64,000 nucleotides of DNA. Source: Nautilia sp. PV-1. GTDB lineage: Bacteria; Campylobacterota; Campylobacteria; Campylobacterales; Nautiliaceae. The translations under genes were made by a program, and so were the position numbers. Within the stretch, counting starts at the first letter, position 1. Each line of letters begins with the position of its first letter. Positions 1-64,000 of this stretch are shown here, piece after piece. The stretch spans positions 439,618-503,617 of the forward strand of contig NZ_CP026530.1 in NCBI RefSeq assembly GCF_004006315.1. Reading direction: 5' to 3'. The notes under the pieces were generated by a model. It did no database searches, was not told the DNA's origin, and worked only from the letters and a program-made list of their open reading frames with translations.

Positions 1-200
1 TCCGGGTCCTGTGTAACTTCTTTATAGTTGTCGGTGAGCTGAATATCAATATCTCTTTTTTTGTTTAGGTTTCTTACTACACCGGTTTTGACGATAATTT
101 CTTTTCCGGCTCTGGCTTTAATAAGGTCTTTGTTTTTTTGAATGTTTTTAACAACGCTTTGTCCTACTGTTCCGACTCCGACAATTCCTATTTTAACCAT
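1..200 (-). CDS. hom: Homoserine dehydrogenase, N-terminal part (cut by window edge)
   Basis: The first 66 codons of homoserine dehydrogenase, which makes homoserine from aspartate semialdehyde for methionine and threonine synthesis. The start [15 protein letters not shown] carries the Rossmann dinucleotide-binding motif GxGxxG at about residues 7-12, typical of the family. The remainder lies beyond position 1. The start overlaps the end of the upstream aminotransferase gene by 8 nt, implying one operon. The same hom-aminotransferase order is one I remember from Campylobacter. Only the NAD(P)-binding beginning is visible, so catalytic and ACT regions cannot be checked. Confidence 0.85.
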
Positions 201-1395
201 CAAAATCCTTTAAAAATTGTTTAATGTTTTTAGCCGCCTGGCGGATTCTTTTTTCATTTTCTATTAATGCTATTCTTACATAGTCATCACCGTATGCACC
301 GAATCCTATACCGGGACTTACCGCAATGTGCGCTTCGGTTAACAGTCTTTTAGAAAATTCAAGGCTTCCGAGATGTCTTACTTTTTCAGGAATTTTTGCC
401 CATACGAACATACTTGCATTAGGCTTTTCTATTTCCCATCCTGCGTTTGCAAAACTTTCTATAAGCACGTCTCTTCTTTGTCTGTATGTTTCAACTATGT
501 CTTTTACTAAATGCTGATAATCCCTGAGTGCTACAGTAGCCGCCACCTGTATAGGTGTAAACATTCCGTAATCAATCCATGATTTGTATTTTTGAAGCGC
601 TCCTACCAAAACAGGGTTTCCTACAATAAATCCTACTCTCCATCCTGCCATGTTATAGCTTTTGCTGAGTGTAAAACTTTCAACCGCCACTTCTTTAGCG
701 CCTTTTGCTTCGAAAATACTTGGAGTTTTATAGCCGTCAAAAGTAATATCCGCATATGCTATATCGCTTATGATATAAAGTCCTTCTTCTTTTGCGAAAT
801 CTACAGCGTGCTGATAAAATTCTTTAGTAACAGTAACCGTTGTAGGGTTATGCGGGAAGTTTAATACTAAAAATTTAGGTTTCGGTACCGCTTCAATCAT
901 AGCGAGTTTAAGCTGTTCGAAAAATTCGTCTTCTTTCAGTTCGTATTTTTCATTGTATTTAAGTTCTACTTTTCTTACACTTGCACCTGCAAGCATAAAA
1001 GCGTATGAATGGATAGGATAGGTTGGATCCGGGACAATCGCCACATCACCCACATTTGTAATCGCCTGGGTTAAATGTACGTAGCCTTCTTTGCTTCCCA
1101 TCGTAACAACTGCTTCGGTTTCCGGGTTTAGCGATACATTATATCTTCTTGCGTACCAGTTACAGATAGCTTCTCTTAATTTATATATACCTTTACTTAC
1201 AGAGTATCTGTGGTTTTTAGGCTTCTGTGCTGCTTCAATCAGTTTATCTACAATAGGTTTGGGAGTAGGGCCGTCTGGATTTCCCATAGAAAAATCTATA
1301 ATGTCTTCTCCCGCTCTTCTTGCCTGAAGTTTGAGTTCGTTAATTACTGCAAAAATATAATTAGGAAGTCTTTCTATTCTTTCAAAATGGTTCAT
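193..1395 (-). CDS. PLP-dependent class I/II aminotransferase
   Basis: A 400-residue fold-type I aminotransferase. The motif NFPHNPT (about 179-185) and the Schiff-base lysine in [15 protein letters not shown] (Lys about 245) are intact, as is the C-terminal Arg region VRIALIEN. Length is normal. The sequence resembles the AlaC / LL-diaminopimelate aminotransferase-like group of alanine/aspartate aminotransferases; the substrate cannot be read from sequence. It overlaps hom downstream and the exported-protein gene upstream (4 nt), so it is co-transcribed with amino-acid biosynthesis. A role in aspartate-family or alanine metabolism is inference. Confidence 0.85.
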
Positions 1396-2165
1396 TTAAT
1401 TCCTTTTATATAAATTCCTCTTTTAAAGTTTTCTTTCGAAAATGTGTCTGTAATTTTAATATAACTGCATTCTGCCGGTATATTTATATAAATGCTTCTT
1501 TGAGGGTTTTGTTTTGAAATTATATTTAAAATATTCAGATTTCTGTCATAAAATACAATATAAGGATACCATTTGTCAAACTTTGAAGATACAATAAGCA
1601 TTTTTCTAAAACCGTTAGGATTTAACCAGTAAACGCCTTTTGCGTTTAAAAGTTTTGTTTTTTTGCCAATAACTTTTAAATCATCCAGTCTCTCGTTTGT
1701 GCAGTCTAGTGTGTATTTGTAATTTTTATCTTTTTTTATACCTATGATTTTACATCCGTACTGTGAAATAGTATTTGTAAATAAAAGAGGGTCTATATAA
1801 TGTGTTGATTTCATTTCAAGGGTTAATGAATAAGTATCAGATTTTTTAGTTATCTGTACCGGATAGAAATAATAATAGCCCAGTGAATCCAGTGTTTTGT
1901 ATAAGATTTTTGTATTAAAAACCGGATCGCTGTTTTTGAATACAAAAGTCGGATGAATCAGTTTCGGTTTATTGAAAAAAATCTCTAAAAGACCGTTGTT
2001 TTGCAGATATTTTAATGTTTTTTCCAGCGACGGTTCGTTTAAAACCGGTTTTAGCAGTTCATAATAAGTATTAAACTTTTCTTCGCCTATCAAGTCTTTT
2101 ATCAGTTTTGCATTGTTTGCGTATAAAAATAGAACACTTATAAATACAAAAATCAGTTTTTTCAT
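1392..2165 (-). CDS. Exported hypothetical protein
   Basis: A 257-residue protein starting with a Sec signal peptide ([20 protein letters not shown]), so probably periplasmic. The rest is rich in Tyr, Lys and Asn and shows no motif I recognise. It overlaps its neighbours by 4 nt on both sides, between the RodZ-like membrane protein and the aminotransferase. As I recall, Campylobacter has an uncharacterised gene in the same position (Cj0151c), so it is probably a conserved campylobacterotal protein. No function is assigned. Confidence 0.7.
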
Positions 2166-2944
2166 TTTTCATACCTGTTTGGATATTTTAAATATTCCAC
2201 TTTTCCGTTTTTTAACAGCAGTCTTACTATTTTTTTTGTCTGAGGAGTTATGGTTTTGTCTCCGTAATCTATTGTAATATTACCGTGGCCGAATTTTATA
2301 TACCAGTTTGGTCCTATCAGTGTTTTTGGATTGCTTGTCAGATATTCCACAGTTTTATTGTTGTCTAAATTTACAGCTTTAAACCATACTTTTTCGTTTG
2401 GGAAAATTTTGACCGTTTTTGGTATAGCCGTTTGCTGAGAGTGCTGTATTTGTGTTTTTGTCGTTTTTTCCGCTTTGGCCGCCTGTTTTGAAATATTGTT
2501 TTCTTGTGTTTTTTGTGTTGTAATATTGTTTTCGGAAGATAGGTTTTCTTCATTATTCGGCATATAGGCAGTTTTATTTATTGTGTCTGATCCGCTTTTT
2601 GAATTGTAAGTTTTGTAAAGAAGATAAGCACCCAATGAAAATAATATCAGCGCAAGTATAAATAACAGCAGCGTATTATGCTTTTTTGGCTCTTTTAATT
2701 CCGTTTCTTTTTTATCGGAAGTCTGAGTAGGAGTATGGTTTGTGGCCTGATTGTATTCTTCTATAAGTTCGCTTAAATCTACATCAAATTCTTTTTCAAT
2801 TATTCTTACGAATCCTAAAAATTTAACTCTCGGTATTTTTTCAAACTCTTTATTTTTTATAAATCTTAATGATATGGGAGATATTCTTGTCCGTTTGTTT
2901 ATTACCTCAATCGAGTACTGTTCAAAAAAGTCTTTAGCATTCAT
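2162..2944 (-). CDS. RodZ-like single-pass membrane protein
   Basis: 260 residues. The N-terminal about 65 residues are predicted helical and look like a helix-turn-helix (ISPISLRFIKNKEFEKIP...). A charged linker follows, then one membrane span at about 94-113 (TLLLFILALILFSLGAYLL), a Gln/Thr/Asn/Lys-rich linker, and a C-terminal beta-rich domain (about 185-260). This cytoplasmic HTH, span, linker and beta domain order matches RodZ, the MreB-linked shape protein, but sequence identity is not obvious, so the name is by architecture only. It overlaps the trmH-like gene by 11 nt. Confidence 0.6.
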   Translation of the reverse strand: MNAKDFFEQYSIEVINKRTRISPISLRFIKNKEFEKIPRVKFLGFVRIIEKEFDVDLSELIEEYNQATNHTPTQTSDKKETELKEPKKHNTLLLFILALILFSLGAYLLYKTYNSKSGSDTINKTAYMPNNEENLSSENNITTQKTQENNISKQAAKAEKTTKTQIQHSQQTAIPKTVKIFPNEKVWFKAVNLDNNKTVEYLTSNPKTLIGPNWYIKFGHGNITIDYGDKTITPQTKKIVRLLLKNGKVEYLKYPNRYEK

Positions 2945-3596
2945 TTGTGATCCTATCTATTAGTATTCCGGCAGCGACTGATACATTTAAAGAGTCAAAT
3001 TCGTTTTTCATATCTATTGTTAAAATTTTATCAAGTTTTTCTTTGACTTTTTTCTTAATTCCTTCACCCTCATTGCCTAAAATCAGGGCTGATTTTTCTG
3101 CTTTTACTTTACATTCTCCGTTCATATCGGCCCCAATAAGCGTATATCCTTTGGTTTTTAAAATATTAATAAGCTCAAGTATGTTTTGATAAGAGATGAT
3201 TTTCATATCAAGTGCGGCTCCGGCGCTCATTCTTATAATCTGAGGCCATTTAAGATCTTTAATTCCTGTAATTATCAGCAGATCAATTCCCAGTGCATAA
3301 GAAGTTCTTGTAATTGCCCCTATATTTCCCATATCCGTTACACCGTCTAAAACGACAATTTTTTTACCGCTTATTTCCCATTCCTGCGGAGTGAAGTCTA
3401 TCTTTGCAAAATAACCCTGATGATTTCCGTTTCTGCTTATTTTTTGTGCAGTTTTATTATCAATAAAATTTATTTTAAATTTCTTCAGTCTGTTTAATTC
3501 TTTTTTATCAAGTTTTTTTGCTATTAAAAGTTCTTTAACAATATCGCCGTGTTTTTGAATTATATATTCTACTACTCTTTTTCCGTAAACTATCAT
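2934..3596 (-). CDS. SpoU/TrmH-family RNA 2'-O-methyltransferase
   Basis: A 220-residue SPOUT methyltransferase that would methylate a ribose 2'-OH in 23S rRNA or tRNA using SAM. An N-terminal substrate-binding region (about 1-70) precedes the catalytic domain. Family motifs visible are DGVTDMGNIGAITRTS (about 100-115), LILGNEGEGI and the C-terminal DSLNVSVAAGI, which form the knotted SAM site. The length suits RlmB-like enzymes; the exact target nucleotide is unknown. It heads the run of overlapping minus-strand genes down to hom, preceded by a repeat-rich gap toward metK. Confidence 0.88.
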   Translation of the reverse strand: MIVYGKRVVEYIIQKHGDIVKELLIAKKLDKKELNRLKKFKINFIDNKTAQKISRNGNHQGYFAKIDFTPQEWEISGKKIVVLDGVTDMGNIGAITRTSYALGIDLLIITGIKDLKWPQIIRMSAGAALDMKIISYQNILELINILKTKGYTLIGADMNGECKVKAEKSALILGNEGEGIKKKVKEKLDKILTIDMKNEFDSLNVSVAAGILIDRITNEC

Positions 3597-3656
3597 AGTC
3601 GTATTTTACCATAATTAAGAATTGAAAAGTTAATAATAAAAAGTTAAAAATGAAAG

Positions 3657-3692
3657 AAAGTTATTAAAGTTATTGAAGTTATTAAAGGTTAA
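3657..3692 (+). repeat. Degenerate 9-nt tandem array (RAAGTTATT family)
   Basis: Consecutive 9-nt units on the plus strand are AAAGTTATT, AAAGTTATT, GAAGTTATT and AAAGGTTAA, with no C. A G-poor stretch at about 3700-3743 (ending AACTTAATAACTTT) is roughly its reverse complement, so the metK/trmH gap could form a long imperfect hairpin in the transcript. The unit matches the 9-mer array at 59868-59912 read on the other strand. Confidence 0.7.
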
Positions 3693-3746
3693 AATACATA
3701 AACTTAAACAACATTAAAAACTTCAAAACTTAATAACTTTAAATTT

Positions 3747-4895
3747 CTATTTAAGTCCTAAAAAATCTTTAATTTCTTCAACTTTATTCAGCTGTTCCCA
3801 AGAAAATTCTTCTCTTCCGAAATGTCCGTAAGCAGCAGTTTTTCTGTAAATAGGTCTTAACAGATCAAGTGAATCTATAATTCCTTTTGGTGTAAGGTTG
3901 AATATCTTTCTTACCGCGTCTTCTATTTTTCTTTCATCCACTTTCGCAGTACCGTGAGAGTCTACATAAATACTTACGGGTTCTACCACACCGATTGCAT
4001 ATGCGATTTGCACTGTTATTTTTTCTGCTGCTCCTGCCGCTACTAGGTTTTTGGCCACCCATCTAGCTGCGTAAGCTCCGCTTCTGTCAACTTTAGTAGG
4101 GTCTTTTCCGCTGAATGCCCCTCCGCCGTGAGGTGCCGCTCCTCCGTATGTATCAACTATGATTTTTCTCCCTGTAAGTCCGGCGTCTCCCTGAGGTCCG
4201 CCTATTACGAATTTACCTGTAGGGTTAATGAAATATTCTACGTTTTTGCTTAACATATTAGCCGGGATTATTTTTTTTATTACCTCTTCTATTACCGCTT
4301 CTTTTATTTCAGAATAGTTAATATCCTCTTCGTGTTGAGTGGAAACTACAATTTTTTCTACGCTTACAGGTTTGCCGTCGACGTATTTTACGCTTACCTG
4401 TGCTTTTCCGTCAGGTCTCAGCCATGGAATAATAGCTTCTTTTCTGGCAACTGAGAGTCTTTTTGTGAGTTTATGTGCAAGCATAATCGGAAGCGGCATA
4501 AGTTCAGGTGTTTCAGTACAAGCATAACCGAACATCATTCCCTGGTCGCCGGCTCCTATTTCTTCTCCTCTTTCAACCCCCTGTCTGATATCAGGACTTT
4601 GTTCTCCGATTCCGTTAAGAACTCCCGCAGTTCTGTAATCAAAACCGTATCTTGCATCGGTATATCCTATCTCTCTTACCACCTCTCTTGCGATTTCCTG
4701 CATTGGAGCGTAAGTTATTGTTTTAAGCTCTCCCGCTATAACACAAAAACCGTTGCTAAGAAGCGTTTCACAGGCTACTTTTGCATTTTTGTCTCTTTCT
4801 ATAATATAGTCTAATATTGCATCACTGATCTGGTCTGCCATTTTATCCGGGTGGCCTTCAGTTACAGATTCACTTGAAAAAAGATATTCTCTCAT
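3747..4895 (-). CDS. metK: S-adenosylmethionine synthetase
   Basis: The 382-residue enzyme makes SAM from methionine and ATP. It starts [22 protein letters not shown]-type, with the conserved GHPDK and SDAILD; the signature [13 protein letters not shown] and the glycine-rich [16 protein letters not shown] loop that binds phosphate are present. Full family length. The start has a clear Shine-Dalgarno (AAGGAG on the minus strand) about 8 nt upstream. Flanking gaps on both sides hold short tandem arrays. Together with metE and hom nearby it covers methionine activation. No SAM-sensing riboswitch is apparent upstream. Confidence 0.97.
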
Positions 4896-4944
4896 AATAA
4901 AATCTCCTTGAGAATTTTTAATTAGAAGTATAGCATAAAATGAG

Positions 4945-4976
4945 TTGTTAAGTTGATAAGTGGATAAGTTGTTAAG
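4945..4976 (+). repeat. Octamer array (TTGATAAG family)
   Basis: Four in-register octamers: TTGTTAAG, TTGATAAG, TGGATAAG, TTGTTAAG, containing no C. It lies in the gap upstream of metK. The same octamer family occurs at 7585-7624, 23519-23558 and, inverted, 23948-24011. Its complement includes TTATCCACT, one base off the classical DnaA box. Confidence 0.75.
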
Positions 4977-5012
4977 GGAAAAGTTAGAAGTGAAAAATTA
5001 CAGCTAAATAAA

Positions 5013-5047
5013 TCATTTTAAATTTTTCATTTTACACTTTTCATTTT
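5013..5047 (-). repeat. Heptamer array overlapping a gene's 3' end
   Basis: Five heptamers read on the plus strand: TCATTTT, AAATTTT, TCATTTT, ACACTTT, TCATTTT; no G on that strand. The third unit contains the stop codon (TGA on minus) of the small gene 5027-5287, so the last residues of that protein (KMKSVK) are encoded by the array. Confidence 0.7.
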
Positions 5048-5287
5048 TATGAGGCATTCTTTAGAGGCTTTTCTTATAAAATTCAATACTTCCGGAGATG
5101 CAGTGTTGTATGAAAAAAACTGATAAGTAAAACGGTTTGTTATTTTATTATAAACACATTCGCAGTATTGATATTTATTAGGCAGGGAGGATGTCTGCAT
5201 GCAGTTATGTATAAATTGGAATTTGAAATTCAGAGGATAATAAAAAGAAAAAGCAAAAAGGGGTAAAAAAAGCAGGAGCTTTTTCAT
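5027..5287 (-). CDS. Small exported hypothetical protein
   Basis: 86 residues with an N-terminal signal peptide (MKKLLLFLPLFAFSFYYPL) and three cysteines (CMQTS, CECVYN) that could form disulfides in the periplasm. The start codon overlaps the metE stop by one nucleotide (TAATG), so translation is probably coupled to metE. The C-terminus runs into a heptamer repeat array which provides the last codons and the stop, so the original 3' end may have been replaced. Unrecognised family. Confidence 0.6.
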   Translation of the reverse strand: MKKLLLFLPLFAFSFYYPLNFKFQFIHNCMQTSSLPNKYQYCECVYNKITNRFTYQFFSYNTASPEVLNFIRKASKECLIKMKSVK

Positions 5288-7545
5288 TATTTGAGTTTAG
5301 CTCTTACTTCTTTTGCAGCTTTTACCATGTTTTCTAAGCTTGGTTTAACTTCTTCCCATTTTCTTGTTTTAAGACCGCAGTCAGGGTTAACCCATACTTT
5401 TTGGGCAGGTAACACTTCAAGAATAGCTTCGATCTGTTCTACCATCTCTTCAGTACTTGGGATTCTTGGGCTGTGGATATCGTAAACACCAGGTCCGATT
5501 TCACCTTTATATCCTCTTTCTTTAAAGATTTTAAGAAGGCTGTTATCGCTTCTTGCGTTTTCGATTGAGATAACGTCCGCGTCCATATCTTCAATAGCGT
5601 CCATAATGTCGCTGAATTCAGAATAACACATGTGAGTGTGGATCTGAGTTTCAGGTTTTACGCTTGAAGTTGTAATTCTAAAGCTTGTAATAGCCCAGTC
5701 TTCATATTCAGCTCTTTTTTCAGCTCTAAGAGGATAACCTTCTCTAAGTGCAGCTTCGTCAACCTGGATAACTTTTATTCCTGCGGCTTCAAGAGCTTCA
5801 ACTTCGTCTCTGATTGCTATAGCCATTTGATATGCAGTTGTTCTTTTTGGCTGATCGTCTCTAACAAATGACCAGTTAAGCATTGTAACAGGACCTGTCA
5901 GCATACCTTTCATCGGTCTGTCTGTAAGGCTTTGAGCGTATACAGTCCATTCAACTGTCATATCTTTTGGTCTAGAAACGTCTCCGAAAATTAGAGGTGG
6001 TTTAACACATCTACTACCATATGACTGAACCCATCCGTTTTGTGAGAATGCAACACCTTTAAGCTGCTCACCGAAGTATTCAACCATGTCGTTTCTTTCA
6101 AACTCACCGTGAACAAGTACGTCGATGTCGATTGCTTCTTGATATTCAACAAGGTCTTTAATCATTGCTTTGATTTGAGTTTTGTATTCTTCTTCGCTAA
6201 TTACACCGTTTTTATAGTCTCTTCTTAGTTTTCTTAGTTCAGGTGTCTGTGGGAAGCTTCCGATTGTTGTTGTCGGAAGGATAGGGTATTTTAGGTTTTC
6301 ATGCTGAAGTTTGATTCTTTCTTCAAACGGAACGCTTCTGTGTTTGTCTTTGTCAGTAAGGTTAGAAACTCTATCTTTAACTACAGGATCGTGGATTTTG
6401 TCGCTTGTTTTTCTTGTAGCGATTGCGATTTTGTTGCCTTCAAGAACTTCTTTTTCGTATTCGCTAAGCTCTTCATTTCTGAAAAGTTTGTCTATTACTC
6501 TGATTTCGTCAAGTTTTTCAAGTGCGTATGAAATCCAAGATTTAATATCTTCATCCATTTTTGTTTCGTATTTAAGAGTGTAAGGTACGTGAAGTAAACT
6601 ACAGCTGCTTCCTACCATAATTTTGTCAGCGTCGTATGTTTCAGCGATGCCTTTTAGGAATTCAACAGATTTTTCGATGTCGTTAACCCATACGTTTCTT
6701 CCGTTAACGATACCTATACCTACGATTTTACCTGCATCAGCAAGTGCTTTGATGCTGTTTTCATTTCCTGCAACGAAATCTAAAAACATACCTTTAATAG
6801 GAGTAGTCGCAAGCACTTCGTTTGCTTCGTTTGAATGTTCGAAATAAGTAGCTACGAAAATATTGGCAAGGCTTCCTAATTTGTCGTAAACTTTTTTAAG
6901 TGTCTGAAGGTCTTTTTCGCTAGGGTTGGTTACGAAATAAGGCTCGTCAAACTGGATAGTGATGTTTTCGTCAAGTGATTTGATTTGAGCGATTAAATCT
7001 TCGTAAACAGGAAGCAGTTTTTCAATTATTTCATCTTCGCTGCCGTTAACGATTTTAGAAAGTTTTACGAATGTAATTGGTCCTACGAAGTTGACTTTTA
7101 CGTTAATACCTAATTCTTTTGCTTCATTGTATTCGATTTTGATTTTTTCGATACTTGCTTTGAAATCCATATTAACGTCAAGTTCAGGAACGATGTAATG
7201 GTAGTTTGTATTGAACCATTTAGTCATTTCCATTGCTTTGTGATTTGCATCGCCTCTTGCTACCGCAAAGTTTTTGTCCATACAGTTTTTAACATCGTTG
7301 TATCTTTCAGGAATAGCGTTTAGCATTGTCATTGCATCAATCATATTGTCATAAAAACTGAAATCGTTAATACTTATCAGATCGATACCCGCGTTTTTTT
7401 GATAAGTCCAGTGTCTTTTTCTAAGTTCGCTTGCAGTTTTTTGAAGTTCCTGTGCAGAAATTTTGCCAGCCCAATATGCCTCTAGTGCCTTTTTAAGTTC
7501 TCTTTGCTCACCGATTCTTGGGAACCCTATAACGTAAGTTGCCAT
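5287..7545 (-). CDS. metE: Cobalamin-independent methionine synthase
   Basis: The 752-residue enzyme transfers a methyl group from methyltetrahydropteroyl-triglutamate to homocysteine, the last step of methionine synthesis, without B12. It has the two expected barrels: an N-terminal domain (about 1-380) and the catalytic C-terminal domain (about 425-752) starting at the conserved LPTTTIGSFPQT. Zinc/homocysteine ligands are visible in HTHMCYSEF (about 640) and NPDCGLKTR (about 720). Length equals the family norm. The upstream gap contains an octamer array but no recognisable riboswitch. Confidence 0.97.
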   Translation of the reverse strand: MATYVIGFPRIGEQRELKKALEAYWAGKISAQELQKTASELRKRHWTYQKNAGIDLISINDFSFYDNMIDAMTMLNAIPERYNDVKNCMDKNFAVARGDANHKAMEMTKWFNTNYHYIVPELDVNMDFKASIEKIKIEYNEAKELGINVKVNFVGPITFVKLSKIVNGSEDEIIEKLLPVYEDLIAQIKSLDENITIQFDEPYFVTNPSEKDLQTLKKVYDKLGSLANIFVATYFEHSNEANEVLATTPIKGMFLDFVAGNENSIKALADAGKIVGIGIVNGRNVWVNDIEKSVEFLKGIAETYDADKIMVGSSCSLLHVPYTLKYETKMDEDIKSWISYALEKLDEIRVIDKLFRNEELSEYEKEVLEGNKIAIATRKTSDKIHDPVVKDRVSNLTDKDKHRSVPFEERIKLQHENLKYPILPTTTIGSFPQTPELRKLRRDYKNGVISEEEYKTQIKAMIKDLVEYQEAIDIDVLVHGEFERNDMVEYFGEQLKGVAFSQNGWVQSYGSRCVKPPLIFGDVSRPKDMTVEWTVYAQSLTDRPMKGMLTGPVTMLNWSFVRDDQPKRTTAYQMAIAIRDEVEALEAAGIKVIQVDEAALREGYPLRAEKRAEYEDWAITSFRITTSSVKPETQIHTHMCYSEFSDIMDAIEDMDADVISIENARSDNSLLKIFKERGYKGEIGPGVYDIHSPRIPSTEEMVEQIEAILEVLPAQKVWVNPDCGLKTRKWEEVKPSLENMVKAAKEVRAKLK

Positions 7546-7584
7546 TAGTGTCCTTTTTTAAGCGGAATTATATCATAAAAAAAG

Positions 7585-7624
7585 TGGTTAAGTTGTGAAG
7601 AGGAGAAGTTGTGAAGAGGATAAT
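7585..7624 (+). repeat. Octamer array upstream of metE
   Basis: Five in-register octamers on the plus strand: TGGTTAAG, TTGTGAAG, AGGAGAAG, TTGTGAAG, AGGATAAT, with no C. Alternate units are nearly identical, giving a 16-nt higher-order repeat. It lies in the metE leader region on the non-template side for the minus-strand genes; the mRNA copy would be free of G. Confidence 0.75.
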
Positions 7625-7652
7625 TGTTTTTTTATGTTTTTCACAACATAAA

Positions 7653-8771
7653 TTATTCAACCTGTTTAAAAGCTCCGTCTATTATTCTGTAAAGTTTTGT
7701 TTTATAGTTTATCTGATTGTTAAATATATATATGTTAAAGTCGTTCATATAAAACTGGTCTTCTGAATTTTGTTTGTTGTATATTTTGTTGGCAAAAATA
7801 CAGGCCGCGTAATTCATCCAGTTGTATCTTATATCTGAATTAAGCAAAGAAGCATCTTCATTGATAATCAAAGGAGGATGAATTATGGAATTGGCAATAA
7901 GCAGTTTTTGAATATCCGCCGGCTGGGTCAGTACAATCATTAAAGGGTTATATCCCAGCTGCGGTGTCAGAGTAAGTTTGGTCTGGATTTCTTTTTGCGT
8001 AATGGTTGAAAGAACCTGGGCCGTTTTTCCTGCGCTTGTATTGAATATTACAAAAGAGTTGTTAAGATCCTGATAATAAATATTCGGAAATTGATATACG
8101 GTATGAATATACGTCAGATTTTTTTCGTAATTTAGCAGTTTGTCTGATAAAAGAGTATGGTCAGCTATTACATCCGTTTTATCGTCAATAAACGAAGTAA
8201 GTTTTTGTATCTGGTCTTTGAAATCGATTGAGCCGAAATAGATATTTTTAGCCGTTATGTTGGTTTCGTTTTTATTGATTAACGGCAGGTAAAACGTTTT
8301 GTTATAGTCTTTTAATTTGGACAGCTGGTTTACGTCTGTTGTAAAATAAATAATGTCTTTGCTTTTTATTTTTGAAAGATTTGTGTCTATATTATAAAGG
8401 GTAATATTGTAATCTATCCCTTTTTGGGCGTAATATGCATTCAGGGCGTTCATTAAAGAAGGAATAAATTTAAAAAATCTCTGTTTGTTAATAACCACTG
8501 TAAAAGAGGCTTTTGAATTAAAAGAGACATAAGTGTCGTTGAAATCTTCTACGTCTACAATAGCGGTATTGTTGGTTTCGTTTATTTCCGCGCTTGTGTT
8601 TGTTTCTGCAGTTATATTCGTGTCTGATACATTTGTTTTATTACTCTCGGCAATTACGGCGGTTTTGTTTGTTTCAGCCGAAGTTGTGTTTATATCGTTT
8701 GGAAGTTCGAAATTTAACTGCTGTGCGTTTAAAAATACCGCACATACTATTATTAACAGTTTTTTCATCAT
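7653..8771 (-). CDS. Exported hypothetical protein, binding-protein-like
   Basis: 372 residues. A signal peptide ([17 protein letters not shown]) is followed by an Asn/Thr/Glu-rich low-complexity segment (about 25-75, repeated NKT/NET words) and a globular remainder of alternating strands and helices. The pattern recalls periplasmic binding proteins of the LppC/amino-acid receptor kind, but no diagnostic motif is visible, so this is only an impression. Its start overlaps the stop of the uracil-DNA glycosylase gene by 4 nt, so it is the last gene of the aroB-mscS-udg operon. Confidence 0.65.
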   Translation of the reverse strand: MMKKLLIIVCAVFLNAQQLNFELPNDINTTSAETNKTAVIAESNKTNVSDTNITAETNTSAEINETNNTAIVDVEDFNDTYVSFNSKASFTVVINKQRFFKFIPSLMNALNAYYAQKGIDYNITLYNIDTNLSKIKSKDIIYFTTDVNQLSKLKDYNKTFYLPLINKNETNITAKNIYFGSIDFKDQIQKLTSFIDDKTDVIADHTLLSDKLLNYEKNLTYIHTVYQFPNIYYQDLNNSFVIFNTSAGKTAQVLSTITQKEIQTKLTLTPQLGYNPLMIVLTQPADIQKLLIANSIIHPPLIINEDASLLNSDIRYNWMNYAACIFANKIYNKQNSEDQFYMNDFNIYIFNNQINYKTKLYRIIDGAFKQVE

Positions 8772-9412
8772 AACATACTCTTTATTAGCAGGAAGTCTTT
8801 ATAAGCCTCTTTTTTAGCTGACGGGTTTCTTAAAAGGAAACTCGGATGAAATGTAGGTATCACTTTTTTCTCCTTAAATTCGAATATCTGGCCTCTTACT
8901 TTGCTTATAGGCATATCGCTGTTCATTAAATACATAAAAGCGGTTTTTCCCAGACAAACCAAAATTTTAGGATTTATTATATCAATTTGTTTTAAAAGAT
9001 ACGGTTTGCACGTTTGGGCTTCTTCTATACTCGGCACTCTGTTGTTCGGCGGCCGGCATTTTACTATATTTGCTATATAAACGTCTTCTCTCGTTAATTC
9101 TAGCACATTTAAAATTATTTTGGTAAGCAGCTTGCCGGCTCTTCCGACAAATGGTCTTCCGGTTTTGTCTTCTTCGGCTCCAGGACCTTCACCGATAAAC
9201 ATTAAATCGGCATTTGGGTTGCCTTCGCCGAATACAACGTTCGTGCGGGTTTTGCTTAAATCACACAGTGTGCAATTAAGACATATTTTTTTAAGCTCGT
9301 CAAGCTGTTTAGGCATTTGGACTTCCGTTTCTTTTGAATGAAAACCTTCAAAATATTCCTCTCCGGCGGCTTTTAGATCATACAGGTGTTTCAGTTTTAT
9401 CAGGTTCTTCAT
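8768..9412 (-). CDS. Uracil-DNA glycosylase, family 4 (4Fe-4S)
   Basis: This 214-residue base-excision repair enzyme removes uracil from DNA. Four cysteines typical of the iron-sulfur family are present: CxxC at residues 47/50 (with an extra Cys44), Cys119 in [11 protein letters not shown] and Cys135. Catalytic motif 1 is [20 protein letters not shown] (about 75-94), and the C-terminal motif HPSFLLRN is intact. Family 4/5 enzymes are common in thermophiles and Campylobacterota, consistent with a warm habitat but not proof of it. It overlaps the mscS gene by 35 nt. Confidence 0.93.
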
Positions 9413-10871
9413 GTTCTCCTCTTTTTACTATTGTGTATGTAGGGTATGCTATCGTTATATCTTCTTCGTTATTGAAAGCTTCGATTATTTCCGCAGAAAT
9501 GTTGCTTCTAAGATTAAGAGGCGTATAATTGTTAAGATACCAGCAGCTGATTCTGATACCGTTGTCTTCTATAAATGTATAAATTCTGGGCTCAACGTTT
9601 GCGTTTTTAATATGGTATTCCGATTTTAGCTTTTGAAGTCTTCTTTTGGTTATGTCGGTATAACCTTTTGAATATTTGCTTACTATTTCTTTTGCAAGAT
9701 ATACGGCTTTTTTATGGTTTGAATCAAACGTAATGGTAATATCTATACCGTCCCATACCGTTGACATTCCGTGATGGGTGTAGTTAAAAACCGGGTTTGT
9801 AAATATTATATTGTTAGGAATAAAAACGATTCTTCCGGCTCTTCTGTTATACAGGTAAGTTGTAAGAGTTACGTCTTCGTAAATTACGATTCTGGTCATG
9901 GTAATGTCTATAACATCTCCCACTATTCTTACCTGGCCGTTTTGAAGATATATTTTTATTCTGTCTCCGACTTTAAAGTTTCCGCTGGTCATAATCACAA
10001 ACCAGCCAAAGATATTCATAAACCAGTCTTTCATAGCGATGGCAATACCTGCTGAAGCAAATCCCACAATGGTAATCAGATAAGTTGCGTTATTGATATA
10101 GAAAAATGAAATTATAATAAGGATGACTGTAGCGTTTATGAAGTTTAATATTTTATTAGTTAAATAAAAAGACTCCTCTTTTACGTATTTTCTCACGGCT
10201 AATTTTATAAGCATGAAAATAAATATACTGATTGCTATTGAAATTACAAGGGATATGAGCTTATTGATTTCTTTATTGATCTCTTTTTTTACTTTCTGTT
10301 TGTATATTTTGGATTCGGCTTCGAGGGTTTTAAGTTTAGTTTTATATATGTTGTTTATTACTATAAAATCCTGAATCGTCTGTTTAAGCTCGCTGTCTTT
10401 TATGTTCAGTTTTTTATTTAGTTTATCAAGCTGCAGCAGCATATTTAAAGTCTGTTTGAAATACTCATATGTTTTAAAGTTTTCGTTTATTACGTTGTCT
10501 ACTTCTTTTTCATAGTTTAATGCGTTAAATATCTGAAAAGGGTTGTTTACGACGGGAGGTTTCGGCAACTCTTTTATTTTTATAAGCGTTGTAAATATAT
10601 TTCTGTTTTTACTCAGCAGTTCAAGCTCTGTTTTTAGCTGGTCAAGTTTATTTTTATATTTAGTGGGGTTTTTTCTTGCAAGTTTTTCAAGCGTATATAT
10701 TTTGTTTTGAAGTTTTTTGTAATTTAAATAAGACTGATAGTTAATAAAAAATTCGTCTTTTTTTAACAGTTCGTAAATATTCTGCTTTTTGGTTTTCATA
10801 GCCGTAATGTTGGTATCGTTTGTATTTGCAAACAGGGATAAAAAGAATAATAAAAAAACTATTATTCTCAT
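9378..10871 (-). CDS. Mechanosensitive ion channel, MscS family
   Basis: 497 residues. An N-terminal signal peptide is followed by a periplasmic helical/coiled-coil region (about 25-205), several membrane spans (about 205-300) and the MscS pore helix plus cytoplasmic beta domain. Visible family features include the Gly/Ala-rich pore segment VGFASAGIAIAMKDW, followed by NIFGWFVI and KVGDRIKI. It would release solutes on hypo-osmotic shock. The larger size than E. coli MscS (286) is explained by the extra N-terminal domain. It sits between aroB (4 nt overlap) and udg, an order I remember from Campylobacter. Confidence 0.9.
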   Translation of the reverse strand: MRIIVFLLFFLSLFANTNDTNITAMKTKKQNIYELLKKDEFFINYQSYLNYKKLQNKIYTLEKLARKNPTKYKNKLDQLKTELELLSKNRNIFTTLIKIKELPKPPVVNNPFQIFNALNYEKEVDNVINENFKTYEYFKQTLNMLLQLDKLNKKLNIKDSELKQTIQDFIVINNIYKTKLKTLEAESKIYKQKVKKEINKEINKLISLVISIAISIFIFMLIKLAVRKYVKEESFYLTNKILNFINATVILIIISFFYINNATYLITIVGFASAGIAIAMKDWFMNIFGWFVIMTSGNFKVGDRIKIYLQNGQVRIVGDVIDITMTRIVIYEDVTLTTYLYNRRAGRIVFIPNNIIFTNPVFNYTHHGMSTVWDGIDITITFDSNHKKAVYLAKEIVSKYSKGYTDITKRRLQKLKSEYHIKNANVEPRIYTFIEDNGIRISCWYLNNYTPLNLRSNISAEIIEAFNNEEDITIAYPTYTIVKRGEHEEPDKTETPV

Positions 10872-11893
10872 TTAGCGAACTTTTCCAGTACTTCTAATAT
10901 AATCTGTCTGTCTATGTTTTCTACTATTTTGTATTTTCCGATTTTTTCGGGAATTATGAATTTTATTTTATTGTCAAGCGTTTTTTTGTCTGCAAAAAAA
11001 TGCTCGTAAAATTCGTTAATGTCTTTTATCTGATATGAAGTCGGAAGCGAATGTTTTTCAAGCAGTTTTTTAATTCTTAACGCCTCTTCTTCGCTTAACA
11101 GGCCTAATTTTACCGAAAGCTCGTTTGCCATTACCATACCTATAGCCACTGCTTCACCGTGCAGGTATGTTTTGTAGTTTGTCAGATTTTCTATAACATG
11201 TCCGAATGTGTGTCCGTAATTAAGGACGCTTCTTATGCCTTTTTCTTTTTCGTCCTGGTTAACGACCCATGCTTTGATTTCTACCGACCTTTTTATTATT
11301 TCTTCTATCTTAAGAGTCTCTTTTTCAAGATTTTCGAAAAAGTCTTTATCAAACATTACCGCCATTTTAATAACTTCTGCCATACCTGCCGCAAATTCTC
11401 TTTTCGGCAGTGTTGATAGGAAATGCGTGTCGATGTATACGACTTCAGGCTGGTAAAACGCACCTATGAGGTTTTTGCCGTATTTGTTGTTGATTCCGGT
11501 TTTTCCGCCTACAGAACTGTCAACCATTGAAAGCAGGGTGGTAGGGATTTGAATAAAATCTATTCCTCTTAAAAATATCGAAGCTGCAAAACCGCTCATA
11601 TCTCCTATAACTCCGCCTCCGAACGCTATAACAATACTGTTTCTGTCATATTTTGCGTCGAACATCCTGTCAAGAGCATATGTAATATATTCCATTGTTT
11701 TATATTCTTCACCGTCCGGGATAGTGATGATTTTAAGCTCTTTTGCCTTTAACCTGTTTAAAAGATAGTTTAAATGATAACCGGCTACCGTAGGATTTGT
11801 TATTACGGCTACTTTTTTATCCAAAGTTATTTCCGGAAGCTGCTGTATCAGTATGTCGTATGATTTATTTGGTGTTTTGATGTTTACTTTCAT
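10868..11893 (-). CDS. aroB: 3-dehydroquinate synthase
   Basis: 341 residues; the second step of the shikimate pathway, DAHP to 3-dehydroquinate, NAD- and metal-dependent. The glycine-rich NAD motif FGGGVIGDMSGF is at 91-102, followed by FIQIPTTLLSMVDSSVGGKTGIN and the metal-ligand segment LNYGHTFGHVIE. A good Shine-Dalgarno (AAGGA) precedes ATG. Length is normal. It overlaps mscS by 4 nt and follows the TrkA_C-like gene by 8 nt. Confidence 0.97.
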   Translation of the reverse strand: MKVNIKTPNKSYDILIQQLPEITLDKKVAVITNPTVAGYHLNYLLNRLKAKELKIITIPDGEEYKTMEYITYALDRMFDAKYDRNSIVIAFGGGVIGDMSGFAASIFLRGIDFIQIPTTLLSMVDSSVGGKTGINNKYGKNLIGAFYQPEVVYIDTHFLSTLPKREFAAGMAEVIKMAVMFDKDFFENLEKETLKIEEIIKRSVEIKAWVVNQDEKEKGIRSVLNYGHTFGHVIENLTNYKTYLHGEAVAIGMVMANELSVKLGLLSEEEALRIKKLLEKHSLPTSYQIKDINEFYEHFFADKKTLDNKIKFIIPEKIGKYKIVENIDRQIILEVLEKFAK

Positions 11894-11901
11894 TGCTGTC
11901 C

Positions 11902-13293
11902 TTATTTTACTGGTATTAAAAATTGATTGAATTTATTTAAAAACAGGTATGAATATTCCATTTTAGGATTTAAAACCTGCCACAGTTTAGGCACCGGTTT
12001 TGTAGTGAACGGCGAAATAATACACTGATTATCTATATTGTTCAGTTCAAATATCGGGTTGTCTTTTGTTTTTTCAATGTGTACGTCTTTGAAATTAAAC
12101 AGTTTTGCAAAATTCGTAAGATATTCTATTAGTTCGGTGTGTGTATTTTCCGGGTCGCCGTCTATAAACGTTAACGGTTTTTCAAGCTGAAACGAAAGAT
12201 CGAATATTACCGATGCAATAGATTTAATTTCGTTTTCCTGCAGCAGTACTTTAATTCCTTTGCATTTTTTTATTGATTCTTCGCCTTTTTTGAAAATAGG
12301 AAGTTTAATGTCGTAGAAAAATGTTGAATATTTAAAGAAAAATTCGTTGTTTGTTATGATAAGACCGATATTATACGTATCTGCGTCTTTTTTAAGGCAT
12401 TCTTTGTATGATGTTTCGTAATAATCGGAAAGAATTTCTATATTGTTGAATTTGTAGAGTTTATAAATCTGATTATTGATGGAAGGATTGATTATTTTTA
12501 TAATAAGTTTTTTGTTTTTAAGTTTTCTGTGTAAAAACAGAGCTGATTTTAAAAGAGCCGATATCTCTTTTTGTTCCATGTTTTTCATATCAAGCAGCAG
12601 GTATATATTTTGTCCGTAAGGCTGCGGAAAAGCGCCTATGTTTTTTTTGATTTTATTAAAAAGGTCTTTAAGGGCTTCAGGTTCTCCTACAAGCAGCAGC
12701 TTGTCGTTTGGCAGTATCATAGTGTTTTCGTTTATTAGTCTCAGTTCGTTGTTTCTGTAAATGGCGGCGATTTTTGCCTCTTTGTTTTCTAGTTTGCTTG
12801 GATGCAGGTATACAAATGGAGAGTGGGGAGGCACTTCAACTTCCAGTATTTCTCCTATTCCCAGCCCTATATCCCTGGCAAAAAGTGGAACGCCGGGAAG
12901 GAAATCGATAACTTTATTTGTCAGAAGTTCAGGTATGTCGATAATTTCTATATTGTTTTGCTGAGGTATTTCAAAATCCAGCCAGAATTTTACGAATAAA
13001 ATAGGAACTTTTTTATCAAGGGAGTTTTTCAGTATAAATTCGGCTTCTTTTTTATTTTTAACGAGTATAACTATTTTATTGAGGTTTTCTTTATGAAGCA
13101 GATTTTTATAAAGTTCGTATGCATAAAAATTTATCTTATAAAAAAAGAGGTTTTCTTTTTCGTTAAATCCGTTTTTGATTTCGTCTTCTTCGTATATTAT
13201 GTGAAATTCGCCCAGATTTAAATAATTATCCGAAATTTTTTTAATAAGCAGAGTCGCTTCCTGACAGCCTGCAAATACTAATATTTTATTCAA
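11902..13293 (-). CDS. TrkA/RCK-like protein (COG3400 type)
   Basis: 463 residues. The N-terminus MNKILVFAGCQEATLLIKKI has the start of a Rossmann-like nucleotide-binding fold but lacks a clean GxGxxG. Residues about 148-215 (EILEVEVPPHSPFVYLHPS ... LPNDKLLLVGEPEALKDLF) look like a TrkA_C/RCK_C domain, which in potassium-uptake regulators binds ligands. No channel or transporter partner is adjacent; the MscS gene two positions downstream is the nearest. Regulation of ion flux is possible but inferred. It is divergent from tgt, sharing a 79-nt gap. Confidence 0.7.
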   Translation of the reverse strand: MNKILVFAGCQEATLLIKKISDNYLNLGEFHIIYEEDEIKNGFNEKENLFFYKINFYAYELYKNLLHKENLNKIVILVKNKKEAEFILKNSLDKKVPILFVKFWLDFEIPQQNNIEIIDIPELLTNKVIDFLPGVPLFARDIGLGIGEILEVEVPPHSPFVYLHPSKLENKEAKIAAIYRNNELRLINENTMILPNDKLLLVGEPEALKDLFNKIKKNIGAFPQPYGQNIYLLLDMKNMEQKEISALLKSALFLHRKLKNKKLIIKIINPSINNQIYKLYKFNNIEILSDYYETSYKECLKKDADTYNIGLIITNNEFFFKYSTFFYDIKLPIFKKGEESIKKCKGIKVLLQENEIKSIASVIFDLSFQLEKPLTFIDGDPENTHTELIEYLTNFAKLFNFKDVHIEKTKDNPIFELNNIDNQCIISPFTTKPVPKLWQVLNPKMEYSYLFLNKFNQFLIPVK

Positions 13294-13340
13294 GCAGTTC
13301 CTTTTGATAAAATTTCATAAAATTATATCATACGTCGATT

Positions 13341-15579
<2,239 letters not shown>

Positions 15580-16428
15580 TTACGTCCTATACTTAACAGG
15601 CAGCTGTTTAAATTCTATACCTTTTTTTACACTTTTTACTTTTCCGTTTTCGTCAATAATGAATGTGACTTCTTTTTCTGCACCCATATGGTCGGTAGAA
15701 AGGATTTTTAAGATTATTTCATTGTTTTTTATTTCTATGCTTTCCGGTTTTTCATCCATTCCCAGGTCTATTGATTCGGCCCATACTGTTTTATTGTCAA
15801 GTGTTTTATAAGCAATAATCACGTCTTGAGAAGTGTTTTGTGTTGTGCCTATGATTAAAATGCCTTTTTTATAAGGTTTTATAAATGTTACGTCATCCAT
15901 ATTCGGTGTTGAAAGTGTTATGTCTTTATTGTTTTGGGAATAAATTACAATGTCTGAACTGCTGTTTGGCGAGTATTGTGTAACGGCTACATATGTTTTG
16001 CCGTTTATCATTATAAAGTCTCTTGCAAGATCGTATTTTTTCCCGTAATAAGTTATTTTATCAAGTTTTCCGTTTAAATCGTATTCTAAAAATGCGACTC
16101 TGTTTTTGTTCTGGTCATATCCGAGTATGTAGAGTTTGCCGTCTTTTACTTCCGATTTAACGGCATCTAAAAGTATCGGAGTGACTTTTTTCCATATCAG
16201 ATTGTAATTTTTGTCAATTTTATATATTGCCGTACCGTTAGGATCCGGAATAATAAAAATATATGCGTTTTTGCCCGCTTTCATTAAAGCATTTTCATTT
16301 ACGCCGTATTTGTCAAGAAGACTTATGCTTTTAAAGCTTATCGGTTTTACGTTTTGCTGCTGTGCAGTAGTTGCACATCCAGTAAAAAACACAATCCCCG
16401 CTAACGGTATCCATAATAATTTATTCAT
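15580..16428 (-). CDS. Lipoprotein of unknown function
   Basis: 282 residues with a lipoprotein signal peptide, MNKLLWIPLAGIVFFTGCATT, lipobox FTGC with Cys18. The mature part is a succession of short beta strands with turns such as KDGKLYILGYDQNKN and DNKTVWAESIDLG, suggesting a beta-propeller-like fold similar to PQQ/YncE-type repeat proteins. No catalytic motif is seen. It lies immediately (0 nt gap) upstream of the PilZ gene and 9 nt downstream of rsmD in the same direction. Confidence 0.65.
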   Translation of the reverse strand: MNKLLWIPLAGIVFFTGCATTAQQQNVKPISFKSISLLDKYGVNENALMKAGKNAYIFIIPDPNGTAIYKIDKNYNLIWKKVTPILLDAVKSEVKDGKLYILGYDQNKNRVAFLEYDLNGKLDKITYYGKKYDLARDFIMINGKTYVAVTQYSPNSSSDIVIYSQNNKDITLSTPNMDDVTFIKPYKKGILIIGTTQNTSQDVIIAYKTLDNKTVWAESIDLGMDEKPESIEIKNNEIILKILSTDHMGAEKEVTFIIDENGKVKSVKKGIEFKQLPVKYRT

Positions 16429-16437
16429 AATTTTCCT

Positions 16438-17016
16438 TTACTCATAATAAGTTACGGAACTTTTTCCGAATTTTCTTGTTTTGATTTTTTTATATAATCC
16501 CAGTTCTTCAGGGAAATCATAATCGCTTTGATGTTCTATTAAGATTTTTTCAACATTGATTTTTGGAAGCTGTTTTATCAGCTGTTTAACTTTTTCGTAA
16601 ATATCTTCATAGCCTTCTCTTATTGCAAAAGGAGGGTCGAAATAGAAAAACGCTTTATCCCTGTCTCTTTTTAGTTTTTCAATTACATCCCATACAGTTT
16701 CAAAACTGTCTCCCAAAATAATTTCACATTTTTCAGGATCCATTGAATCGATGTTTTTTTTCAAAACTTTTGCAGCTTCCGGATCTTTTTCCAGGAAATA
16801 TGCTTTTTTTGCACCTCTGCTTACGGCTTCCAGGCCTATGCTTCCGACACCGCTGAACATTTCAACCCATGTGGAATCCGGCACTTCCCACTGCAGGGTG
16901 TTAAAAACGCTTTCTTTAAGTATGTTTTTGGTGCTTCTTGTGACTTCTTTGTTTCCCATATAAAGTTTTTTGCCTCTGTATTTGCCGCCGATAATTTTTA
17001 TGTTACTTTTTTCCAT
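16438..17016 (-). CDS. rsmD: 16S rRNA (guanine-N2)-methyltransferase RsmD
   Basis: 192 residues. RsmD methylates G966 of 16S rRNA in the small subunit using SAM. Characteristic features are the N-terminal IIGGKYRGKKL and TRSTKNILKESVFN (family hallmark RPT-x-x-R-E-alpha region), the SAM motif VEMFSGVGSIGLEAVSRGA and the catalytic FDPPF (a DPPF version of the N-methyltransferase D/N-P-P-Y/F motif). Length normal. It overlaps the small gene upstream by 14 nt. Confidence 0.93.
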   Translation of the reverse strand: MEKSNIKIIGGKYRGKKLYMGNKEVTRSTKNILKESVFNTLQWEVPDSTWVEMFSGVGSIGLEAVSRGAKKAYFLEKDPEAAKVLKKNIDSMDPEKCEIILGDSFETVWDVIEKLKRDRDKAFFYFDPPFAIREGYEDIYEKVKQLIKQLPKINVEKILIEHQSDYDFPEELGLYKKIKTRKFGKSSVTYYE

Positions 17017-17293
17017 CGTACTCCTTTAATATTTCTAAAAGCTCTTCCCTGAATTTTTCAAACGCTTTGTTTATTTTTTCTTCCAGGCTTTCTGTTTTTA
17101 CAGGTATCTGTTTTTCCAACTGCATGTAAAGTGTTGTTTTGGTAAAAGGCTTTTTAATGTCTTTTCCGATTAGTATTCCGTCAATATCCGGATTGTCGGT
17201 AATAATTATACCTTTTTCGCTTAAACTGTCTTTTAAAAAATATTCAAGTGTATGTTGTAAAAGCGGAGAATTGCATTTTATTTTATACTGCAT
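17003..17293 (-). CDS. Small hypothetical protein, divergent from flaG
   Basis: 96 residues, no signal peptide. The N-terminal half alternates short strands (MQYKIKCNSPLLQHTLEYFL ... IIITDNPDIDGILIGKDI), the C-terminal 35 residues form a charged helix (EEKINKAFEKFREELLEILKEY). I do not recognise the family. It overlaps rsmD by 14 nt and starts 97 nt from flaG in the opposite direction, so the intergenic region serves both. Confidence 0.6.
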   Translation of the reverse strand: MQYKIKCNSPLLQHTLEYFLKDSLSEKGIIITDNPDIDGILIGKDIKKPFTKTTLYMQLEKQIPVKTESLEEKINKAFEKFREELLEILKEYDGKK

Positions 17294-17336
17294 TTGAAAC
17301 CTTCGGGAATAGTTTTAAGAAATTCTATCAAAAAAT

Positions 17337-17363
17337 TAAATTATTTTATATTTTTGACGATAT
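17337..17363 (+). promoter_or_regulatory. Sigma-28 (FliA) promoter of flaG-fliD-fliS
   Basis: TAAATTAT (17337-17344), 11 nt, then GACGATAT (17356-17363). The spacing equals the flagellar consensus TAAAGTTT-N11-GCCGATAA, and CGATAT fits the CGATWT -10 form used in Campylobacterota. It lies 28 nt before the flaG start. Confidence 0.75.
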
Positions 17364-17390
17364 TGTTACAGATTAAAAAAGGGGTTTGTT

Positions 17391-17771
17391 ATGGACGTTT
17401 TTAGCAATATAAAAAACGTAGCACAAAAAACGCAGAATTTAGATAATATTACAAATCAGAACAGTACGAAACACGTGCAGGTTGAAAAGGTAAATAAATT
17501 ATCTAACGAACAGCATGATATTATAGAATCGCAGGATAAAAACAAATTAAAAAAAGAATTGCAAAAGCTTACAGAGGAGCTGAATAAGGCGTTAAACCCT
17601 CTTAATACGACGCTTAAGTTTCATTTTAACGATAAAATTGACGAACTGACTGTAAAAGTTGTGGATACTAAAAATGATAAAGTTATAAGAGAATATCCTC
17701 CAAAAGAAGCGTTGGAATTAATGGAAAAAATGAGGGAAGTAGTAGGATTGCTATTTGATAAGAAAGGATAA
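17391..17771 (+). CDS. flaG: FlaG-family flagellar protein
   Basis: 126 residues. A variable polar N-terminus precedes the FlaG domain (about 60-126): ALNPLNTTLKFHFND ... LTVKVVDTKNDKVIREYPP ... LMEKMREVVGLLFD. FlaG influences filament length or organisation in several polar flagellates. It has a strong Shine-Dalgarno (AAAAAAGGGG) and is the first gene of the fliD operon, 3 nt upstream of fliD, behind a sigma-28-type promoter. Confidence 0.92.
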   Translation: MDVFSNIKNVAQKTQNLDNITNQNSTKHVQVEKVNKLSNEQHDIIESQDKNKLKKELQKLTEELNKALNPLNTTLKFHFNDKIDELTVKVVDTKNDKVIREYPPKEALELMEKMREVVGLLFDKKG

Positions 17772-17774
17772 GCG

Positions 17775-19484
17775 ATGGCAGATTTAGGTATTTTAAGTTC
17801 ATTAGGAGCCGGAAGTAACGGCGTATTAAGTTACGACGTTATTGATAAATTAAAAAAAGCCGATGAGGATATGATGGTAAAACCTCTTGAAGATAAACTT
17901 GATTTGTTAAAGAAAAAAGAGAGCGCTTTATCACAGTTTATTACAATAGGGTCTACCGTTAAAACGGATATTTTGGATTTAGCGGACGGCACCCTGTTTG
18001 CAAAGGTAAATACTACTGTAAACGGAAGCAGCGTAAGCGTAACCGCTAATGACGGGGTTGAGCCTCAGAGTTTTGATATTAATGTTTCTCAGCTTGCGCA
18101 AAACGACGTATATCAGTCTAAAGGTTATGCGTCAACTGATTCTCTAATAAACGGCTCAGGAACTTCACAGGATATTACTATCGGTACAGGAGGTACACAG
18201 ACAACAATATCAATACCTGCCGGTGCAACGCTTCAAGACCTCAAAGATGCTATTAATAATGCAAATGCTGGAGTTACCGCTTCTATTATCGATACAGGTA
18301 TAGGAGACGATCCTTATAAACTTGTTTTAAAAGCTAATGAAACCGGTAAAGATAATTATATTGAGTTTAATTATTCCGGAATTGACGATTTGGGATTAAA
18401 CGCCACTAATTATACTTCTGCTACATATTCTTCGGATACCGATTTGGTTAACAACAGCGGAAGCGATCAGACGTTCAATATTGATGTAAACGGAACAACT
18501 TATTCAATGAACGTAGCTGACGGGACAACCGTAAGCGATTTTATAAATGCTCTAAACAGCGGAGATTTAAAAGATAGTGAAGGAAATTCTTTAAAAGTAA
18601 ACGCATCATATAACTCAGATACGGGTGCTATAAATTTCGGTCTTCAGGCAATAGGCGATATCAGTATTACCGATACGGGACTTACTACAAACTTTAACGA
18701 CAATACTGATTTTACAAATTCAAACAGACTGCAAACCGCGCAGGATTCTGTGTTTACGTATAACGGTGTACAGGTTGAAAGATCTTCAAACACAGTGGAT
18801 GATTTGATTACGGGTGTTACGATTAATCTTGAAAGCGAAGGAGATTCTACCGTTGATATTACATCAAACGTAGACGATATGACTAAGGCTATTCAAAAAT
18901 TTGTTGCTGATTACAATCAGATGATTTCAAATCTTCAGAGTCTTACAGCGTATGATAAAGATACCGGAAATGTGGGTCTTTTCCAAGGTGACAGTGATTT
19001 TACAATGCTTGAAAACAGATTTAGCAACGATATTTTCGGTGTTGTAATGTCTAATCAAACGACTGCCACAGATTTAAACGGAAATCAGTATACCACTACA
19101 TCAGTTTTTACGGCTGCGGATGTAGGGTTCAGTATGGATAAAACCGGAATGATAAGTTTTGATGCAGATAAATTTAAAGAAGCATATAATAAAGACCCTG
19201 ATCTTACAAACAGACTTTTTGGAGATATGTTTACGAGATTAAAAACCGATTTTGATACTAATATCACTGGAGATAAATCGAATCTTAACCTTCTTGATCA
19301 GGAAATTAAAGGGGAAGAAGATAGATATCATGACAGAATTGATGCTATGAATAAATATCTTGAAACTAAATATAATATTATGGCCAAACAGTTTGCTGCA
19401 TATGATGAAATGATTAATAAACTAAATGTTCAGAGTCAAACTTTACAGCAGACAATAGAACAGGCAATAGCGGCTAAAAAATAA
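17775..19484 (+). CDS. fliD: Flagellar filament cap protein
   Basis: 569 residues. FliD forms the cap at the filament tip that folds incoming flagellin. It has the N-terminal FliD_N domain (about 1-110, MADLGILSSLGAGSNGVL), flagellin-like repeats in the middle including two IN-type motifs (about 105-290) and FliD_C (about 300-565) with the helical end LNVQSQTLQQTIEQAIAAKK. The shared N/C-terminal heptad helices expected of axial proteins are present. Located between flaG and fliS as in related genomes. Confidence 0.95.
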   Translation: MADLGILSSLGAGSNGVLSYDVIDKLKKADEDMMVKPLEDKLDLLKKKESALSQFITIGSTVKTDILDLADGTLFAKVNTTVNGSSVSVTANDGVEPQSFDINVSQLAQNDVYQSKGYASTDSLINGSGTSQDITIGTGGTQTTISIPAGATLQDLKDAINNANAGVTASIIDTGIGDDPYKLVLKANETGKDNYIEFNYSGIDDLGLNATNYTSATYSSDTDLVNNSGSDQTFNIDVNGTTYSMNVADGTTVSDFINALNSGDLKDSEGNSLKVNASYNSDTGAINFGLQAIGDISITDTGLTTNFNDNTDFTNSNRLQTAQDSVFTYNGVQVERSSNTVDDLITGVTINLESEGDSTVDITSNVDDMTKAIQKFVADYNQMISNLQSLTAYDKDTGNVGLFQGDSDFTMLENRFSNDIFGVVMSNQTTATDLNGNQYTTTSVFTAADVGFSMDKTGMISFDADKFKEAYNKDPDLTNRLFGDMFTRLKTDFDTNITGDKSNLNLLDQEIKGEEDRYHDRIDAMNKYLETKYNIMAKQFAAYDEMINKLNVQSQTLQQTIEQAIAAKK

Positions 19485-19494
19485 AGGATGGTAA

Positions 19495-19869
19495 ATGACA
19501 TATAATAAAGCTCTTAATAGTTATAATCAAATGAACGTAAATATAGACAGACCTGAAAAATTAATACTTATGCTTTATGAAGGAGCTTTAAGATTTGCTA
19601 ATTTTGCAAAAAAAGCCATAGATGAAGGAAATATTGAAGATAAAGTAAAATATATTATTAAAACTTCAAATATTTTTATCGAGCTTATCAACTCTCTTGA
19701 TTTTGAAAAAGGCGGAGATATTGCTTATTATTTAAACGGATTATACGGATATCAGCTAGAACTTTTGGCAAAAGCCAATCTGGAAAACGACACTAAATAT
19801 TTAGACGACGTTATAAGGGTTTTAAAAGGGCTGATTGAAGCTTGGAAAGAAGAGACGGGTATCAGTTGA
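19495..19869 (+). CDS. fliS: Flagellin export chaperone FliS
   Basis: 124 residues. FliS binds the flagellin C-terminus in the cytosol and keeps it unfolded until export. The N-terminal YNKALNSYNQMNVNIDRPEKLILMLYEGALRF is the family hallmark, and the whole is a helical bundle of normal length. It follows fliD by 10 nt with its own Shine-Dalgarno (AAAGGATGG) and precedes the FliT-like gene by 1 nt. Confidence 0.95.
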   Translation: MTYNKALNSYNQMNVNIDRPEKLILMLYEGALRFANFAKKAIDEGNIEDKVKYIIKTSNIFIELINSLDFEKGGDIAYYLNGLYGYQLELLAKANLENDTKYLDDVIRVLKGLIEAWKEETGIS

Positions 19870-19870
19870 A

Positions 19871-20125
19871 ATGAAAAGTTATTTAAATGAACTGAAAGTA
19901 GCCGTAATTAATCAGGACTTAAAACTTTTAGAAAAGATTATACAAAACGATCCTGAATTTGAGAGTATAGAAGAAGCAATGGAAATACAGGCATATATAA
20001 AAGAAGCCGTTAAACTTTTACAAAAAGAAAAAGACAGGCTGTCTTTGGAAATGCAGAAAATACAGAATTTAAAAAAATTTAACAATCAGCAAAAAGAAAA
20101 CGAAACGTTTGATTTTAAAGCTTAA
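19871..20125 (+). CDS. Small helical flagellar-operon protein (FliT-like)
   Basis: 84 residues counted from ATG 19871, one nucleotide after the fliS stop; an in-frame TTG further upstream (19835) is a worse start because it lies inside fliS. The protein is almost entirely helical and charged (LNELKVAVINQDLKLLEKIIQN ... IKEAVKLLQKEKDRLSLEMQKIQNLKKF), like FliT-type export chaperones encoded after fliS. The assignment rests on position and helix content, not on motif identity. A terminator hairpin follows directly. Confidence 0.65.
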   Translation: MKSYLNELKVAVINQDLKLLEKIIQNDPEFESIEEAMEIQAYIKEAVKLLQKEKDRLSLEMQKIQNLKKFNNQQKENETFDFKA

Positions 20126-20144
20126 AAGGCTTAAAGCCTTTTAA
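20122..20144. terminator. Bidirectional terminator hairpin
   Basis: TTAAAAGGCTT and AAGCCTTTTAA form a perfect 11-bp inverted repeat with A-rich and T-rich flanks on either side. It sits between the convergent flagellar operon and the DUF302 gene, overlapping both gene ends, and could stop transcription from both directions. Confidence 0.75.
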
Positions 20145-20647
20145 AAAATAGAATATCTGAAGTGGACGAATCCTAAAATACTCTGAATGTCTCTTACTAC
20201 ATGTTCCATAATTTTCGCTTCTTTTGTTCCGCTTAACAGTCTTGTAAGAAGATAACCGTTCATAAGAGATATTTTTACTACGCCTTTACTGTTTTCATAT
20301 ACGGCTATGCTGAGAGGCATTTTTACCGCCATAAACTTAGTATCGTCGTCGCTCAGCATTTTGCCTGCGTATTTAGCGTTACAGAATTTGATAATGGCTA
20401 CTTTACCGACATCCGGACCGCCGTATTTTTTAATTTCTTCTTCCTGGTTAATAACGGTAACAACATGCCATCCGGGCTGTTTTGATATTCTTTGGGTAAT
20501 AAGGTTGACCGTTTTTTCAAAAGAATACGGGCTTACAACCTGCTTGAAAAGCATAGTTTGAGCCGAAAATTTAATTAACAGCGGAACTATGAACAACGCG
20601 GCTACAGCTCCTATTATTAATCCTCCAATAAAACTTCTTTTATTCAT
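20141..20647 (-). CDS. DUF302-domain membrane-anchored protein
   Basis: 168 residues. One N-terminal membrane anchor (GGLIIGAVAALFIVPLLI) is followed by a DUF302-like domain: SFEKTVNLITQRISKQPGWHVV ... KVAIIKFCNAKYAGKMLSDD ... MPLSIAVYENSKGVVKISLMN, ending in a short helical part. DUF302 proteins are small alpha/beta proteins of unknown role, sometimes near sulfur or copper genes. It is 1 nt downstream of the TDT carrier gene on the same strand, so the two probably work together. Confidence 0.75.
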   Translation of the reverse strand: MNKRSFIGGLIIGAVAALFIVPLLIKFSAQTMLFKQVVSPYSFEKTVNLITQRISKQPGWHVVTVINQEEEIKKYGGPDVGKVAIIKFCNAKYAGKMLSDDDTKFMAVKMPLSIAVYENSKGVVKISLMNGYLLTRLLSGTKEAKIMEHVVRDIQSILGFVHFRYSIF

Positions 20648-20648
20648 T

Positions 20649-21611
20649 TTATTCCTCCTCAGGTATACAGATTTTTTGATTTATTATTGCAATATATGTT
20701 TTGTATGTTACATGCGCTACGAGTAGGGCTGTTATTATAAGAAGCAGCAGCCCTCCGTAATATGTAAGATTGTTATTGTAAGCCGAATTCATTAATATTG
20801 TGGCTATTGTAATAGCTGCCATAGGGAATGTGTATGCCCACCATGAAATGAAAAATTTAAGTTTGATAAAACTTTTAATCATTGTAAGCAGTAGTACGAA
20901 AATAAACAGCGCAATAAAATATAAAAACAGGCTGTCAGTATCTACCAGACCGAAAGTTATTCTAAAATAACTTATAAAACCTACCGCCGGAGGCGCAATA
21001 AGTATAAAAAACGTAGGAACAAGTCTCTGTCCTATAGGATGGTGGAAAATCATTCTGTAAATTACTATGGTAAAGAGCACAAGCCAGAAAAATATTCCTA
21101 TCGCGTAAAAGAAAATGTTTACCATTTCCGGCTGGGCGTCAACTCCTACAACAGGTATCAGCACGTTACCTACGATCGGTATGAACCATGCAGGGTTGAT
21201 TTGTCCCACTTCGAATTTGTGTTCTATCCAGAATTTCATTACTTTATAAGTAAAAAAGAGATGTAAAGGCGCACCGATATACCAAAATACTATGGATACG
21301 GTAGGAGCATAGTCGTAATATGCTATGGAAATAAGCAGAAAGCTTATGGATATTGCCGCGGCAAAAGAGCTTTTAATAGGATGGTTGAACTCTTTTGCAA
21401 CCGCTTCCGGATATTTGATCCATTTAATGATGTAAGTGAAAAATACTACAAAAAACAGTATTGTGTCAATTACAAGCAGAGCTTCGTATATTGGATGAAA
21501 AGCGTCTATTTTTAGAAAATGCCAGGCTTTTGCAAATGCAATTGTAAGTCCGGAAAGACCCATAATTACCGCAAACAGCTGTACAGGAAAATATTTTAGG
21601 CTTCTTTGCAT
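20649..21611 (-). CDS. SLAC1/TDT-family transporter
   Basis: 320 residues with about ten hydrophobic helices and little soluble sequence. Start LKYFPVQLFAVIMGLSGLTIAFAKAW matches the conserved FP...F..VMG.sGL.iA beginning of the tellurite-resistance/dicarboxylate transporter family (TehA, plant SLAC1). Members conduct anions such as nitrate, chloride or sulfite, or export tellurite; the substrate here is unknown. Its likely partner is the DUF302 protein directly downstream. Preceded by a promoter-sized gap toward ispE. Confidence 0.85.
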   Translation of the reverse strand: MQRSLKYFPVQLFAVIMGLSGLTIAFAKAWHFLKIDAFHPIYEALLVIDTILFFVVFFTYIIKWIKYPEAVAKEFNHPIKSSFAAAISISFLLISIAYYDYAPTVSIVFWYIGAPLHLFFTYKVMKFWIEHKFEVGQINPAWFIPIVGNVLIPVVGVDAQPEMVNIFFYAIGIFFWLVLFTIVIYRMIFHHPIGQRLVPTFFILIAPPAVGFISYFRITFGLVDTDSLFLYFIALFIFVLLLTMIKSFIKLKFFISWWAYTFPMAAITIATILMNSAYNNNLTYYGGLLLLIITALLVAHVTYKTYIAIINQKICIPEEE

Positions 21612-21699
21612 TTTAAACCTCCGATTGAATTTCGCGCAAGTATATTCCTATAATATTAATTTATTATTAATATAAGATAAAATTATATTTAGGAGAGGG

Positions 21700-22440
21700 T
21701 TAATTTCTTATTTTGAAAAAACTGCTGCCGCTGCCTGTAAAGAAGCCTTTGTCCATATATTTATATAAATCAGGATATAAATTTAGGGCAGGCTTTAGAA
21801 GGTCGTTTAATTCGGAAGGAGTGTGATTGTTTAAAAGTTCGGCTGAATCTTTTTTATCAAAATCGGTATTTGAAGGGTTGAAGAATCTTTCTTTATACGT
21901 TTTGTATACATCAGGCGTAGAACATTCTATAGGAGGAGTAAATACTTCAATATCAAGAAGATTTTCGTCATATTTTTCTACTACATCTCCTCTTCCGTAT
22001 ACGTTTGCACTGTCATAGTCATAAATAAAAAACGCCACGTCGCTGCCTATTTTATTACCTATTTTTACAAGTTCCTCTTTTGAGAGATTAAGACCCGATT
22101 CTTTGTTTACCAGTCTTAAAAAAGCCGCTGCGTCGCTGCTTCCCCCTCCAAGTCCGGCCATTTCAGGAATGTTTTTATGTATTCTTATCTCTTTTCCTAT
22201 AAACCAGGGTTTAATATCCGGATACTCCTGTGTAAGTTCTACATAAGCTTTAAATACGCTGTTTTCCCTAAGGGCGCAGTTTATGTCTCCTACGATATTA
22301 AATTTTTCGGCTTCAACTATTTCTATTTCGTCATATAAATTTGCAACTTTCATAAATCTTGATTTAATAAGATGGTAAAAGCCGTCATGACCGACTATTT
22401 TTAAAAATATATTTACTTTTGCATGCGCTTTTATTTTCAC
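21700..22440 (-). CDS. ispE: 4-diphosphocytidyl-2-C-methyl-D-erythritol kinase
   Basis: 246 residues; phosphorylates CDP-methylerythritol in the non-mevalonate isoprenoid pathway. The GHMP-kinase ATP-binding loop MAGLGGGSSDAAAFLRL (about 92-108) is intact; the N-terminal KAHAKVNIFLKI and the C-terminal FFTGSGSSFF motif fit the family, though the protein is somewhat shorter than the about 283-residue E. coli enzyme, as in other Campylobacterota. It follows csrA by 2 nt in the same direction. Confidence 0.93.
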   Translation of the reverse strand: MKIKAHAKVNIFLKIVGHDGFYHLIKSRFMKVANLYDEIEIVEAEKFNIVGDINCALRENSVFKAYVELTQEYPDIKPWFIGKEIRIHKNIPEMAGLGGGSSDAAAFLRLVNKESGLNLSKEELVKIGNKIGSDVAFFIYDYDSANVYGRGDVVEKYDENLLDIEVFTPPIECSTPDVYKTYKERFFNPSNTDFDKKDSAELLNNHTPSELNDLLKPALNLYPDLYKYMDKGFFTGSGSSFFKIRN

Positions 22441-22442
22441 TG

Positions 22443-22673
22443 TTATCCTTTAAAAATATCGGAAATATTTTTTAATGTGTCTATATCGACTTCCTGTACT
22501 GCTTTTTTGTTTTCGGCGGTAATCTGCTCAATAAGCTCTGCTCTTAAAATAGGCACGTCTTTTGGCGCTTCTATACCAATTTTTACCTGATTTTTGTCGA
22601 TTGATATTATCGTTATTTCAATATCGTCGCCTATTTTGATTTTTTCGTTTATCTTCCTTGATATTACTAGCAT
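22443..22673 (-). CDS. csrA: Carbon storage regulator CsrA
   Basis: 76 residues. CsrA is a dimeric RNA-binding protein that recognises GGA in hairpin loops and controls translation of flagellin and metabolic genes; in Campylobacterota FliW antagonises it. Start [20 protein letters not shown] and the RNA-binding [18 protein letters not shown] equivalent ([18 protein letters not shown]) are clear. It has a longer C-terminal tail than E. coli CsrA (61). The start overlaps the truB end by 7 nt. Confidence 0.97.
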
Positions 22674-23581
22674 AGTTCAATCCTGTTCAAAATATAAGAT
22701 ACTTTATCTGATTCTATTTCTATAATAGCAAAAAATTTATCAAATTTTACATAATATTTGCCGTTTTTTTTAATTTTAAAATCATTTATGTTTAATTTTC
22801 TTCCGAGTATTAAATTTTCAATATCGTTTTCATAACTGTTTTCTTCCAGATCAAGATATTCGATAGGATTTAAAGGTTTTTCGCATTCATAATGAAATTT
22901 TCCTTCGTTTAACCTTTCAAGATATGTCAAAGCTCCGTTTACGCCCAGTTTTTTTGCAATGTCAAAACCCAGGCTTCTTATGTAGGTTCCTTCGCTTACG
23001 CTGGCTTTAAACGTAATAAAAGGATGGGAATAATTAATAAGTTCTATGTCAAATATCTCTATATCAACTTTTTTTTCCAAATATACGTTTTGAGATATAT
23101 TGTTCTCAATTCTCAATTCTCCATTCTCAATTAAATTGTAAGCTCTTTGTCCGTTTATTCTTTTGGCACTGTATTTAGGGGGCAGCTGTTTTTGAATTCC
23201 TTTAAATGAATTTAACGTTTCGATGATTTTTTCTTTTTCAAAAGGTTCGATATTTTCAATTTTTTCAATTTTTTCTATGTCTAAACTTTGAGAGTAAGCT
23301 CCAAGCATTAATGTAGCCAGATAAGTTTTCGGTGTTTTTTTTAAAAATCTGAAAAGTTTTGTGTACTGTCCGCTGGCTATAATAAGACATCCGCATGCAA
23401 AAGGATCGAGTGTTCCCGAAAATCCCATTTTTTTAATACCGTATTTTCTTTTTAGCCGGTTTAAAAATTTATTTGAACTTACGAACATCGGTTTGTTTGC
23501 TACAAACATAATATTGCGTTGTGAAGTGGACAAGTTGTTATGTTGTGAAGCGGAAGAGATATTTTTATGTTGATTATGCAT
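22667..23581 (-). CDS. truB: tRNA pseudouridine-55 synthase, with repeat-derived insertions
   Basis: 304 residues. It converts U55 in the T-loop of tRNAs. The catalytic motif [21 protein letters not shown] holds the catalytic Asp, and KINGQRAY and [10 protein letters not shown]-type motifs are present. Two parts look acquired: residues 1-24 ([20 protein letters not shown]...) are encoded by an octamer repeat array, and the ENGELRIEN segment after RAYNLI comes from heptamer units at 23105-23132. ATG 23581 overlaps the upstream stop by 8 nt and has AGGA 7 nt before it, so I use it; the ancestral start is probably Met25 (23509), which now lacks a Shine-Dalgarno. Confidence 0.9.
23105..23132 (-). 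repeat. Heptamer array inside truB
   Basis: Four heptamers, read on the minus (coding) strand as AATTGAG, AATGGAG, AATTGAG, AATTGAG, without C. They encode IENGELRIE in TruB, between the conserved RAY region and the following strand. The same unit occurs upstream of tgt at 13341-13361. Confidence 0.75.
23519..23558 (+). repeat. Octamer array, left flank of the four-helix-bundle gene
   Basis: Octamers on the plus strand: TTGTGAAG, TGGACAAG, TTGTTATG, TTGTGAAG, CGGAAGAG. They are the same family as at 4945 and 7585, and oriented opposite to the array at 23948-24011. GTTGTGAAGTG (23518-23528) has a perfect 11-nt reverse complement at 23957-23967, so the gene between is bracketed by inverted repeats. 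Confidence 0.75.
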
Positions 23582-23927
23582 ATCTTTTCCTGTTTAATAT
23601 AAGCGAATTAATCATTTTTTCAATTTCATTCAATAGATTTTCAATTTTAATATATTCACCATTAAAATTGAGCATTTTAGCTATTTCAATTTGTGTCTGA
23701 AGTTCATAAGTGGAACCTAAAGCAATTTGTAAGAACTGGATAAATTCTTTTTTGGTACCTCTTCCTCTGCCTTCTGCTATATTACTAGGAATAGATACTG
23801 CACTTCTTTTAATTTGAGATGTCAATCCGTAAATTTCTGTCTGTGGAAAATTTTTGCAAAGATTATAAATCTCTTTGACTAATTGCATAGATTTTTGCCA
23901 AACTATTAAATTTTTATATGTTGCCAT
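23574..23927 (-). CDS. Four-helix-bundle protein (S23/IVS family)
   Basis: 117 residues. MATYKNLIVWQKSMQLVKEIY, then FPQTEIYGLTSQIKRSAVSIPSNIAEG is the hallmark of the small four-helix-bundle proteins first found in 23S rRNA intervening sequences and structurally like the Avd protein of diversity-generating retroelements. They bind nucleic acid; their cellular role is unsettled. Here the gene sits in the truB-uvrD operon between two octamer arrays of opposite orientation. Its Shine-Dalgarno (AAAGGA) adjoins repeat sequence. No reverse transcriptase or rRNA is nearby. It looks like a later insertion. Confidence 0.9.
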   Translation of the reverse strand: MATYKNLIVWQKSMQLVKEIYNLCKNFPQTEIYGLTSQIKRSAVSIPSNIAEGRGRGTKKEFIQFLQIALGSTYELQTQIEIAKMLNFNGEYIKIENLLNEIEKMINSLILNRKRYA

Positions 23928-23947
23928 TATATTCCTTTTCTCCTACT

Positions 23948-24011
23948 CCACTTATTCACTTCACAACTTATCCACTTATCTACTTATCTACTTATCTACT
24001 TATCTACTTAT
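23948..24011 (-). repeat. Octamer array ending at the uvrD stop (possible VNTR)
   Basis: Eight in-register octamers read on the plus strand: CCACTTAT, TCACTTCA, CAACTTAT, CCACTTAT, then CTACTTAT four times without change. No G on this strand. The last unit ends one base before the uvrD stop codon (24013-24015). Four perfect copies of a unit not divisible by three make this a good candidate for copy-number variation. Contains TTATTCACT and TTATCCACT, resembling DnaA boxes. Confidence 0.85.
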
Positions 24012-24012
24012 T

Positions 24013-26010
24013 TCACGCTTTTTCTACAAAATCGCTTAGTATTTCTCTTATATTGTGTCCGAAATCTATTTTAAGTTTTGTTTTGTTTCCGGCTTTGTTT
24101 ATACCAAGAATTCTGCCGGTTCCGAATACTTTGTGTTTAACAAGCCCTCCTACTTTGAATGCTCCTCCGCTTGGAGCTTCTTTTAGATTTACCCTCTCGC
24201 CTTTAATAAGGCCGGCTTCCGTTAAAAAGCGGCTTTTCGAAACCCTGCTTCTCTGGCCTCTGATATATCTGCTCTGCACATAAGAAAGGGTGAGTTCTTT
24301 TTTGGCTCTTGTAATCGCCACATATGCAAGACGCCTTTCTTCTTCTATATCCGCTTCGTTTAAAGGGAAAAAGCCTTCTTCCATTCCTATTACAAAAAGA
24401 TGTTCAAATTCAAGGCCTTTGCTTGCATGTATTGTCATAACGTTTATCATTTCATCTGTTATTTTGTCCTGATCGCTTTCAAGGGAGAGCTCATTTAGAA
24501 ATTCTCTGAGGTTTAAATCTTTTCTTTCATGCATCATACCGTAAAACTCTTCAACGTTTCTTCTTTTGTCTTCGTCTTTGTAGCTTGTGCTGAGTTCCAG
24601 GGTTTTTTCAATGGCTTCAGGAAGCTCTTCTATTGACAGGGAGCTTAAAAACTGGATTGTTTTTTCAAAATCTTTTAATGTTTTTGCGGCTTTTTTGCTT
24701 AAAAATGAAAGATCGTTTTCTTTAATAAATTCAAGAAACGATTTTTCCCCTTTTGCTTCTTCGAGTTTTAATATGGTGGTTTTTCCTATTCCTCTTTTAG
24801 GTTTGTTAACTATTCTTTTAAACGAATAATCATCGTTTGGATTGACAAACACTCTCAAATAGCTTATTAAATCCTTAATTTCTTCTCTTTCGTAAAATCT
24901 CATGCCGCCTACGAGTTTATAGGTAATACCGTATGTTCTGAGTCCGTCTTCTATGGAACGTGAGAGGGCGTTTATTCTGTAAAGGATAGCTATGTCTTTT
25001 GGATTTACGCCTCTATTTATAAGGTTTTTAATCCGTTTTGCTATTGCTTCTGATTCGGCCATTTCATTATAATTTGACAGCAGTTCGATGGCTCTGCCGT
25101 CACCGATGGCCGATTTGAGTTTTTTGTCGTATCTTTGTTTATTGAAACTGATAAGGGAATTCGCCGCGTTTAAGATCTGATTTGTTGATCTGTAATTTGT
25201 TTCCAGTTTTATTACTTTTGCGTCAAAATCTTTTTCGAAATTCAGAATGTTTTTGTGGTTTGCGCCTCTGAATCCGTAAATTGATTGGTCGTCGTCTCCG
25301 ACAACGCATATGTTGTTGTGTGTTCTGCAGAGTTTTTTTAATAAAAGAAGCTGTATTTCGTTGGTATCCTGATATTCGTCAACCATAATATATTTGTATT
25401 TATCCGAAATTTCTCTGCACAGATCGTCGTTTTCATTTAATATGGTGTATGTTAAAAGAAGAAGGTCGTCAAAGTCGACTAAATTGTTTTCAAGCAGATA
25501 TTTTTGGTATTTGTCGTAAATATGGGCGAGTTTTTTATAAGTCGTGTCTTTTGCAAGGGAATAAACTTCATCGGCATTTAAAAAAGAGTTTTTATATTTA
25601 CTTATCTCTTTGCTTACAAACGAAAGAGGAAGATCTGTGGAGATAGATTTTAGTATCTTTTTTTGATCGTCACTGTCTATTATTACGAATGTGTTTTTTC
25701 TTCCGATTAAATGTATGTAAAGCTTTAAAAACATAAGTCCGAATTTATGAAAAGTGCTTAAAAGAGGAGGGTGCACCGCTCCGCCTTGTATCATTCTAAG
25801 CGCACGTTCTCGCATTTCGCTTGCCGCTTTATTTGTAAATGTTAGAGTAAGGGTGTTTGCAGGGTCGATACCGAGACTTAAAAGATAGGCAAGTCTTGTC
25901 GTAATAGTCTTTGTTTTCCCGCTTCCGGCTCCGGCTAATATTAATAAGGCTCCGTCTATATGTGTGGCCGCTTCTTTCTGTTCGTCGTTAAGTTCGTTTA
26001 AAAAGTCCAT
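24013..26010 (-). CDS. uvrD: UvrD/PcrA-type superfamily 1 DNA helicase
   Basis: 665 residues; 3'-5' helicase for nucleotide excision and mismatch repair and for clearing recombinase. Motif Q/I (LNDEQKEAAT; Walker A GAGSGKT at 27-33), motif Ia, motif II VDEYQDTNEIQ, motif III GDDDQSIYGFRGA, motif IV-V (ETNYRS, VMTIHASKGLEF) and motif VI (RLAYVAITRAKKEL) are all present. The C-terminal KVFGTGRILGI is a Tudor-like segment known from PcrA/UvrD. The gene is divergent from a LysR regulator and ends at an octamer array. Confidence 0.96.
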   Translation of the reverse strand: MDFLNELNDEQKEAATHIDGALLILAGAGSGKTKTITTRLAYLLSLGIDPANTLTLTFTNKAASEMRERALRMIQGGAVHPPLLSTFHKFGLMFLKLYIHLIGRKNTFVIIDSDDQKKILKSISTDLPLSFVSKEISKYKNSFLNADEVYSLAKDTTYKKLAHIYDKYQKYLLENNLVDFDDLLLLTYTILNENDDLCREISDKYKYIMVDEYQDTNEIQLLLLKKLCRTHNNICVVGDDDQSIYGFRGANHKNILNFEKDFDAKVIKLETNYRSTNQILNAANSLISFNKQRYDKKLKSAIGDGRAIELLSNYNEMAESEAIAKRIKNLINRGVNPKDIAILYRINALSRSIEDGLRTYGITYKLVGGMRFYEREEIKDLISYLRVFVNPNDDYSFKRIVNKPKRGIGKTTILKLEEAKGEKSFLEFIKENDLSFLSKKAAKTLKDFEKTIQFLSSLSIEELPEAIEKTLELSTSYKDEDKRRNVEEFYGMMHERKDLNLREFLNELSLESDQDKITDEMINVMTIHASKGLEFEHLFVIGMEEGFFPLNEADIEEERRLAYVAITRAKKELTLSYVQSRYIRGQRSRVSKSRFLTEAGLIKGERVNLKEAPSGGAFKVGGLVKHKVFGTGRILGINKAGNKTKLKIDFGHNIREILSDFVEKA

Positions 26011-26162
26011 TTTCCCGCTTTTTTATATTAATTATACCAAAAGAATATTTTTTTAAAAAGCAAAAATTAATAATTGTTTAACGGAAAATTTATTTTGAAA
26101 CATATTCCTTTTTAAGTGGAAATATTCTTTTTTTTCTTTTTTAACTATTGTATTTGCATAAT

Positions 26163-26206
26163 TATAATTTTTAGTTATAATTCTCATTAATAAAATTGAA
26201 GAGGAG
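26163..26206 (+). promoter_or_regulatory. Promoter and ribosome-binding site of the LysR gene
   Basis: Two TATAAT boxes (26163-26168 and 26176-26181) precede a strong Shine-Dalgarno GAGGAG (26201-26206), which places the start at ATG 26211 rather than the upstream in-frame TTG at 26196. As usual in Campylobacterota, no -35 consensus is evident. Confidence 0.55.
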
Positions 26207-26210
26207 AATT

Positions 26211-27080
26211 ATGGTAATTAAATACCTTGATAAAATTTATACTTTTTTAGTTATAAACAGAGAAAGCAGTTTTCCCAAAGCGAGTAAGGCGCTTGGTATT
26301 TCACAGCCGGCGGTAACCCAGCAGATAAGAATACTTGAAGATTTTCTAGGCGTAAGTCTTTTCGAACGTAAAAAAAACGGTGTTATTCTTACCAAAGAAG
26401 GCCAGACGTTTTTAATATATGCCAAAGAGTTTGAAAAATTTTTGAGTGGATTCGAAAAAAAGCTTGAAGAATTCAGAAATGCTGATACGCCGTTTTTAAT
26501 AGGCGCTTCTCCTACCGTGGGTAATTACAATCTGCCGGAATGCATTAAGTATTTTAAAAGTCTGATAAACAGAGAAATAAATCTTGTAATCAAGAATAAT
26601 GACGCTTTGTTTGAAGATGTTGAAAAAAAAGCCGTGGATATGGCGTTTGTAACCAAAAAGAAAGACAACGGACTTGAATACGTGGAATGGATAGACGACG
26701 AACTTGTGGTTTTTTCGAATAAACCTCTGCCGCCTAGTATTGAGCTTTCGGATTTGAAAAATTATAAAATGATATGCCGGGAGCCTAACTCTTCTACCAG
26801 GGATTTTATAAAAAATGTTTTTGAAGAGCATGAGTTTGAATGCGATACACTGAATGTCATCAGTGTAGTGCACAATTCTACCGCTTTGAAATATACCGTT
26901 ATGAGTTCAAGTGAGCAGGTTGTTTCTATAATTTCCAAAATGGTTATTAAAGACGAGTTGAGAGATAAAAAACTGTTTATGGCAAAAATTAAAGGTATGA
27001 ATTTAAAAAGAAAAACGTATATCGTTTACAAAGAAAAAACAAAAGATATTGAAGCTATATTAAACTTCGTAAAAAATTAG
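26211..27080 (+). CDS. LysR-family transcriptional regulator
   Basis: 289 residues from ATG 26211. The N-terminal winged helix-turn-helix (about 1-60: FPKASKALGISQPAVTQQIRILEDFLGVSLFER) is typical, followed by a periplasmic-binding-protein-like effector domain (about 85-285). The effector is unknown. LysR proteins usually control a divergent neighbour, here uvrD across a 200-nt gap, which would be an unusual target; the regulator may act elsewhere. Its end overlaps the convergent SspB-like gene by 4 nt. Confidence 0.92.
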   Translation: MVIKYLDKIYTFLVINRESSFPKASKALGISQPAVTQQIRILEDFLGVSLFERKKNGVILTKEGQTFLIYAKEFEKFLSGFEKKLEEFRNADTPFLIGASPTVGNYNLPECIKYFKSLINREINLVIKNNDALFEDVEKKAVDMAFVTKKKDNGLEYVEWIDDELVVFSNKPLPPSIELSDLKNYKMICREPNSSTRDFIKNVFEEHEFECDTLNVISVVHNSTALKYTVMSSSEQVVSIISKMVIKDELRDKKLFMAKIKGMNLKRKTYIVYKEKTKDIEAILNFVKN

Positions 27081-27493
27081 TCTTTTATAAATTTTTTGTT
27101 TCGCGGATTGGCCGCAAAAGGATTTTTTGGTTTTTCTTCTTTCGGCAAAGTCGCAGCGGCATTTACAAAAAGAGGCACTTCATCCTGCGTAATCTGTATA
27201 ATGTTTGAAATAGGCACAGTTACTACGCTTCCTATGTTTTCTTCTCCAAACCCGGCTTCAAATACGAAATTATCATCAGAAATATGTGCACTTTGCAATG
27301 TATAGTTTGCAATAGCAAATATGATTACGTCAGTGAACTGTTCTGTTATGTTTTTAGGAAGTTCCGGATCGAATTTTATCGCAGGAGTATGAGCCAGAAC
27401 GGAAAAGGACTCGTCCCTTTCCAAAAGTATCATTAAAATATCTTTTGCGTGCTGTTCTTTTATTTCTCTAAAATAGGGTAGGTTCACTATCAT
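27077..27493 (-). CDS. Hypothetical protein with SspB-like layout
   Basis: 138 residues, soluble. The segment IKFDPELPKNI ... HISDDNFVFEAGFGEENIGSVVTVPISNIIQI resembles the beta-barrel of SspB, the ClpXP delivery factor, where a FxaxFgG...v.VP...i pattern recurs. It is followed by a Pro/Lys-rich flexible tail ending KKFIKD, comparable in position to the ClpX-binding tail of SspB. This is a pattern-level resemblance only. It overlaps the pepF end by 26 nt; a gene of unknown function sits here in Campylobacter too, as I recall. Confidence 0.6.
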   Translation of the reverse strand: MIVNLPYFREIKEQHAKDILMILLERDESFSVLAHTPAIKFDPELPKNITEQFTDVIIFAIANYTLQSAHISDDNFVFEAGFGEENIGSVVTVPISNIIQITQDEVPLFVNAAATLPKEEKPKNPFAANPRNKKFIKD

Positions 27494-29216
27494 TTTTATC
27501 CTTTAATACTTTAAATTCATTTAGTATTTTTCTAACGGCTCCCATACCTTTTCTCCAGAAGTTCTCGTCTTCTATGTCTAGTCCGAAAATTTCAAGCTGT
27601 TTTTTAGGCGGCACGCTGCCTCCCTGTGATAAAAACTCAATATATTTTTCTTCGAAATTTTCAAAGCCGTTTTTATAAAGGTTATAGAGCGTAAGTACCA
27701 GAAGCTGTGCGTATGAGTATGAATAACAGTAAAACGGAGAGTGTATAAAATGAGGAATATAACTCCACCATATTTCATAATTCTGAGTAAGAATTACGCT
27801 TTGACCGAACATTTTTTGATTTTCTTCCATCCATATTTTATTATAGTCCTGAGGTTTAAGTTCGTCTTCGCTGTGGACTCTTCTTTCAAAATTTGTAAAT
27901 ACAATCTGTCTGAAAAGAGTAGCAAAAATATCTTCCAGTTTTCCTGCATATATTTCTAAAAGTTCATCTTTAGGAAGAGATTTTTTAAGCTCTTCAAAAA
28001 GAAGCATTTCCGCAAAAATACTGGCGGTTTCTGCAGTTGTCAGAGGCGTGTCCTGATTAAGATATCCTACGTCTTTTGCCAGATACTGATGTATTGCGTG
28101 GCCCAGTTCGTGTGCAAGGGTAAATATATCTCTTCTTTGGTTTGTATAATTCAAAAGTACGTAAGGATGCACTTTCGGTGTTGCTGAATGAGAAAAAGCC
28201 CCTCCTCTTTTCCCTTCTTTAGGGTATACGTCGATCCATTTTTCCTCAAACGCTTTTTTTGCAATTTCGTAAAATGTATGTGAAAAGTTTTTAAATGCGT
28301 TTAGCACCGTCTGTTTTGCTTCTTCAAACGGGATTTCAGGTGTTTTGTCGGTAAGTTTTATAGGGGCGTATCTGTCGTAGTCATATAGGTTTTCATATCC
28401 TAAAAGCTCTTTTTTTATATTGTAGTATTCTTCCACCAGTACCGTGTTTTCATTTACGGTACTGATAAGCGCGTCGACGCTTTTTTTGGTTACTTTATTG
28501 CTTAAATGTCTCGGTTCTTCTACGTTGTCGTAGCCTCTGATTTCACAAAAATCTATTTTCCAGTCTTTTTTAACCTGGTTGTAAATATATGCAAAAAGTT
28601 CCTGATGAGGTTTAAGTCCGAGTGTAAGAGAGATTTGCGCTTTTTTTCTTTCGTTTCTGTCAGGGGAATATAGTCTGCTTAATACTTCTTCTTCGCTTAA
28701 TTTCTCACCATTAAAGAAAAATTTGAGTCTGCTTATATGTTCGTCAAACAGTCTGCTGAATGCGCTGCCGCTTGTAAGGTCTTTTTTCATAAGAATTTTT
28801 TCTTCTTTTTCGCTCAGTTTATAAGGAGCTTCTTCCTGGAGATGTAGAAGATAATATTTGTAAATACTCGCATTGTCGATGAATTTCTGCTGTTTGTCTA
28901 TAGGAAGATATATAAATTCTAGTTCGAACCAAATCAAATGCTCTTCGGCTTTGTTCGCAATTTCCTGAAATTTTGCAAGAAACTGTCCTTTGCTTGTGTC
29001 TGTAGCAAATTCTAAATATATATAAGTCAGCGCTCTTCCGATATTTTCCAGAATATCTTCATATTCTTTTAAACAGTCCAGAAATTCGTCCGGAGTTAAC
29101 GTATAAAGTCTGTTTTTATAATTTTTTTCGAAATCGATAGCTCTGAATTCCGCTTCTTTTAAAAAAGCTTCCGCTTCGTTTACCGAACCGAAAAGAGGTG
29201 TTAAATCCCAGTTCAT
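27468..29216 (-). CDS. pepF: Oligoendopeptidase F (M3 family)
   Basis: About 582 residues; cytosolic zinc peptidase degrading oligopeptides. The zinc motif HELGHAIHQYL (HExxH) is intact with the downstream glutamate segment TAETASIFAEMLLFE. The N-terminal helical domain and M3 fold match the family. I place the start at ATG 29216 (MNWDLTPLFGS), preceded by AAGGAAA, instead of an in-frame start ten codons upstream (MLKLNKKRKL). It overlaps the SspB-like gene downstream and follows the PabC-like gene by 33 nt. Confidence 0.94.
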   Translation of the reverse strand: MNWDLTPLFGSVNEAEAFLKEAEFRAIDFEKNYKNRLYTLTPDEFLDCLKEYEDILENIGRALTYIYLEFATDTSKGQFLAKFQEIANKAEEHLIWFELEFIYLPIDKQQKFIDNASIYKYYLLHLQEEAPYKLSEKEEKILMKKDLTSGSAFSRLFDEHISRLKFFFNGEKLSEEEVLSRLYSPDRNERKKAQISLTLGLKPHQELFAYIYNQVKKDWKIDFCEIRGYDNVEEPRHLSNKVTKKSVDALISTVNENTVLVEEYYNIKKELLGYENLYDYDRYAPIKLTDKTPEIPFEEAKQTVLNAFKNFSHTFYEIAKKAFEEKWIDVYPKEGKRGGAFSHSATPKVHPYVLLNYTNQRRDIFTLAHELGHAIHQYLAKDVGYLNQDTPLTTAETASIFAEMLLFEELKKSLPKDELLEIYAGKLEDIFATLFRQIVFTNFERRVHSEDELKPQDYNKIWMEENQKMFGQSVILTQNYEIWWSYIPHFIHSPFYCYSYSYAQLLVLTLYNLYKNGFENFEEKYIEFLSQGGSVPPKKQLEIFGLDIEDENFWRKGMGAVRKILNEFKVLKDKNDSEPTLF

Positions 29217-29249
29217 CAGTTTCCTTTTTTTGTTTAATTTTAACACAAA

Positions 29250-29810
29250 TCAGCCGGTTTTAATACAGTTTATGTCAATTTCCATAAATCCTATTATCGC
29301 ATTTAGCATGGCGAATTTATGATATTTTTTAATCTCTTCAGGGCGAATGTCTTTTAAAAGCAAAAAGCCTTTTTGAAGCAGTTCTTCCCTTTTTGTCCCT
29401 TTAAGCAGAGGAGTTTTGGGAGTGTACCATTTACCGCCGTCGAAAAATGCTAGATTAGAAATGGTTGTGTCGGTAACAAGCCCGTTTTTAACAATAATTA
29501 TTTCATCATAACGTTCGTCTTTTAAGGCGTTTAGTTTTGTTCTGTCCGCATATTTGTAGGAATATTCGATGTCCGATTCTATTAATTTGAATGTATTAAA
29601 TTCTCTTTTTTGCAAATCAAAATATTCTATTTTTTCGATGTTTTTAGAATAAGTAACCCTTACTCTTTTGTTTTTTCGTATTTCTATGAAGTCTTTTAAA
29701 TTCAGAGGAGTGGCTTTAAAAAAATCATATCTTGTTTTATTCATTCTTTTATTGTGAAACTCAATATTTTCTATTTTTTCTGTTATAAGTACTGTTTCGA
29801 TAAACCTCAT
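29250..29810 (-). CDS. pabC: Class IV aminotransferase, probable aminodeoxychorismate lyase
   Basis: 186 residues, short for fold-type IV PLP enzymes (about 270) because the N-terminal domain is reduced. The PLP lysine is in DRTKLNALKDERYDEIIIVKNG, and VTDTTISNLAFFDGGKWYTP with LLKGTKREEL matches the family core. Given pabB in the same window, the likely reaction is release of p-aminobenzoate and pyruvate from aminodeoxychorismate for folate. A branched-chain or D-amino acid aminotransferase is less likely at this size. Confidence 0.8.
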   Translation of the reverse strand: MRFIETVLITEKIENIEFHNKRMNKTRYDFFKATPLNLKDFIEIRKNKRVRVTYSKNIEKIEYFDLQKREFNTFKLIESDIEYSYKYADRTKLNALKDERYDEIIIVKNGLVTDTTISNLAFFDGGKWYTPKTPLLKGTKREELLQKGFLLLKDIRPEEIKKYHKFAMLNAIIGFMEIDINCIKTG

Positions 29811-29845
29811 TTTTTCTCCATTGATTAAAATTTATACAATATTTT

Positions 29846-29875
29846 TTGATTTTAATATTTTAACTTGGTTATAAT
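29846..29875 (+). promoter_or_regulatory. Sigma-70 promoter of glnA
   Basis: TTGATT (29846-29851), 18-nt spacer, TATAAT (29870-29875), 28 nt before the glnA ATG, which has the Shine-Dalgarno AAAGGAGAGC. No NtrC-type or sigma-54 element is seen. Confidence 0.6.
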
Positions 29876-29902
29876 TATTTCAAATTTTTAAAAGGAGAGC
29901 AA

Positions 29903-31345
29903 ATGAGCGCAAAAAAATTCTTACAAGAATGTAGAGAAAAAGAGATCGAATTTATTGATTTTAGATTTACTGATATTAAAGGTGTATGGCATCACGTAAC
30001 TTACGACATTGATGCTATTGATGAGGAAGTTTTACAAAACGGAATTCCTTTTGACGGAAGTTCAATTCCTGCATGGCAGCCTATTAACGAATCTGACATG
30101 ATTTTAAAACCTGATTTGGAAATAGGAACTCACTTCGTAGATCCTTTCACAGCTGATCCTACAATGGTAGTATTCTGCGACGTACACAATACTGACGGGA
30201 CTCCTTATGAAAAATGTCCTAGAAGTATCGCTAAAAAAGCGCTTAAATATATGGAAGAGCAAAATATCGGAGACGTTGCTTACTTCGGACCTGAAAATGA
30301 ATTTTTCGTATTTGACAATATTGTAATCAGAGATGAAGTGAACTCTCAGTGTTATGAAGTAGATTCAAGCGAAGGTGTTTGGAATGATTACGCTGAGTGG
30401 GGTGATGAACTGAACATCGGTCACAGACCTAGAACTAAAGGCGGATATTTCCCTGTACCACCGACTGATTCTATGATGGATTTAAGAGCTGAAATGGTTA
30501 AAGTTCTTAAAGAAGTAGGTCTTGAAACATTCGTTGTTCACCACGAAGTTGCACAGGCTCAAGGTGAAATCGGTGTTAAATTCGGAACTCTTGTAGAAGC
30601 GGCCGACAACGTTCAAAAACTAAAATATGTAGTTAAAATGGTGGCTCACCTAAACGGCAAAACTGCTACATTTATGCCAAAACCTCTATACGGAGACAAC
30701 GGAAACGGTATGCATACTCACCAGTCAATCTGGAAAGACGGTAAAAACTTATTCTATCAAGAAGGCGCTTACGCTAACTTAAGCGATGTAGCTAAAAAAT
30801 ATATTGCAGGTGTATTTGCTCACGCTGACGCTGTAGCTGCATTTACAAACGCATCAATGAACTCATATAAAAGACTTCAGCCAGGATTTGAAGCTCCGAA
30901 TATTTTAGCTTACAGTGCCAAAAACAGAAGTGCTAGCTGTAGAATTCCTTTTGGTGCGGGTGAAAAATCTGTAAGAACAGAGTTCAGATTCCCTGATTCA
31001 ACTGCTAACCCTTATTTAGCGTTTACTGTAATGCTTCTTGCCGGACTTGACGGAATCAAAAACAATCTTGAAATTTATGAAGCGGCAAGAGAACCTCTAA
31101 ATGAAGATCTTTTCGAGCTTACTCTTGATGAAATTAAAGAAAGAGGAATCAGAACTCTTCCTGCAACTTTAAGAGAAGCTATTTACGCTGTTGAAGACGA
31201 ACTAAAAGATCCTAACAGCTTCTTAAAACCTGTTATGACAGACGATTTTATTAAAACATATATCGATTATAAATATGAAACTGAAATTATCCCAGTAGAA
31301 GGAAGACCGCATCCGTATGAATTCATCACTTCATACTCTTGCTAA
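29903..31345 (+). CDS. glnA: Glutamine synthetase type I
   Basis: 480 residues; ATP-dependent synthesis of glutamine from glutamate and ammonia, the main nitrogen entry. The beta-Grasp N-terminal domain with DIKGVWHHV, the latch [11 protein letters not shown], and the catalytic domain with [18 protein letters not shown] and the glutamate-site RSASCRIP are present. At the position of the adenylylated tyrosine (NLYDLP in enterics) the sequence reads DLFELT, with Phe, so GlnE-type adenylylation is not possible; a similar NLFKLT is known in Helicobacter. Monocistronic by position. Confidence 0.97.
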
Positions 31346-31471
31346 TTCCCTTCTCTTTTTTCTTTTATTTTTCTTCAATTAAATTTATATTAAAATTAAT
31401 AGTAAATTAATGTTTAGTTAGTAAAATTGATTTTCATATATAAGTTTTGTTTAATTTTGAAAAAGGGGAAG

Positions 31472-31537
31472 GATGAAAGTTATATACTTTCTAAAAAACT
31501 GCCAGTCAATAAATAGTTATGAAAATCTTAATTCTTG
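31472..31537 (+). CDS. 21-codon upstream ORF overlapping the diguanylate cyclase start
   Basis: ATG 31472 directly follows the strongest Shine-Dalgarno in the region (AAAAGGGGAAGG) and encodes MKVIYFLKNCQSINSYENLN plus one Ser, ending TGA at 31535-31537. It overlaps the first codons of the diguanylate cyclase gene (31519) in another frame; that gene has only a weak ribosome-binding site of its own. A leader peptide that couples or limits translation of the cyclase is plausible; a spurious ORF is the alternative. Confidence 0.35.
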
Positions 31538-32712
31538 AACACAGTCTTATTTACAAGAAACTCTTAAAACAATATTTGGAAAAGCATCTTTTATTTGCCG
31601 AATGTAAATGTGTGAATACGTTTGCCGAACTGAAAGAATTAAAAGAAGATTTTGATTTATATCTTGTAGATACGGTTTTACCGGATGCTCAGGGAGAACA
31701 GATTGAATATCTGGTTAAAAAGAAAAAAGATATAATCGTTTTAACTCAGTGTGAAGATAATTTTTTACAGCAGCCATATATTGAATATATTATTGATTAT
31801 ATAATTAAAGATGACTATCATACAATAGATTATCTTGTTAAATTCGTAAAAAGTTTATACAAAAACAGAAAAAGAAACGTGCTGATTATTAATGATAATA
31901 AAAAAGACAGAACTTTTCAGAAGAAAATATTAAAAAAAATAAAGCTTAATATAACCGAAGCTTCAAGTGTAGAAGAAGCAGTTTCAAAAATGGAAAATAA
32001 AAAATTCGACACTATAATCACCAAGCTTAATCTTCCTGCACTTAACGGAGAGGATTTAATTAAAAAAGTCAGGGAAAAAAATGATATAAACGATCTTCCG
32101 ATTATTGTAATTTCTGAAAACAAAGATGAAAAACATTTAATCAAATGTTTAAAAATCGGAGCAAATGATTATATAAAAAAACCTTTTACAAGAGAAGAGT
32201 TGAAAATCAGGGTAAATAATATTTTTGATATTTACGATAATTTCAGGAGTATTTTAGAGTCTTCTCAGATTGACAAACTGACACAGGTTTATAACAGAAA
32301 CTATCTTGAAACCAGTTTTGAAAACCTTTTTAATTCGTTTAAAACAAAATGTATAGTTATGCTTGATATTGACCATTTTAAACAGATAAATGATACATAC
32401 GGACATTTAATAGGCGACGAAATTTTAAAACATTTTGCGGAAATATTAAAAAAGAACGTAAGAAAGAGTGACAAAATAATAAGATACGGGGGAGAGGAAT
32501 TTTTACTTTTTATGCCTAGTACTTCAAAACAGGAAGCTATAATCATTCTTAACAAAATAAAAAATTCTTTAAAAGCGTATAAAGATATTAATTATACTTT
32601 TTCCGCCGGTGTGGCTGATGAAGGTGAAACGTTGGCAGAGATGATAAGAATTGCTGACGAACGGCTATACGCCGCTAAAAAAAGCGGTAGAAATAAAATA
32701 GTTTTTAATTAG
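31519..32712 (+). CDS. Double-receiver diguanylate cyclase response regulator
   Basis: 397 residues, PleD-like order: receiver 1 (about 1-115), receiver 2 (about 119-238), GGDEF domain (about 250-397). Receiver 1 keeps its phospho-acceptor Asp51 (LVDTVLPDAQG); receiver 2 has Lys169 at that position (ITKLNLPALNG), so it is likely a non-phosphorylated dimerisation module. The active site is GGEEF (324-328) with an inhibitory I-site RKSD (315-318) five residues before it. It should make c-di-GMP upon phosphorylation. Campylobacter CbrR has the same layout. The end overlaps pabB by 8 nt, convergent. Confidence 0.93.
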   Translation: MKILILEHSLIYKKLLKQYLEKHLLFAECKCVNTFAELKELKEDFDLYLVDTVLPDAQGEQIEYLVKKKKDIIVLTQCEDNFLQQPYIEYIIDYIIKDDYHTIDYLVKFVKSLYKNRKRNVLIINDNKKDRTFQKKILKKIKLNITEASSVEEAVSKMENKKFDTIITKLNLPALNGEDLIKKVREKNDINDLPIIVISENKDEKHLIKCLKIGANDYIKKPFTREELKIRVNNIFDIYDNFRSILESSQIDKLTQVYNRNYLETSFENLFNSFKTKCIVMLDIDHFKQINDTYGHLIGDEILKHFAEILKKNVRKSDKIIRYGGEEFLLFMPSTSKQEAIIILNKIKNSLKAYKDINYTFSAGVADEGETLAEMIRIADERLYAAKKSGRNKIVFN

Positions 32713-33658
32713 GAATATATACTTTTTTTATAAGCTCTTCATATTCTTCTTGCATATTGCTGTCTATAGTTATGCCGCCTCCGCTTTTGTAAATATAGCT
32801 GTGAGGTGCATGAGGTGTTAAATTGTCAAATTGTGAATGAGTATTGTCGGGATTTTCAATATATCTGATTATTACAGCGCTGTCCAGAAATGTTTTCTCG
32901 TCTGTTATTCCGAATATACCTGTATAAAATCCTCTTTCATAATTTTCCGCCTTTTTAATTATTTCTACGGTTTTTTTCTTAGGTGTGCCGGTTATTGATC
33001 CTGCCGGAAGCATTTTTTTAAGCATATCCAGCCAGTTGTACTGCCAGTTTTCAGGAAGCGTGGCTTCTATTTCGCTGCTTACCTGCAGCAGTTCTTTTTC
33101 TCCGGCTTTAATTTTATCTATAAATCTAAAAGAGTTCACTTTGACTTTTGTTCCTATTATGCCCAGGTCGTTTCTTAAAAGATCTACAACCATAGTGTGT
33201 TCTGCCATTTCTTTGATGTTTGATAGTATTTTTTTGTCCGCTTCCGGTATGGAAGCGTCAATAGTGCCTTTCATGGGAAAAGTGTAAATTTTGTTTTTTT
33301 CTATGCGTACGAATCTTTCCGGAGAAAAACAGACGAATCTGTCTTTAAAATATAGTTTAAAAGGCGCTTGCGACGATTTGAAAATATCTAGTAAATTACA
33401 GTCTGTTTTGATAAGCGTCGGAAATGTCAAATTTAAAAGATACGTGTTTCCGTGTTTTATTTCGTCTATTACATATTCGAAAGCCTTGGAATATCTTTTC
33501 AAACTTATAGGAGATTTGTTTTTGATTTTACATTTTTTTTCCGAATGAAAATTATGGTTTTTATAATAAGGAAAAGAAAAAAATACATCCCTAAGGTTTT
33601 TAACCTCTTCGATATAAGAATTTCCTTCGAAATCAATTAGAAAAAACTTCAGATCCAC
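32705..33658 (-). CDS. pabB: Aminodeoxychorismate synthase component I
   Basis: 317 residues; with a glutamine amidotransferase converts chorismate to aminodeoxychorismate for folate. The chorismate-binding domain is present with MKGTIDASIPEADK, VDLLRNDLGIIGT, LPAGSITGTPKKKTVEII (catalytic Lys region) and GFYTGIFGI. It is shorter than E. coli PabB (453), missing much of the N-terminal domain, as in many campylobacterotal versions. It lies 2 nt after pyrB on the same strand. The PabC-like gene is about 3 kb away. Confidence 0.92.
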   Translation of the reverse strand: MDLKFFLIDFEGNSYIEEVKNLRDVFFSFPYYKNHNFHSEKKCKIKNKSPISLKRYSKAFEYVIDEIKHGNTYLLNLTFPTLIKTDCNLLDIFKSSQAPFKLYFKDRFVCFSPERFVRIEKNKIYTFPMKGTIDASIPEADKKILSNIKEMAEHTMVVDLLRNDLGIIGTKVKVNSFRFIDKIKAGEKELLQVSSEIEATLPENWQYNWLDMLKKMLPAGSITGTPKKKTVEIIKKAENYERGFYTGIFGITDEKTFLDSAVIIRYIENPDNTHSQFDNLTPHAPHSYIYKSGGGITIDSNMQEEYEELIKKVYIPN

Positions 33659-33660
33659 TT

Positions 33661-34539
33661 TTATCTTTTCGTTAAAAGATGTTTTAATATAGCCATTCTT
33701 ACGGCAACGCCGTTTTTAACCTGTTCTAATACCAGGCATCTTTCGTCATCCATTATATCGTCGTCCAGATCAATGTTTCTGTGTACCGGTCCGGGATGCA
33801 TTACAAATATATCTTTGTCTCCCAGAAGTTTTTTAGAAACTTTAAAGTTTTGAGCATAATCCTTAAGTGATGAAAAAGTAGGGTTTTTGTGTCTTTCGGT
33901 CTGTGTTCTGAGACTGATTAACGCATCTGCGAATTCAACAGCCTCTTTTAAAGAATTGGTTGTCGGAAGATGCGTTTTTGGTAAAAACTGGGGAGGACCT
34001 ACCAGCAGAACCTTTGCACCGAATCTTGTGAAAAGTTCTATATCGCTGTTTGCCACTCTGCTGTTTCTGATATCTCCTATTATGGCAATTTTTTTACCTT
34101 CCAGGCTTTTCCATTTCTGCATAAGAGTAAACAGATCCAAAAGTCCCTGGGTAGGATGCTGGTGAGCTCCGTCACCTGCGTTTATAATAGAGCATTTAAC
34201 GTATTTTGAAAGGATTTTCGGCACACCTGCCCTGTTATGTCTTACTACGATTGCATCCGGACCCATTGCGTCAAGATTTGCGGCCGTATCAAAAAGGGTT
34301 TCGCCTTTGCTTGTGGAACTTCTGGCAACATCAAGGTTGACAACATCGGCTCCAAGTCTTTTGGCGGCTATTTCAAAACTGCTTCTGGTTCTTGTGGAGT
34401 TTTCGAAAAAAATGTTAATAATCAGTTTGCCGTTTAAGTCGTCTCTTTTTTTAAAATCAAGGAAATTTTGGGCATATGAGAATATTTGTAATATTTCTTC
34501 TTTGCTTAAATCCGCGGTATGGGTTAAATGTTTTGACAT
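33661..34539 (-). CDS. pyrB: Aspartate carbamoyltransferase catalytic subunit
   Basis: 292 residues; first committed step of pyrimidine synthesis, carbamoyl phosphate plus aspartate to carbamoyl aspartate. The carbamoyl-phosphate motif [21 protein letters not shown] and the HPTQ motif ([15 protein letters not shown]) are intact, and [13 protein letters not shown] is typical for the C-terminal half. No regulatory subunit gene (pyrI) is adjacent, consistent with the class lacking allosteric PyrI. Upstream lies a divergent gene for a small membrane protein. Confidence 0.96.
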
Positions 34540-34590
34540 TTATTTCCTTTTTTGTATAATTTTACTATATTTCAAAAAAAAGGAGAAAAA

Positions 34591-34689
34591 ATGGGATTCG
34601 GAACAATCTTAGCTAGTGCATTTATTACAACATTCGCATTTATTATCTTGGTATATTATTTTATGATGAAAGCGGGAAGCGAAGCTTAA
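34591..34689 (+). CDS. 32-residue single-span membrane protein
   Basis: ATG 34591 has a textbook Shine-Dalgarno (AAAAGGAGAAAAA) and encodes MGFGTILASAFITTFAFIIL followed by VYYFMMKAGSEA, stop 34687-34689. One membrane span covers about residues 4-26; the C-terminus is short and polar. It is divergent from pyrB and its end overlaps the convergent cmoB by 4 nt. The layout recalls small subunits such as CydX or KdpF, but no partner operon is nearby, so the function is unknown. Confidence 0.7.
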   Translation: MGFGTILASAFITTFAFIILVYYFMMKAGSEA

Positions 34690-35582
34690 TTTTTCAGCTT
34701 TAAATATACCCTAAGCGGCGGAGGGTATCCCTCTATCGTTTTACTCAAATCTTCAGTCAGAAAATTGTTCAGACTTTCACCTTCAATCCATTCTGTTTTG
34801 CGCTGTTCTTCAAGGTCGGTATATTTTTTGCCTATAAATTCTATATCTTTGAATTTTGCTTTTTCTATCCAGTTGTAAAGAGCTTTTAGGGTAGGTATGA
34901 AATAGACGTTTTTCATTTTTTGATATCTTACGGGACAAAGGGCGGTTTCTTCTTCTCCTTCTATTATGAGAGTGTCGAGTATCACTTCCGAGTTTGGATT
35001 GAGCCCGGCTTTCAGCTCTTTTAGCATTGTAACCGGGTCAGGTCTGTGATAAAGAACTCCGAGACAGAAGATTGTGTCAAATTTTTTTTCGTAAAAAGGT
35101 ATATGCTCAACGCCTAAAAGTTTATATTCAATATTACTTTTTATAAACTTGTTGATAAATTCAAACTGAAGGTTAAAAAGCGCACTCGGGTCAAATCCCG
35201 TAATACTTTTAGGATTCATTTCAAGCATTCTGAACATATAATATCCGTTGTTGCATCCCACATCTAGAACGTCTTTGTTTTCAAGGTTCAGATACGGTTT
35301 TATTATATTCCATTTTATATAACTTCTCCATTCGGTGTCTATAAAAAGATCGTTTATTTTAAAAGGCCCTTTTCTCCAAGGCTTCATCATTTTGGCTATT
35401 TCTTCTATTTCATTAAGTTTTTCCTGGTTTTCTTCAATTAATATCTCTATGACATCATCTATCTTTATATTCTTTACTTTTAAGTTTTCATTTTTAAACT
35501 TCTCAAGTTTAAGGTGTATAGGTTTGATGTTTTTCCATTCGAACCATTTTTGACGCTCTTTTAAAACTGCGTTTATATCCAT
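34686..35582 (-). CDS. cmoB: tRNA U34 carboxymethyltransferase
   Basis: 298 residues; transfers the carboxymethyl group of carboxy-SAM to 5-hydroxyuridine at tRNA position 34, giving cmo5U. The SAM-fold motif NKDVLDVGCNNGYYMFRMLE, the family-specific WKNIKPIHLKLEK, PFKINDLFIDTEWRS and the post-motif FCLGVLYHRPDPVTMLKELK are visible. Slightly shorter than E. coli CmoB (323). The cmoA partner that makes carboxy-SAM is not in the window. Confidence 0.92.
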   Translation of the reverse strand: MDINAVLKERQKWFEWKNIKPIHLKLEKFKNENLKVKNIKIDDVIEILIEENQEKLNEIEEIAKMMKPWRKGPFKINDLFIDTEWRSYIKWNIIKPYLNLENKDVLDVGCNNGYYMFRMLEMNPKSITGFDPSALFNLQFEFINKFIKSNIEYKLLGVEHIPFYEKKFDTIFCLGVLYHRPDPVTMLKELKAGLNPNSEVILDTLIIEGEEETALCPVRYQKMKNVYFIPTLKALYNWIEKAKFKDIEFIGKKYTDLEEQRKTEWIEGESLNNFLTEDLSKTIEGYPPPLRVYLKLKN

Positions 35583-35654
35583 TTTTTCCCTTTATAAAAT
35601 ATATCCAGCCTAAACTTCTCCACTTATACCGGCTTTTTTATTTGTATGCTTATT

Positions 35655-35867
35655 TCAGTTGCAGTCTAAACACACAGGCGGCAGTTCCTGCTTCTTTTTA
35701 GTTTTGAAATTATATATATTATTGTTGCATTTTTCATGATATACACCGTAATAATCGTAATATTCATGACATTCCGGATAATATTTTAAAGAAATGCCCT
35801 GTTTGTCTACACAAGCGATAAAAAAAAGTGGTATCATAATTAATAAGAAAAATTTTACCAGTTTCAT
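35655..35867 (-). CDS. Small cysteine-rich lipoprotein
   Basis: 70 residues. Lipoprotein signal MKLVKFFLLIMIPLFFIACVDK with lipobox FIAC (Cys19); the mature part of about 50 residues has four more cysteines (PECHEYY, HEKCNNN, PVCLDCN), suggesting disulfides or metal binding. Unrecognised family. It stands alone between cmoB and the divergent dipeptidase. Confidence 0.6.
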   Translation of the reverse strand: MKLVKFFLLIMIPLFFIACVDKQGISLKYYPECHEYYDYYGVYHEKCNNNIYNFKTKKKQELPPVCLDCN

Positions 35868-35933
35868 AAAAAGGCCTTTTTTTAAATTATATCATAAAGA
35901 AACAATGATACTGTTTCGTTTTAAGGAGCTTAA

Positions 35934-37121
35934 ATGATAGAAATATTTGATATTTTTTACGAAATAGTAAAAATACCTCACTGCAGCGGGAATACTGAAA
36001 AACTGAAAGAATTTATAATAAATTGGGCCGAATCCTGCGGCTACAGCTGCGAAACGGATAAAGCAGGCAATATCAGAGCGTATAAAAATCAACCTCTTTT
36101 TGCCCTTCAGAGCCATTATGACATGGTATGTGTGGGAGAAGCGCCGAATATTGAAATAATAGAACAGGACGGATGGCTGAAGGCCAAAAACTCAACACTC
36201 GGAGCTGATAACGGAATAGGTGTCGCCATAATGCTGTATCTTATGAAAAGATACGACAATCTGGAGCTGTTATTTACAAATGATGAAGAAATAGGTCTTA
36301 TAGGAGCTTTTAATTTAGACCTAGAGATTAAAAGCGGATTTTTATTAAATCTTGACAGCGAAGATGAAAATATCTATATAGGATGTGCCGGCGGTGTGGA
36401 TGTAAAAGTAAAATATCCTTTAAATTATGAAAAGTGCAGGGGATACTGTGCAAGAGTGAGTATAAACGCTCTTCCGGGAGGTCACAGCGGAGTAGATATC
36501 GATAAAGATATTCCAAATGCAATTGTAGAACTGTTAAAGAAAATAAAAAATATCTGCAGTTTCAAAGGAGGGGAGAGAAGAAACTCCATTCCTGCGAACG
36601 CCCAGGCCAAAGTTTGTTTCGTAAGTGAAAAAGGAGATGAAATTAAGATAATTTCCAATGATTATCTGGAATTTTTAAAAAAACTTCCCCACGGCGTGCT
36701 TGAATATGATTTTGAGTTCCAGGTGGTGAGTAAATCAGTAAATCTCGCAATTGTCGATGATGAAAATATAATACTCTCCCTTAGGGCAAACTCAAATGAA
36801 AAGCTGCATGAGCTTAAAGAATATATTAAACAGAAATGTTATGGAACCGAAATAGAATTTGAAGGCGAATATCCGGCTTGGAAGCCTGAAATAAGCGAGC
36901 TTGCAAAAATATTAAAAGAAATTATGAACACAGAATATAAAGTCATACACGCCGGGCTTGAATGTGCGGTGCTTAAAAACAAATTTCCTAATGTTTCAAT
37001 GGCTTCAATAGGTCCTTTAATAGAAAATCCTCATTCCTTAAATGAAAGGGTTAATATTGAATCCGTTAAAAAAATTGCCGATGCCGTAATTCGACTGATA
37101 GAAAGGATGAAAAATGAGTGA
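35934..37121 (+). CDS. pepD: M20-family dipeptidase (PepD-like)
   Basis: 395 residues; cytosolic zinc dipeptidase. Metal ligands are in LQSHYDMV (His about 61, Asp63), STLGADNGIGVA (Asp) and FTNDEEIGLIGA (catalytic Glu-Glu), with the lid domain following LPGGHSGVDIDKDIPN. The family's usual size is about 480, so the dimerisation insert is shortened. It overlaps the carbonic anhydrase gene by 8 nt, so the two are co-transcribed. Confidence 0.9.
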   Translation: MIEIFDIFYEIVKIPHCSGNTEKLKEFIINWAESCGYSCETDKAGNIRAYKNQPLFALQSHYDMVCVGEAPNIEIIEQDGWLKAKNSTLGADNGIGVAIMLYLMKRYDNLELLFTNDEEIGLIGAFNLDLEIKSGFLLNLDSEDENIYIGCAGGVDVKVKYPLNYEKCRGYCARVSINALPGGHSGVDIDKDIPNAIVELLKKIKNICSFKGGERRNSIPANAQAKVCFVSEKGDEIKIISNDYLEFLKKLPHGVLEYDFEFQVVSKSVNLAIVDDENIILSLRANSNEKLHELKEYIKQKCYGTEIEFEGEYPAWKPEISELAKILKEIMNTEYKVIHAGLECAVLKNKFPNVSMASIGPLIENPHSLNERVNIESVKKIADAVIRLIERMKNE

Positions 37122-37734
37122 AAAACTTTTTTCGGGGGTTTTAAATTTCAAAAAAGAAGATTTCGAGGTGCATAAAGATCTTTTTGAGGAATTAAAAGAA
37201 GGTCAAAAACCTCACACATTTTATGTAGGTTGCAGCGACAGCAGGATTGTTCCGAATCTTATAACCAAGACAATGCCGGGGGAAGTGTTTGTTGTCAGAA
37301 ATATTGCGAATATAGTGCCGCCTCAGGAAATTAACGACGGTACTTACAAATGTACGGCCTCGATACTGGAGTATGCCGTTAAATATTTGGAAGTTGATAA
37401 TATACTTGTCTGCGGACACAGTAACTGCGGGGGGTTAAAAGCTCTTTTTTATCCTCCTGAAAAATTAGAAGCTTTGCCTAACGTAAAAAAATGGCTTGAA
37501 ATTATAGATGACGTAAAAGAAGCGGTAATAGATATAGAAGATTCAAAACTCAGAGAATGGGAAGTAGAACAGCTAAATATTATCAAGCAGCTTGATAATT
37601 TAATGACGTATCCGTTTGTAAAAGAAAGAGTCGAAAGCGGAAAACTTAATCTTATAGGGTGGTATTACATAATCGAAACGGGTGAAGTGTATAATTACAA
37701 TAAAGAAAAAAATGAATTCGAGCTTATAAATTAA
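37114..37734 (+). CDS. Beta-class carbonic anhydrase
   Basis: 206 residues. It interconverts CO2 and bicarbonate. Zinc ligands Cys40, His102 and Cys105 (VGCSDSRIV; CGHSNCGGLKA) and the catalytic Asp42-Arg44 pair are present. No signal peptide, so cytosolic. In a chemolithoautotroph it would supply CO2 or bicarbonate for fixation, but that is inference. It overlaps the dipeptidase gene and converges with the amidase gene by 4 nt. Confidence 0.95.
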   Translation: MSEKLFSGVLNFKKEDFEVHKDLFEELKEGQKPHTFYVGCSDSRIVPNLITKTMPGEVFVVRNIANIVPPQEINDGTYKCTASILEYAVKYLEVDNILVCGHSNCGGLKALFYPPEKLEALPNVKKWLEIIDDVKEAVIDIEDSKLREWEVEQLNIIKQLDNLMTYPFVKERVESGKLNLIGWYYIIETGEVYNYNKEKNEFELIN

Positions 37735-39056
37735 GGGTTTTTTCTAAAATAGTTACTGATACCCTGAGCAATACCGTATGCTAGTTTTTTCTGATAGGCG
37801 GGGCTGAAAAGCCTTTTGGCTTCCAAAGGATTGGTGAGATAACCGGTTTCTATAAGAATGGCCGGCATCTGTGTTCCGACCAGTACCCAAAACGGAGCCG
37901 GCCTTACACCTCCGTCTTTTACATATTTGTATCTGCTTCTAAGAGAGCTCAGCATTCCCTGCTGTATATCAATAGCCAGTTTGTTGGAGTCTATCATTCT
38001 GTCTCGGTTTAGAAAATTCAGGATAACTCTCTGGTCAAGATAGTTTAACCCTTTTACTTCTTTGTTTTCCAGTCTTGCCACCCTTATCGCCCTTTCGCTT
38101 CTGGTAGGGGAAAGGAAGTACGTTTCTATTCCGTGAATGCGTTTAATATGTTTAGGAGCGATATTGCAATGCAGGGAAATAAAAAGATCAGCTTTTTTAA
38201 GATTTGCAAAATGTGTTCTTTGTTTCAAAGGTATAAAATAATCACCTTTTCTTGTCAAATATACGGTATATCCTTTCTGCTGGAGATAGTTTTTGAGATA
38301 TTTGGCTATCTGAAGCACGGCAATTTTTTCCATTCTGCGGCCGACCCCTATACCGCCCGGGTCTTTGCCTCCGTGTCCTGGGTCAATTACGATTATTTTA
38401 TTATTTTGCCTGTATACTTTCGGTTTTTCAAGCACGCTTTGAATTTTTCTTTTTTTTGCCGTTTTGGAAGTTGTATTGATTGTTAAAATGTGATTGTTTA
38501 TAGTGTATTTAAATGGAAAACTTTTTTTTGAATAATAAACTATTCTGACGGTTTTTTTATTAAACTGGGCTATTTTTAGCGTTACAGAGCCTGGAAGTCT
38601 TTTGAATACCGGCTTTGCGATTATTGCGTTTGGAAGGTCGATAACTTTTTTGTAAAGTTTTGATTTTATCGTAAAGTATTTAATGTTCTTATCGGGAATT
38701 CTGATTTTAAGAGGATTATATGAATAAATTTTTACGTATTTTGAAAATTTCGTTTTATTGTTCGGAGTGTTTGATTGAATTTTAGATTTTTTGTTTAGAT
38801 TCAGTTTGCTTTTAATTTTATTTTTAGAAAGTTTTTGAAGTTTTTTTTCATAATCGCTTATATTGAACTTTAAAAACCTGCCGCAGTCTATGAGCCCTTT
38901 TAAGGCTTTAATTTCATCTTGATTGTTGTTGTCGAGTATGGCAGAAATATACTGCTGCTGGTATTTATAATACTCTTTATAGGCGGTGTTTATAGACTGT
39001 GTATTGCATGCTCCGAACAGATATGTAAAAAAAAGAATAAAGAAAAATTTTTTCAT
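37731..39056 (-). CDS. N-acetylmuramoyl-L-alanine amidase, AmiC type
   Basis: 441 residues. Signal peptide with a lipobox-like FGAC (Cys17), then a Lys/Asn-rich region, an AMIN-like beta domain (about 105-210) and the Amidase_3 domain (about 220-438). Zinc ligands and the catalytic Glu are visible in VIDPGHGGKDPGG, LFISLHCN and ILIETGYLTNPLEAKRL. It would cleave peptide stems from glycan during septum splitting. The window also encodes FtsEX and an EnvC-like activator. It overlaps the nitronate monooxygenase-like gene by 1 nt. Confidence 0.92.
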   Translation of the reverse strand: MKKFFFILFFTYLFGACNTQSINTAYKEYYKYQQQYISAILDNNNQDEIKALKGLIDCGRFLKFNISDYEKKLQKLSKNKIKSKLNLNKKSKIQSNTPNNKTKFSKYVKIYSYNPLKIRIPDKNIKYFTIKSKLYKKVIDLPNAIIAKPVFKRLPGSVTLKIAQFNKKTVRIVYYSKKSFPFKYTINNHILTINTTSKTAKKRKIQSVLEKPKVYRQNNKIIVIDPGHGGKDPGGIGVGRRMEKIAVLQIAKYLKNYLQQKGYTVYLTRKGDYFIPLKQRTHFANLKKADLFISLHCNIAPKHIKRIHGIETYFLSPTRSERAIRVARLENKEVKGLNYLDQRVILNFLNRDRMIDSNKLAIDIQQGMLSSLRSRYKYVKDGGVRPAPFWVLVGTQMPAILIETGYLTNPLEAKRLFSPAYQKKLAYGIAQGISNYFRKNP

Positions 39057-40141
39057 TATTCTCCGGTAAGCTCTTTCATAAGTTCTTCAACACTTAAAAG
39101 CCTGTCCGCTTTATATGCGTAAGCTCCGCTGAAATAAAGTCCTAATTCTTCGTCGCCCTCATAGGCGTCCGCAAGTCTGTCGGCGATACAGTATCCGACT
39201 TTTTTCGCTTCTTCGCCTCTGTTACAAGGAAAAACGCAGTTTGAAATACATTTAATTGCAGGACCTTCTTTTTTTTCTACTTTTTCTATAAGTTTTGTTT
39301 TGATTCCTCTGGCCGGATATCCGACAGGGGACTTCATAAGTACTATGTCTTCTTTTTTTGCGTTAAGAAGAATCTGTTTAAATTCGTCGCTTGCATCACA
39401 TTCATGGGTTAGTGCGAATCTTGTTCCAAGCTGGACTCCGTTAGCACCGAGTTTTATGAATTTTATAATATCTTCGTGTGTCCATATCCCTCCGGCGGCA
39501 ATAACCGGGATGTTTGGATCCCATTTGTCAACTTCTTCTCTTACGTCAGGAACTAAATATTCAAGCTGATTTTCCTCTTTATAACAGTCTTCGTATTTAA
39601 ATCCCTGGTGTCCTCCGCTAAGCGGCCCTTCAACTATTACGGCGTCAGGAATTCTTCCGTATCTTTTTTCCCATCTTTTAGCAATCAGTTTAAATGCTCT
39701 TCCCGTAGAGACGATAGGCACCAATGCAACATCAGGGAAATCTTTTGTATATTCAGGCATGTCCATAGGAAGTCCTGCACCGGTAATAATTACGTCTGCT
39801 CCGGCTTCGCATGCGTCTCTTACAACTCTTCCGTAATCGTTGATAGCGTATAATACGTTACATCCTAAAGGTGCATTGCCGCATATTTTTCTTGCGTTTT
39901 CAACTATTTTAAAAAGTGCATCTCTGTTATAAAACTCTTTTTCCAAAAGAGGTCTGCCTTCTACCAGTTTTTTTGCATATTTTTTATTTTCATAATATCC
40001 GGTTCCGACTGCGCTTATTACTCCAAGACCGCCGTGTTTGCTTACGGTCCCTGCAAGTCTGTCCCAGCTGATTCCAAGGCCCATCCCGCCTTGAATTATA
40101 GGGTGTTCTATTGTGTGTTTACCTATTTTTAGAGGCTTCAT
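39056..40141 (-). CDS. Nitronate monooxygenase / FabK-like flavoprotein
   Basis: 361 residues. TIM-barrel FMN protein: starts IEHPIIQGGMGLGISWDRLAGTVSKHGGLGVI, the FMN-binding core of 2-nitropropane dioxygenase and enoyl-ACP reductase II. GGHQGF, PVIAAGGIWTHEDI and GANGVQLGTRFALTHE bind flavin phosphate. A C-terminal cysteine group (CISNCVFPCNRG) is unlike typical nitronate monooxygenases. Its substrate is unknown. The gene links amidase and tyrS, sharing single-base stop/start overlaps on both sides. Confidence 0.85.
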   Translation of the reverse strand: MKPLKIGKHTIEHPIIQGGMGLGISWDRLAGTVSKHGGLGVISAVGTGYYENKKYAKKLVEGRPLLEKEFYNRDALFKIVENARKICGNAPLGCNVLYAINDYGRVVRDACEAGADVIITGAGLPMDMPEYTKDFPDVALVPIVSTGRAFKLIAKRWEKRYGRIPDAVIVEGPLSGGHQGFKYEDCYKEENQLEYLVPDVREEVDKWDPNIPVIAAGGIWTHEDIIKFIKLGANGVQLGTRFALTHECDASDEFKQILLNAKKEDIVLMKSPVGYPARGIKTKLIEKVEKKEGPAIKCISNCVFPCNRGEEAKKVGYCIADRLADAYEGDEELGLYFSGAYAYKADRLLSVEELMKELTGE

Positions 40142-41352
40142 TATTTAACCTTTACTTTTGCAAATTTTCTTTTTCCGATTTGAAGAATATATTCTTCTCC
40201 GCTTTTCAGTTCTATATTCTGATCGCTTATTTTTTCCTGGTTTATTTTAACTGCTCCGCCTTTTATATGGCGTCTCGCTTCGCTTTTTGAGCTTGCGAGT
40301 TTGGTATTTACCAATGCGTCTACGATATTTTGGGCATCAAGTTCAAATTCAGGAATATTGTCAGGAATCTTTCCTTGTTTGTGTACTTTGTCAAAATGTT
40401 CTTTGGCTTTAACGCCTTCGCCTTTTCCATGAAATTTGTCTACGATTTCAATCGCAAGGGCTTCTTTTGCTATTTTAGGGTTAAGTCCGTTTTTGACTTC
40501 TTCTTTCAGTTTATTGATTTCTTCAATTGATTTGTCGCTTAAGAGTTCATACCAATCCCACATAAGTTCGTCGCTTATAGAAAGAACTTTGGCAAATATA
40601 GTATTAGGATCTTCCGTAATACCAATATAGTTTCCTAATGATTTACTCATTTTGTTTATACCGTCAAGACCCACTAAAAGAGGCATCATAATAACGCTTT
40701 GCTCTTTTCCTACTCCGTATGTTTTTTGAAGCTGTCTTCCCATTAAAAGGTTGAATTTTTGGTCAGTCCCTCCGATTTCGATATCACATTTAAGCGCTAC
40801 GCTGTCATATCCCTGAAGAAGAGGATATATAAATTCGCTTATTGCTATAGGAGTCTGCGCTTTGTATCTTTTTTCAAAATCGTCACGTTCAAGCATTCTG
40901 GCAACCGTATAAGTTGTTGTAAGCTCTACTATTCCCGCCGCGCCAAGAGCATTCAGCCATTCGGAATTGAAAACCACCTCAGTGTTGTCTTTGTCCAGAA
41001 TTTTAAAAACCTGTTCTTTATATGTTTCCGCATTTTGTGCGACTTCTTCGGGAGTTAACATTTTACGTGTTGCGCTTTTGCCGGTAGGGTCTCCGATCTG
41101 AGCGGTAAAATCTCCTATTAAAAATTGGACGGTTGCACCGTATTTTTGGAATGTTTTAAGTTTCTGAAGCAAAACGGTGTGCCCTAAATGCAAGTCAGGA
41201 GCCGTAGGGTCAAATCCTGCTTTTATAGTAAATCTTTCACCTGTGTTTAAATATCTGTTTACAAGGTTTTCTATATAATCAAGACCTATTATTTCGTTTG
41301 ATCCTCTTTGTATTTCAGCCATCGCTTCGTTTAATTTAGGATGTTTGTCCAT
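40141..41352 (-). CDS. tyrS: Tyrosyl-tRNA synthetase
   Basis: 403 residues from ATG 41352; charges tRNA-Tyr. HIGH-type motif HLGHT and KMSKS motif ([13 protein letters not shown]) with an S4 RNA-binding domain at the end ([21 protein letters not shown]). A start 14 codons upstream overlaps the spoT stop, but GGAGAA precedes the chosen ATG and the extra residues are not family-like. It belongs to the TyrRS group with the shorter C-terminal half. Confidence 0.95.
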
Positions 41353-41386
41353 CTTAATTTCTCCGTTTTTTGTGTTCTGTACTTCA

Positions 41387-43501
41387 TTACCCATTATACG
41401 CGTCCTTTGTCGATATAAATTCTATTATGTTGTATTCGTTTGCTATTTTTTGTTTGATATTGTTAAACTCTTTTGAATCAAATTCTATTTCCATTTTACA
41501 GTTGTTTGATTCTTTGCCTAAATTGATTGAATGAATAAAAATACCCAGACGGCTTAAAAAACTTATAAATTTAGCAAGCTCGCCTTTTTTATTCTGCAGG
41601 GTTACTACGAGAAAATATCTGTTTTGGGTGTTCCTTATCCATTCTACAAAAACGGCTTTGTCTATTTTTTTTTCGGCATTATTACAAAATCTATGATGAA
41701 TTTCAACTTCTCTTTTTTTAAGAAGCCCCAATATTTTATCTCCGAATTTCGGATGGCAGCAGTAATTGAAGCTGATATCGCTTATCTGTTTGTTTGTGAG
41801 TATTCTAATGTTTCCGAATTCATGCTCTTTTATGTTGATGTTTTTAAAATATAAAAGATTTCTTTTTCTCATAGTTTTATAAAGTCTTTTTACAACGTCT
41901 TTTAAGAAATTTTTATCTTCTACTATTTTGCTTATGGAATCGCATAAATAGTTTGCTTTAATTAGGGCTCTCAGTTTTATTTCGTTAATGTCGAATATGC
42001 CTTTTAAAATGGCAAGGGCTAATTTTTTGTTTATCTCTTTTTCTTTTTGACGGCATAGTTTTTTCTGTTCGTATTTGGCCTTGCTTGTTTTTAAAGATTC
42101 TATCCAGCTACATCTCGGAATAACTTCGTTTCCGGTTACTATTCTGACGATGTCTCCGGTTTTAAGCGTAGTAAGAAGGGTGGCTTTTTCTTTATTTATG
42201 TATGCGCCTATAGCTTTGTTGCCAATATCGGTATGAATCATATATGCAAAATCGAGAGCAGTCGCTCCGCGCGGAAGTGTAAAAGTTTCGAATTTAGGAG
42301 AGTAAACGACTATGTCTTCGCTGAAAAGATCGTTTTTAGCAAGTTCGTAAAAATCTTCAATATCTTCGTCAAATTTCATATCTTCAAGCCATTTTACATT
42401 CGGAAGAGCGGTGTTGAGTTTATATTTCCAGTGGGCGGCAATACCGAATTCGGCATTTTTATCCATGTCAAACGTTCTTATCTGTACTTCTATAATCGAG
42501 TTTCCGTCGTAAACGGTGGTATGAAGCGTCTGGTATCCGTTTTCTTTCGGAATTGCGATATAGTCTTTAAATCTTGATATTAACGGCCTGAAATTGAGAT
42601 GTATCACACCCAGAGATTCATAACATTCTATAGGTTCGTTTACAATGATTCTGACTGCGAGAAGATCCAGTATTTCTTCTATGGATATTCCTTTTCTCTG
42701 CATTTTCAGAAATATTGAATAATAATGTTTAATTCTGCTTTTAACTTCAAAGTCTTTAAGCCCTTCTTTTAAAAGAAGCTTTTGGATTTTTTGAGTAAAT
42801 TCGTTGAGTCTGAGTCTGAATTCTTCTTTGTGTTTTTTCAGATAGACGTCTATTTTTTTGTATTCTTCCGGAAGAAGATATTTAAAAGCCAGATCCTCCA
42901 GACAGTTTTTAAGCGTAGATATCCCCAGTCTGTGGGCTATCGGCGTATAAACTACAAGCGTTTCTTCCGCTATTCTTTTTTGTTTGTGAGGAGGCAGTGC
43001 GTCGAGGGTGAGCATATTGTGCAGTCTGTCGCAGAGTTTGATAACCAGCACCCTTATATCCGCAATCGACGCAAGAAGCATTTTTCTGAACGTCATTGCC
43101 GATTTGGTAAGTTTTTCGTTTGATGTTGAAGGAACTAAAGAGCTCTGTCTGATTTCAACTATTTTAGTAAGTCCTTCAACCAGGTTTGCGACGTTTTCAC
43201 CGAATTTGTCTTTAATATAATATATTGTATAGTTGGTGTCTTCCACCACGTCATGAAGAATTGCTGCGGTGATAACATTTTCGTCGTCGCTGAAATAACT
43301 GGTTATCGTTGCAACAAGTATAGGGTGTATTACATAGTCTTCGCCGCTTTTTCTTTTTTGCCCTTGATGTGCCTTTATAGCAAATTCTATGGCTTCATTG
43401 ATTAAAGGCGTGTTAATTCTTAGAAGCAGAAGCCTGACGGCTTCGTCGGTAGATTTTATATGTTTTATTGTTTCTAACAGATGAAGGAAATCTTCTCTCA
43501 A
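41387..43501 (-). CDS. spoT: Bifunctional (p)ppGpp synthetase/hydrolase
   Basis: 704 residues. Order: HD hydrolase domain (about 30-185; [11 protein letters not shown] with His83-Asp84), synthetase domain (about 230-350; [24 protein letters not shown]), TGS (about 385-445), helical domain and C-terminal ACT (about 620-700). Both active sites look intact, so it can make and degrade the stringent alarmone; Campylobacterota usually have only this one Rel. It overlaps rpoZ by 4 nt, the conserved rpoZ-spoT pairing. Confidence 0.96.
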
Positions 43502-43701
43502 ATTTCTTTAACCTTTACAAGCCCTTCGGCTATTTCAAGAGTCGCTATTTCAGTAAGCTGCATGTTCGGTTTTGGAAGTTCAATTAAAGGTTTTGCCCCG
43601 TTTATTAATTCGTTTACTCTTTTTGCTATTGCCTGGCTTAACAGATATCTGTCGTAATTTGCTTTTTCGAGCGCTTTTGCGTTGATTTGTTCTATTCTCA
43701 T
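43498..43701 (-). CDS. rpoZ: RNA polymerase omega subunit
   Basis: 67 residues. MRIEQINAKALEKANYDRYLLSQAIAKRVNEL follows the omega pattern of an early helix that clamps beta-prime; it is shorter than E. coli omega (91). It overlaps spoT, and in several bacteria omega forms part of the ppGpp site on RNA polymerase. Ten nt after pyrH. Confidence 0.92.
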   Translation of the reverse strand: MRIEQINAKALEKANYDRYLLSQAIAKRVNELINGAKPLIELPKPNMQLTEIATLEIAEGLVKVKEI

Positions 43702-43711
43702 GATTCTCCTT

Positions 43712-44458
<747 letters not shown>

Positions 44459-44513
44459 TCATAAGAATACAGAATTTAAAATGGAGAATCGACACTGGAA
44501 ATGGAAAATATTT

Positions 44514-44562
44514 GATTGTTAACTGTTGATAGTTAATGGTAAATTGCTGACGGTTGATTGTT
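44514..44562 (+). repeat. Heptamer array (GATRGTT family), pyrH/rluD gap
   Basis: Seven in-register heptamers: GATTGTT, AACTGTT, GATAGTT, AATGGTA, AATTGCT, GACGGTT, GATTGTT. Only three C in 49 nt. The 280-nt divergent gap also holds unrelated non-coding sequence and, near 44687-44696, a likely -10 (GATATAAT) for the rluD-like gene. The same heptamer family occurs at 54487-54549 (inverted) and 59608-59677. Confidence 0.75.
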
Positions 44563-44711
44563 TGTTGAGAGTTTAAAACTCATGTCCGGTTTATGGTTTT
44601 GTCTATGCTTTAGCTGGGTTGGCTTATTACCGTGTCTGTTATATCAATGCATAAATATACAAATAATCAACGGCAGAGATTATTTGATATAATTTTTAAA
44701 AAAGGAAACGG

Positions 44712-45647
44712 TTGATTAAAAGGTTTATTTCCGAAAAAAACGAAAGAGTTGATAAGTTTTTGGCTCAAAAACTTAATGTATCAAGAAATCAGATTGAAAA
44801 CCTTATAAAACACTCTTTAGTAAAATTAAACGGCAGTGATGTAAAAAAAGGCGGTGTTAAGTTAAAAAAAAACGATGTTGTAGAAGTCGAATTTAAAAAT
44901 GCCGAAAGTTCCGAACAGGAATATGAAGTGGATTTTGACATCCCCGTTTTATATGAGGATGAAGATCTTTTAGTAATAAACAAACCTCCCGGGATTGTAG
45001 TACATCCGGCACCTTCGGTTAAAGAAGCGACGCTTGTCGACTGGCTGAAAAGTAAAAATATCAGACTTTCCACCATAGCAGGGGAAGAGCGTTTCGGAAT
45101 AGTGCACAGAATCGACAAAGAAACCAGCGGTGCTCTTGTTATTGCCAAAAACAATAAAACACACGAGTTTTTAAGCGCCCAGCTTAAAGACAAGTCAATG
45201 GGCAGGTATTATCTGATGCTGTTGAACGAGCCGTTAAAAGATGCTGTGTGTGTAGACAAACCGATAGCCAGAAACCCTAAAAACCGGCTTAAAATGGCGT
45301 ATGTAAAAAACGGCAGGGAAGCCAAAACGCTTTTTGTCCCTATTTTTGAAAAGCTGGCGGCCGCTAAACTTTTTACAGGAAGAACCCATCAGATAAGGGT
45401 TCATTTGGGAACTATAGGCCGCTATATTTTAGGCGACAGGCTTTACGGTAAAAAAGAACAGAAAATACCTAGAGTAATGCTGCATGCCAGGGAGATATAC
45501 TTTATGCACCCAAGAGGTGAAAAACTTAGTATAATTGCACCAATGTTTGATGATTTTAAAAAATATTTGCCAAAAGGATACGAAAATGAAAAAAATGGCT
45601 CTTTATCTGATAGGTTTGCTCCTTATTACGGGTTGTGCGGTAAATAA
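44712..45647 (+). CDS. RluA/RluD-family 23S rRNA pseudouridine synthase
   Basis: 311 residues. N-terminal S4 domain (about 8-60, ERVDKFLAQKLNVSRNQIENLI) and catalytic domain with HRIDKETSGALV (Asp135), plus RTHQIRVHLGTIGRYILGDRLYG. It isomerises uridines of 23S rRNA; RluD-type targets are 1911/1915/1917. The start is TTG 44712 behind AAAGGAAACGG, giving MIKRFISE. Its last 62 nt overlap the start of the FlpA-like gene in another frame, an unusually long overlap. Confidence 0.93.
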   Translation: MIKRFISEKNERVDKFLAQKLNVSRNQIENLIKHSLVKLNGSDVKKGGVKLKKNDVVEVEFKNAESSEQEYEVDFDIPVLYEDEDLLVINKPPGIVVHPAPSVKEATLVDWLKSKNIRLSTIAGEERFGIVHRIDKETSGALVIAKNNKTHEFLSAQLKDKSMGRYYLMLLNEPLKDAVCVDKPIARNPKNRLKMAYVKNGREAKTLFVPIFEKLAAAKLFTGRTHQIRVHLGTIGRYILGDRLYGKKEQKIPRVMLHAREIYFMHPRGEKLSIIAPMFDDFKKYLPKGYENEKNGSLSDRFAPYYGLCGK

Positions 45648-46782
45648 TAAGCCGGCTCCTAAATCCAATCCCAACCTTCCTACCGTTCAGAAGTTTAACG
45701 CTTATCCTGACAGAAACGCTATGGCGCTTAAATGGAGCGCGGTAAAAGGTATGAGCGGATATTATATTCAAAAATACGACAATAAAACACATAAGTGGAC
45801 AATGCTTGCGACAATTAATGATCCGTACAGAACTTTATACGTAGATACGGGACTGAAACCTTCTACGACTTATACTTACAGAATTGCAACGTTTAACAAA
45901 GCTAAAATCCCTTCTTTGGCAAAAGAAGTTACTCAAAAAACTCTTCCTACGGTAGCTCCGGTGATTCCACTTGAAATCAAACCTCTTCAAAAGGGAATGG
46001 TAAAAATAATTTTCAGGCCTCATCCAAATGAAAGGGTTGAAGGATATATAATTCAAAGATTTAATGACAAAAACGCTAAATGGGAAGATTTGGCTAATTT
46101 AACTCCGAGATATAATGTTGAATATATTGACAAAAACCTTGCAGACGGTAAAATTTATAAATACAGAATAATAGCTTATACGTTTGACGGTTTGAAATCA
46201 CTGCCTTCTCAGACTATAAGCGTATCTACTTATCCTAAACCTCCGGTTGTGGAAAACATTACGGCTACAAACAATCTGCCAAGAAAAATAGTATTAACCT
46301 GGTCGCCGGTACAGGGTGCAAAATATTATAAAATTTATACAAGGAATTTTTTAGGTTTCGGATATACGCCTATAGCAAAAACAACTCAGACAACTTATAC
46401 TGATAAAATAAATAAAGACGGCGTAACCAAATATTATAAAGTAACCGCAGTAAGCGTTCACGATACGGAATCTCTTCTTAGCAAAACGCCTGAAGTAATG
46501 GGACAGACTCTTCCCGCACCTGCTAAACCGCTTGTTTCTACGAATATCCTGCCTGACGGGGTTCAGTTTATAATGTCAAGTCCTGACGACAGAGCGGTAA
46601 AATATCTGATAGTAAAAAAAGAAGGCGGGCTGTTTAATGCGAAAGAACATAAATATATCGTAAACGGCAACAGGTTCTTTGATAAAAACATTGTGCATAA
46701 ACATTCTTATACGTATGATATATATGCCGTGGATAAATACGGACTGATTTCAAAAGCCAACAGCGTGGAGGTAGATTTTTAA
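45586..46782 (+). CDS. flpA: Fibronectin type III lipoprotein (FlpA-like)
   Basis: 398 residues from ATG 45586. Lipoprotein signal MKKMALYLIGLLLITGCAVN (lipobox ITGC), then about four fibronectin type III-like repeats recognisable by W-x3-GxxxYxIqk and PxTxYxYri patterns (KWSAVKGMSGYYIQKYD, TWSPVQGAKYYKIYTR). Campylobacter FlpA, an outer-membrane fibronectin-binding protein, sits in the same place beside rluD and trmB. Host adhesion is unlikely in a free-living relative; a structural or surface role is inferred. The start lies inside the rluD-like gene. Confidence 0.88.
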   Translation: MKKMALYLIGLLLITGCAVNNKPAPKSNPNLPTVQKFNAYPDRNAMALKWSAVKGMSGYYIQKYDNKTHKWTMLATINDPYRTLYVDTGLKPSTTYTYRIATFNKAKIPSLAKEVTQKTLPTVAPVIPLEIKPLQKGMVKIIFRPHPNERVEGYIIQRFNDKNAKWEDLANLTPRYNVEYIDKNLADGKIYKYRIIAYTFDGLKSLPSQTISVSTYPKPPVVENITATNNLPRKIVLTWSPVQGAKYYKIYTRNFLGFGYTPIAKTTQTTYTDKINKDGVTKYYKVTAVSVHDTESLLSKTPEVMGQTLPAPAKPLVSTNILPDGVQFIMSSPDDRAVKYLIVKKEGGLFNAKEHKYIVNGNRFFDKNIVHKHSYTYDIYAVDKYGLISKANSVEVDF

Positions 46783-47900
46783 TGCCTCATATCGTTGTAG
46801 ACAGTTTAAAAGATGTTAAATACCCTGTAAAAATTGAGGGTGTAGAGTTTTTGTTTAAAGCCGAAAATCTTATAGGTGTTAAAACTGAGCGTGCAAAGTT
46901 TTTACTTAAGGTGCTGCAAAAAGAAAACGGCACTCTTGTTAAATACGACAAAATAACAAGACCGATTGTCAGTGAAATAAAAAAAGCCTACAAGGCTTTT
47001 GTTAAACTGCATGAAGCCGAAATTTTATTTGAAAACATAGAAGGCATTAAAGAAAAAATTCCTGATAAAAATTTTTTGGACATCACTTCCGATTTAAGCG
47101 GTATAGATATTGTGGAAGTCGGATTCGGAAGCGGAAGGCATTTAATACATCTTGCTAAAAAATATCCGGAAAAAACGATACTTGGAATTGAAATTCACAA
47201 ACCGTCAATTGAGCAGGTTTTGAAAAGATGTATTCATGAAAAAATAGACAATATCAGAATTATAAACCATGACGCCAGAATAATTCTGAGCAAAATAAAT
47301 TCAAATCAGCTGCATTCCATATATGTGCACTTTCCGGTCCCGTGGGATAAAAAGCCGCATAGAAGGGTTATAAACGAAGATTTTATAAACGAATCAAAAA
47401 GAGTGCTGCAAAAAGACGGTTTTTTACATTTAAGAACGGACAGCGATAACTATTTTGAATATTCTTTTAACGAATTTATGAAATTTAAAGAAATGGATCT
47501 GAAAGTCAAAAAAAACATTCCTTATGAAGTATCAAGCAAATATGAAGACAGATGGAGAAGACAGCAAAAAGACATATATGATATTTACATGATTAATCAT
47601 GAAATATCGGAAGAAATTAATGACGATTTTGATTTTTCTTTTGACTGCAGGCTTGAAAATCTTGATTTCAAACCTAAAATTTACGATAAATTTGTAATAC
47701 ATATAGAAAAAGTATTTAAAATCGATGATAATAACGAACTTATCAGAGCTACGATAGGAAATTTCAACAGGCCCGAACATATTTATATTTTAAATAAAGA
47801 CAAACCGGAATATTTTAAGCTTCCGGCTCATATAAAAGAAAATTATCTAGCTCACAAAGAACTTAAAAGGCTGTTTAATGGGTGTACTGGTAGAAGCTAA
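46782..47900 (+). CDS. trmB: tRNA (guanine-N7)-methyltransferase, long form
   Basis: 372 residues. It makes m7G46 in tRNA. The SAM motif VEVGFGSGRHLIHLAKKYP, the conserved GIEIHKPSIEQVLKR and the catalytic region YVHFPVPWDKKPHRR followed by DSDNYFEYSF are present. It has an N-terminal extension of about 100 residues and a C-terminal one of about 80 compared with the 239-residue E. coli enzyme, as in other Campylobacterota. It overlaps flpA by 1 nt and ftsE by 23 nt. Confidence 0.93.
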   Translation: MPHIVVDSLKDVKYPVKIEGVEFLFKAENLIGVKTERAKFLLKVLQKENGTLVKYDKITRPIVSEIKKAYKAFVKLHEAEILFENIEGIKEKIPDKNFLDITSDLSGIDIVEVGFGSGRHLIHLAKKYPEKTILGIEIHKPSIEQVLKRCIHEKIDNIRIINHDARIILSKINSNQLHSIYVHFPVPWDKKPHRRVINEDFINESKRVLQKDGFLHLRTDSDNYFEYSFNEFMKFKEMDLKVKKNIPYEVSSKYEDRWRRQQKDIYDIYMINHEISEEINDDFDFSFDCRLENLDFKPKIYDKFVIHIEKVFKIDDNNELIRATIGNFNRPEHIYILNKDKPEYFKLPAHIKENYLAHKELKRLFNGCTGRS

Positions 47901-48546
47901 AAATTTATATGTTGGTTATAAAGGCGAGCCGATAATAAAAAACGCAAATTTTAAAATATATACCAAGGATTTCGTTTTTTTAACGGGTGTCAGCGGAAGC
48001 GGAAAAACTACTATAATCAAATCCCTATACGGAGAAGTTCCTGTTTTTAACGGTTCTTTAAACGTTGGCGGAATAGAGCTTAACAATATTAAAAAATCGA
48101 AACTTTCATATCTTAGAAAATATCTGGGAGTGGTGTTTCAGGATTATAAGCTTATACCGGAATGGACGATTCTAAAAAACGTTATGCTTCCTATGCTGAT
48201 AGCCGGAATAGATAAAAAAACGGCCGAAGAAGAGGCTATTAAACTTTTAAATAAAGTAAAGCTTTCGCATAAACTGGATAAATATCCGGCTGAACTGAGC
48301 GGAGGCGAGCAGCAAAGGGCTGCGATTGCAAGAGCTATAATACACGATCCTGTTATGATTTTGGCGGATGAGCCTATTTCCGGGCTTGATGAATATTCGG
48401 CGAATCTTGTAATGGAGCTGTTTATAATGGCAAACAGGGAAAAAGACATAACTATTATGATAGCTTCGCATTCGCTTCCTCAGACATTTGATATTAACTA
48501 CAGACAAATACACCTTGAAAAAGGAACTCTTTATGAACTCTCTTAA
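47878..48546 (+). CDS. ftsE: Cell-division ABC ATPase FtsE
   Basis: 222 residues. Walker A GVSGSGKTTIIKS, Q-loop VFQDYKLIPEWT, signature LSGGEQQRAAIARA and Walker B MILADEPISGLDE. With FtsX it forms the divisome complex that switches on periplasmic amidase activators. The gene overlaps trmB (23 nt) and ftsX (14 nt), so expression is tightly coupled. The EnvC-like gene follows ftsX. Confidence 0.94.
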   Translation: MGVLVEAKNLYVGYKGEPIIKNANFKIYTKDFVFLTGVSGSGKTTIIKSLYGEVPVFNGSLNVGGIELNNIKKSKLSYLRKYLGVVFQDYKLIPEWTILKNVMLPMLIAGIDKKTAEEEAIKLLNKVKLSHKLDKYPAELSGGEQQRAAIARAIIHDPVMILADEPISGLDEYSANLVMELFIMANREKDITIMIASHSLPQTFDINYRQIHLEKGTLYELS

Positions 48547-49318
48547 AAGCCATTTTGCCCTTATCCTGGCACTTGTGTCTATACTTTTAAGTATATTTTT
48601 ATTTAGACTGTTTAATGATATACTTCATCAGTACCAGCAGAATATTTTAAACAATTATTCAATTGTTGTAGTAAGCGACAAAGAAATAACCCATCTGGAT
48701 ATAAAAGATATAGGAAAAATTGAAAAAATAGATATATCCAGGCAGCTCAATTATATGAAAAGGAAGTTTAAAAACATTAATCTTGATGAAATTAAAATGC
48801 CTTATTTTTACAGACTTAAATTAAAAACACTTCCTTCTCCTAAAAAACTCAGCGATATAGAAGATACGCTTAAAAGCTATCCTTATATTAAAAGAGTTTT
48901 GACATACCGTTCTTCACAGACGAAAATTTACAATTTGTTAATGCTTTTGAAAATAACAAGTAACGTGTTTATGGTTATTATAGCAGTGCTCGGATTTTTA
49001 CTGATTATCAAGCAGCTTGAAGTATGGCGTCTTGAACATAATGAAAGAATGTATATTATGGAGCTTTTCGGTGCGCCTTTCTGGTTCAGAGGGGCAGCGC
49101 TTTTCAAAATTGCTTTTATTGATTCTATAATTGCTTTAATTTTTACTGTCGCTATAATTTTTTATATGGAAAATTCAATTTATTTTCAAGCGGTTATGAG
49201 AGATTTAAATATTACATCCGGGCTTGATTTACAAAAAGAAATTTTAATACTTTTAATTGTCAGTCTTTCTATTTCGTTTATTTCATCGATAGTAGTAGTA
49301 ATCGGAAGGAAAAAATGA
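48533..49318 (+). CDS. ftsX: Cell-division membrane protein FtsX
   Basis: 261 residues from ATG 48533 (MNSLKSHFALILALVSILLS), preceded by AAAAAGGAA; an in-frame TTG 15 codons earlier lies in ftsE and is unlikely. Four membrane spans (about 8-28, 140-162, 185-210, 225-255) with an extracytoplasmic loop between the first two match FtsX. It transmits FtsE ATPase state to the periplasmic coiled-coil activator encoded next. Confidence 0.9.
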   Translation: MNSLKSHFALILALVSILLSIFLFRLFNDILHQYQQNILNNYSIVVVSDKEITHLDIKDIGKIEKIDISRQLNYMKRKFKNINLDEIKMPYFYRLKLKTLPSPKKLSDIEDTLKSYPYIKRVLTYRSSQTKIYNLLMLLKITSNVFMVIIAVLGFLLIIKQLEVWRLEHNERMYIMELFGAPFWFRGAALFKIAFIDSIIALIFTVAIIFYMENSIYFQAVMRDLNITSGLDLQKEILILLIVSLSISFISSIVVVIGRKK

Positions 49319-50433
49319 AAAGAATAGTTTTATTGATTGTTTTTTCGGTTTTTGTCTTTGCTTCTGTTACTTCCACTAAAAAAGAGCTTAGATACACTTC
49401 TTATAAAATTGCCAAAATGAATAAAAAGCTGGATAACCTGGCCAGACAGATTTTGTCAAAAGAGCGTCAGATAGAACTTTTGAATAAAAAAGAAAAAGAC
49501 GTCCAAACCGATATCAATACATTACAGCAGCAGTTGAAAAACTCAAACAGAACATTAAACGAGCTGACAGATCTTGCCAAAGGTTTAAACAGAAAAAAAG
49601 AGGATATAAAAGCGGAAGTGATTAAATTTATTTCTCAGAATTATTACCTTGATACGAAACAAATAGATTCTCTGAATGACCTCATTTACAGTGAAATAAA
49701 TAAAAAAGCGCTTGAGCTTTATTCCAGACAGATATCAAATCTGCTTTTCCAGTATAAAAAAATTGATAAAAATCTTGCAAGCACCAATAAAAAAATTTAC
49801 GATATCAAATCCAAACAGGCTGTTCTAATAAAAAAAAGAAACGAACTCGCCAAACTGAGAAGAGAAAAAGTCATAGAGCTTGCTTCTTTGAAAAAACAAA
49901 AAGAAGACTATAAAAAGAAACTTCTTTCTATGATAAGAAAACAGCAGAGTTTGAGAAAAAAACTGCAGGAACTTAAAATTGTTAAAAAAAGAACCCCTCA
50001 GATTAACGTCAAAAAAGTGGGATCTGTATATTTTAAGCCTAAAACGGCAACTTACAAAGGAAGAAAAACCATTCCTCCGGTATACGGCAAAGTAATTAAA
50101 AAGTTCGGTTCATACATTGATCCTATTTACAAAATAAGAATATATAACGATTCCATTACAATAAAAACAAAGCCGAATTCCGTTGTCAGATCCATTATGA
50201 GTGGTCAAGTGGTTTATATAGGCGATAACGGGGACAGGAAAGTTGTTTTTATAAAACACCCGGGCAATTTATTCAGTGTTTATGCGAATCTTATAAAAGT
50301 TTCGCCGCTTCTTAGAAAAGGAAGTTACGTAAAAAGAGGACAGATAATAGCAAGGGTGAAAAACTCCCTTGAATTTGAAGTAACGTATAAAGACAAGCCT
50401 ATTAATCCTCTTAAGGTTATAAGGTTGCGTTAA
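49315..50433 (+). CDS. EnvC-like coiled-coil protein with degenerate M23 domain
   Basis: 372 residues. Signal peptide, then a long coiled coil (about 20-240) and a LytM/M23 domain (about 250-370). In active M23 enzymes the zinc is held by HxxxD and HxH; here the corresponding segments read YKIRIYN and SLEFE, and the YAH position is YAN, so no zinc site remains. That is how E. coli EnvC, an amidase activator without hydrolase activity, looks. Overlaps ftsX by 4 nt; the likely target is the AmiC-type amidase at 37731-39056. Confidence 0.9.
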   Translation: MKRIVLLIVFSVFVFASVTSTKKELRYTSYKIAKMNKKLDNLARQILSKERQIELLNKKEKDVQTDINTLQQQLKNSNRTLNELTDLAKGLNRKKEDIKAEVIKFISQNYYLDTKQIDSLNDLIYSEINKKALELYSRQISNLLFQYKKIDKNLASTNKKIYDIKSKQAVLIKKRNELAKLRREKVIELASLKKQKEDYKKKLLSMIRKQQSLRKKLQELKIVKKRTPQINVKKVGSVYFKPKTATYKGRKTIPPVYGKVIKKFGSYIDPIYKIRIYNDSITIKTKPNSVVRSIMSGQVVYIGDNGDRKVVFIKHPGNLFSVYANLIKVSPLLRKGSYVKRGQIIARVKNSLEFEVTYKDKPINPLKVIRLR

Positions 50434-50436
50434 AAC

Positions 50437-50465
50437 TTGACAAAACAGTTCATTTTAACTAAAAT
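50437..50465 (+). promoter_or_regulatory. Sigma-70 promoter of rho
   Basis: TTGACA (50437-50442), 17-nt spacer, TAAAAT (50460-50465): a nearly perfect promoter, unusual in Campylobacterota where -35 boxes are rarely conserved. It gives a leader of about 45 nt before the rho ATG at 50516 and shows rho is not solely dependent on the ftsE operon. Confidence 0.7.
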
Positions 50466-50515
50466 CGCAAAACCAAAACACTTCTATTTACTACATTAAT
50501 CTTACAAGGATATTT

Positions 50516-51838
50516 ATGGAAAACGAAAATCAAAATACCGCAAATAACGGTAATAATAAGAAACAGAGAACTCATATACCGGTTGAAGGGTATACAATTG
50601 AAGATTTAAGAAGCAAACCTACAGAAGAGCTTATTAAAATTGCAAACGAACTTCATGTTGAGAATCCTCAGGAATTTAAACGTCAGGATTTGATGTTTGA
50701 AATTTTAAAGGCTCAGGTGGCGCAGGGCGGATATCTGCTCTTTACCGGTATACTTGAGGTAATGCCTGACGGATACGGATTTTTAAGAAGTATCGGAGGG
50801 AACTTTGAAAACTCTTTAAACGACGTATATGTTTCTCAGACACAAATAAGAAGATTTGCCCTAAGAACGGGTGACATCGTAACGGGACAGGTCAGACCGC
50901 CGAAAGACCAGGAAAAATATTACGCTCTTTTAAAAATTGAGGCTATTAATTATCTGCCTCCGGAAGAAGCCAAAAAAAGACCTCTTTTTGACAACCTGAC
51001 TCCGCTTTATCCTCAGGAAAGAATAAAACTCGAATACGAGCCTACAAAACTCACAGGAAGGGTTTTGGATCTGTTTGCTCCTATCGGAAAAGGGCAAAGG
51101 GGTCTTATTGTTGCGCCTCCTAGAAGCGGTAAAACCGTATTTTTAAAAGAAATAGCCCATGGTATTACTAAAAACCATTCTGAAATCGAATTAATGGTTT
51201 TACTTGTTGACGAAAGACCGGAAGAAGTTACGGATATGCAAAGAAGTGTAAAAGGCGAAGTGTTTTCATCTACGTTTGACAAACCCGCTCAAAACCATGT
51301 CAGAGTTGCGGAGCTTGTTATCGAAAAAGCCAAAAGAATGGTTGAAATGGGCAAAGACGTTGTAATTTTACTCGATTCAATCACAAGGCTTGCAAGAGCA
51401 TACAACACAGTTACTCCCGCAAGCGGTAAGGTGTTAAGCGGCGGTGTAGACGCAAACGCTCTTCATAAACCTAAAAGATTCTTCGGTGCTGCCAGAAACA
51501 TCGAAGAAGGCGGAAGTCTTACTATCATAGCCACGGCTCTTATTGAAACCGGCAGTAAAATGGATGAGGTTATTTTTGAAGAATTTAAAGGTACGGGTAA
51601 TATGGAAGCTGTTCTTAGTCGAAGAATTGCCGATAGAAGAATTTATCCTGCGATTGACCTGCTTAAATCCGGAACAAGAAAAGAAGAACTTCTTTTAACT
51701 CCTGAAGAACTTGCTAAAGTATGGGCGATTAGAAACATTATTTCGGAAATGGATGAAATAGAAGCGCTTAAACTTATGTATTCAAAAATGCTCAAAACCA
51801 AAAACAATCAGGAGTTCTTAAGTATAATAAATGAATAG
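50516..51838 (+). CDS. rho: Transcription termination factor Rho
   Basis: 440 residues. RNA-dependent hexameric helicase. N-terminal Rho_N and cold-shock-like RNA-binding domain (about 20-135; [19 protein letters not shown]), then the RecA-type ATPase: Walker A APPRSGKT, Walker [18 protein letters not shown]-loop [31 protein letters not shown]. Full length, all key residues intact. It overlaps murI by 8 nt. Confidence 0.97.
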
Positions 51839-52568
51839 ATGCGGAGTATTTGACAGCGGAATAGGGGGCTTGAGCGTAGCCTCCGAAATTCTTAAATCCA
51901 GACTGTTCGATGAAATAATTTATTTCGGAGATACGGCCAGGGTACCGTACGGAAACAAAAACGAATCTACAATAATAAGATATTCCCTCGAAGCTCTCGA
52001 ATTTCTTAAAAATTTCGATATTGATTTTTTGGTTGTCGCATGTAATTCGGCAAGTTCCGTTGCCATTGAGGAATTAAGACGCGAAGCAGGGTTTCCTGTT
52101 GTAGGAGTTATAGAAGCCGGAGTAAAGGCTTTAAATGCTGAAAAAGAAGCAAATATTCTGTTAACAGGAACTAAAAGAACAATCAACAGTAACAAATATC
52201 AGTCTATGCTTAAAAAGCTTGATTATAAAAATATTATATCAGTTGCGACTCCGCTGTTTGTTCCTTTGGTTGAAGAAGGGATTACAGAAGGTAAAATAGT
52301 TGATGAGGTTTTTGATCTGTATTTTAACGATATTGATAAAAACGGTATTGATTATGTGATACTAGGCTGTACTCATTATCCTTTTTTAGAAAAAAGTTTT
52401 CAAAAGTATTTTCCAAATGCCAAACTGATTCATTCAGGCCAGGCGATAGTCGAACTTCTCAAAAACGAATACGGTTTAAAAGAAAAATCGGACACCTCCA
52501 TTAAACTCTTCGCAAGCGACAATCCGGAAGAGCTAAGAAGCAAAGCAAAAGAGTGGCTTAATTTGTGA
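51831..52568 (+). CDS. murI: Glutamate racemase
   Basis: 245 residues; provides D-glutamate for peptidoglycan. Both catalytic cysteines are in context: VVACNSAS (first) and [10 protein letters not shown] (second), with [10 protein letters not shown] at the N-terminus. Normal length. The start overlaps the rho stop by 8 nt, so it is translated from the rho transcript. Confidence 0.96.
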
Positions 52569-52569
52569 T

Positions 52570-52589
52570 ATAATTATGTACATAATTAT
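52570..52589. promoter_or_regulatory. Palindromic operator of the yefM-yoeB module
   Basis: A perfect 20-bp palindrome, ATAATTATGTACATAATTAT, 14 nt before the antitoxin start and 1 nt after murI. Its centre is TGTACA (52577-52582), the core hexamer reported for YefM operators, so autoregulation by the antitoxin-toxin complex is likely. It also contains a possible -10 (TATAAT-like) box. Confidence 0.8.
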
Positions 52590-52603
52590 GTAAAGGATTG
52601 GCT

Positions 52604-52849
52604 ATGGAAGTAGTAACGATGAGTGAAGCCAGAAATAACCTTAAAGAAATTTTTGAAAAAGTTTATTTTAATCATGATGAAATAATCATACACAGAAAAG
52701 GAAAAGAAAGTGTTGTGATGATTTCTCTTGATGAATTCAACTCTTTAAAAGAAACCGAATATTTAATGAAAAACCAGGCAAACAGAGAGTGGATTAAAAA
52801 ATCCATAAACAATGCGAAATCAGGTAAAAAAATCTATAAAGAAATATAA
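52604..52849 (+). CDS. yefM: Antitoxin, YefM/Phd family
   Basis: 81 residues from ATG 52604, preceded by AAAGGA. Start MEVVTMSEARNNLKEIFEKV with IIHRKGKESVVMISLDEFNSLKETEYL is the Phd/YefM DNA-binding fold; the C-terminal 30 residues would wrap and block YoeB. It shares one nucleotide with the toxin gene (TAATG), the usual coupling. It sits right behind the palindromic operator. Confidence 0.93.
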   Translation: MEVVTMSEARNNLKEIFEKVYFNHDEIIIHRKGKESVVMISLDEFNSLKETEYLMKNQANREWIKKSINNAKSGKKIYKEI

Positions 52850-53106
52850 TGAAAATTGCTTTTACGCTTGAAGGCTGGGAAGATTATATATATTGGCAGA
52901 AAATTGATAAAAAAATTGTAAAAAAAATAAACGAATTGATTAAAGATATTAAAAGACATCCGTTTGAAGGTTTAGGCAAACCTGAAGCATTGAAATTTGA
53001 TTTTGCAGGATGTTATTCGAGAAGAATCAATCACGAACACAGACTGATATATATGATTGATGAAAATGAAGTTATAATAATCGCCTGCAGATATCATTAT
53101 CAGTAA
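52849..53106 (+). CDS. yoeB: mRNA-cleaving toxin, YoeB
   Basis: 85 residues. YoeB cleaves mRNA in the ribosomal A site. It has the length of E. coli YoeB (84) and catalytic residues at the same numbers: Glu46, Arg65, His83, Tyr84 (KPEALKF, NHEHRLIY, CRYHYQ). The toxin therefore looks functional. Its stop overlaps, tail to tail, the end of the frameshifted toxin gene on the other strand. Confidence 0.94.
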   Translation: MKIAFTLEGWEDYIYWQKIDKKIVKKINELIKDIKRHPFEGLGKPEALKFDFAGCYSRRINHEHRLIYMIDENEVIIIACRYHYQ

Positions 53107-53373
53107 ATTTCTTCATCTTTCCCAATATCTATTAAAAAAATTTTTCATCTATTACGATAAAATCTATAATTATTCTGTATCTCATATCTATTGAAACTGA
53201 ATAAAATTCATGCATTTTGCCTTTTAGTTTATGAAGTCTTAGAGAAGGATGAAAAGGGTTTGCTTCTAATAAATAAATTGTTTTTTCATATTTTTTAAAA
53301 ATTTCAGGATGTTTTTTTTTAAAAACTTTTTTAGTTTTCTTTTGTATGTTTTGGTTTCAATTAATTTAAACAT
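53100..53373 (-). pseudogene. RelE-superfamily toxin broken by two homopolymer frameshifts
   Basis: The minus strand from ATG 53373 begins MFKLIETKTYKRKLKKFLKK, and then the frame is lost at a run of nine A (53312-53320). Adding one A restores HPEIFKKYEKTIYLLEANPF and LRLHKLKGKMHEFYSVS, typical of RelE/StbE-type mRNA interferases. A second break is a run of seven T near 53135; one more T would restore FLIDIGKDEEIY and a stop at 53100-53102. Start overlaps the antitoxin gene by 8 nt. Either a decayed toxin, a phase-variable one, or sequencing error in homopolymers. Confidence 0.8.
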
Positions 53374-53626
53374 TTAATTCTTCTTTTAAAGATTCGATAT
53401 GTTCTTTTGTACTTAAAACTTTATAGTCTCCATTTTTATAATCTTCCATTACCTCTTTATAAGCAAGCTCAAGCTCTTTCATTCTAAGCTCTTCGTATCT
53501 TTTTATATCCATAACTACGAATTTCTTTTTATCCCTGAATGTTATTACTATTTCATTGAATTTTTTAAGCATTTCATCAAAAATTGAAACGCCTCTTTTT
53601 TTTACTTCGTTAGCGCTGATAGTCAT
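53366..53626 (-). CDS. Antitoxin, Phd/YefM-like, of the second module
   Basis: 86 residues. MTISANEVKKRGVSIFDEML ... IVITFRDKKKFVVMDIKRYEELRMKELELAY has the Phd/RelB-type DNA-binding beginning and a charged helical C-terminus that would bind the toxin. The reading frame is intact although its toxin partner directly downstream is frameshifted. It has AAAGGAACGT before ATG and an inverted repeat just upstream. Confidence 0.82.
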   Translation of the reverse strand: MTISANEVKKRGVSIFDEMLKKFNEIVITFRDKKKFVVMDIKRYEELRMKELELAYKEVMEDYKNGDYKVLSTKEHIESLKEELNV

Positions 53627-53636
53627 ACGTTCCTTT

Positions 53637-53648
53637 AAAAGTACTTTT
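53637..53648. promoter_or_regulatory. Putative operator of the second antitoxin
   Basis: The perfect 12-bp palindrome AAAAGTACTTTT, 10 nt upstream of the antitoxin start on the minus strand, with a TATACAAT-like -10 region (53655-53662) beyond it. It shares the GTAC centre with the yefM operator, suggesting autoregulation. Based on symmetry and position only. Confidence 0.5.
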
Positions 53649-53668
53649 TAAAGTATTGTATAAGTATT

Positions 53669-54304
53669 TTAATTTTTGTCAAGTTTAAAAATCTGAGGTT
53701 TAACTACCACTTCATGCATAACGATATTTTTCGGTGCTTCAATTATATCTTTGACTATTTTGGCTATATCTTCAGGTTTAATGTGTGCGAGTTCGTCGGA
53801 TGAAGGTTTGAAATAAGTGTTTTTATGAAAATTTGTAAGTGTCATATCCGGCAGTATAGTACATACTTTTACACCGTATTTTCTTACTTCTTCAAACAGT
53901 GAAGTGCCGAAATGCCTCAAAGCCGCTTTTGTAGCGCCGTAGACGACACCTTGACGTGCCGGGTGGATTGCTGAAGTGGAAGAGATGTTTATTATAAAAC
54001 CTCTGTTTTTTTTGATGTCTTTAAGATGGTTTTTGGTAATAATCATAGGTGCTAAAAAGTTAACGTTTATCATTTCTTCTATTTTGTCTATTCCGATATC
54101 CTCAAACTGCCCGAAATAACCGGTTCCGGCATTATGTATTATTCCGTAAACGTCTTCAAACTTTAGATCTTTTAATGTGTTTATGTCATTGAAATCTATT
54201 TTCTTATCACAGTTTCTGCAAAGTGTTATTATTTCGTAATCTGCAAGTGTTTCTTTTATAGCTCTTCCTATTCCGCTGCTTGCACCGGTAAGAAGTATTT
54301 TCAT
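53669..54304 (-). CDS. Short-chain dehydrogenase/reductase
   Basis: 211 residues. Classical SDR with the NAD(P) motif TGASSGIGRAI (6-16), NNAG-equivalent IIHNAGTGYFG, catalytic Ser in INISSTSAIHP and YxxxK as YGATKAALRHFG. The substrate loop is short. Cytosolic, substrate unknown. It stands alone between the toxin-antitoxin pair and a repeat-rich gap. Confidence 0.9.
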   Translation of the reverse strand: MKILLTGASSGIGRAIKETLADYEIITLCRNCDKKIDFNDINTLKDLKFEDVYGIIHNAGTGYFGQFEDIGIDKIEEMINVNFLAPMIITKNHLKDIKKNRGFIINISSTSAIHPARQGVVYGATKAALRHFGTSLFEEVRKYGVKVCTILPDMTLTNFHKNTYFKPSSDELAHIKPEDIAKIVKDIIEAPKNIVMHEVVVKPQIFKLDKN

Positions 54305-54486
54305 TTATTGCCTTTTTATTTTTTAATTCTCTTATTAAGAAATTATACATAATTTATATACTTATTTAGTGTCTGGCGTTATCCCAGCTATTATTATTTT
54401 ATTGAGTTAACGATTGAGTTGTTGTGTGTTGAATCCTGTGTTTAAAATTTAAATTCTTAGATGTTATTTTCAAACCGTTAATTATA

Positions 54487-54549
54487 AACCATAAACCATC
54501 AACTATCGACTGTTGTCTATCAATTATCAACTATCAACTATCTACTATC
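54487..54549 (-). repeat. Heptamer array overlapping the end of the radical SAM gene
   Basis: Nine in-register heptamers read on the plus strand: AACCATA, AACCATC, AACTATC, GACTGTT, GTCTATC, AATTATC, AACTATC, AACTATC, TACTATC. Reverse complement of the unit is GATAGTT, the family seen at 44514 and 59608. The stop of the radical SAM gene (54534-54536) is inside a unit, and its last residues (IVDS) are array-encoded. The rest of the 54305-54486 gap shows no gene. Confidence 0.8.
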
Positions 54550-55451
54550 AGCTCCCTCACATACTCGATAATCTCTTTTTCATCCCTGTATCTGGCTTCG
54601 CCCTGTTTGATTTCATACGGGTACCATGTAACTTCGCTTAAATTAATTTTGCGCAGGCGTTTTAAAAAATCTTTATTCATTCTAAATGCACCGATTTCTA
54701 TGTTGATTTTTGAGAGGTCTATTTCGCTTTTCAGATATTCAATAAAGTTTTTATAAATTTCTTTGAAATTTTCTGTTTTTATTACAGGGTCTATTGCTAT
54801 TTCTACATTGTATCCTTTATCGATTGCAAGCTTAAGGGCTTTTATGCGTTTTTCTAAATTTGGCGCTTTTTTTTCGAATCTGTTTATTTCAACAGGCGAG
54901 AGTGAAAATCCAAGCAGAAAGTTTGGCGGGGGATTATCCGGAAGTCTATGTGTATTCGCAGATTTTGTGCGGCTTTCTATTAATAAATCGGGGCATTTTG
55001 CGGCTAATTCAATCCACTTTTTGTGAAAAGGATAAATCCCTTCAAAAGCAAGCAAGTCCGATTCGTAGCTTATTGCTATATATGCGTTTTTAAGTTTTTC
55101 GGCTTCTTTGATAAAATCGTCTTCGTTTACGAAAACAACGGGATATCCGCACGGATACATGCCTCCTATGTAGCAGTATTCGCAGTTATAGACACATCCG
55201 AGTATCTGTGTTGAATAGTAGAAATTTTCATATCCTCTGCTGTTGCAAAAACCGCTGCCTTTATATAAAAATTTATCTTTTTTTTCGGCTAATATAAGTA
55301 CATTTTTATTCTTTTGCCAGTTAAAATCCTGATGAGAGCGGTTAAAAATATCTTTGTAATGGTTTATCAATATAATTTTTGGGTTAAATTTACCGATTAT
55401 TTGCTGTGTAATAGGAAAACTGAGAACTTTTTTTTCTATATAGCAGATCAA
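54534..55451 (-). CDS. Spore-photoproduct-lyase-like radical SAM protein
   Basis: 305 residues. The radical SAM cluster motif CxxxCxxC is CVYNCEYC (Cys86, 90, 93), followed by Y-GGMYPCGYPV; SESD-like IAISYESDLLAFEG, LIESRTKS and GFSLSPVEINRFEKKAPNLEKRIKAL fit the SplB family (COG1533). In spore formers SplB repairs thymine dimers; Campylobacterota do not sporulate, so the substrate here is probably another DNA or RNA lesion, or something else. The C-terminal residues and stop come from a heptamer array. Confidence 0.88.
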   Translation of the reverse strand: MICYIEKKVLSFPITQQIIGKFNPKIILINHYKDIFNRSHQDFNWQKNKNVLILAEKKDKFLYKGSGFCNSRGYENFYYSTQILGCVYNCEYCYIGGMYPCGYPVVFVNEDDFIKEAEKLKNAYIAISYESDLLAFEGIYPFHKKWIELAAKCPDLLIESRTKSANTHRLPDNPPPNFLLGFSLSPVEINRFEKKAPNLEKRIKALKLAIDKGYNVEIAIDPVIKTENFKEIYKNFIEYLKSEIDLSKINIEIGAFRMNKDFLKRLRKINLSEVTWYPYEIKQGEARYRDEKEIIEYVRELIVDS

Positions 55452-55528
55452 ATTTTGCCTTTTTAAAGAATTATATTACAACTCTTTTACATTTGTTAAT
55501 ATAAGTATTTATTTAATTATATAGAATT

Positions 55529-55556
55529 TTGTAATTTTATTAAAAAATTGTATAAT
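55529..55556 (+). promoter_or_regulatory. Promoter of the large exported protein gene
   Basis: TTGTAA (55529-55534), 16-nt spacer, TATAAT (55551-55556), 36 nt before the ATG; the Shine-Dalgarno is TAAAGG. The 141-nt divergent gap toward the radical SAM gene holds nothing else I can identify. Confidence 0.5.
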
Positions 55557-55592
55557 GTATATAGTAAATTAAGATTAATATAAAGGTATATT

Positions 55593-58500
55593 ATGAAAAA
55601 ATTTTTAATACTGATAACATCATTTTTAATTCTCTACAGTGCAACAACATATCATGAAGGTTTTCAGGATTTTACCGTAGTCAATCCTGACAATACACGA
55701 AATGTAAATGGAAATTATGCTATTGTTGGTAACACAGTTGAATGTGTAACAGATAATGCATATAATTTTGATGGAGAGTGTGTTGGTACTTTTAACTATC
55801 ATGATAATGATAATAATAGAGTAACAAAATACATTGATATTGACGGAAACAGCTCAACATGGAATTCCTCTGTAGCTACATTTAAGCTGCCAAGCAATTA
55901 TGACGGTAAAATACTTTGGGCCGGGCTTTTTTGGCAGGGAAACGTAAACGATTATGCATATTATTATAAAAAATATCATTATCCCCAAAGAAGAGCTTAT
56001 TTGGATCCGAATGCTCAAAACGGATGGAGTTATAAATATATAACAGATTATGAATATTTAAATATTGAAGATACTGATGCAAATAAAGTGTTGTTAAAAA
56101 TCAACAACGTTCCTTATCAGTCAATAACAGCGGATGTAATAAATTATCATAGATGGTATGGTGATTATGGTATGGTTTATGCAGGATATGCTGATGTAAC
56201 AGATAAAATAAAAACTATTTTGGAGGGTATGGCTCCTGGCAGTGAAGTAAATGTAACAGTGGCAAATATTACTACAAATGAAGGTCATGAAAGTTCATTA
56301 GGAGATTTTTCAGGGTGGAGTTTTGTTGTCATATATGAAACAAGTATGATTGATTTATCAAATTTTAAGAGGGTTATGATTTATAACGGATATAAAATTT
56401 TAAAAAATGCAGACGGATACAGAACTAGTGATATTAATATTACTAATTTATATTTACCTCCGGAAGGAGATGTGAATTCTTTTTTGGGAGTATTTACAGG
56501 TGAAGGGGATTATCCTTATACTCCTGATACTATGGAACTTGACGGACAAACTATGCCAGGAGCATTGGATACTAATAATATTTTTGATTCACGTATTATA
56601 GGAGTAACAAGACCGAATATAGGCGATAATAATCTTACAAATACGGACGGGATAGATATCGACGAATATAATGTAACGAGTGTAATGACTCAAATAAGAA
56701 ATCAAAATCCTAATACTACTTCAGTAACAATTTCTCTAAGTACAGAAAATGATGCATTTTTCCCTAGTATGGTAGTGTATTCCACAAGACTTTATGTTCC
56801 CCATTTTTGCTATGACTATTCATTTATGCAGGACGGTGTATATATAACTACACCGTATGTACCTAATCAGTTTCCTAAATTACCAGAATTTGTTAAAGAA
56901 GGTGATGATATAAATGTTTCTATTTATTTAAGAAACACTGAGCAAAATGACTTAATTGCAAAAGATATAAAATTTCATATAGAAGATATTAACACGACCC
57001 ATTTAGATTTTCAGCCTGATAGTATATATTTATATAAAAGCGAAGACGGTATTACGGAGTATATAGATCCGAGTGAATTTAATATAAGTGTTTCTGGAAG
57101 TGATTTAAATGTCACAAATATTCCTTTTGGTGATGTGAACGGTACAGTTTACAGATATCTGTATTTTGCATTAAGACCTCAGACAAATGAACTTAACGAT
57201 ACAATTAACGGATACTTTACATATAGGCTTTATAAAGTTATTAACGGAGAAGTAATTGATATACCTATGCCTAAAACACCTTTAAAACTTTTACCTATGT
57301 GTCAGGAAAATTATGTTTATGAACCGGCATGGAGTGTATTTAATGTATCAGATAAAAATATTTATGATATTGACCCAACCAAATATAATATTCCGACTCA
57401 GGTAAGCGGAAGAAGTAATGATTATATGGTTGTGTCCTATGATGCTAATAATACAAATCAGGAAAAAGATTATAATTATTCTGTAATTCTTGAAGCTATC
57501 AATGTTGGCGGTTTCCATGATATTAATGCATCATGCTTTAATCCAAACACTCCTAGATTTGATATAAATAATATTCTTCAATTACCTGTTGATTTTAACG
57601 GTTCAAAACATATAGAAGAGACTTTGGCTATAAACGGAGCAATAAGAAATGCTGCATTTAGGATTAAATATATAGACTGGGAAAAATATTTTGAAAAATT
57701 AACGAATGGCTGTAATGACAAAACTCAATCAAATACTTTAAAAGGTGTGCCTGAATGTTTAACAGATGAAAATAATTTTAAAGAAGCTTTTGGAGACAAT
57801 TCTCCTTGTTTAAATATATGTTTTAACAATACTTCTCCAAATCCTGACGGTTATGACTGTTTAAGATGTTTGGCAGACGATTATGGAAATAAAGTATGTT
57901 CAAGGGATAATTTTTCAGTCAGGCCGGACAGCTTTTATGTGATTATTAAAGACCCTGTAAGTAATAATTCAATTATTACAAATACTGTTTCGAACCCTAC
58001 AGCCAAATTAGCAGCGGGTGTGAATTATAAAGCCGATATAAATGCTACATCTTATCTGTCTACTAACGGTATTAAAGGTTATGTAAGATATTTTAATGCC
58101 AATAATATAAATGATTATAATGTGTCTTTACTTTGGAATAGCGATAAAAATTTATCTGTTTGTAACGATATATCCAACAGATTTTTAACTTTTTATATGA
58201 TAAACGGTGTAGTAAATTCACAGGATTTTAATAATACAGAAATAGGGGAATATAATTTTACTATTTCAGATAAAGACTGGACGAGAGTTGATTGGGACCC
58301 CGCGTATTTAACACATCATACAAACTCTGTTCACAGTGCTAATTTTTTTCAAGGTTCTGACTGTGAAGAAAACAGCAGTATTGTTGAGCCTGTTGGAACA
58401 CAGATAACTGAATCGAATGGAGAACTTGAACATTTAAACGGTTGTGTTATTGATAATAAAAATCATTTTTCACCAGGGCTTAATAGAACATTTAAAGAAA

Positions 58501-59564
58501 TAAATGCAACTTATGTTCCATATAAATTTGTATTTAATACCAATGTTTCATATTCTTTGGCAAATTTAACAAATTTTCCAGGCTGGCTTTATGATACAGA
58601 TATTAAGCAATATCCTAAAGATGAAAATAATTCACTAAAAATTAAAGGTTATCTATTGGCCGAGGCCAAAGGCGGCAGTATTACTAAAAATTTTGTAAAT
58701 GAATGTTTTGCAAAAGATGTAAATATCACTATAGGATATGTTAATAATAATCCAACAGCAGTTAAATTTATTTATAAAGTAAATGAGGATAACGGAAGTA
58801 AACAATATTATGATATAAACGATACGTTAGTATTAAATAAAAATAATTTTTTAAAATCAAATCAAGGAAAAACAACAGTTAATATTTTAATCAATTATCC
58901 AAAAGAATTTAATCAGACTGTAAGGCCGATTGATTTTAATTTAACAGATTTGAATGCTTCTCCTTATAACAATAATGAACTTTCATATGAATACAATAAT
59001 ACTAACATGACAGCAAAAGGTGATATCAATTTTTCAAAAGAAATTGTGTTCAGATACGGAAGAATAAAAGTATCAACTGCAGCCGCTTACAGTAACGATA
59101 TAAATACTACTTTCTTATATCAGTATTGGACTGATTCTCAGGGATGGGTGACAAATACCGAACATAACAGCACGGCTTTCGGTGATTTTAACCATACTTT
59201 AAATTCGGCTATTAATCCTTATGTAACGGTTACAAGTGCACCTTCAATAACAAACGGGCAGGAAAAAGTAGTTTTCCATACCACTCATGCACTGCCGTAC
59301 AGTGCAAAAGTTCATTTGCAGATTAATTCTTGGCTGTGGTATTATCCTTTAGCCAAAGATTATAAAGATCCTAGCCCTGCAAACACAGACTGCAGGACTC
59401 ATCCGTGTCTGAAATTAGATTTTCTAAAATCAGGTTCAGGCTGGGGAGGCGTGCAGGCTATAAATAATGCTAAATTCAGCGAAGAAAACAGAACAAGCGA
59501 TATGAATATGAGCAGACCGGATGTAAACGTATCTAAGTCTCAAGTGAAAAAAATAAACTGGTAA
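55593..59564 (+). CDS. Very large exported protein, probable surface protein
   Basis: 1323 residues with a signal peptide (MKKFLILITSFLILYSATTY). Asn/Asp/Tyr-rich, almost no Lys clusters, beta-rich throughout. Residues about 40-420 (KILWAGLFWQG, GYADVTDKI, GWSFVVIYE) recall DUF11/DUF3344-type extracellular domains; about 430-620 has NVSIYLRNTEQNDL-like Ig repeats; about 735-800 has a cysteine group (CLNICFNN, CLRCLADDYGNKVC) leading to FSVRPDSFYV, similar to DUF6701/MshQ-type proteins. It ends without a membrane anchor. Single gene with its own promoter and terminator; role in surface attachment is inference. Confidence 0.8.
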   Translation: MKKFLILITSFLILYSATTYHEGFQDFTVVNPDNTRNVNGNYAIVGNTVECVTDNAYNFDGECVGTFNYHDNDNNRVTKYIDIDGNSSTWNSSVATFKLPSNYDGKILWAGLFWQGNVNDYAYYYKKYHYPQRRAYLDPNAQNGWSYKYITDYEYLNIEDTDANKVLLKINNVPYQSITADVINYHRWYGDYGMVYAGYADVTDKIKTILEGMAPGSEVNVTVANITTNEGHESSLGDFSGWSFVVIYETSMIDLSNFKRVMIYNGYKILKNADGYRTSDINITNLYLPPEGDVNSFLGVFTGEGDYPYTPDTMELDGQTMPGALDTNNIFDSRIIGVTRPNIGDNNLTNTDGIDIDEYNVTSVMTQIRNQNPNTTSVTISLSTENDAFFPSMVVYSTRLYVPHFCYDYSFMQDGVYITTPYVPNQFPKLPEFVKEGDDINVSIYLRNTEQNDLIAKDIKFHIEDINTTHLDFQPDSIYLYKSEDGITEYIDPSEFNISVSGSDLNVTNIPFGDVNGTVYRYLYFALRPQTNELNDTINGYFTYRLYKVINGEVIDIPMPKTPLKLLPMCQENYVYEPAWSVFNVSDKNIYDIDPTKYNIPTQVSGRSNDYMVVSYDANNTNQEKDYNYSVILEAINVGGFHDINASCFNPNTPRFDINNILQLPVDFNGSKHIEETLAINGAIRNAAFRIKYIDWEKYFEKLTNGCNDKTQSNTLKGVPECLTDENNFKEAFGDNSPCLNICFNNTSPNPDGYDCLRCLADDYGNKVCSRDNFSVRPDSFYVIIKDPVSNNSIITNTVSNPTAKLAAGVNYKADINATSYLSTNGIKGYVRYFNANNINDYNVSLLWNSDKNLSVCNDISNRFLTFYMINGVVNSQDFNNTEIGEYNFTISDKDWTRVDWDPAYLTHHTNSVHSANFFQGSDCEENSSIVEPVGTQITESNGELEHLNGCVIDNKNHFSPGLNRTFKEINATYVPYKFVFNTNVSYSLANLTNFPGWLYDTDIKQYPKDENNSLKIKGYLLAEAKGGSITKNFVNECFAKDVNITIGYVNNNPTAVKFIYKVNEDNGSKQYYDINDTLVLNKNNFLKSNQGKTTVNILINYPKEFNQTVRPIDFNLTDLNASPYNNNELSYEYNNTNMTAKGDINFSKEIVFRYGRIKVSTAAAYSNDINTTFLYQYWTDSQGWVTNTEHNSTAFGDFNHTLNSAINPYVTVTSAPSITNGQEKVVFHTTHALPYSAKVHLQINSWLWYYPLAKDYKDPSPANTDCRTHPCLKLDFLKSGSGWGGVQAINNAKFSEENRTSDMNMSRPDVNVSKSQVKKINW

Positions 59565-59583
59565 TCATTACCGGTTTATTTTT
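59555..59583 (+). terminator. Rho-independent terminator of the large gene
   Basis: AAACTGGTAAT and ATTACCGGTTT pair (11 bp, one G-U) around a single C, followed by ATTTTTA. The stop codon of the gene lies in the left arm, so transcription ends right at the coding end. Confidence 0.85.
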
Positions 59584-59907
59584 ATATTTGTGGATTCTTA
59601 ATTAGTAACTGGTAGCTGGTAGATGGTAGATGGTGGATGGCAGATAGTTGATGGTGGATAGTTAATGGTGAATGGGGAATTAAGCTCCGAGTACCGGGTT
59701 CCCAGTTTAAGGTACCGGGTTGTGAGTTTTGAAAACACTTAGGTGCCTGACACCAATAATTCCGAAAACCTAACTAATTATAATTAGCTCAACAACTTCC
59801 AAACTTCAATAACTTTAGTAACCTTAAAAAACCATAACAACTTAATTAACTATAACAACTTTTAATTAACCTCAACAACCTTAATAACCTCAATAACCTT
59901 AATAACC
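59584..59907. other. Gene-free 324-nt segment made of short tandem words
   Basis: No ORF or RNA gene. From left to right: ten heptamers (59608-59677), then a 21-nt-spaced direct repeat GTACCGGGTT (59691-59700 and 59712-59721), a near-palindrome GGTGCCTGACACC (59742-59754), and loosely 9-nt periodic AACTTNAAT words from about 59800 that tighten into the 9-mer array at 59868-59912. It is the richest repeat patch of the window. Confidence 0.7.
59608..59677 (+). repeat. Ten degenerate heptamers (GATGGTR/GATAGTT)
   Basis: In register: ACTGGTA, GCTGGTA, GATGGTA, GATGGTG, GATGGCA, GATAGTT, GATGGTG, GATAGTT, AATGGTG, AATGGGG. Three C in 70 nt. Alternation of GATGGTG and GATAGTT suggests a 14-nt duplication step. 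Same family as 44514-44562 and 54487-54549. Confidence 0.85.
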
Positions 59908-59912
59908 TCAAT
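59868..59912 (-). repeat. Five 9-nt units overlapping a gene's stop codon
   Basis: Read on the plus strand: AACCTCAAC, AACCTTAAT, AACCTCAAT, AACCTTAAT, AACCTCAAT; alternate units are identical (18-nt higher order), and there is no G. The fifth unit contains the stop codon (TGA on minus, 59908-59910) of the nucleoside-phosphorylase-like gene. Confidence 0.85.
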
Positions 59913-60633
59913 AACTTTTACTCAACGATTCTAAAAACTTTTTAACTTCTTCTTTTTTCTTTACTTCTTTAAAAGTGGGGAAGGGGATGTTTTTTATTTT
60001 ATAAAGAGTAAGAAGCTGTTTTAATTGGTTTTCCTGTGTTTTTGTAAGTTGCATTTTATTTTTTGCTTCTGTTAAGGCATTATTTATTTCATTAAAAAAA
60101 TCGTTTTTTTCTGCTGTTTGCATTATCAGGTTTTCAATTGTATTAAGATGTGATTTGATAAGTTCCGGTATTTCATTTTTGTCTGCTTTATGAGAAGGTG
60201 TATCACTGACGATTTTGTATAAGATTATTTCATTTACGTTTAGAAATTTATATGCCGCTTCAAAAAAGCCGCTTGATTCCATATCTGTCAGAGTATAATA
60301 TTTTCCAAGAGCTGAAACGGTATAAATTTCTTCACTGTTTTCGTTAAAGTAATCCGGAAAATAATTAAATCCTGTGTCGGTATCGGTAATTTTATGGATA
60401 AAAAAGCCTCTTCCTGTTTCATGTTTATTGCTTCCGGCTAAGCCGATGTTTAAAGTCGGAAAGCGGTGTTTTGAAAGCAGCAGGGCGGTGTTAACAGCAC
60501 ATTTAATTTTTCCCTGGCCTGTAATTATTAAATTGATATTTTCGTTTTGATAAATGCCGTTTCTTGACTTTAATTGAAAATAATTTATAATAGGATCGGC
60601 TTCTATTTTAAGAGCGGTTACAATGTTTAACAT
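59908..60633 (-). CDS. Nucleoside-phosphorylase-like protein
   Basis: 241 residues. The N-terminal about 180 residues follow the purine nucleoside phosphorylase / MTA-SAH nucleosidase fold: MLNIVTALKIEADPII, LIITGQGKIKCAVNTALLL, NIGLAGS and the substrate-binding TDMESSGFFEAAYKF, plus IVSDTPSH. The last about 60 residues are a charged helical extension ending in repeat-encoded sequence (KSY). A nucleoside or base hydrolase/phosphorylase is expected; the substrate is unknown. Stop codon lies in a 9-mer array. Confidence 0.82.
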   Translation of the reverse strand: MLNIVTALKIEADPIINYFQLKSRNGIYQNENINLIITGQGKIKCAVNTALLLSKHRFPTLNIGLAGSNKHETGRGFFIHKITDTDTGFNYFPDYFNENSEEIYTVSALGKYYTLTDMESSGFFEAAYKFLNVNEIILYKIVSDTPSHKADKNEIPELIKSHLNTIENLIMQTAEKNDFFNEINNALTEAKNKMQLTKTQENQLKQLLTLYKIKNIPFPTFKEVKKKEEVKKFLESLSKSY

Positions 60634-60713
60634 AAAAAGCCTTTTTTGAAATTATAGTAAAAAGAAGGGTTTATATTATATGACAGTTAAAGTTAATTAT
60701 TTAAAGGTTAGTT

Positions 60714-61004
60714 ATGAGTGAATTTGAAAAGTATAAAAAATATATTGTAAACGGAGAATATTTTGAAGCTCATGAGGTTTTGGAAGAAGTATGGCAGGAT
60801 TTAAGGAAAACTGATAATGATTTGCAGTGGGCATATAAAGGTTTGATAAACGCGGCAGTGGCTTTAGAACTCAAAAAAAGAAAAAGGGACGTAAAAGTTT
60901 ATAAAGCAGTGTGGGGCAATTTTGAGAAATACAGGGAATATTATAACTTGACTGAGGAATTAAAAAAAACGGCTGAATTTATAGAAAAATTCAGACCTTT
61001 TTAA
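60714..61004 (+). CDS. DUF309-family protein
   Basis: 96 residues, all helical. The family signature is clear: YFEAHEVLEEVWQDLRK, then LQWAYKGLINAAVALELKKRKR. The conserved Glu/His (EAHExxExxW) could bind a metal, but no activity is established for the family. Its end overlaps the convergent phosphoribosyltransferase gene by 4 nt. Confidence 0.88.
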   Translation: MSEFEKYKKYIVNGEYFEAHEVLEEVWQDLRKTDNDLQWAYKGLINAAVALELKKRKRDVKVYKAVWGNFEKYREYYNLTEELKKTAEFIEKFRPF

Positions 61005-61423
61005 TAAACTTCCCAGAAAAAGTTAATCCATTCGTTTGTTTCGTGAAAAAAGATATCGGGTTTATATTTTGAAGTAGGTTTGTAAAAAATAGCTATTGTT
61101 TTAAAATCTTTATCAGGGTATTTTTCTTTTAGTACTTTTAAAACTTCAATGAAAGTATCTCCGCTGTCGCTTATATCGTCTACCACTAAAATATTTTTGT
61201 AATTTTTTAAATCAGGAATATTAAAAATATTAATAGTGTCGAGTTTTTTGTCTTTATCGTAAGATACGGCGTTGATACTGAATACTTCTCTCATGTTTAG
61301 TTTTTCTGCAAGATGATGGGCAAATGTAAGTCCTCCTCTTGCTATGGCAAGTATGGCGTCAGGTTTTTTTATTGTTAAATTTTGCAGGTCCGATTTGAAT
61401 TCCTTAAACGTATAGTCTTTCAT
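61001..61423 (-). CDS. Purine-type phosphoribosyltransferase
   Basis: 140 residues. Type I PRTase fold: AIARGGLTFAHHLAEKL, then the PRPP loop ILVVDDISDSGDTFIEVL, and IAIFYKPTSKYKPDIFF before the terminal WINFFWE, which is typical of Gpt/xanthine-guanine phosphoribosyltransferases. It would salvage a purine base to its nucleotide. Start with AAGGAC upstream. Confidence 0.88.
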   Translation of the reverse strand: MKDYTFKEFKSDLQNLTIKKPDAILAIARGGLTFAHHLAEKLNMREVFSINAVSYDKDKKLDTINIFNIPDLKNYKNILVVDDISDSGDTFIEVLKVLKEKYPDKDFKTIAIFYKPTSKYKPDIFFHETNEWINFFWEVY

Positions 61424-61494
61424 TTATGTCCTTTATTGTTTTGATGTCATTTTATTTGGATATAATAATGTAATAATATCAAAAAGGGTGGAAA

Positions 61495-63663
61495 ATGGGA
61501 TTTTTTTTCAAGTTAATAAGAGAATTAAATAGTTCAAATAACGAAAAGTTTATAACATTAGCTTTGGTACTGGGTTTAATAAGCGGATTTTTACCGTTTT
61601 TTAATATATTTACTTTGAGTATACTTTTTTTGGCTTTTATTTTGCGTATACCTTTTGGTCTGTATCTGGCAAGCTGGGGTGTTTTTTCGATTGTCGGCTA
61701 TTTTCTTGATCCTGTTTTTGCAAAGACGGGATATTATATACTGACTGCTCCGTTTCTAACTCCGTTGTGGGAGTTTATTTATAATCTGCCTTTTATGAGA
61801 TGGAGCGGATATAACAACACCGTTGTAATGGGAGGACTTTTCTGGGGTGTTGCAATCGGGATTTTTCTTTATTTTGTTTTAAATAAAAGTATTAAAATTT
61901 ACAGAGACAAGATTTTTGCCTTTTGTTCTAAATACAAATATTTAAAATGGATTGTGCCAGGCGAAGTAAAGAAGAAAGGAATTATCAGGGTTTCTGGTAT
62001 TGCGGGCTTCATAATTATATTCGGGGGCTTATTTTTGCTTATCTCACTGACATTTGATCCGTTTGTAAAAATGATTATGCAGTATTCAATGTCTAAAATA
62101 TTTAAAAAGCCTGTAAAAATAGAAAAATTAAACACTTCGTTTTTTAAAGCGGATGTAGATATAAAAAATATGTATATCGGTAGTGTTAAAACAGAACATA
62201 TTAATTTAAAACTTTCGTGGGACTATCTTGTATGGAGAAAATTTGATATAAAAAATTTACAAATAACAGACATTCATTCGGAGAAAACTTTAAAAGAAAT
62301 TGCGTCATCAAAGTCCGCATCTTCTGCAAAAGCTTCAAATAGCTCAAAGTTTAAACTGAATATCAGTATTCCGGATCCTAAACAGCTTTTGCAGGGATAT
62401 CAGCTGGAGTCTTTGCAAAAAATAGACAAACTTAAAAAAGATTATGAGGATTTTATCGATTATGCCAACAGTATTAAAAAAACGGTGGCAAATGACAAAA
62501 CTCAGATAGAAAAAATAAAAAAAGAAATTAATAATTTAAGCAATACAGCAAAGAATATTAAATCTGCCGGTGATATACAGAATATTATTGCCCAAAGCGA
62601 TAAAATAAAAAATGAAATACAAAATATGCAAAAAGATATAAAAGATAAAAAAGACAGACTTGCAAAAATGAAACAGCAGATCATAAATGATCTTAATGCT
62701 ATTAAAAAAGCCGGACAAAACGACTACACAAAACTCAGTAAAAAATACGATTTATTAAAAAGTGGAAAATATTATCAGTTTGCAGAGAGCTTTTTAAAAC
62801 CTCAGGTTCAGGTATATGTAAATAAAATATTAAAATATTATAAACTAGCAAAACCGTATATTTCAAAATCTAAAAAAGAAGAAAACAGATATGTCAGATC
62901 TAAAGGCAGATATATTGTATATAAAGACAAAATTAAATATCCTGATTTTGTATTGGAAAACGCTGATGTGAGCGCTTCGTTAAAAGATGCAGATTTTATT
63001 ATAAAACTGAAAAACATTTCTTCAGATCAGACTCTTTTGGCTAAAAAAGGTTTAATCAGAGTTGACTCTTTATCTGATTATTACAAAAAAGCTTATTTGG
63101 AAATTACTTATTTAAAACAGATAAATATAAGATATTTAATTAAAAATATGCATTTTGAAAACTTTAAATATAACAGATTTGTTTTACATAATGTTAACAT
63201 TGACGTTGACGGTAAAGGCTTTATTAACGGGCCTAAAATAGTATTAAGTACAAATGTGCTATTAATACCGGGAAACATTGAATATAACGGCAATAAGTAT
63301 GTTTCACGAATAGTGAAAAATATTAAAAAAGTTAATTTAAACATTATAATTGACGGAAAAATTGATGATTTTAAAATTAAGATAAAATCAAACATTGACA
63401 AACTGTTTTCAAAACTTTTAAAAAGTGAACTTAACAAACAGATAGCTGAAAAAAAATCAGAGCTTCAAAGTATGCTGAATGAAAAAATTCAAAAACAAAT
63501 TAAAGAAACCGGATTTGATTCAAATAAGTTAGGAGTATTAAAAGACCTTGACTCATTAAACGGGGATCTGAATTCTTTAACCGAGTCGTTAAAGCAATAT
63601 TCACAAAAAGAGCTTCAAAAACAGCTGTTAAAAAAAGGCGTTGGAAATTTTATTAATTTCTAA
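61495..63663 (+). CDS. Fused DUF2062-like membrane domain and AsmA-like protein (TIGR03546-TIGR03545 type)
   Basis: 722 residues. The N-terminal about 165 residues hold four or five spans (KFITLALVLGLISGFLPFFNIFTL; LDPVFAKTGYYIL; PFMRWSGYNNTVVMGG) like the small TIGR03546/DUF2062 membrane proteins. After a further span (about 163-190) comes LTFDPFVKMIMQYSMSKIFKKPVKIEKL, a beta segment like the AsmA N-terminus, a long coiled coil (about 295-425) and a C-terminal beta-rich part. From memory the two parts are usually separate adjacent genes. A lipid-bridge role is inference. Shine-Dalgarno AAAGGGTGG precedes ATG. Confidence 0.75.
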   Translation: MGFFFKLIRELNSSNNEKFITLALVLGLISGFLPFFNIFTLSILFLAFILRIPFGLYLASWGVFSIVGYFLDPVFAKTGYYILTAPFLTPLWEFIYNLPFMRWSGYNNTVVMGGLFWGVAIGIFLYFVLNKSIKIYRDKIFAFCSKYKYLKWIVPGEVKKKGIIRVSGIAGFIIIFGGLFLLISLTFDPFVKMIMQYSMSKIFKKPVKIEKLNTSFFKADVDIKNMYIGSVKTEHINLKLSWDYLVWRKFDIKNLQITDIHSEKTLKEIASSKSASSAKASNSSKFKLNISIPDPKQLLQGYQLESLQKIDKLKKDYEDFIDYANSIKKTVANDKTQIEKIKKEINNLSNTAKNIKSAGDIQNIIAQSDKIKNEIQNMQKDIKDKKDRLAKMKQQIINDLNAIKKAGQNDYTKLSKKYDLLKSGKYYQFAESFLKPQVQVYVNKILKYYKLAKPYISKSKKEENRYVRSKGRYIVYKDKIKYPDFVLENADVSASLKDADFIIKLKNISSDQTLLAKKGLIRVDSLSDYYKKAYLEITYLKQINIRYLIKNMHFENFKYNRFVLHNVNIDVDGKGFINGPKIVLSTNVLLIPGNIEYNGNKYVSRIVKNIKKVNLNIIIDGKIDDFKIKIKSNIDKLFSKLLKSELNKQIAEKKSELQSMLNEKIQKQIKETGFDSNKLGVLKDLDSLNGDLNSLTESLKQYSQKELQKQLLKKGVGNFINF

Positions 63664-63672
63664 CACTTCCTC

Positions 63673-63701
63673 TTGAAATTCAAATAAAAAGTAGTTATAA
63701 T
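63673..63701 (+). promoter_or_regulatory. Sigma-70 promoter of the tRNA pair
   Basis: TTGAAA (63673-63678), 17-nt spacer, TATAAT (63696-63701), 15 nt upstream of the first tRNA nucleotide. This fits a stable-RNA promoter with a very short leader. Confidence 0.8.
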
Positions 63702-63716
63702 TTCAGTCCACTGAGT

Positions 63717-63793
63717 GGACTCGTAGCTCAGTTGGTTAGAGCAACCGGCTCATAACCGGTTGGTCGCAGGTTCGAGTCCTGCCGAGTCCACCA
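63717..63793 (+). tRNA. tRNA with CAU anticodon (probably Met)
   Basis: 77 nt including an encoded CCA. Acceptor stem GGACTCG pairs with CGAGTCC, D-arm AGCTCAGTTGGTTAGAGC, anticodon arm ACCGG-CTCATAA-CCGGT, and T-loop TTCGAGT. The G1-C72 pair rules out the initiator type. CAU could be elongator Met or, after lysidine modification, Ile2; Met is more likely but not certain. The nine-nt leader forms an inverted repeat with the 5' end. Confidence 0.9.
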
Positions 63794-63798
63794 CTTTT

Positions 63799-63874
63799 GC
63801 CCAGGTAGCTCAGTCGGTAGAGCAAGGGACTGAAAATCCCTGTGTCGGCGGTTCGATTCCGTCCCTGGGCACCA
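63799..63874 (+). tRNA. tRNA-Phe (GAA)
   Basis: 76 nt with encoded CCA. Acceptor GCCCAGG/CCTGGGC, anticodon arm AGGGA-CTGAAAA-TCCCT, T-arm with one G-U pair. Five nt after the CAU tRNA, so both come from one transcript. The remaining 126 nt of the window contain no gene that I can see; GGTGTCTGTCACT at 63893-63905 resembles the near-palindrome at 59742. Confidence 0.97.
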
Positions 63875-64000
63875 TTTAGAAGTTTTTATATCGGTGTCTG
63901 TCACTAAATCTTGCTTTTTCCAGTAACTAAAACTTTTTTTTTATTATAAGTTATTAATGATATAGATATATTTGTTAAAGTTTACTGTAAATAATTAGGT

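Follow-up and report, generated by a model that had tools for sequence, protein, structure and literature searches.

Inverted heptamer and octamer arrays around S23 four-helix-bundle genes: a cassette between uvrD and truB of Nautilia sp. PV-1 and its relatives in other operons

The closest described counterparts of the locus analysed here are the intervening sequences (IVSs) of 23S rRNA that carry an S23 ORF, as in Leptospira and Coxiella, in which a unit of about 0.45-0.5 kb holds the ORF in a loop between inverted ends. In the Coxiella IVS, GACAGAT heptamers precede S23p, and the first of them is where RNase III cuts (PMC4990558). Many genomes annotate this family as 'four helix bundle protein' or 'S23 ribosomal protein', and the matched models assign no function to it. 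Arrays of degenerate tandem 7- or 8-mers that form inverted pairs with variable spacing have been described from Xanthomonas and Geobacter with no mention of S23 genes, as regulator sites or G-quadruplex repeats (PMC4692102, PMC2700814); in particular, the paired octamer arrays of Geobacter metallireducens were interpreted as putative binding sites for a global regulator (PMC2700814). Partial parallels are also offered by the REP/RAYT and MITE systems, with their short intergenic palindromic units that are possibly mobilised in trans, by the Avd and bAvd proteins of diversity-generating retroelements (DGRs), which belong to a related fold family, and by the cyanobacterial STRR heptamers, which likewise form intergenic tandem arrays. 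STRRs are known as gene-less repeats. Here we analyse an S23 gene found in a window of 64,000 nucleotides from Nautilia sp. PV-1 (contig NZ_CP026530.1, positions 439,618 to 503,617), whose genome of 1.79 Mb is a single contig, and compare it with S23 loci of other bacteria.

The S23 locus at the uvrD-truB junction

The order of genes on the minus strand is uvrD, S23 gene, truB (Table 1). Profile searches with the 117 aa product gave 137.8 bits for PF05635 (cut-off 33.8) and 136.8 bits for TIGR02436 (cut-off 24), which places it in the S23/IVP family and agrees with the assignment made in an earlier sequence-only reading. Two relatives have solved structures, PDB 2gsc and 2rld, and the five chains in each entry would fit a pentamer. 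That reading had also pointed to a partnership with retroelements. The protein gives weak hits to the Avd and bAvd models, but falls under both cut-offs (26.6 bits against 80 for DGR Avd), and a search for RVT_1 proteins gave none in the host (G000) or in three further genomes (G018, G019 and G021); a role as a retroelement partner was accordingly rejected.

The 5' arm (65 nt) begins immediately past the uvrD stop codon, and Tandem Repeats Finder (TRF) reports it with period 8 and 97% matches at 23966-24011. The 3' arm is located upstream of the conserved truB start, and its units on the plus strand are GTTGTGAA GTGGACAA GTTGTTAT GTTGTGAA GCGGAAGA. The word GTTGTGAAGTG at 23518-23528 has, as had been noticed at the outset, an exact reverse complement, CACTTCACAAC, at 23957-23967, and the longest match between the arms covers 27 nt at 81%, so that the ORF is framed by inverted complementary ends. 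The tandem (lag-8) score of 36 was reached by 0 of 300-500 dinucleotide shuffles (null maximum 11); the left-versus-right inverted alignment score of 14.5 has p = 0.002 with 150-nt flanks and was reached by 0/2000 shuffles with 130-nt flanks, and flanks scoring at least 14 are found at about 1.7% of 414 genes of the host and two related genomes. Neither the octamer periodicity nor the inverted match arises by chance, and the picture of an S23-type gene bracketed by oppositely oriented octamer arrays between uvrD and truB holds by profiles, TRF and shuffles. A stem formed by the two arms is predicted in RNA (z = -2.0). The truB open frame (22667-23581) extends back across the 3' arm; it opens with an ATG at 23581, which shares bases with the stop codon of the S23 gene, and truB relatives align only from about residue 20-23.

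Table 1. Features of the S23 locus and gene-less inverted array pairs of the window
Feature	Position	Strand	Remarks
truB, downstream host gene	22667..23509	-	PF01509; conserved part from MFVANKP
Arm, gene's 3' side	23518..23558	-	five degenerate octamers, inverted orientation, 41 nt
S23/IVP four-helix-bundle protein gene, 117 aa	23574..23927	-	PF05635 1.9e-40, TIGR02436 3e-40
Arm, gene's 5' side	23947..24011	-	about eight degenerate octamers, GATAAGTA-type on gene's sense strand
uvrD/pcrA helicase, upstream host gene	24013..26010	-	PF00580/PF13361
Gene-less inverted array pair	3625..3743	.	p < 0.001; nearly identical in G018
Gene-less inverted array pair	7580..7660	.	p = 0.03; same place in G018, word changed

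In 20 of the 21 genomes of the family uvrD lies next to truB, the exception being G020, where the stretch fetched held no uvrD. The S23 gene is present at this junction in only two of the 21, namely the host and G019 of the same genus, and the two proteins have 86% amino acid identity. Five relatives (G009, G012, G003, G004 and G006) possess a short direct junction. Five others, i.e. the congener G018 (1,676,444 bp), G016, G013, G017 and G014, display purine-rich array-like sequence at the junction and no S23 gene, and in G016 none was found in the genome at all. Alignment of the truB-uvrD junctions of relatives, the check suggested beforehand, thus confirmed the presence or absence of the gene, and the guess that roughly 500 bp are extra here was right in that the two genes are adjacent or nearly so in most relatives. 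Since gene-less arrays or hairpins occur at the same junctions in relatives (see also Flavobacterium below), the arrays are not only cassette ends. A TTCTCAA heptamer array is also found in frame within truB itself (23103..23132) and is conserved in G018; a word similar to it makes up the gene-less array at the G018 junction, and the truB of G017 is split in the region of this array.

The host genome contains five S23 copies, four of which have significant arms. The repeat words differ among the copies (GTTGAAG in L002, p = 0.006; AAGTAGT in L003, a decayed gene, p = 0.009; TTGAGAA in L025, p < 0.001), and there is hence no fixed end sequence of the kind that typifies transposons and MITEs. 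The prediction that the other genomic copies would also carry flanking arrays is correct for these, and fails at L004 alone of the five, which has no significant arms in the inverted-arm test (p = 0.54), so that one of the refuting observations named beforehand was made in part. At one efflux-pump gene pair, S23 genes occur in the host (L025), G018 (L016) and G001 (L010) with words that differ between the genomes, each being matched in both arms.

Inverted arms at S23 genes across phyla

In a first set of 80 S23 loci from many phyla, inverted left-versus-right alignment of the flanks gave a median score of 14, against 8.5 for neighbouring genes (p = 2e-18), and there was no enrichment of arms in direct orientation. 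In an enlarged set of 172 loci from about nine phyla, assessed by per-locus dinucleotide shuffles with 155 neighbouring genes as controls, significant inverted arms were recovered at 103 of the 172 S23 loci (60%) and at four of the 155 control genes (2.6%), while significant direct-orientation arms were seen at 13 of the 172. Inverted 7- or 8-mer arrays are thus a general trait of S23 genes and no accident of the Nautilia locus. About 40% of the loci lack significant arms, including L004 and most of the Clostridia sampled, which form the exception with five positive loci of 29. Certain clostridial loci (L299, L301, L303, L305 and L306) belong to an S23 subfamily that has repeats upstream only, with the downstream arm absent; these repeats are small hairpins linked by GCTAAATT or ATATCACT.

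The best periods are 7 (59 arms), 8 (28), 14 (19) and 16 (14), with about 10 for all remaining ones, and at 74 of 76 loci both arms have a common period. By visual inspection the consensus unit is TAGKNNN at period 7 and RAGKNNNN at period 8, and an AG core is present in 52 of 57 arrays. The 5'-side arm is usually the G-rich strand and the 3'-side arm the C-rich strand. No paper on the association of S23 genes with such arrays was found in the open-access literature, outside which most subscription papers lie; judged against that literature, these results suggest a kind of selfish cassette that is widespread and for the most part undescribed.

The same architecture is seen inside rRNA. One genome of the Campylobacterota has three S23 matches of identical score, and the locus fetched (L323) lies inside the LSU rRNA, i.e. 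in 23S rRNA, its ends being inverted heptamer arrays (ACAGATT/ACAGAAT) that score 30 against a null maximum of 14. L323 and the Coxiella IVS together indicate that operon cassettes and rRNA IVSs have the gene, the size and the arm architecture in common. The window locus differs from the rRNA IVSs in that it is located not in a 23S rRNA helix but between uvrD and truB, in a protein-coding operon, and in that its arms are longer degenerate arrays.

With respect to genomic context, 132 of the 164 S23 loci with close neighbours lie in sense orientation between two co-directional genes and only four are antisense; the median gaps to the neighbours are 62 and 42 nt. This sense bias within operons fits a promoterless gene living off host transcripts. 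The sites include uvrD-truB, leuA-leuB, hldE-hldD, an efflux-pump pair and a kinase-regulator pair. In Bacteroidota, two cassettes (L094 and L114) are found beside leuB, that of L094 being between leuA and leuB. Two paralogs of G028 (L167 and L171) lie in unrelated places, and their common part is restricted to the gene with 28 nt and 16 nt of arm, as would be the case with a unit that ends in the arms. At a junction of the prsK-prsR (kinase-regulator) type, two related species possess different S23 families with different arms. At a Flavobacterium junction most S23 copies are orthologous and look vertically inherited, which is not what a freely jumping cassette would give; four loci there (L198, L207, L210 and L238) carry a different S23 type, and many gene-less species display a small inverted hairpin. 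No clean empty site with a target duplication was found at the uvrD-truB, Flavobacterium or prsK-prsR type junctions; at the first two the junctions of relatives are changed or array-filled. Movement of the cassettes thus seems rare. Spread by plasmids or phages was rejected, as S23 matches occur in 30 of 72,556 plasmid records, mostly cyanobacterial, and in none of 50,697 phage records. One of the plasmid genes, from Nostoc (L351), is framed by inverted AGTAGGG arrays. A role in anti-phage defence was likewise rejected, as PADLOC gave no match.

Joint change of the arms and descent of the period

Each locus has its own repeat word, common to its two arms. Among the 80 loci the own arms score 14, against 8 for arms exchanged between loci. 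At the Flavobacterium junction, of which 97 examples were read (44 with S23), the corresponding scores are 16.5 and 9.5 (p = 1.5e-8), and the difference persists when exchange is limited to species of the same repeat framework (p = 0.003); in this set both arms switch jointly between CTRAG and CARAG frameworks.

The period was mapped on an S23 tree of 123 loci, with the Flavobacterium site cut to three. It changes 12 times, and 14 times by a second tree method, whereas shuffling the periods inside each phylum gives 25.3 +/- 1.9 changes (minimum 18 among 500 shuffles). For 19 of 27 period-8 loci the nearest relative in another phylum is also period-8, against 5.1 expected (maximum 18 of 300); with both periods pooled, the nearest-relative agreement of 88/119 is only slightly above that of shuffles (77 +/- 7). 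Thus, the arm period is shown to be a heritable trait of the S23 lineage, which tracks the S23 tree rather than the host phylum. This link is explained if the gene and its arms have descended together, and recognition of the repeat by the protein would explain it too.

Mismatches between the arms bear on how their symmetry is kept. On the sense strand A.C mismatches (97) exceed G.U mismatches (54; p = 6e-4), which gives no sign of selection for RNA pairing; selection for an RNA helix on that strand was therefore rejected, and the symmetry is more likely to be kept by copying at the DNA level. A role of the arms in supplying stop codons was also rejected: 5' arms stop 1.98 frames against 1.55 in shuffles and 3' arms 1.41 against 0.99, so that the excess is alike in both, and the neighbouring gene's frame does not stand out.

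Nature of the cassettes and the alternatives

The arms recovered by the survey, the link of period and S23 tree, the likeness to rRNA IVSs and the sense bias in operons together argue for an IVS-type cassette outside rRNA, and not for a transposon. We therefore consider it probable that the S23 gene and its two arms constitute one evolutionary unit, a selfish cassette of the IVS type that resides in an operon instead of 23S rRNA. A possible mechanism can be outlined by comparison with the described systems. The S23 gene would lack a promoter of its own and be made from the host transcript, and the S23 pentamer might recognise the iterated unit, which would account for the period tracking the protein. 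The two ends of the cassette would be brought together as a hairpin; by analogy with the rRNA case RNase III might then cut the cassette out of the RNA, an excision that would be harmless because the cassette sits between cistrons. Copying between the arms, by template switching in the quasi-palindrome, along with slippage, might keep the words matched. Insertion would be rare, and once the gene was lost arrays or a small hairpin would remain. More speculatively, and with distinctly less confidence than we place in the unit itself, S23 proteins might be ring-shaped readers of 7- or 8-nt units, the period being set by the geometry of each lineage, which together with the arrays form promoterless, operon-dwelling selfish cassettes across phyla, with the rRNA IVSs as their best-known members. 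The gene-less arrays and hairpins of many genomes would then be relics or dependants of such cassettes.

The arrays might instead be independent intergenic repeats, quasi-palindromes of the REP-, MITE- or STRR-like kind that expand by slippage and keep their symmetry by template switching, S23 genes merely landing or surviving there with no part in making them. Gene-less arrays are indeed common in these genomes, both at the same junctions in relatives, as in G016 with no S23 gene found, and elsewhere in the window (Table 1), the mismatch counts lend selection at the RNA level no support, and the inverted pairs of Xanthomonas and Geobacter were described without S23 (PMC4692102, PMC2700814). 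Independent repeats are however at odds with the strong enrichment at S23 genes over their neighbours, with a period that tracks the S23 clade across phyla and with the identical architecture of the 23S rRNA IVS, and we regard this explanation as rather unlikely.

It is also conceivable that the arrays serve as binding sites for the S23 protein or for a host factor in the regulation of its own transcript, which would make this a regulatory gene rather than a selfish element. The interpretation given to the Geobacter arrays (PMC2700814) is of this kind, and units spaced 7-8 nt apart would suit a ring-shaped protein such as the five-chain solved relatives suggest. On the other hand, the words differ between paralogs of one genome, and most relatives lack the gene, which is found in unrelated operons, so that no common regulon is seen; regulation accordingly appears improbable.

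Degenerate ends, as in the original interpretation of the locus, might also mark a conventional DNA cassette or a transposon-like element moved by a transposase acting in trans. This would fit the G028 paralogs and the different S23 families at one junction in related species, but is very improbable in view of the varying end sequences, the want of target duplications, the rarity in plasmids and the lack of any phage match, the strong sense bias, where insertion in either direction would be expected of symmetrical DNA ends, and the different palindrome, GTGTCTGGCAC, upstream of the host's single-copy Y1 transposase gene. This RAYT-like gene, of which there is one copy per Nautiliaceae genome tested, has no arrays, and unlike REP units the cassette arms have no fixed sequence; with a palindrome of its own in the Y1 flanks, the RAYT/Y1 transposase was rejected as the mobiliser. 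A cassette whose ends are degenerate repeats, as first proposed, was a fair description to the extent that L167 and L171 share gene and arm only, and less so for the gene-less arrays at the same junctions and the mostly vertical Flavobacterium copies; the locus is better filed as a non-rRNA variant of the IVS/S23 element.

If the unit proves general, the rRNA intervening sequences would be one habitat of a widespread operon-dwelling element, and no ribosomal curiosity, and an origin would be at hand for some of the 7- and 8-mer arrays that stand unexplained in several phyla. Because repeat period goes with protein clade, binding could be tested directly. The unit may also account for the S23 family having been reported as a 'novel association' of CRISPR adaptation modules (PMC10910872). 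On a plasmid of Pseudanabaena galeata, an S23 gene (L349) is found between cas6 and cas4 with long AAAAGCT arrays.

Several smaller observations concern the rest of the window. An intergenic array at 4943-5050, with no S23 gene, occupies the same position in G018, its inverted pair not being significant in the host (p = 0.13); here and at 7580-7660 the words are changed on both sides in G018. The region of G018 that matches 21689-21714 contains a rhodanese-like gene of about 580 bp, without arrays, that the window does not have there. At 59600-59918 a GGTAGAT heptamer array and a AACCTTAAT nonamer array of opposite base composition are separated by about 130 bp in which no gene could be detected. 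Finally, GTGTCTGGC / GTGCCTGACAC palindromes at 54369 and 59743-59755 are found beside 7- to 9-mer arrays and resemble those upstream of the Y1 gene (L359).
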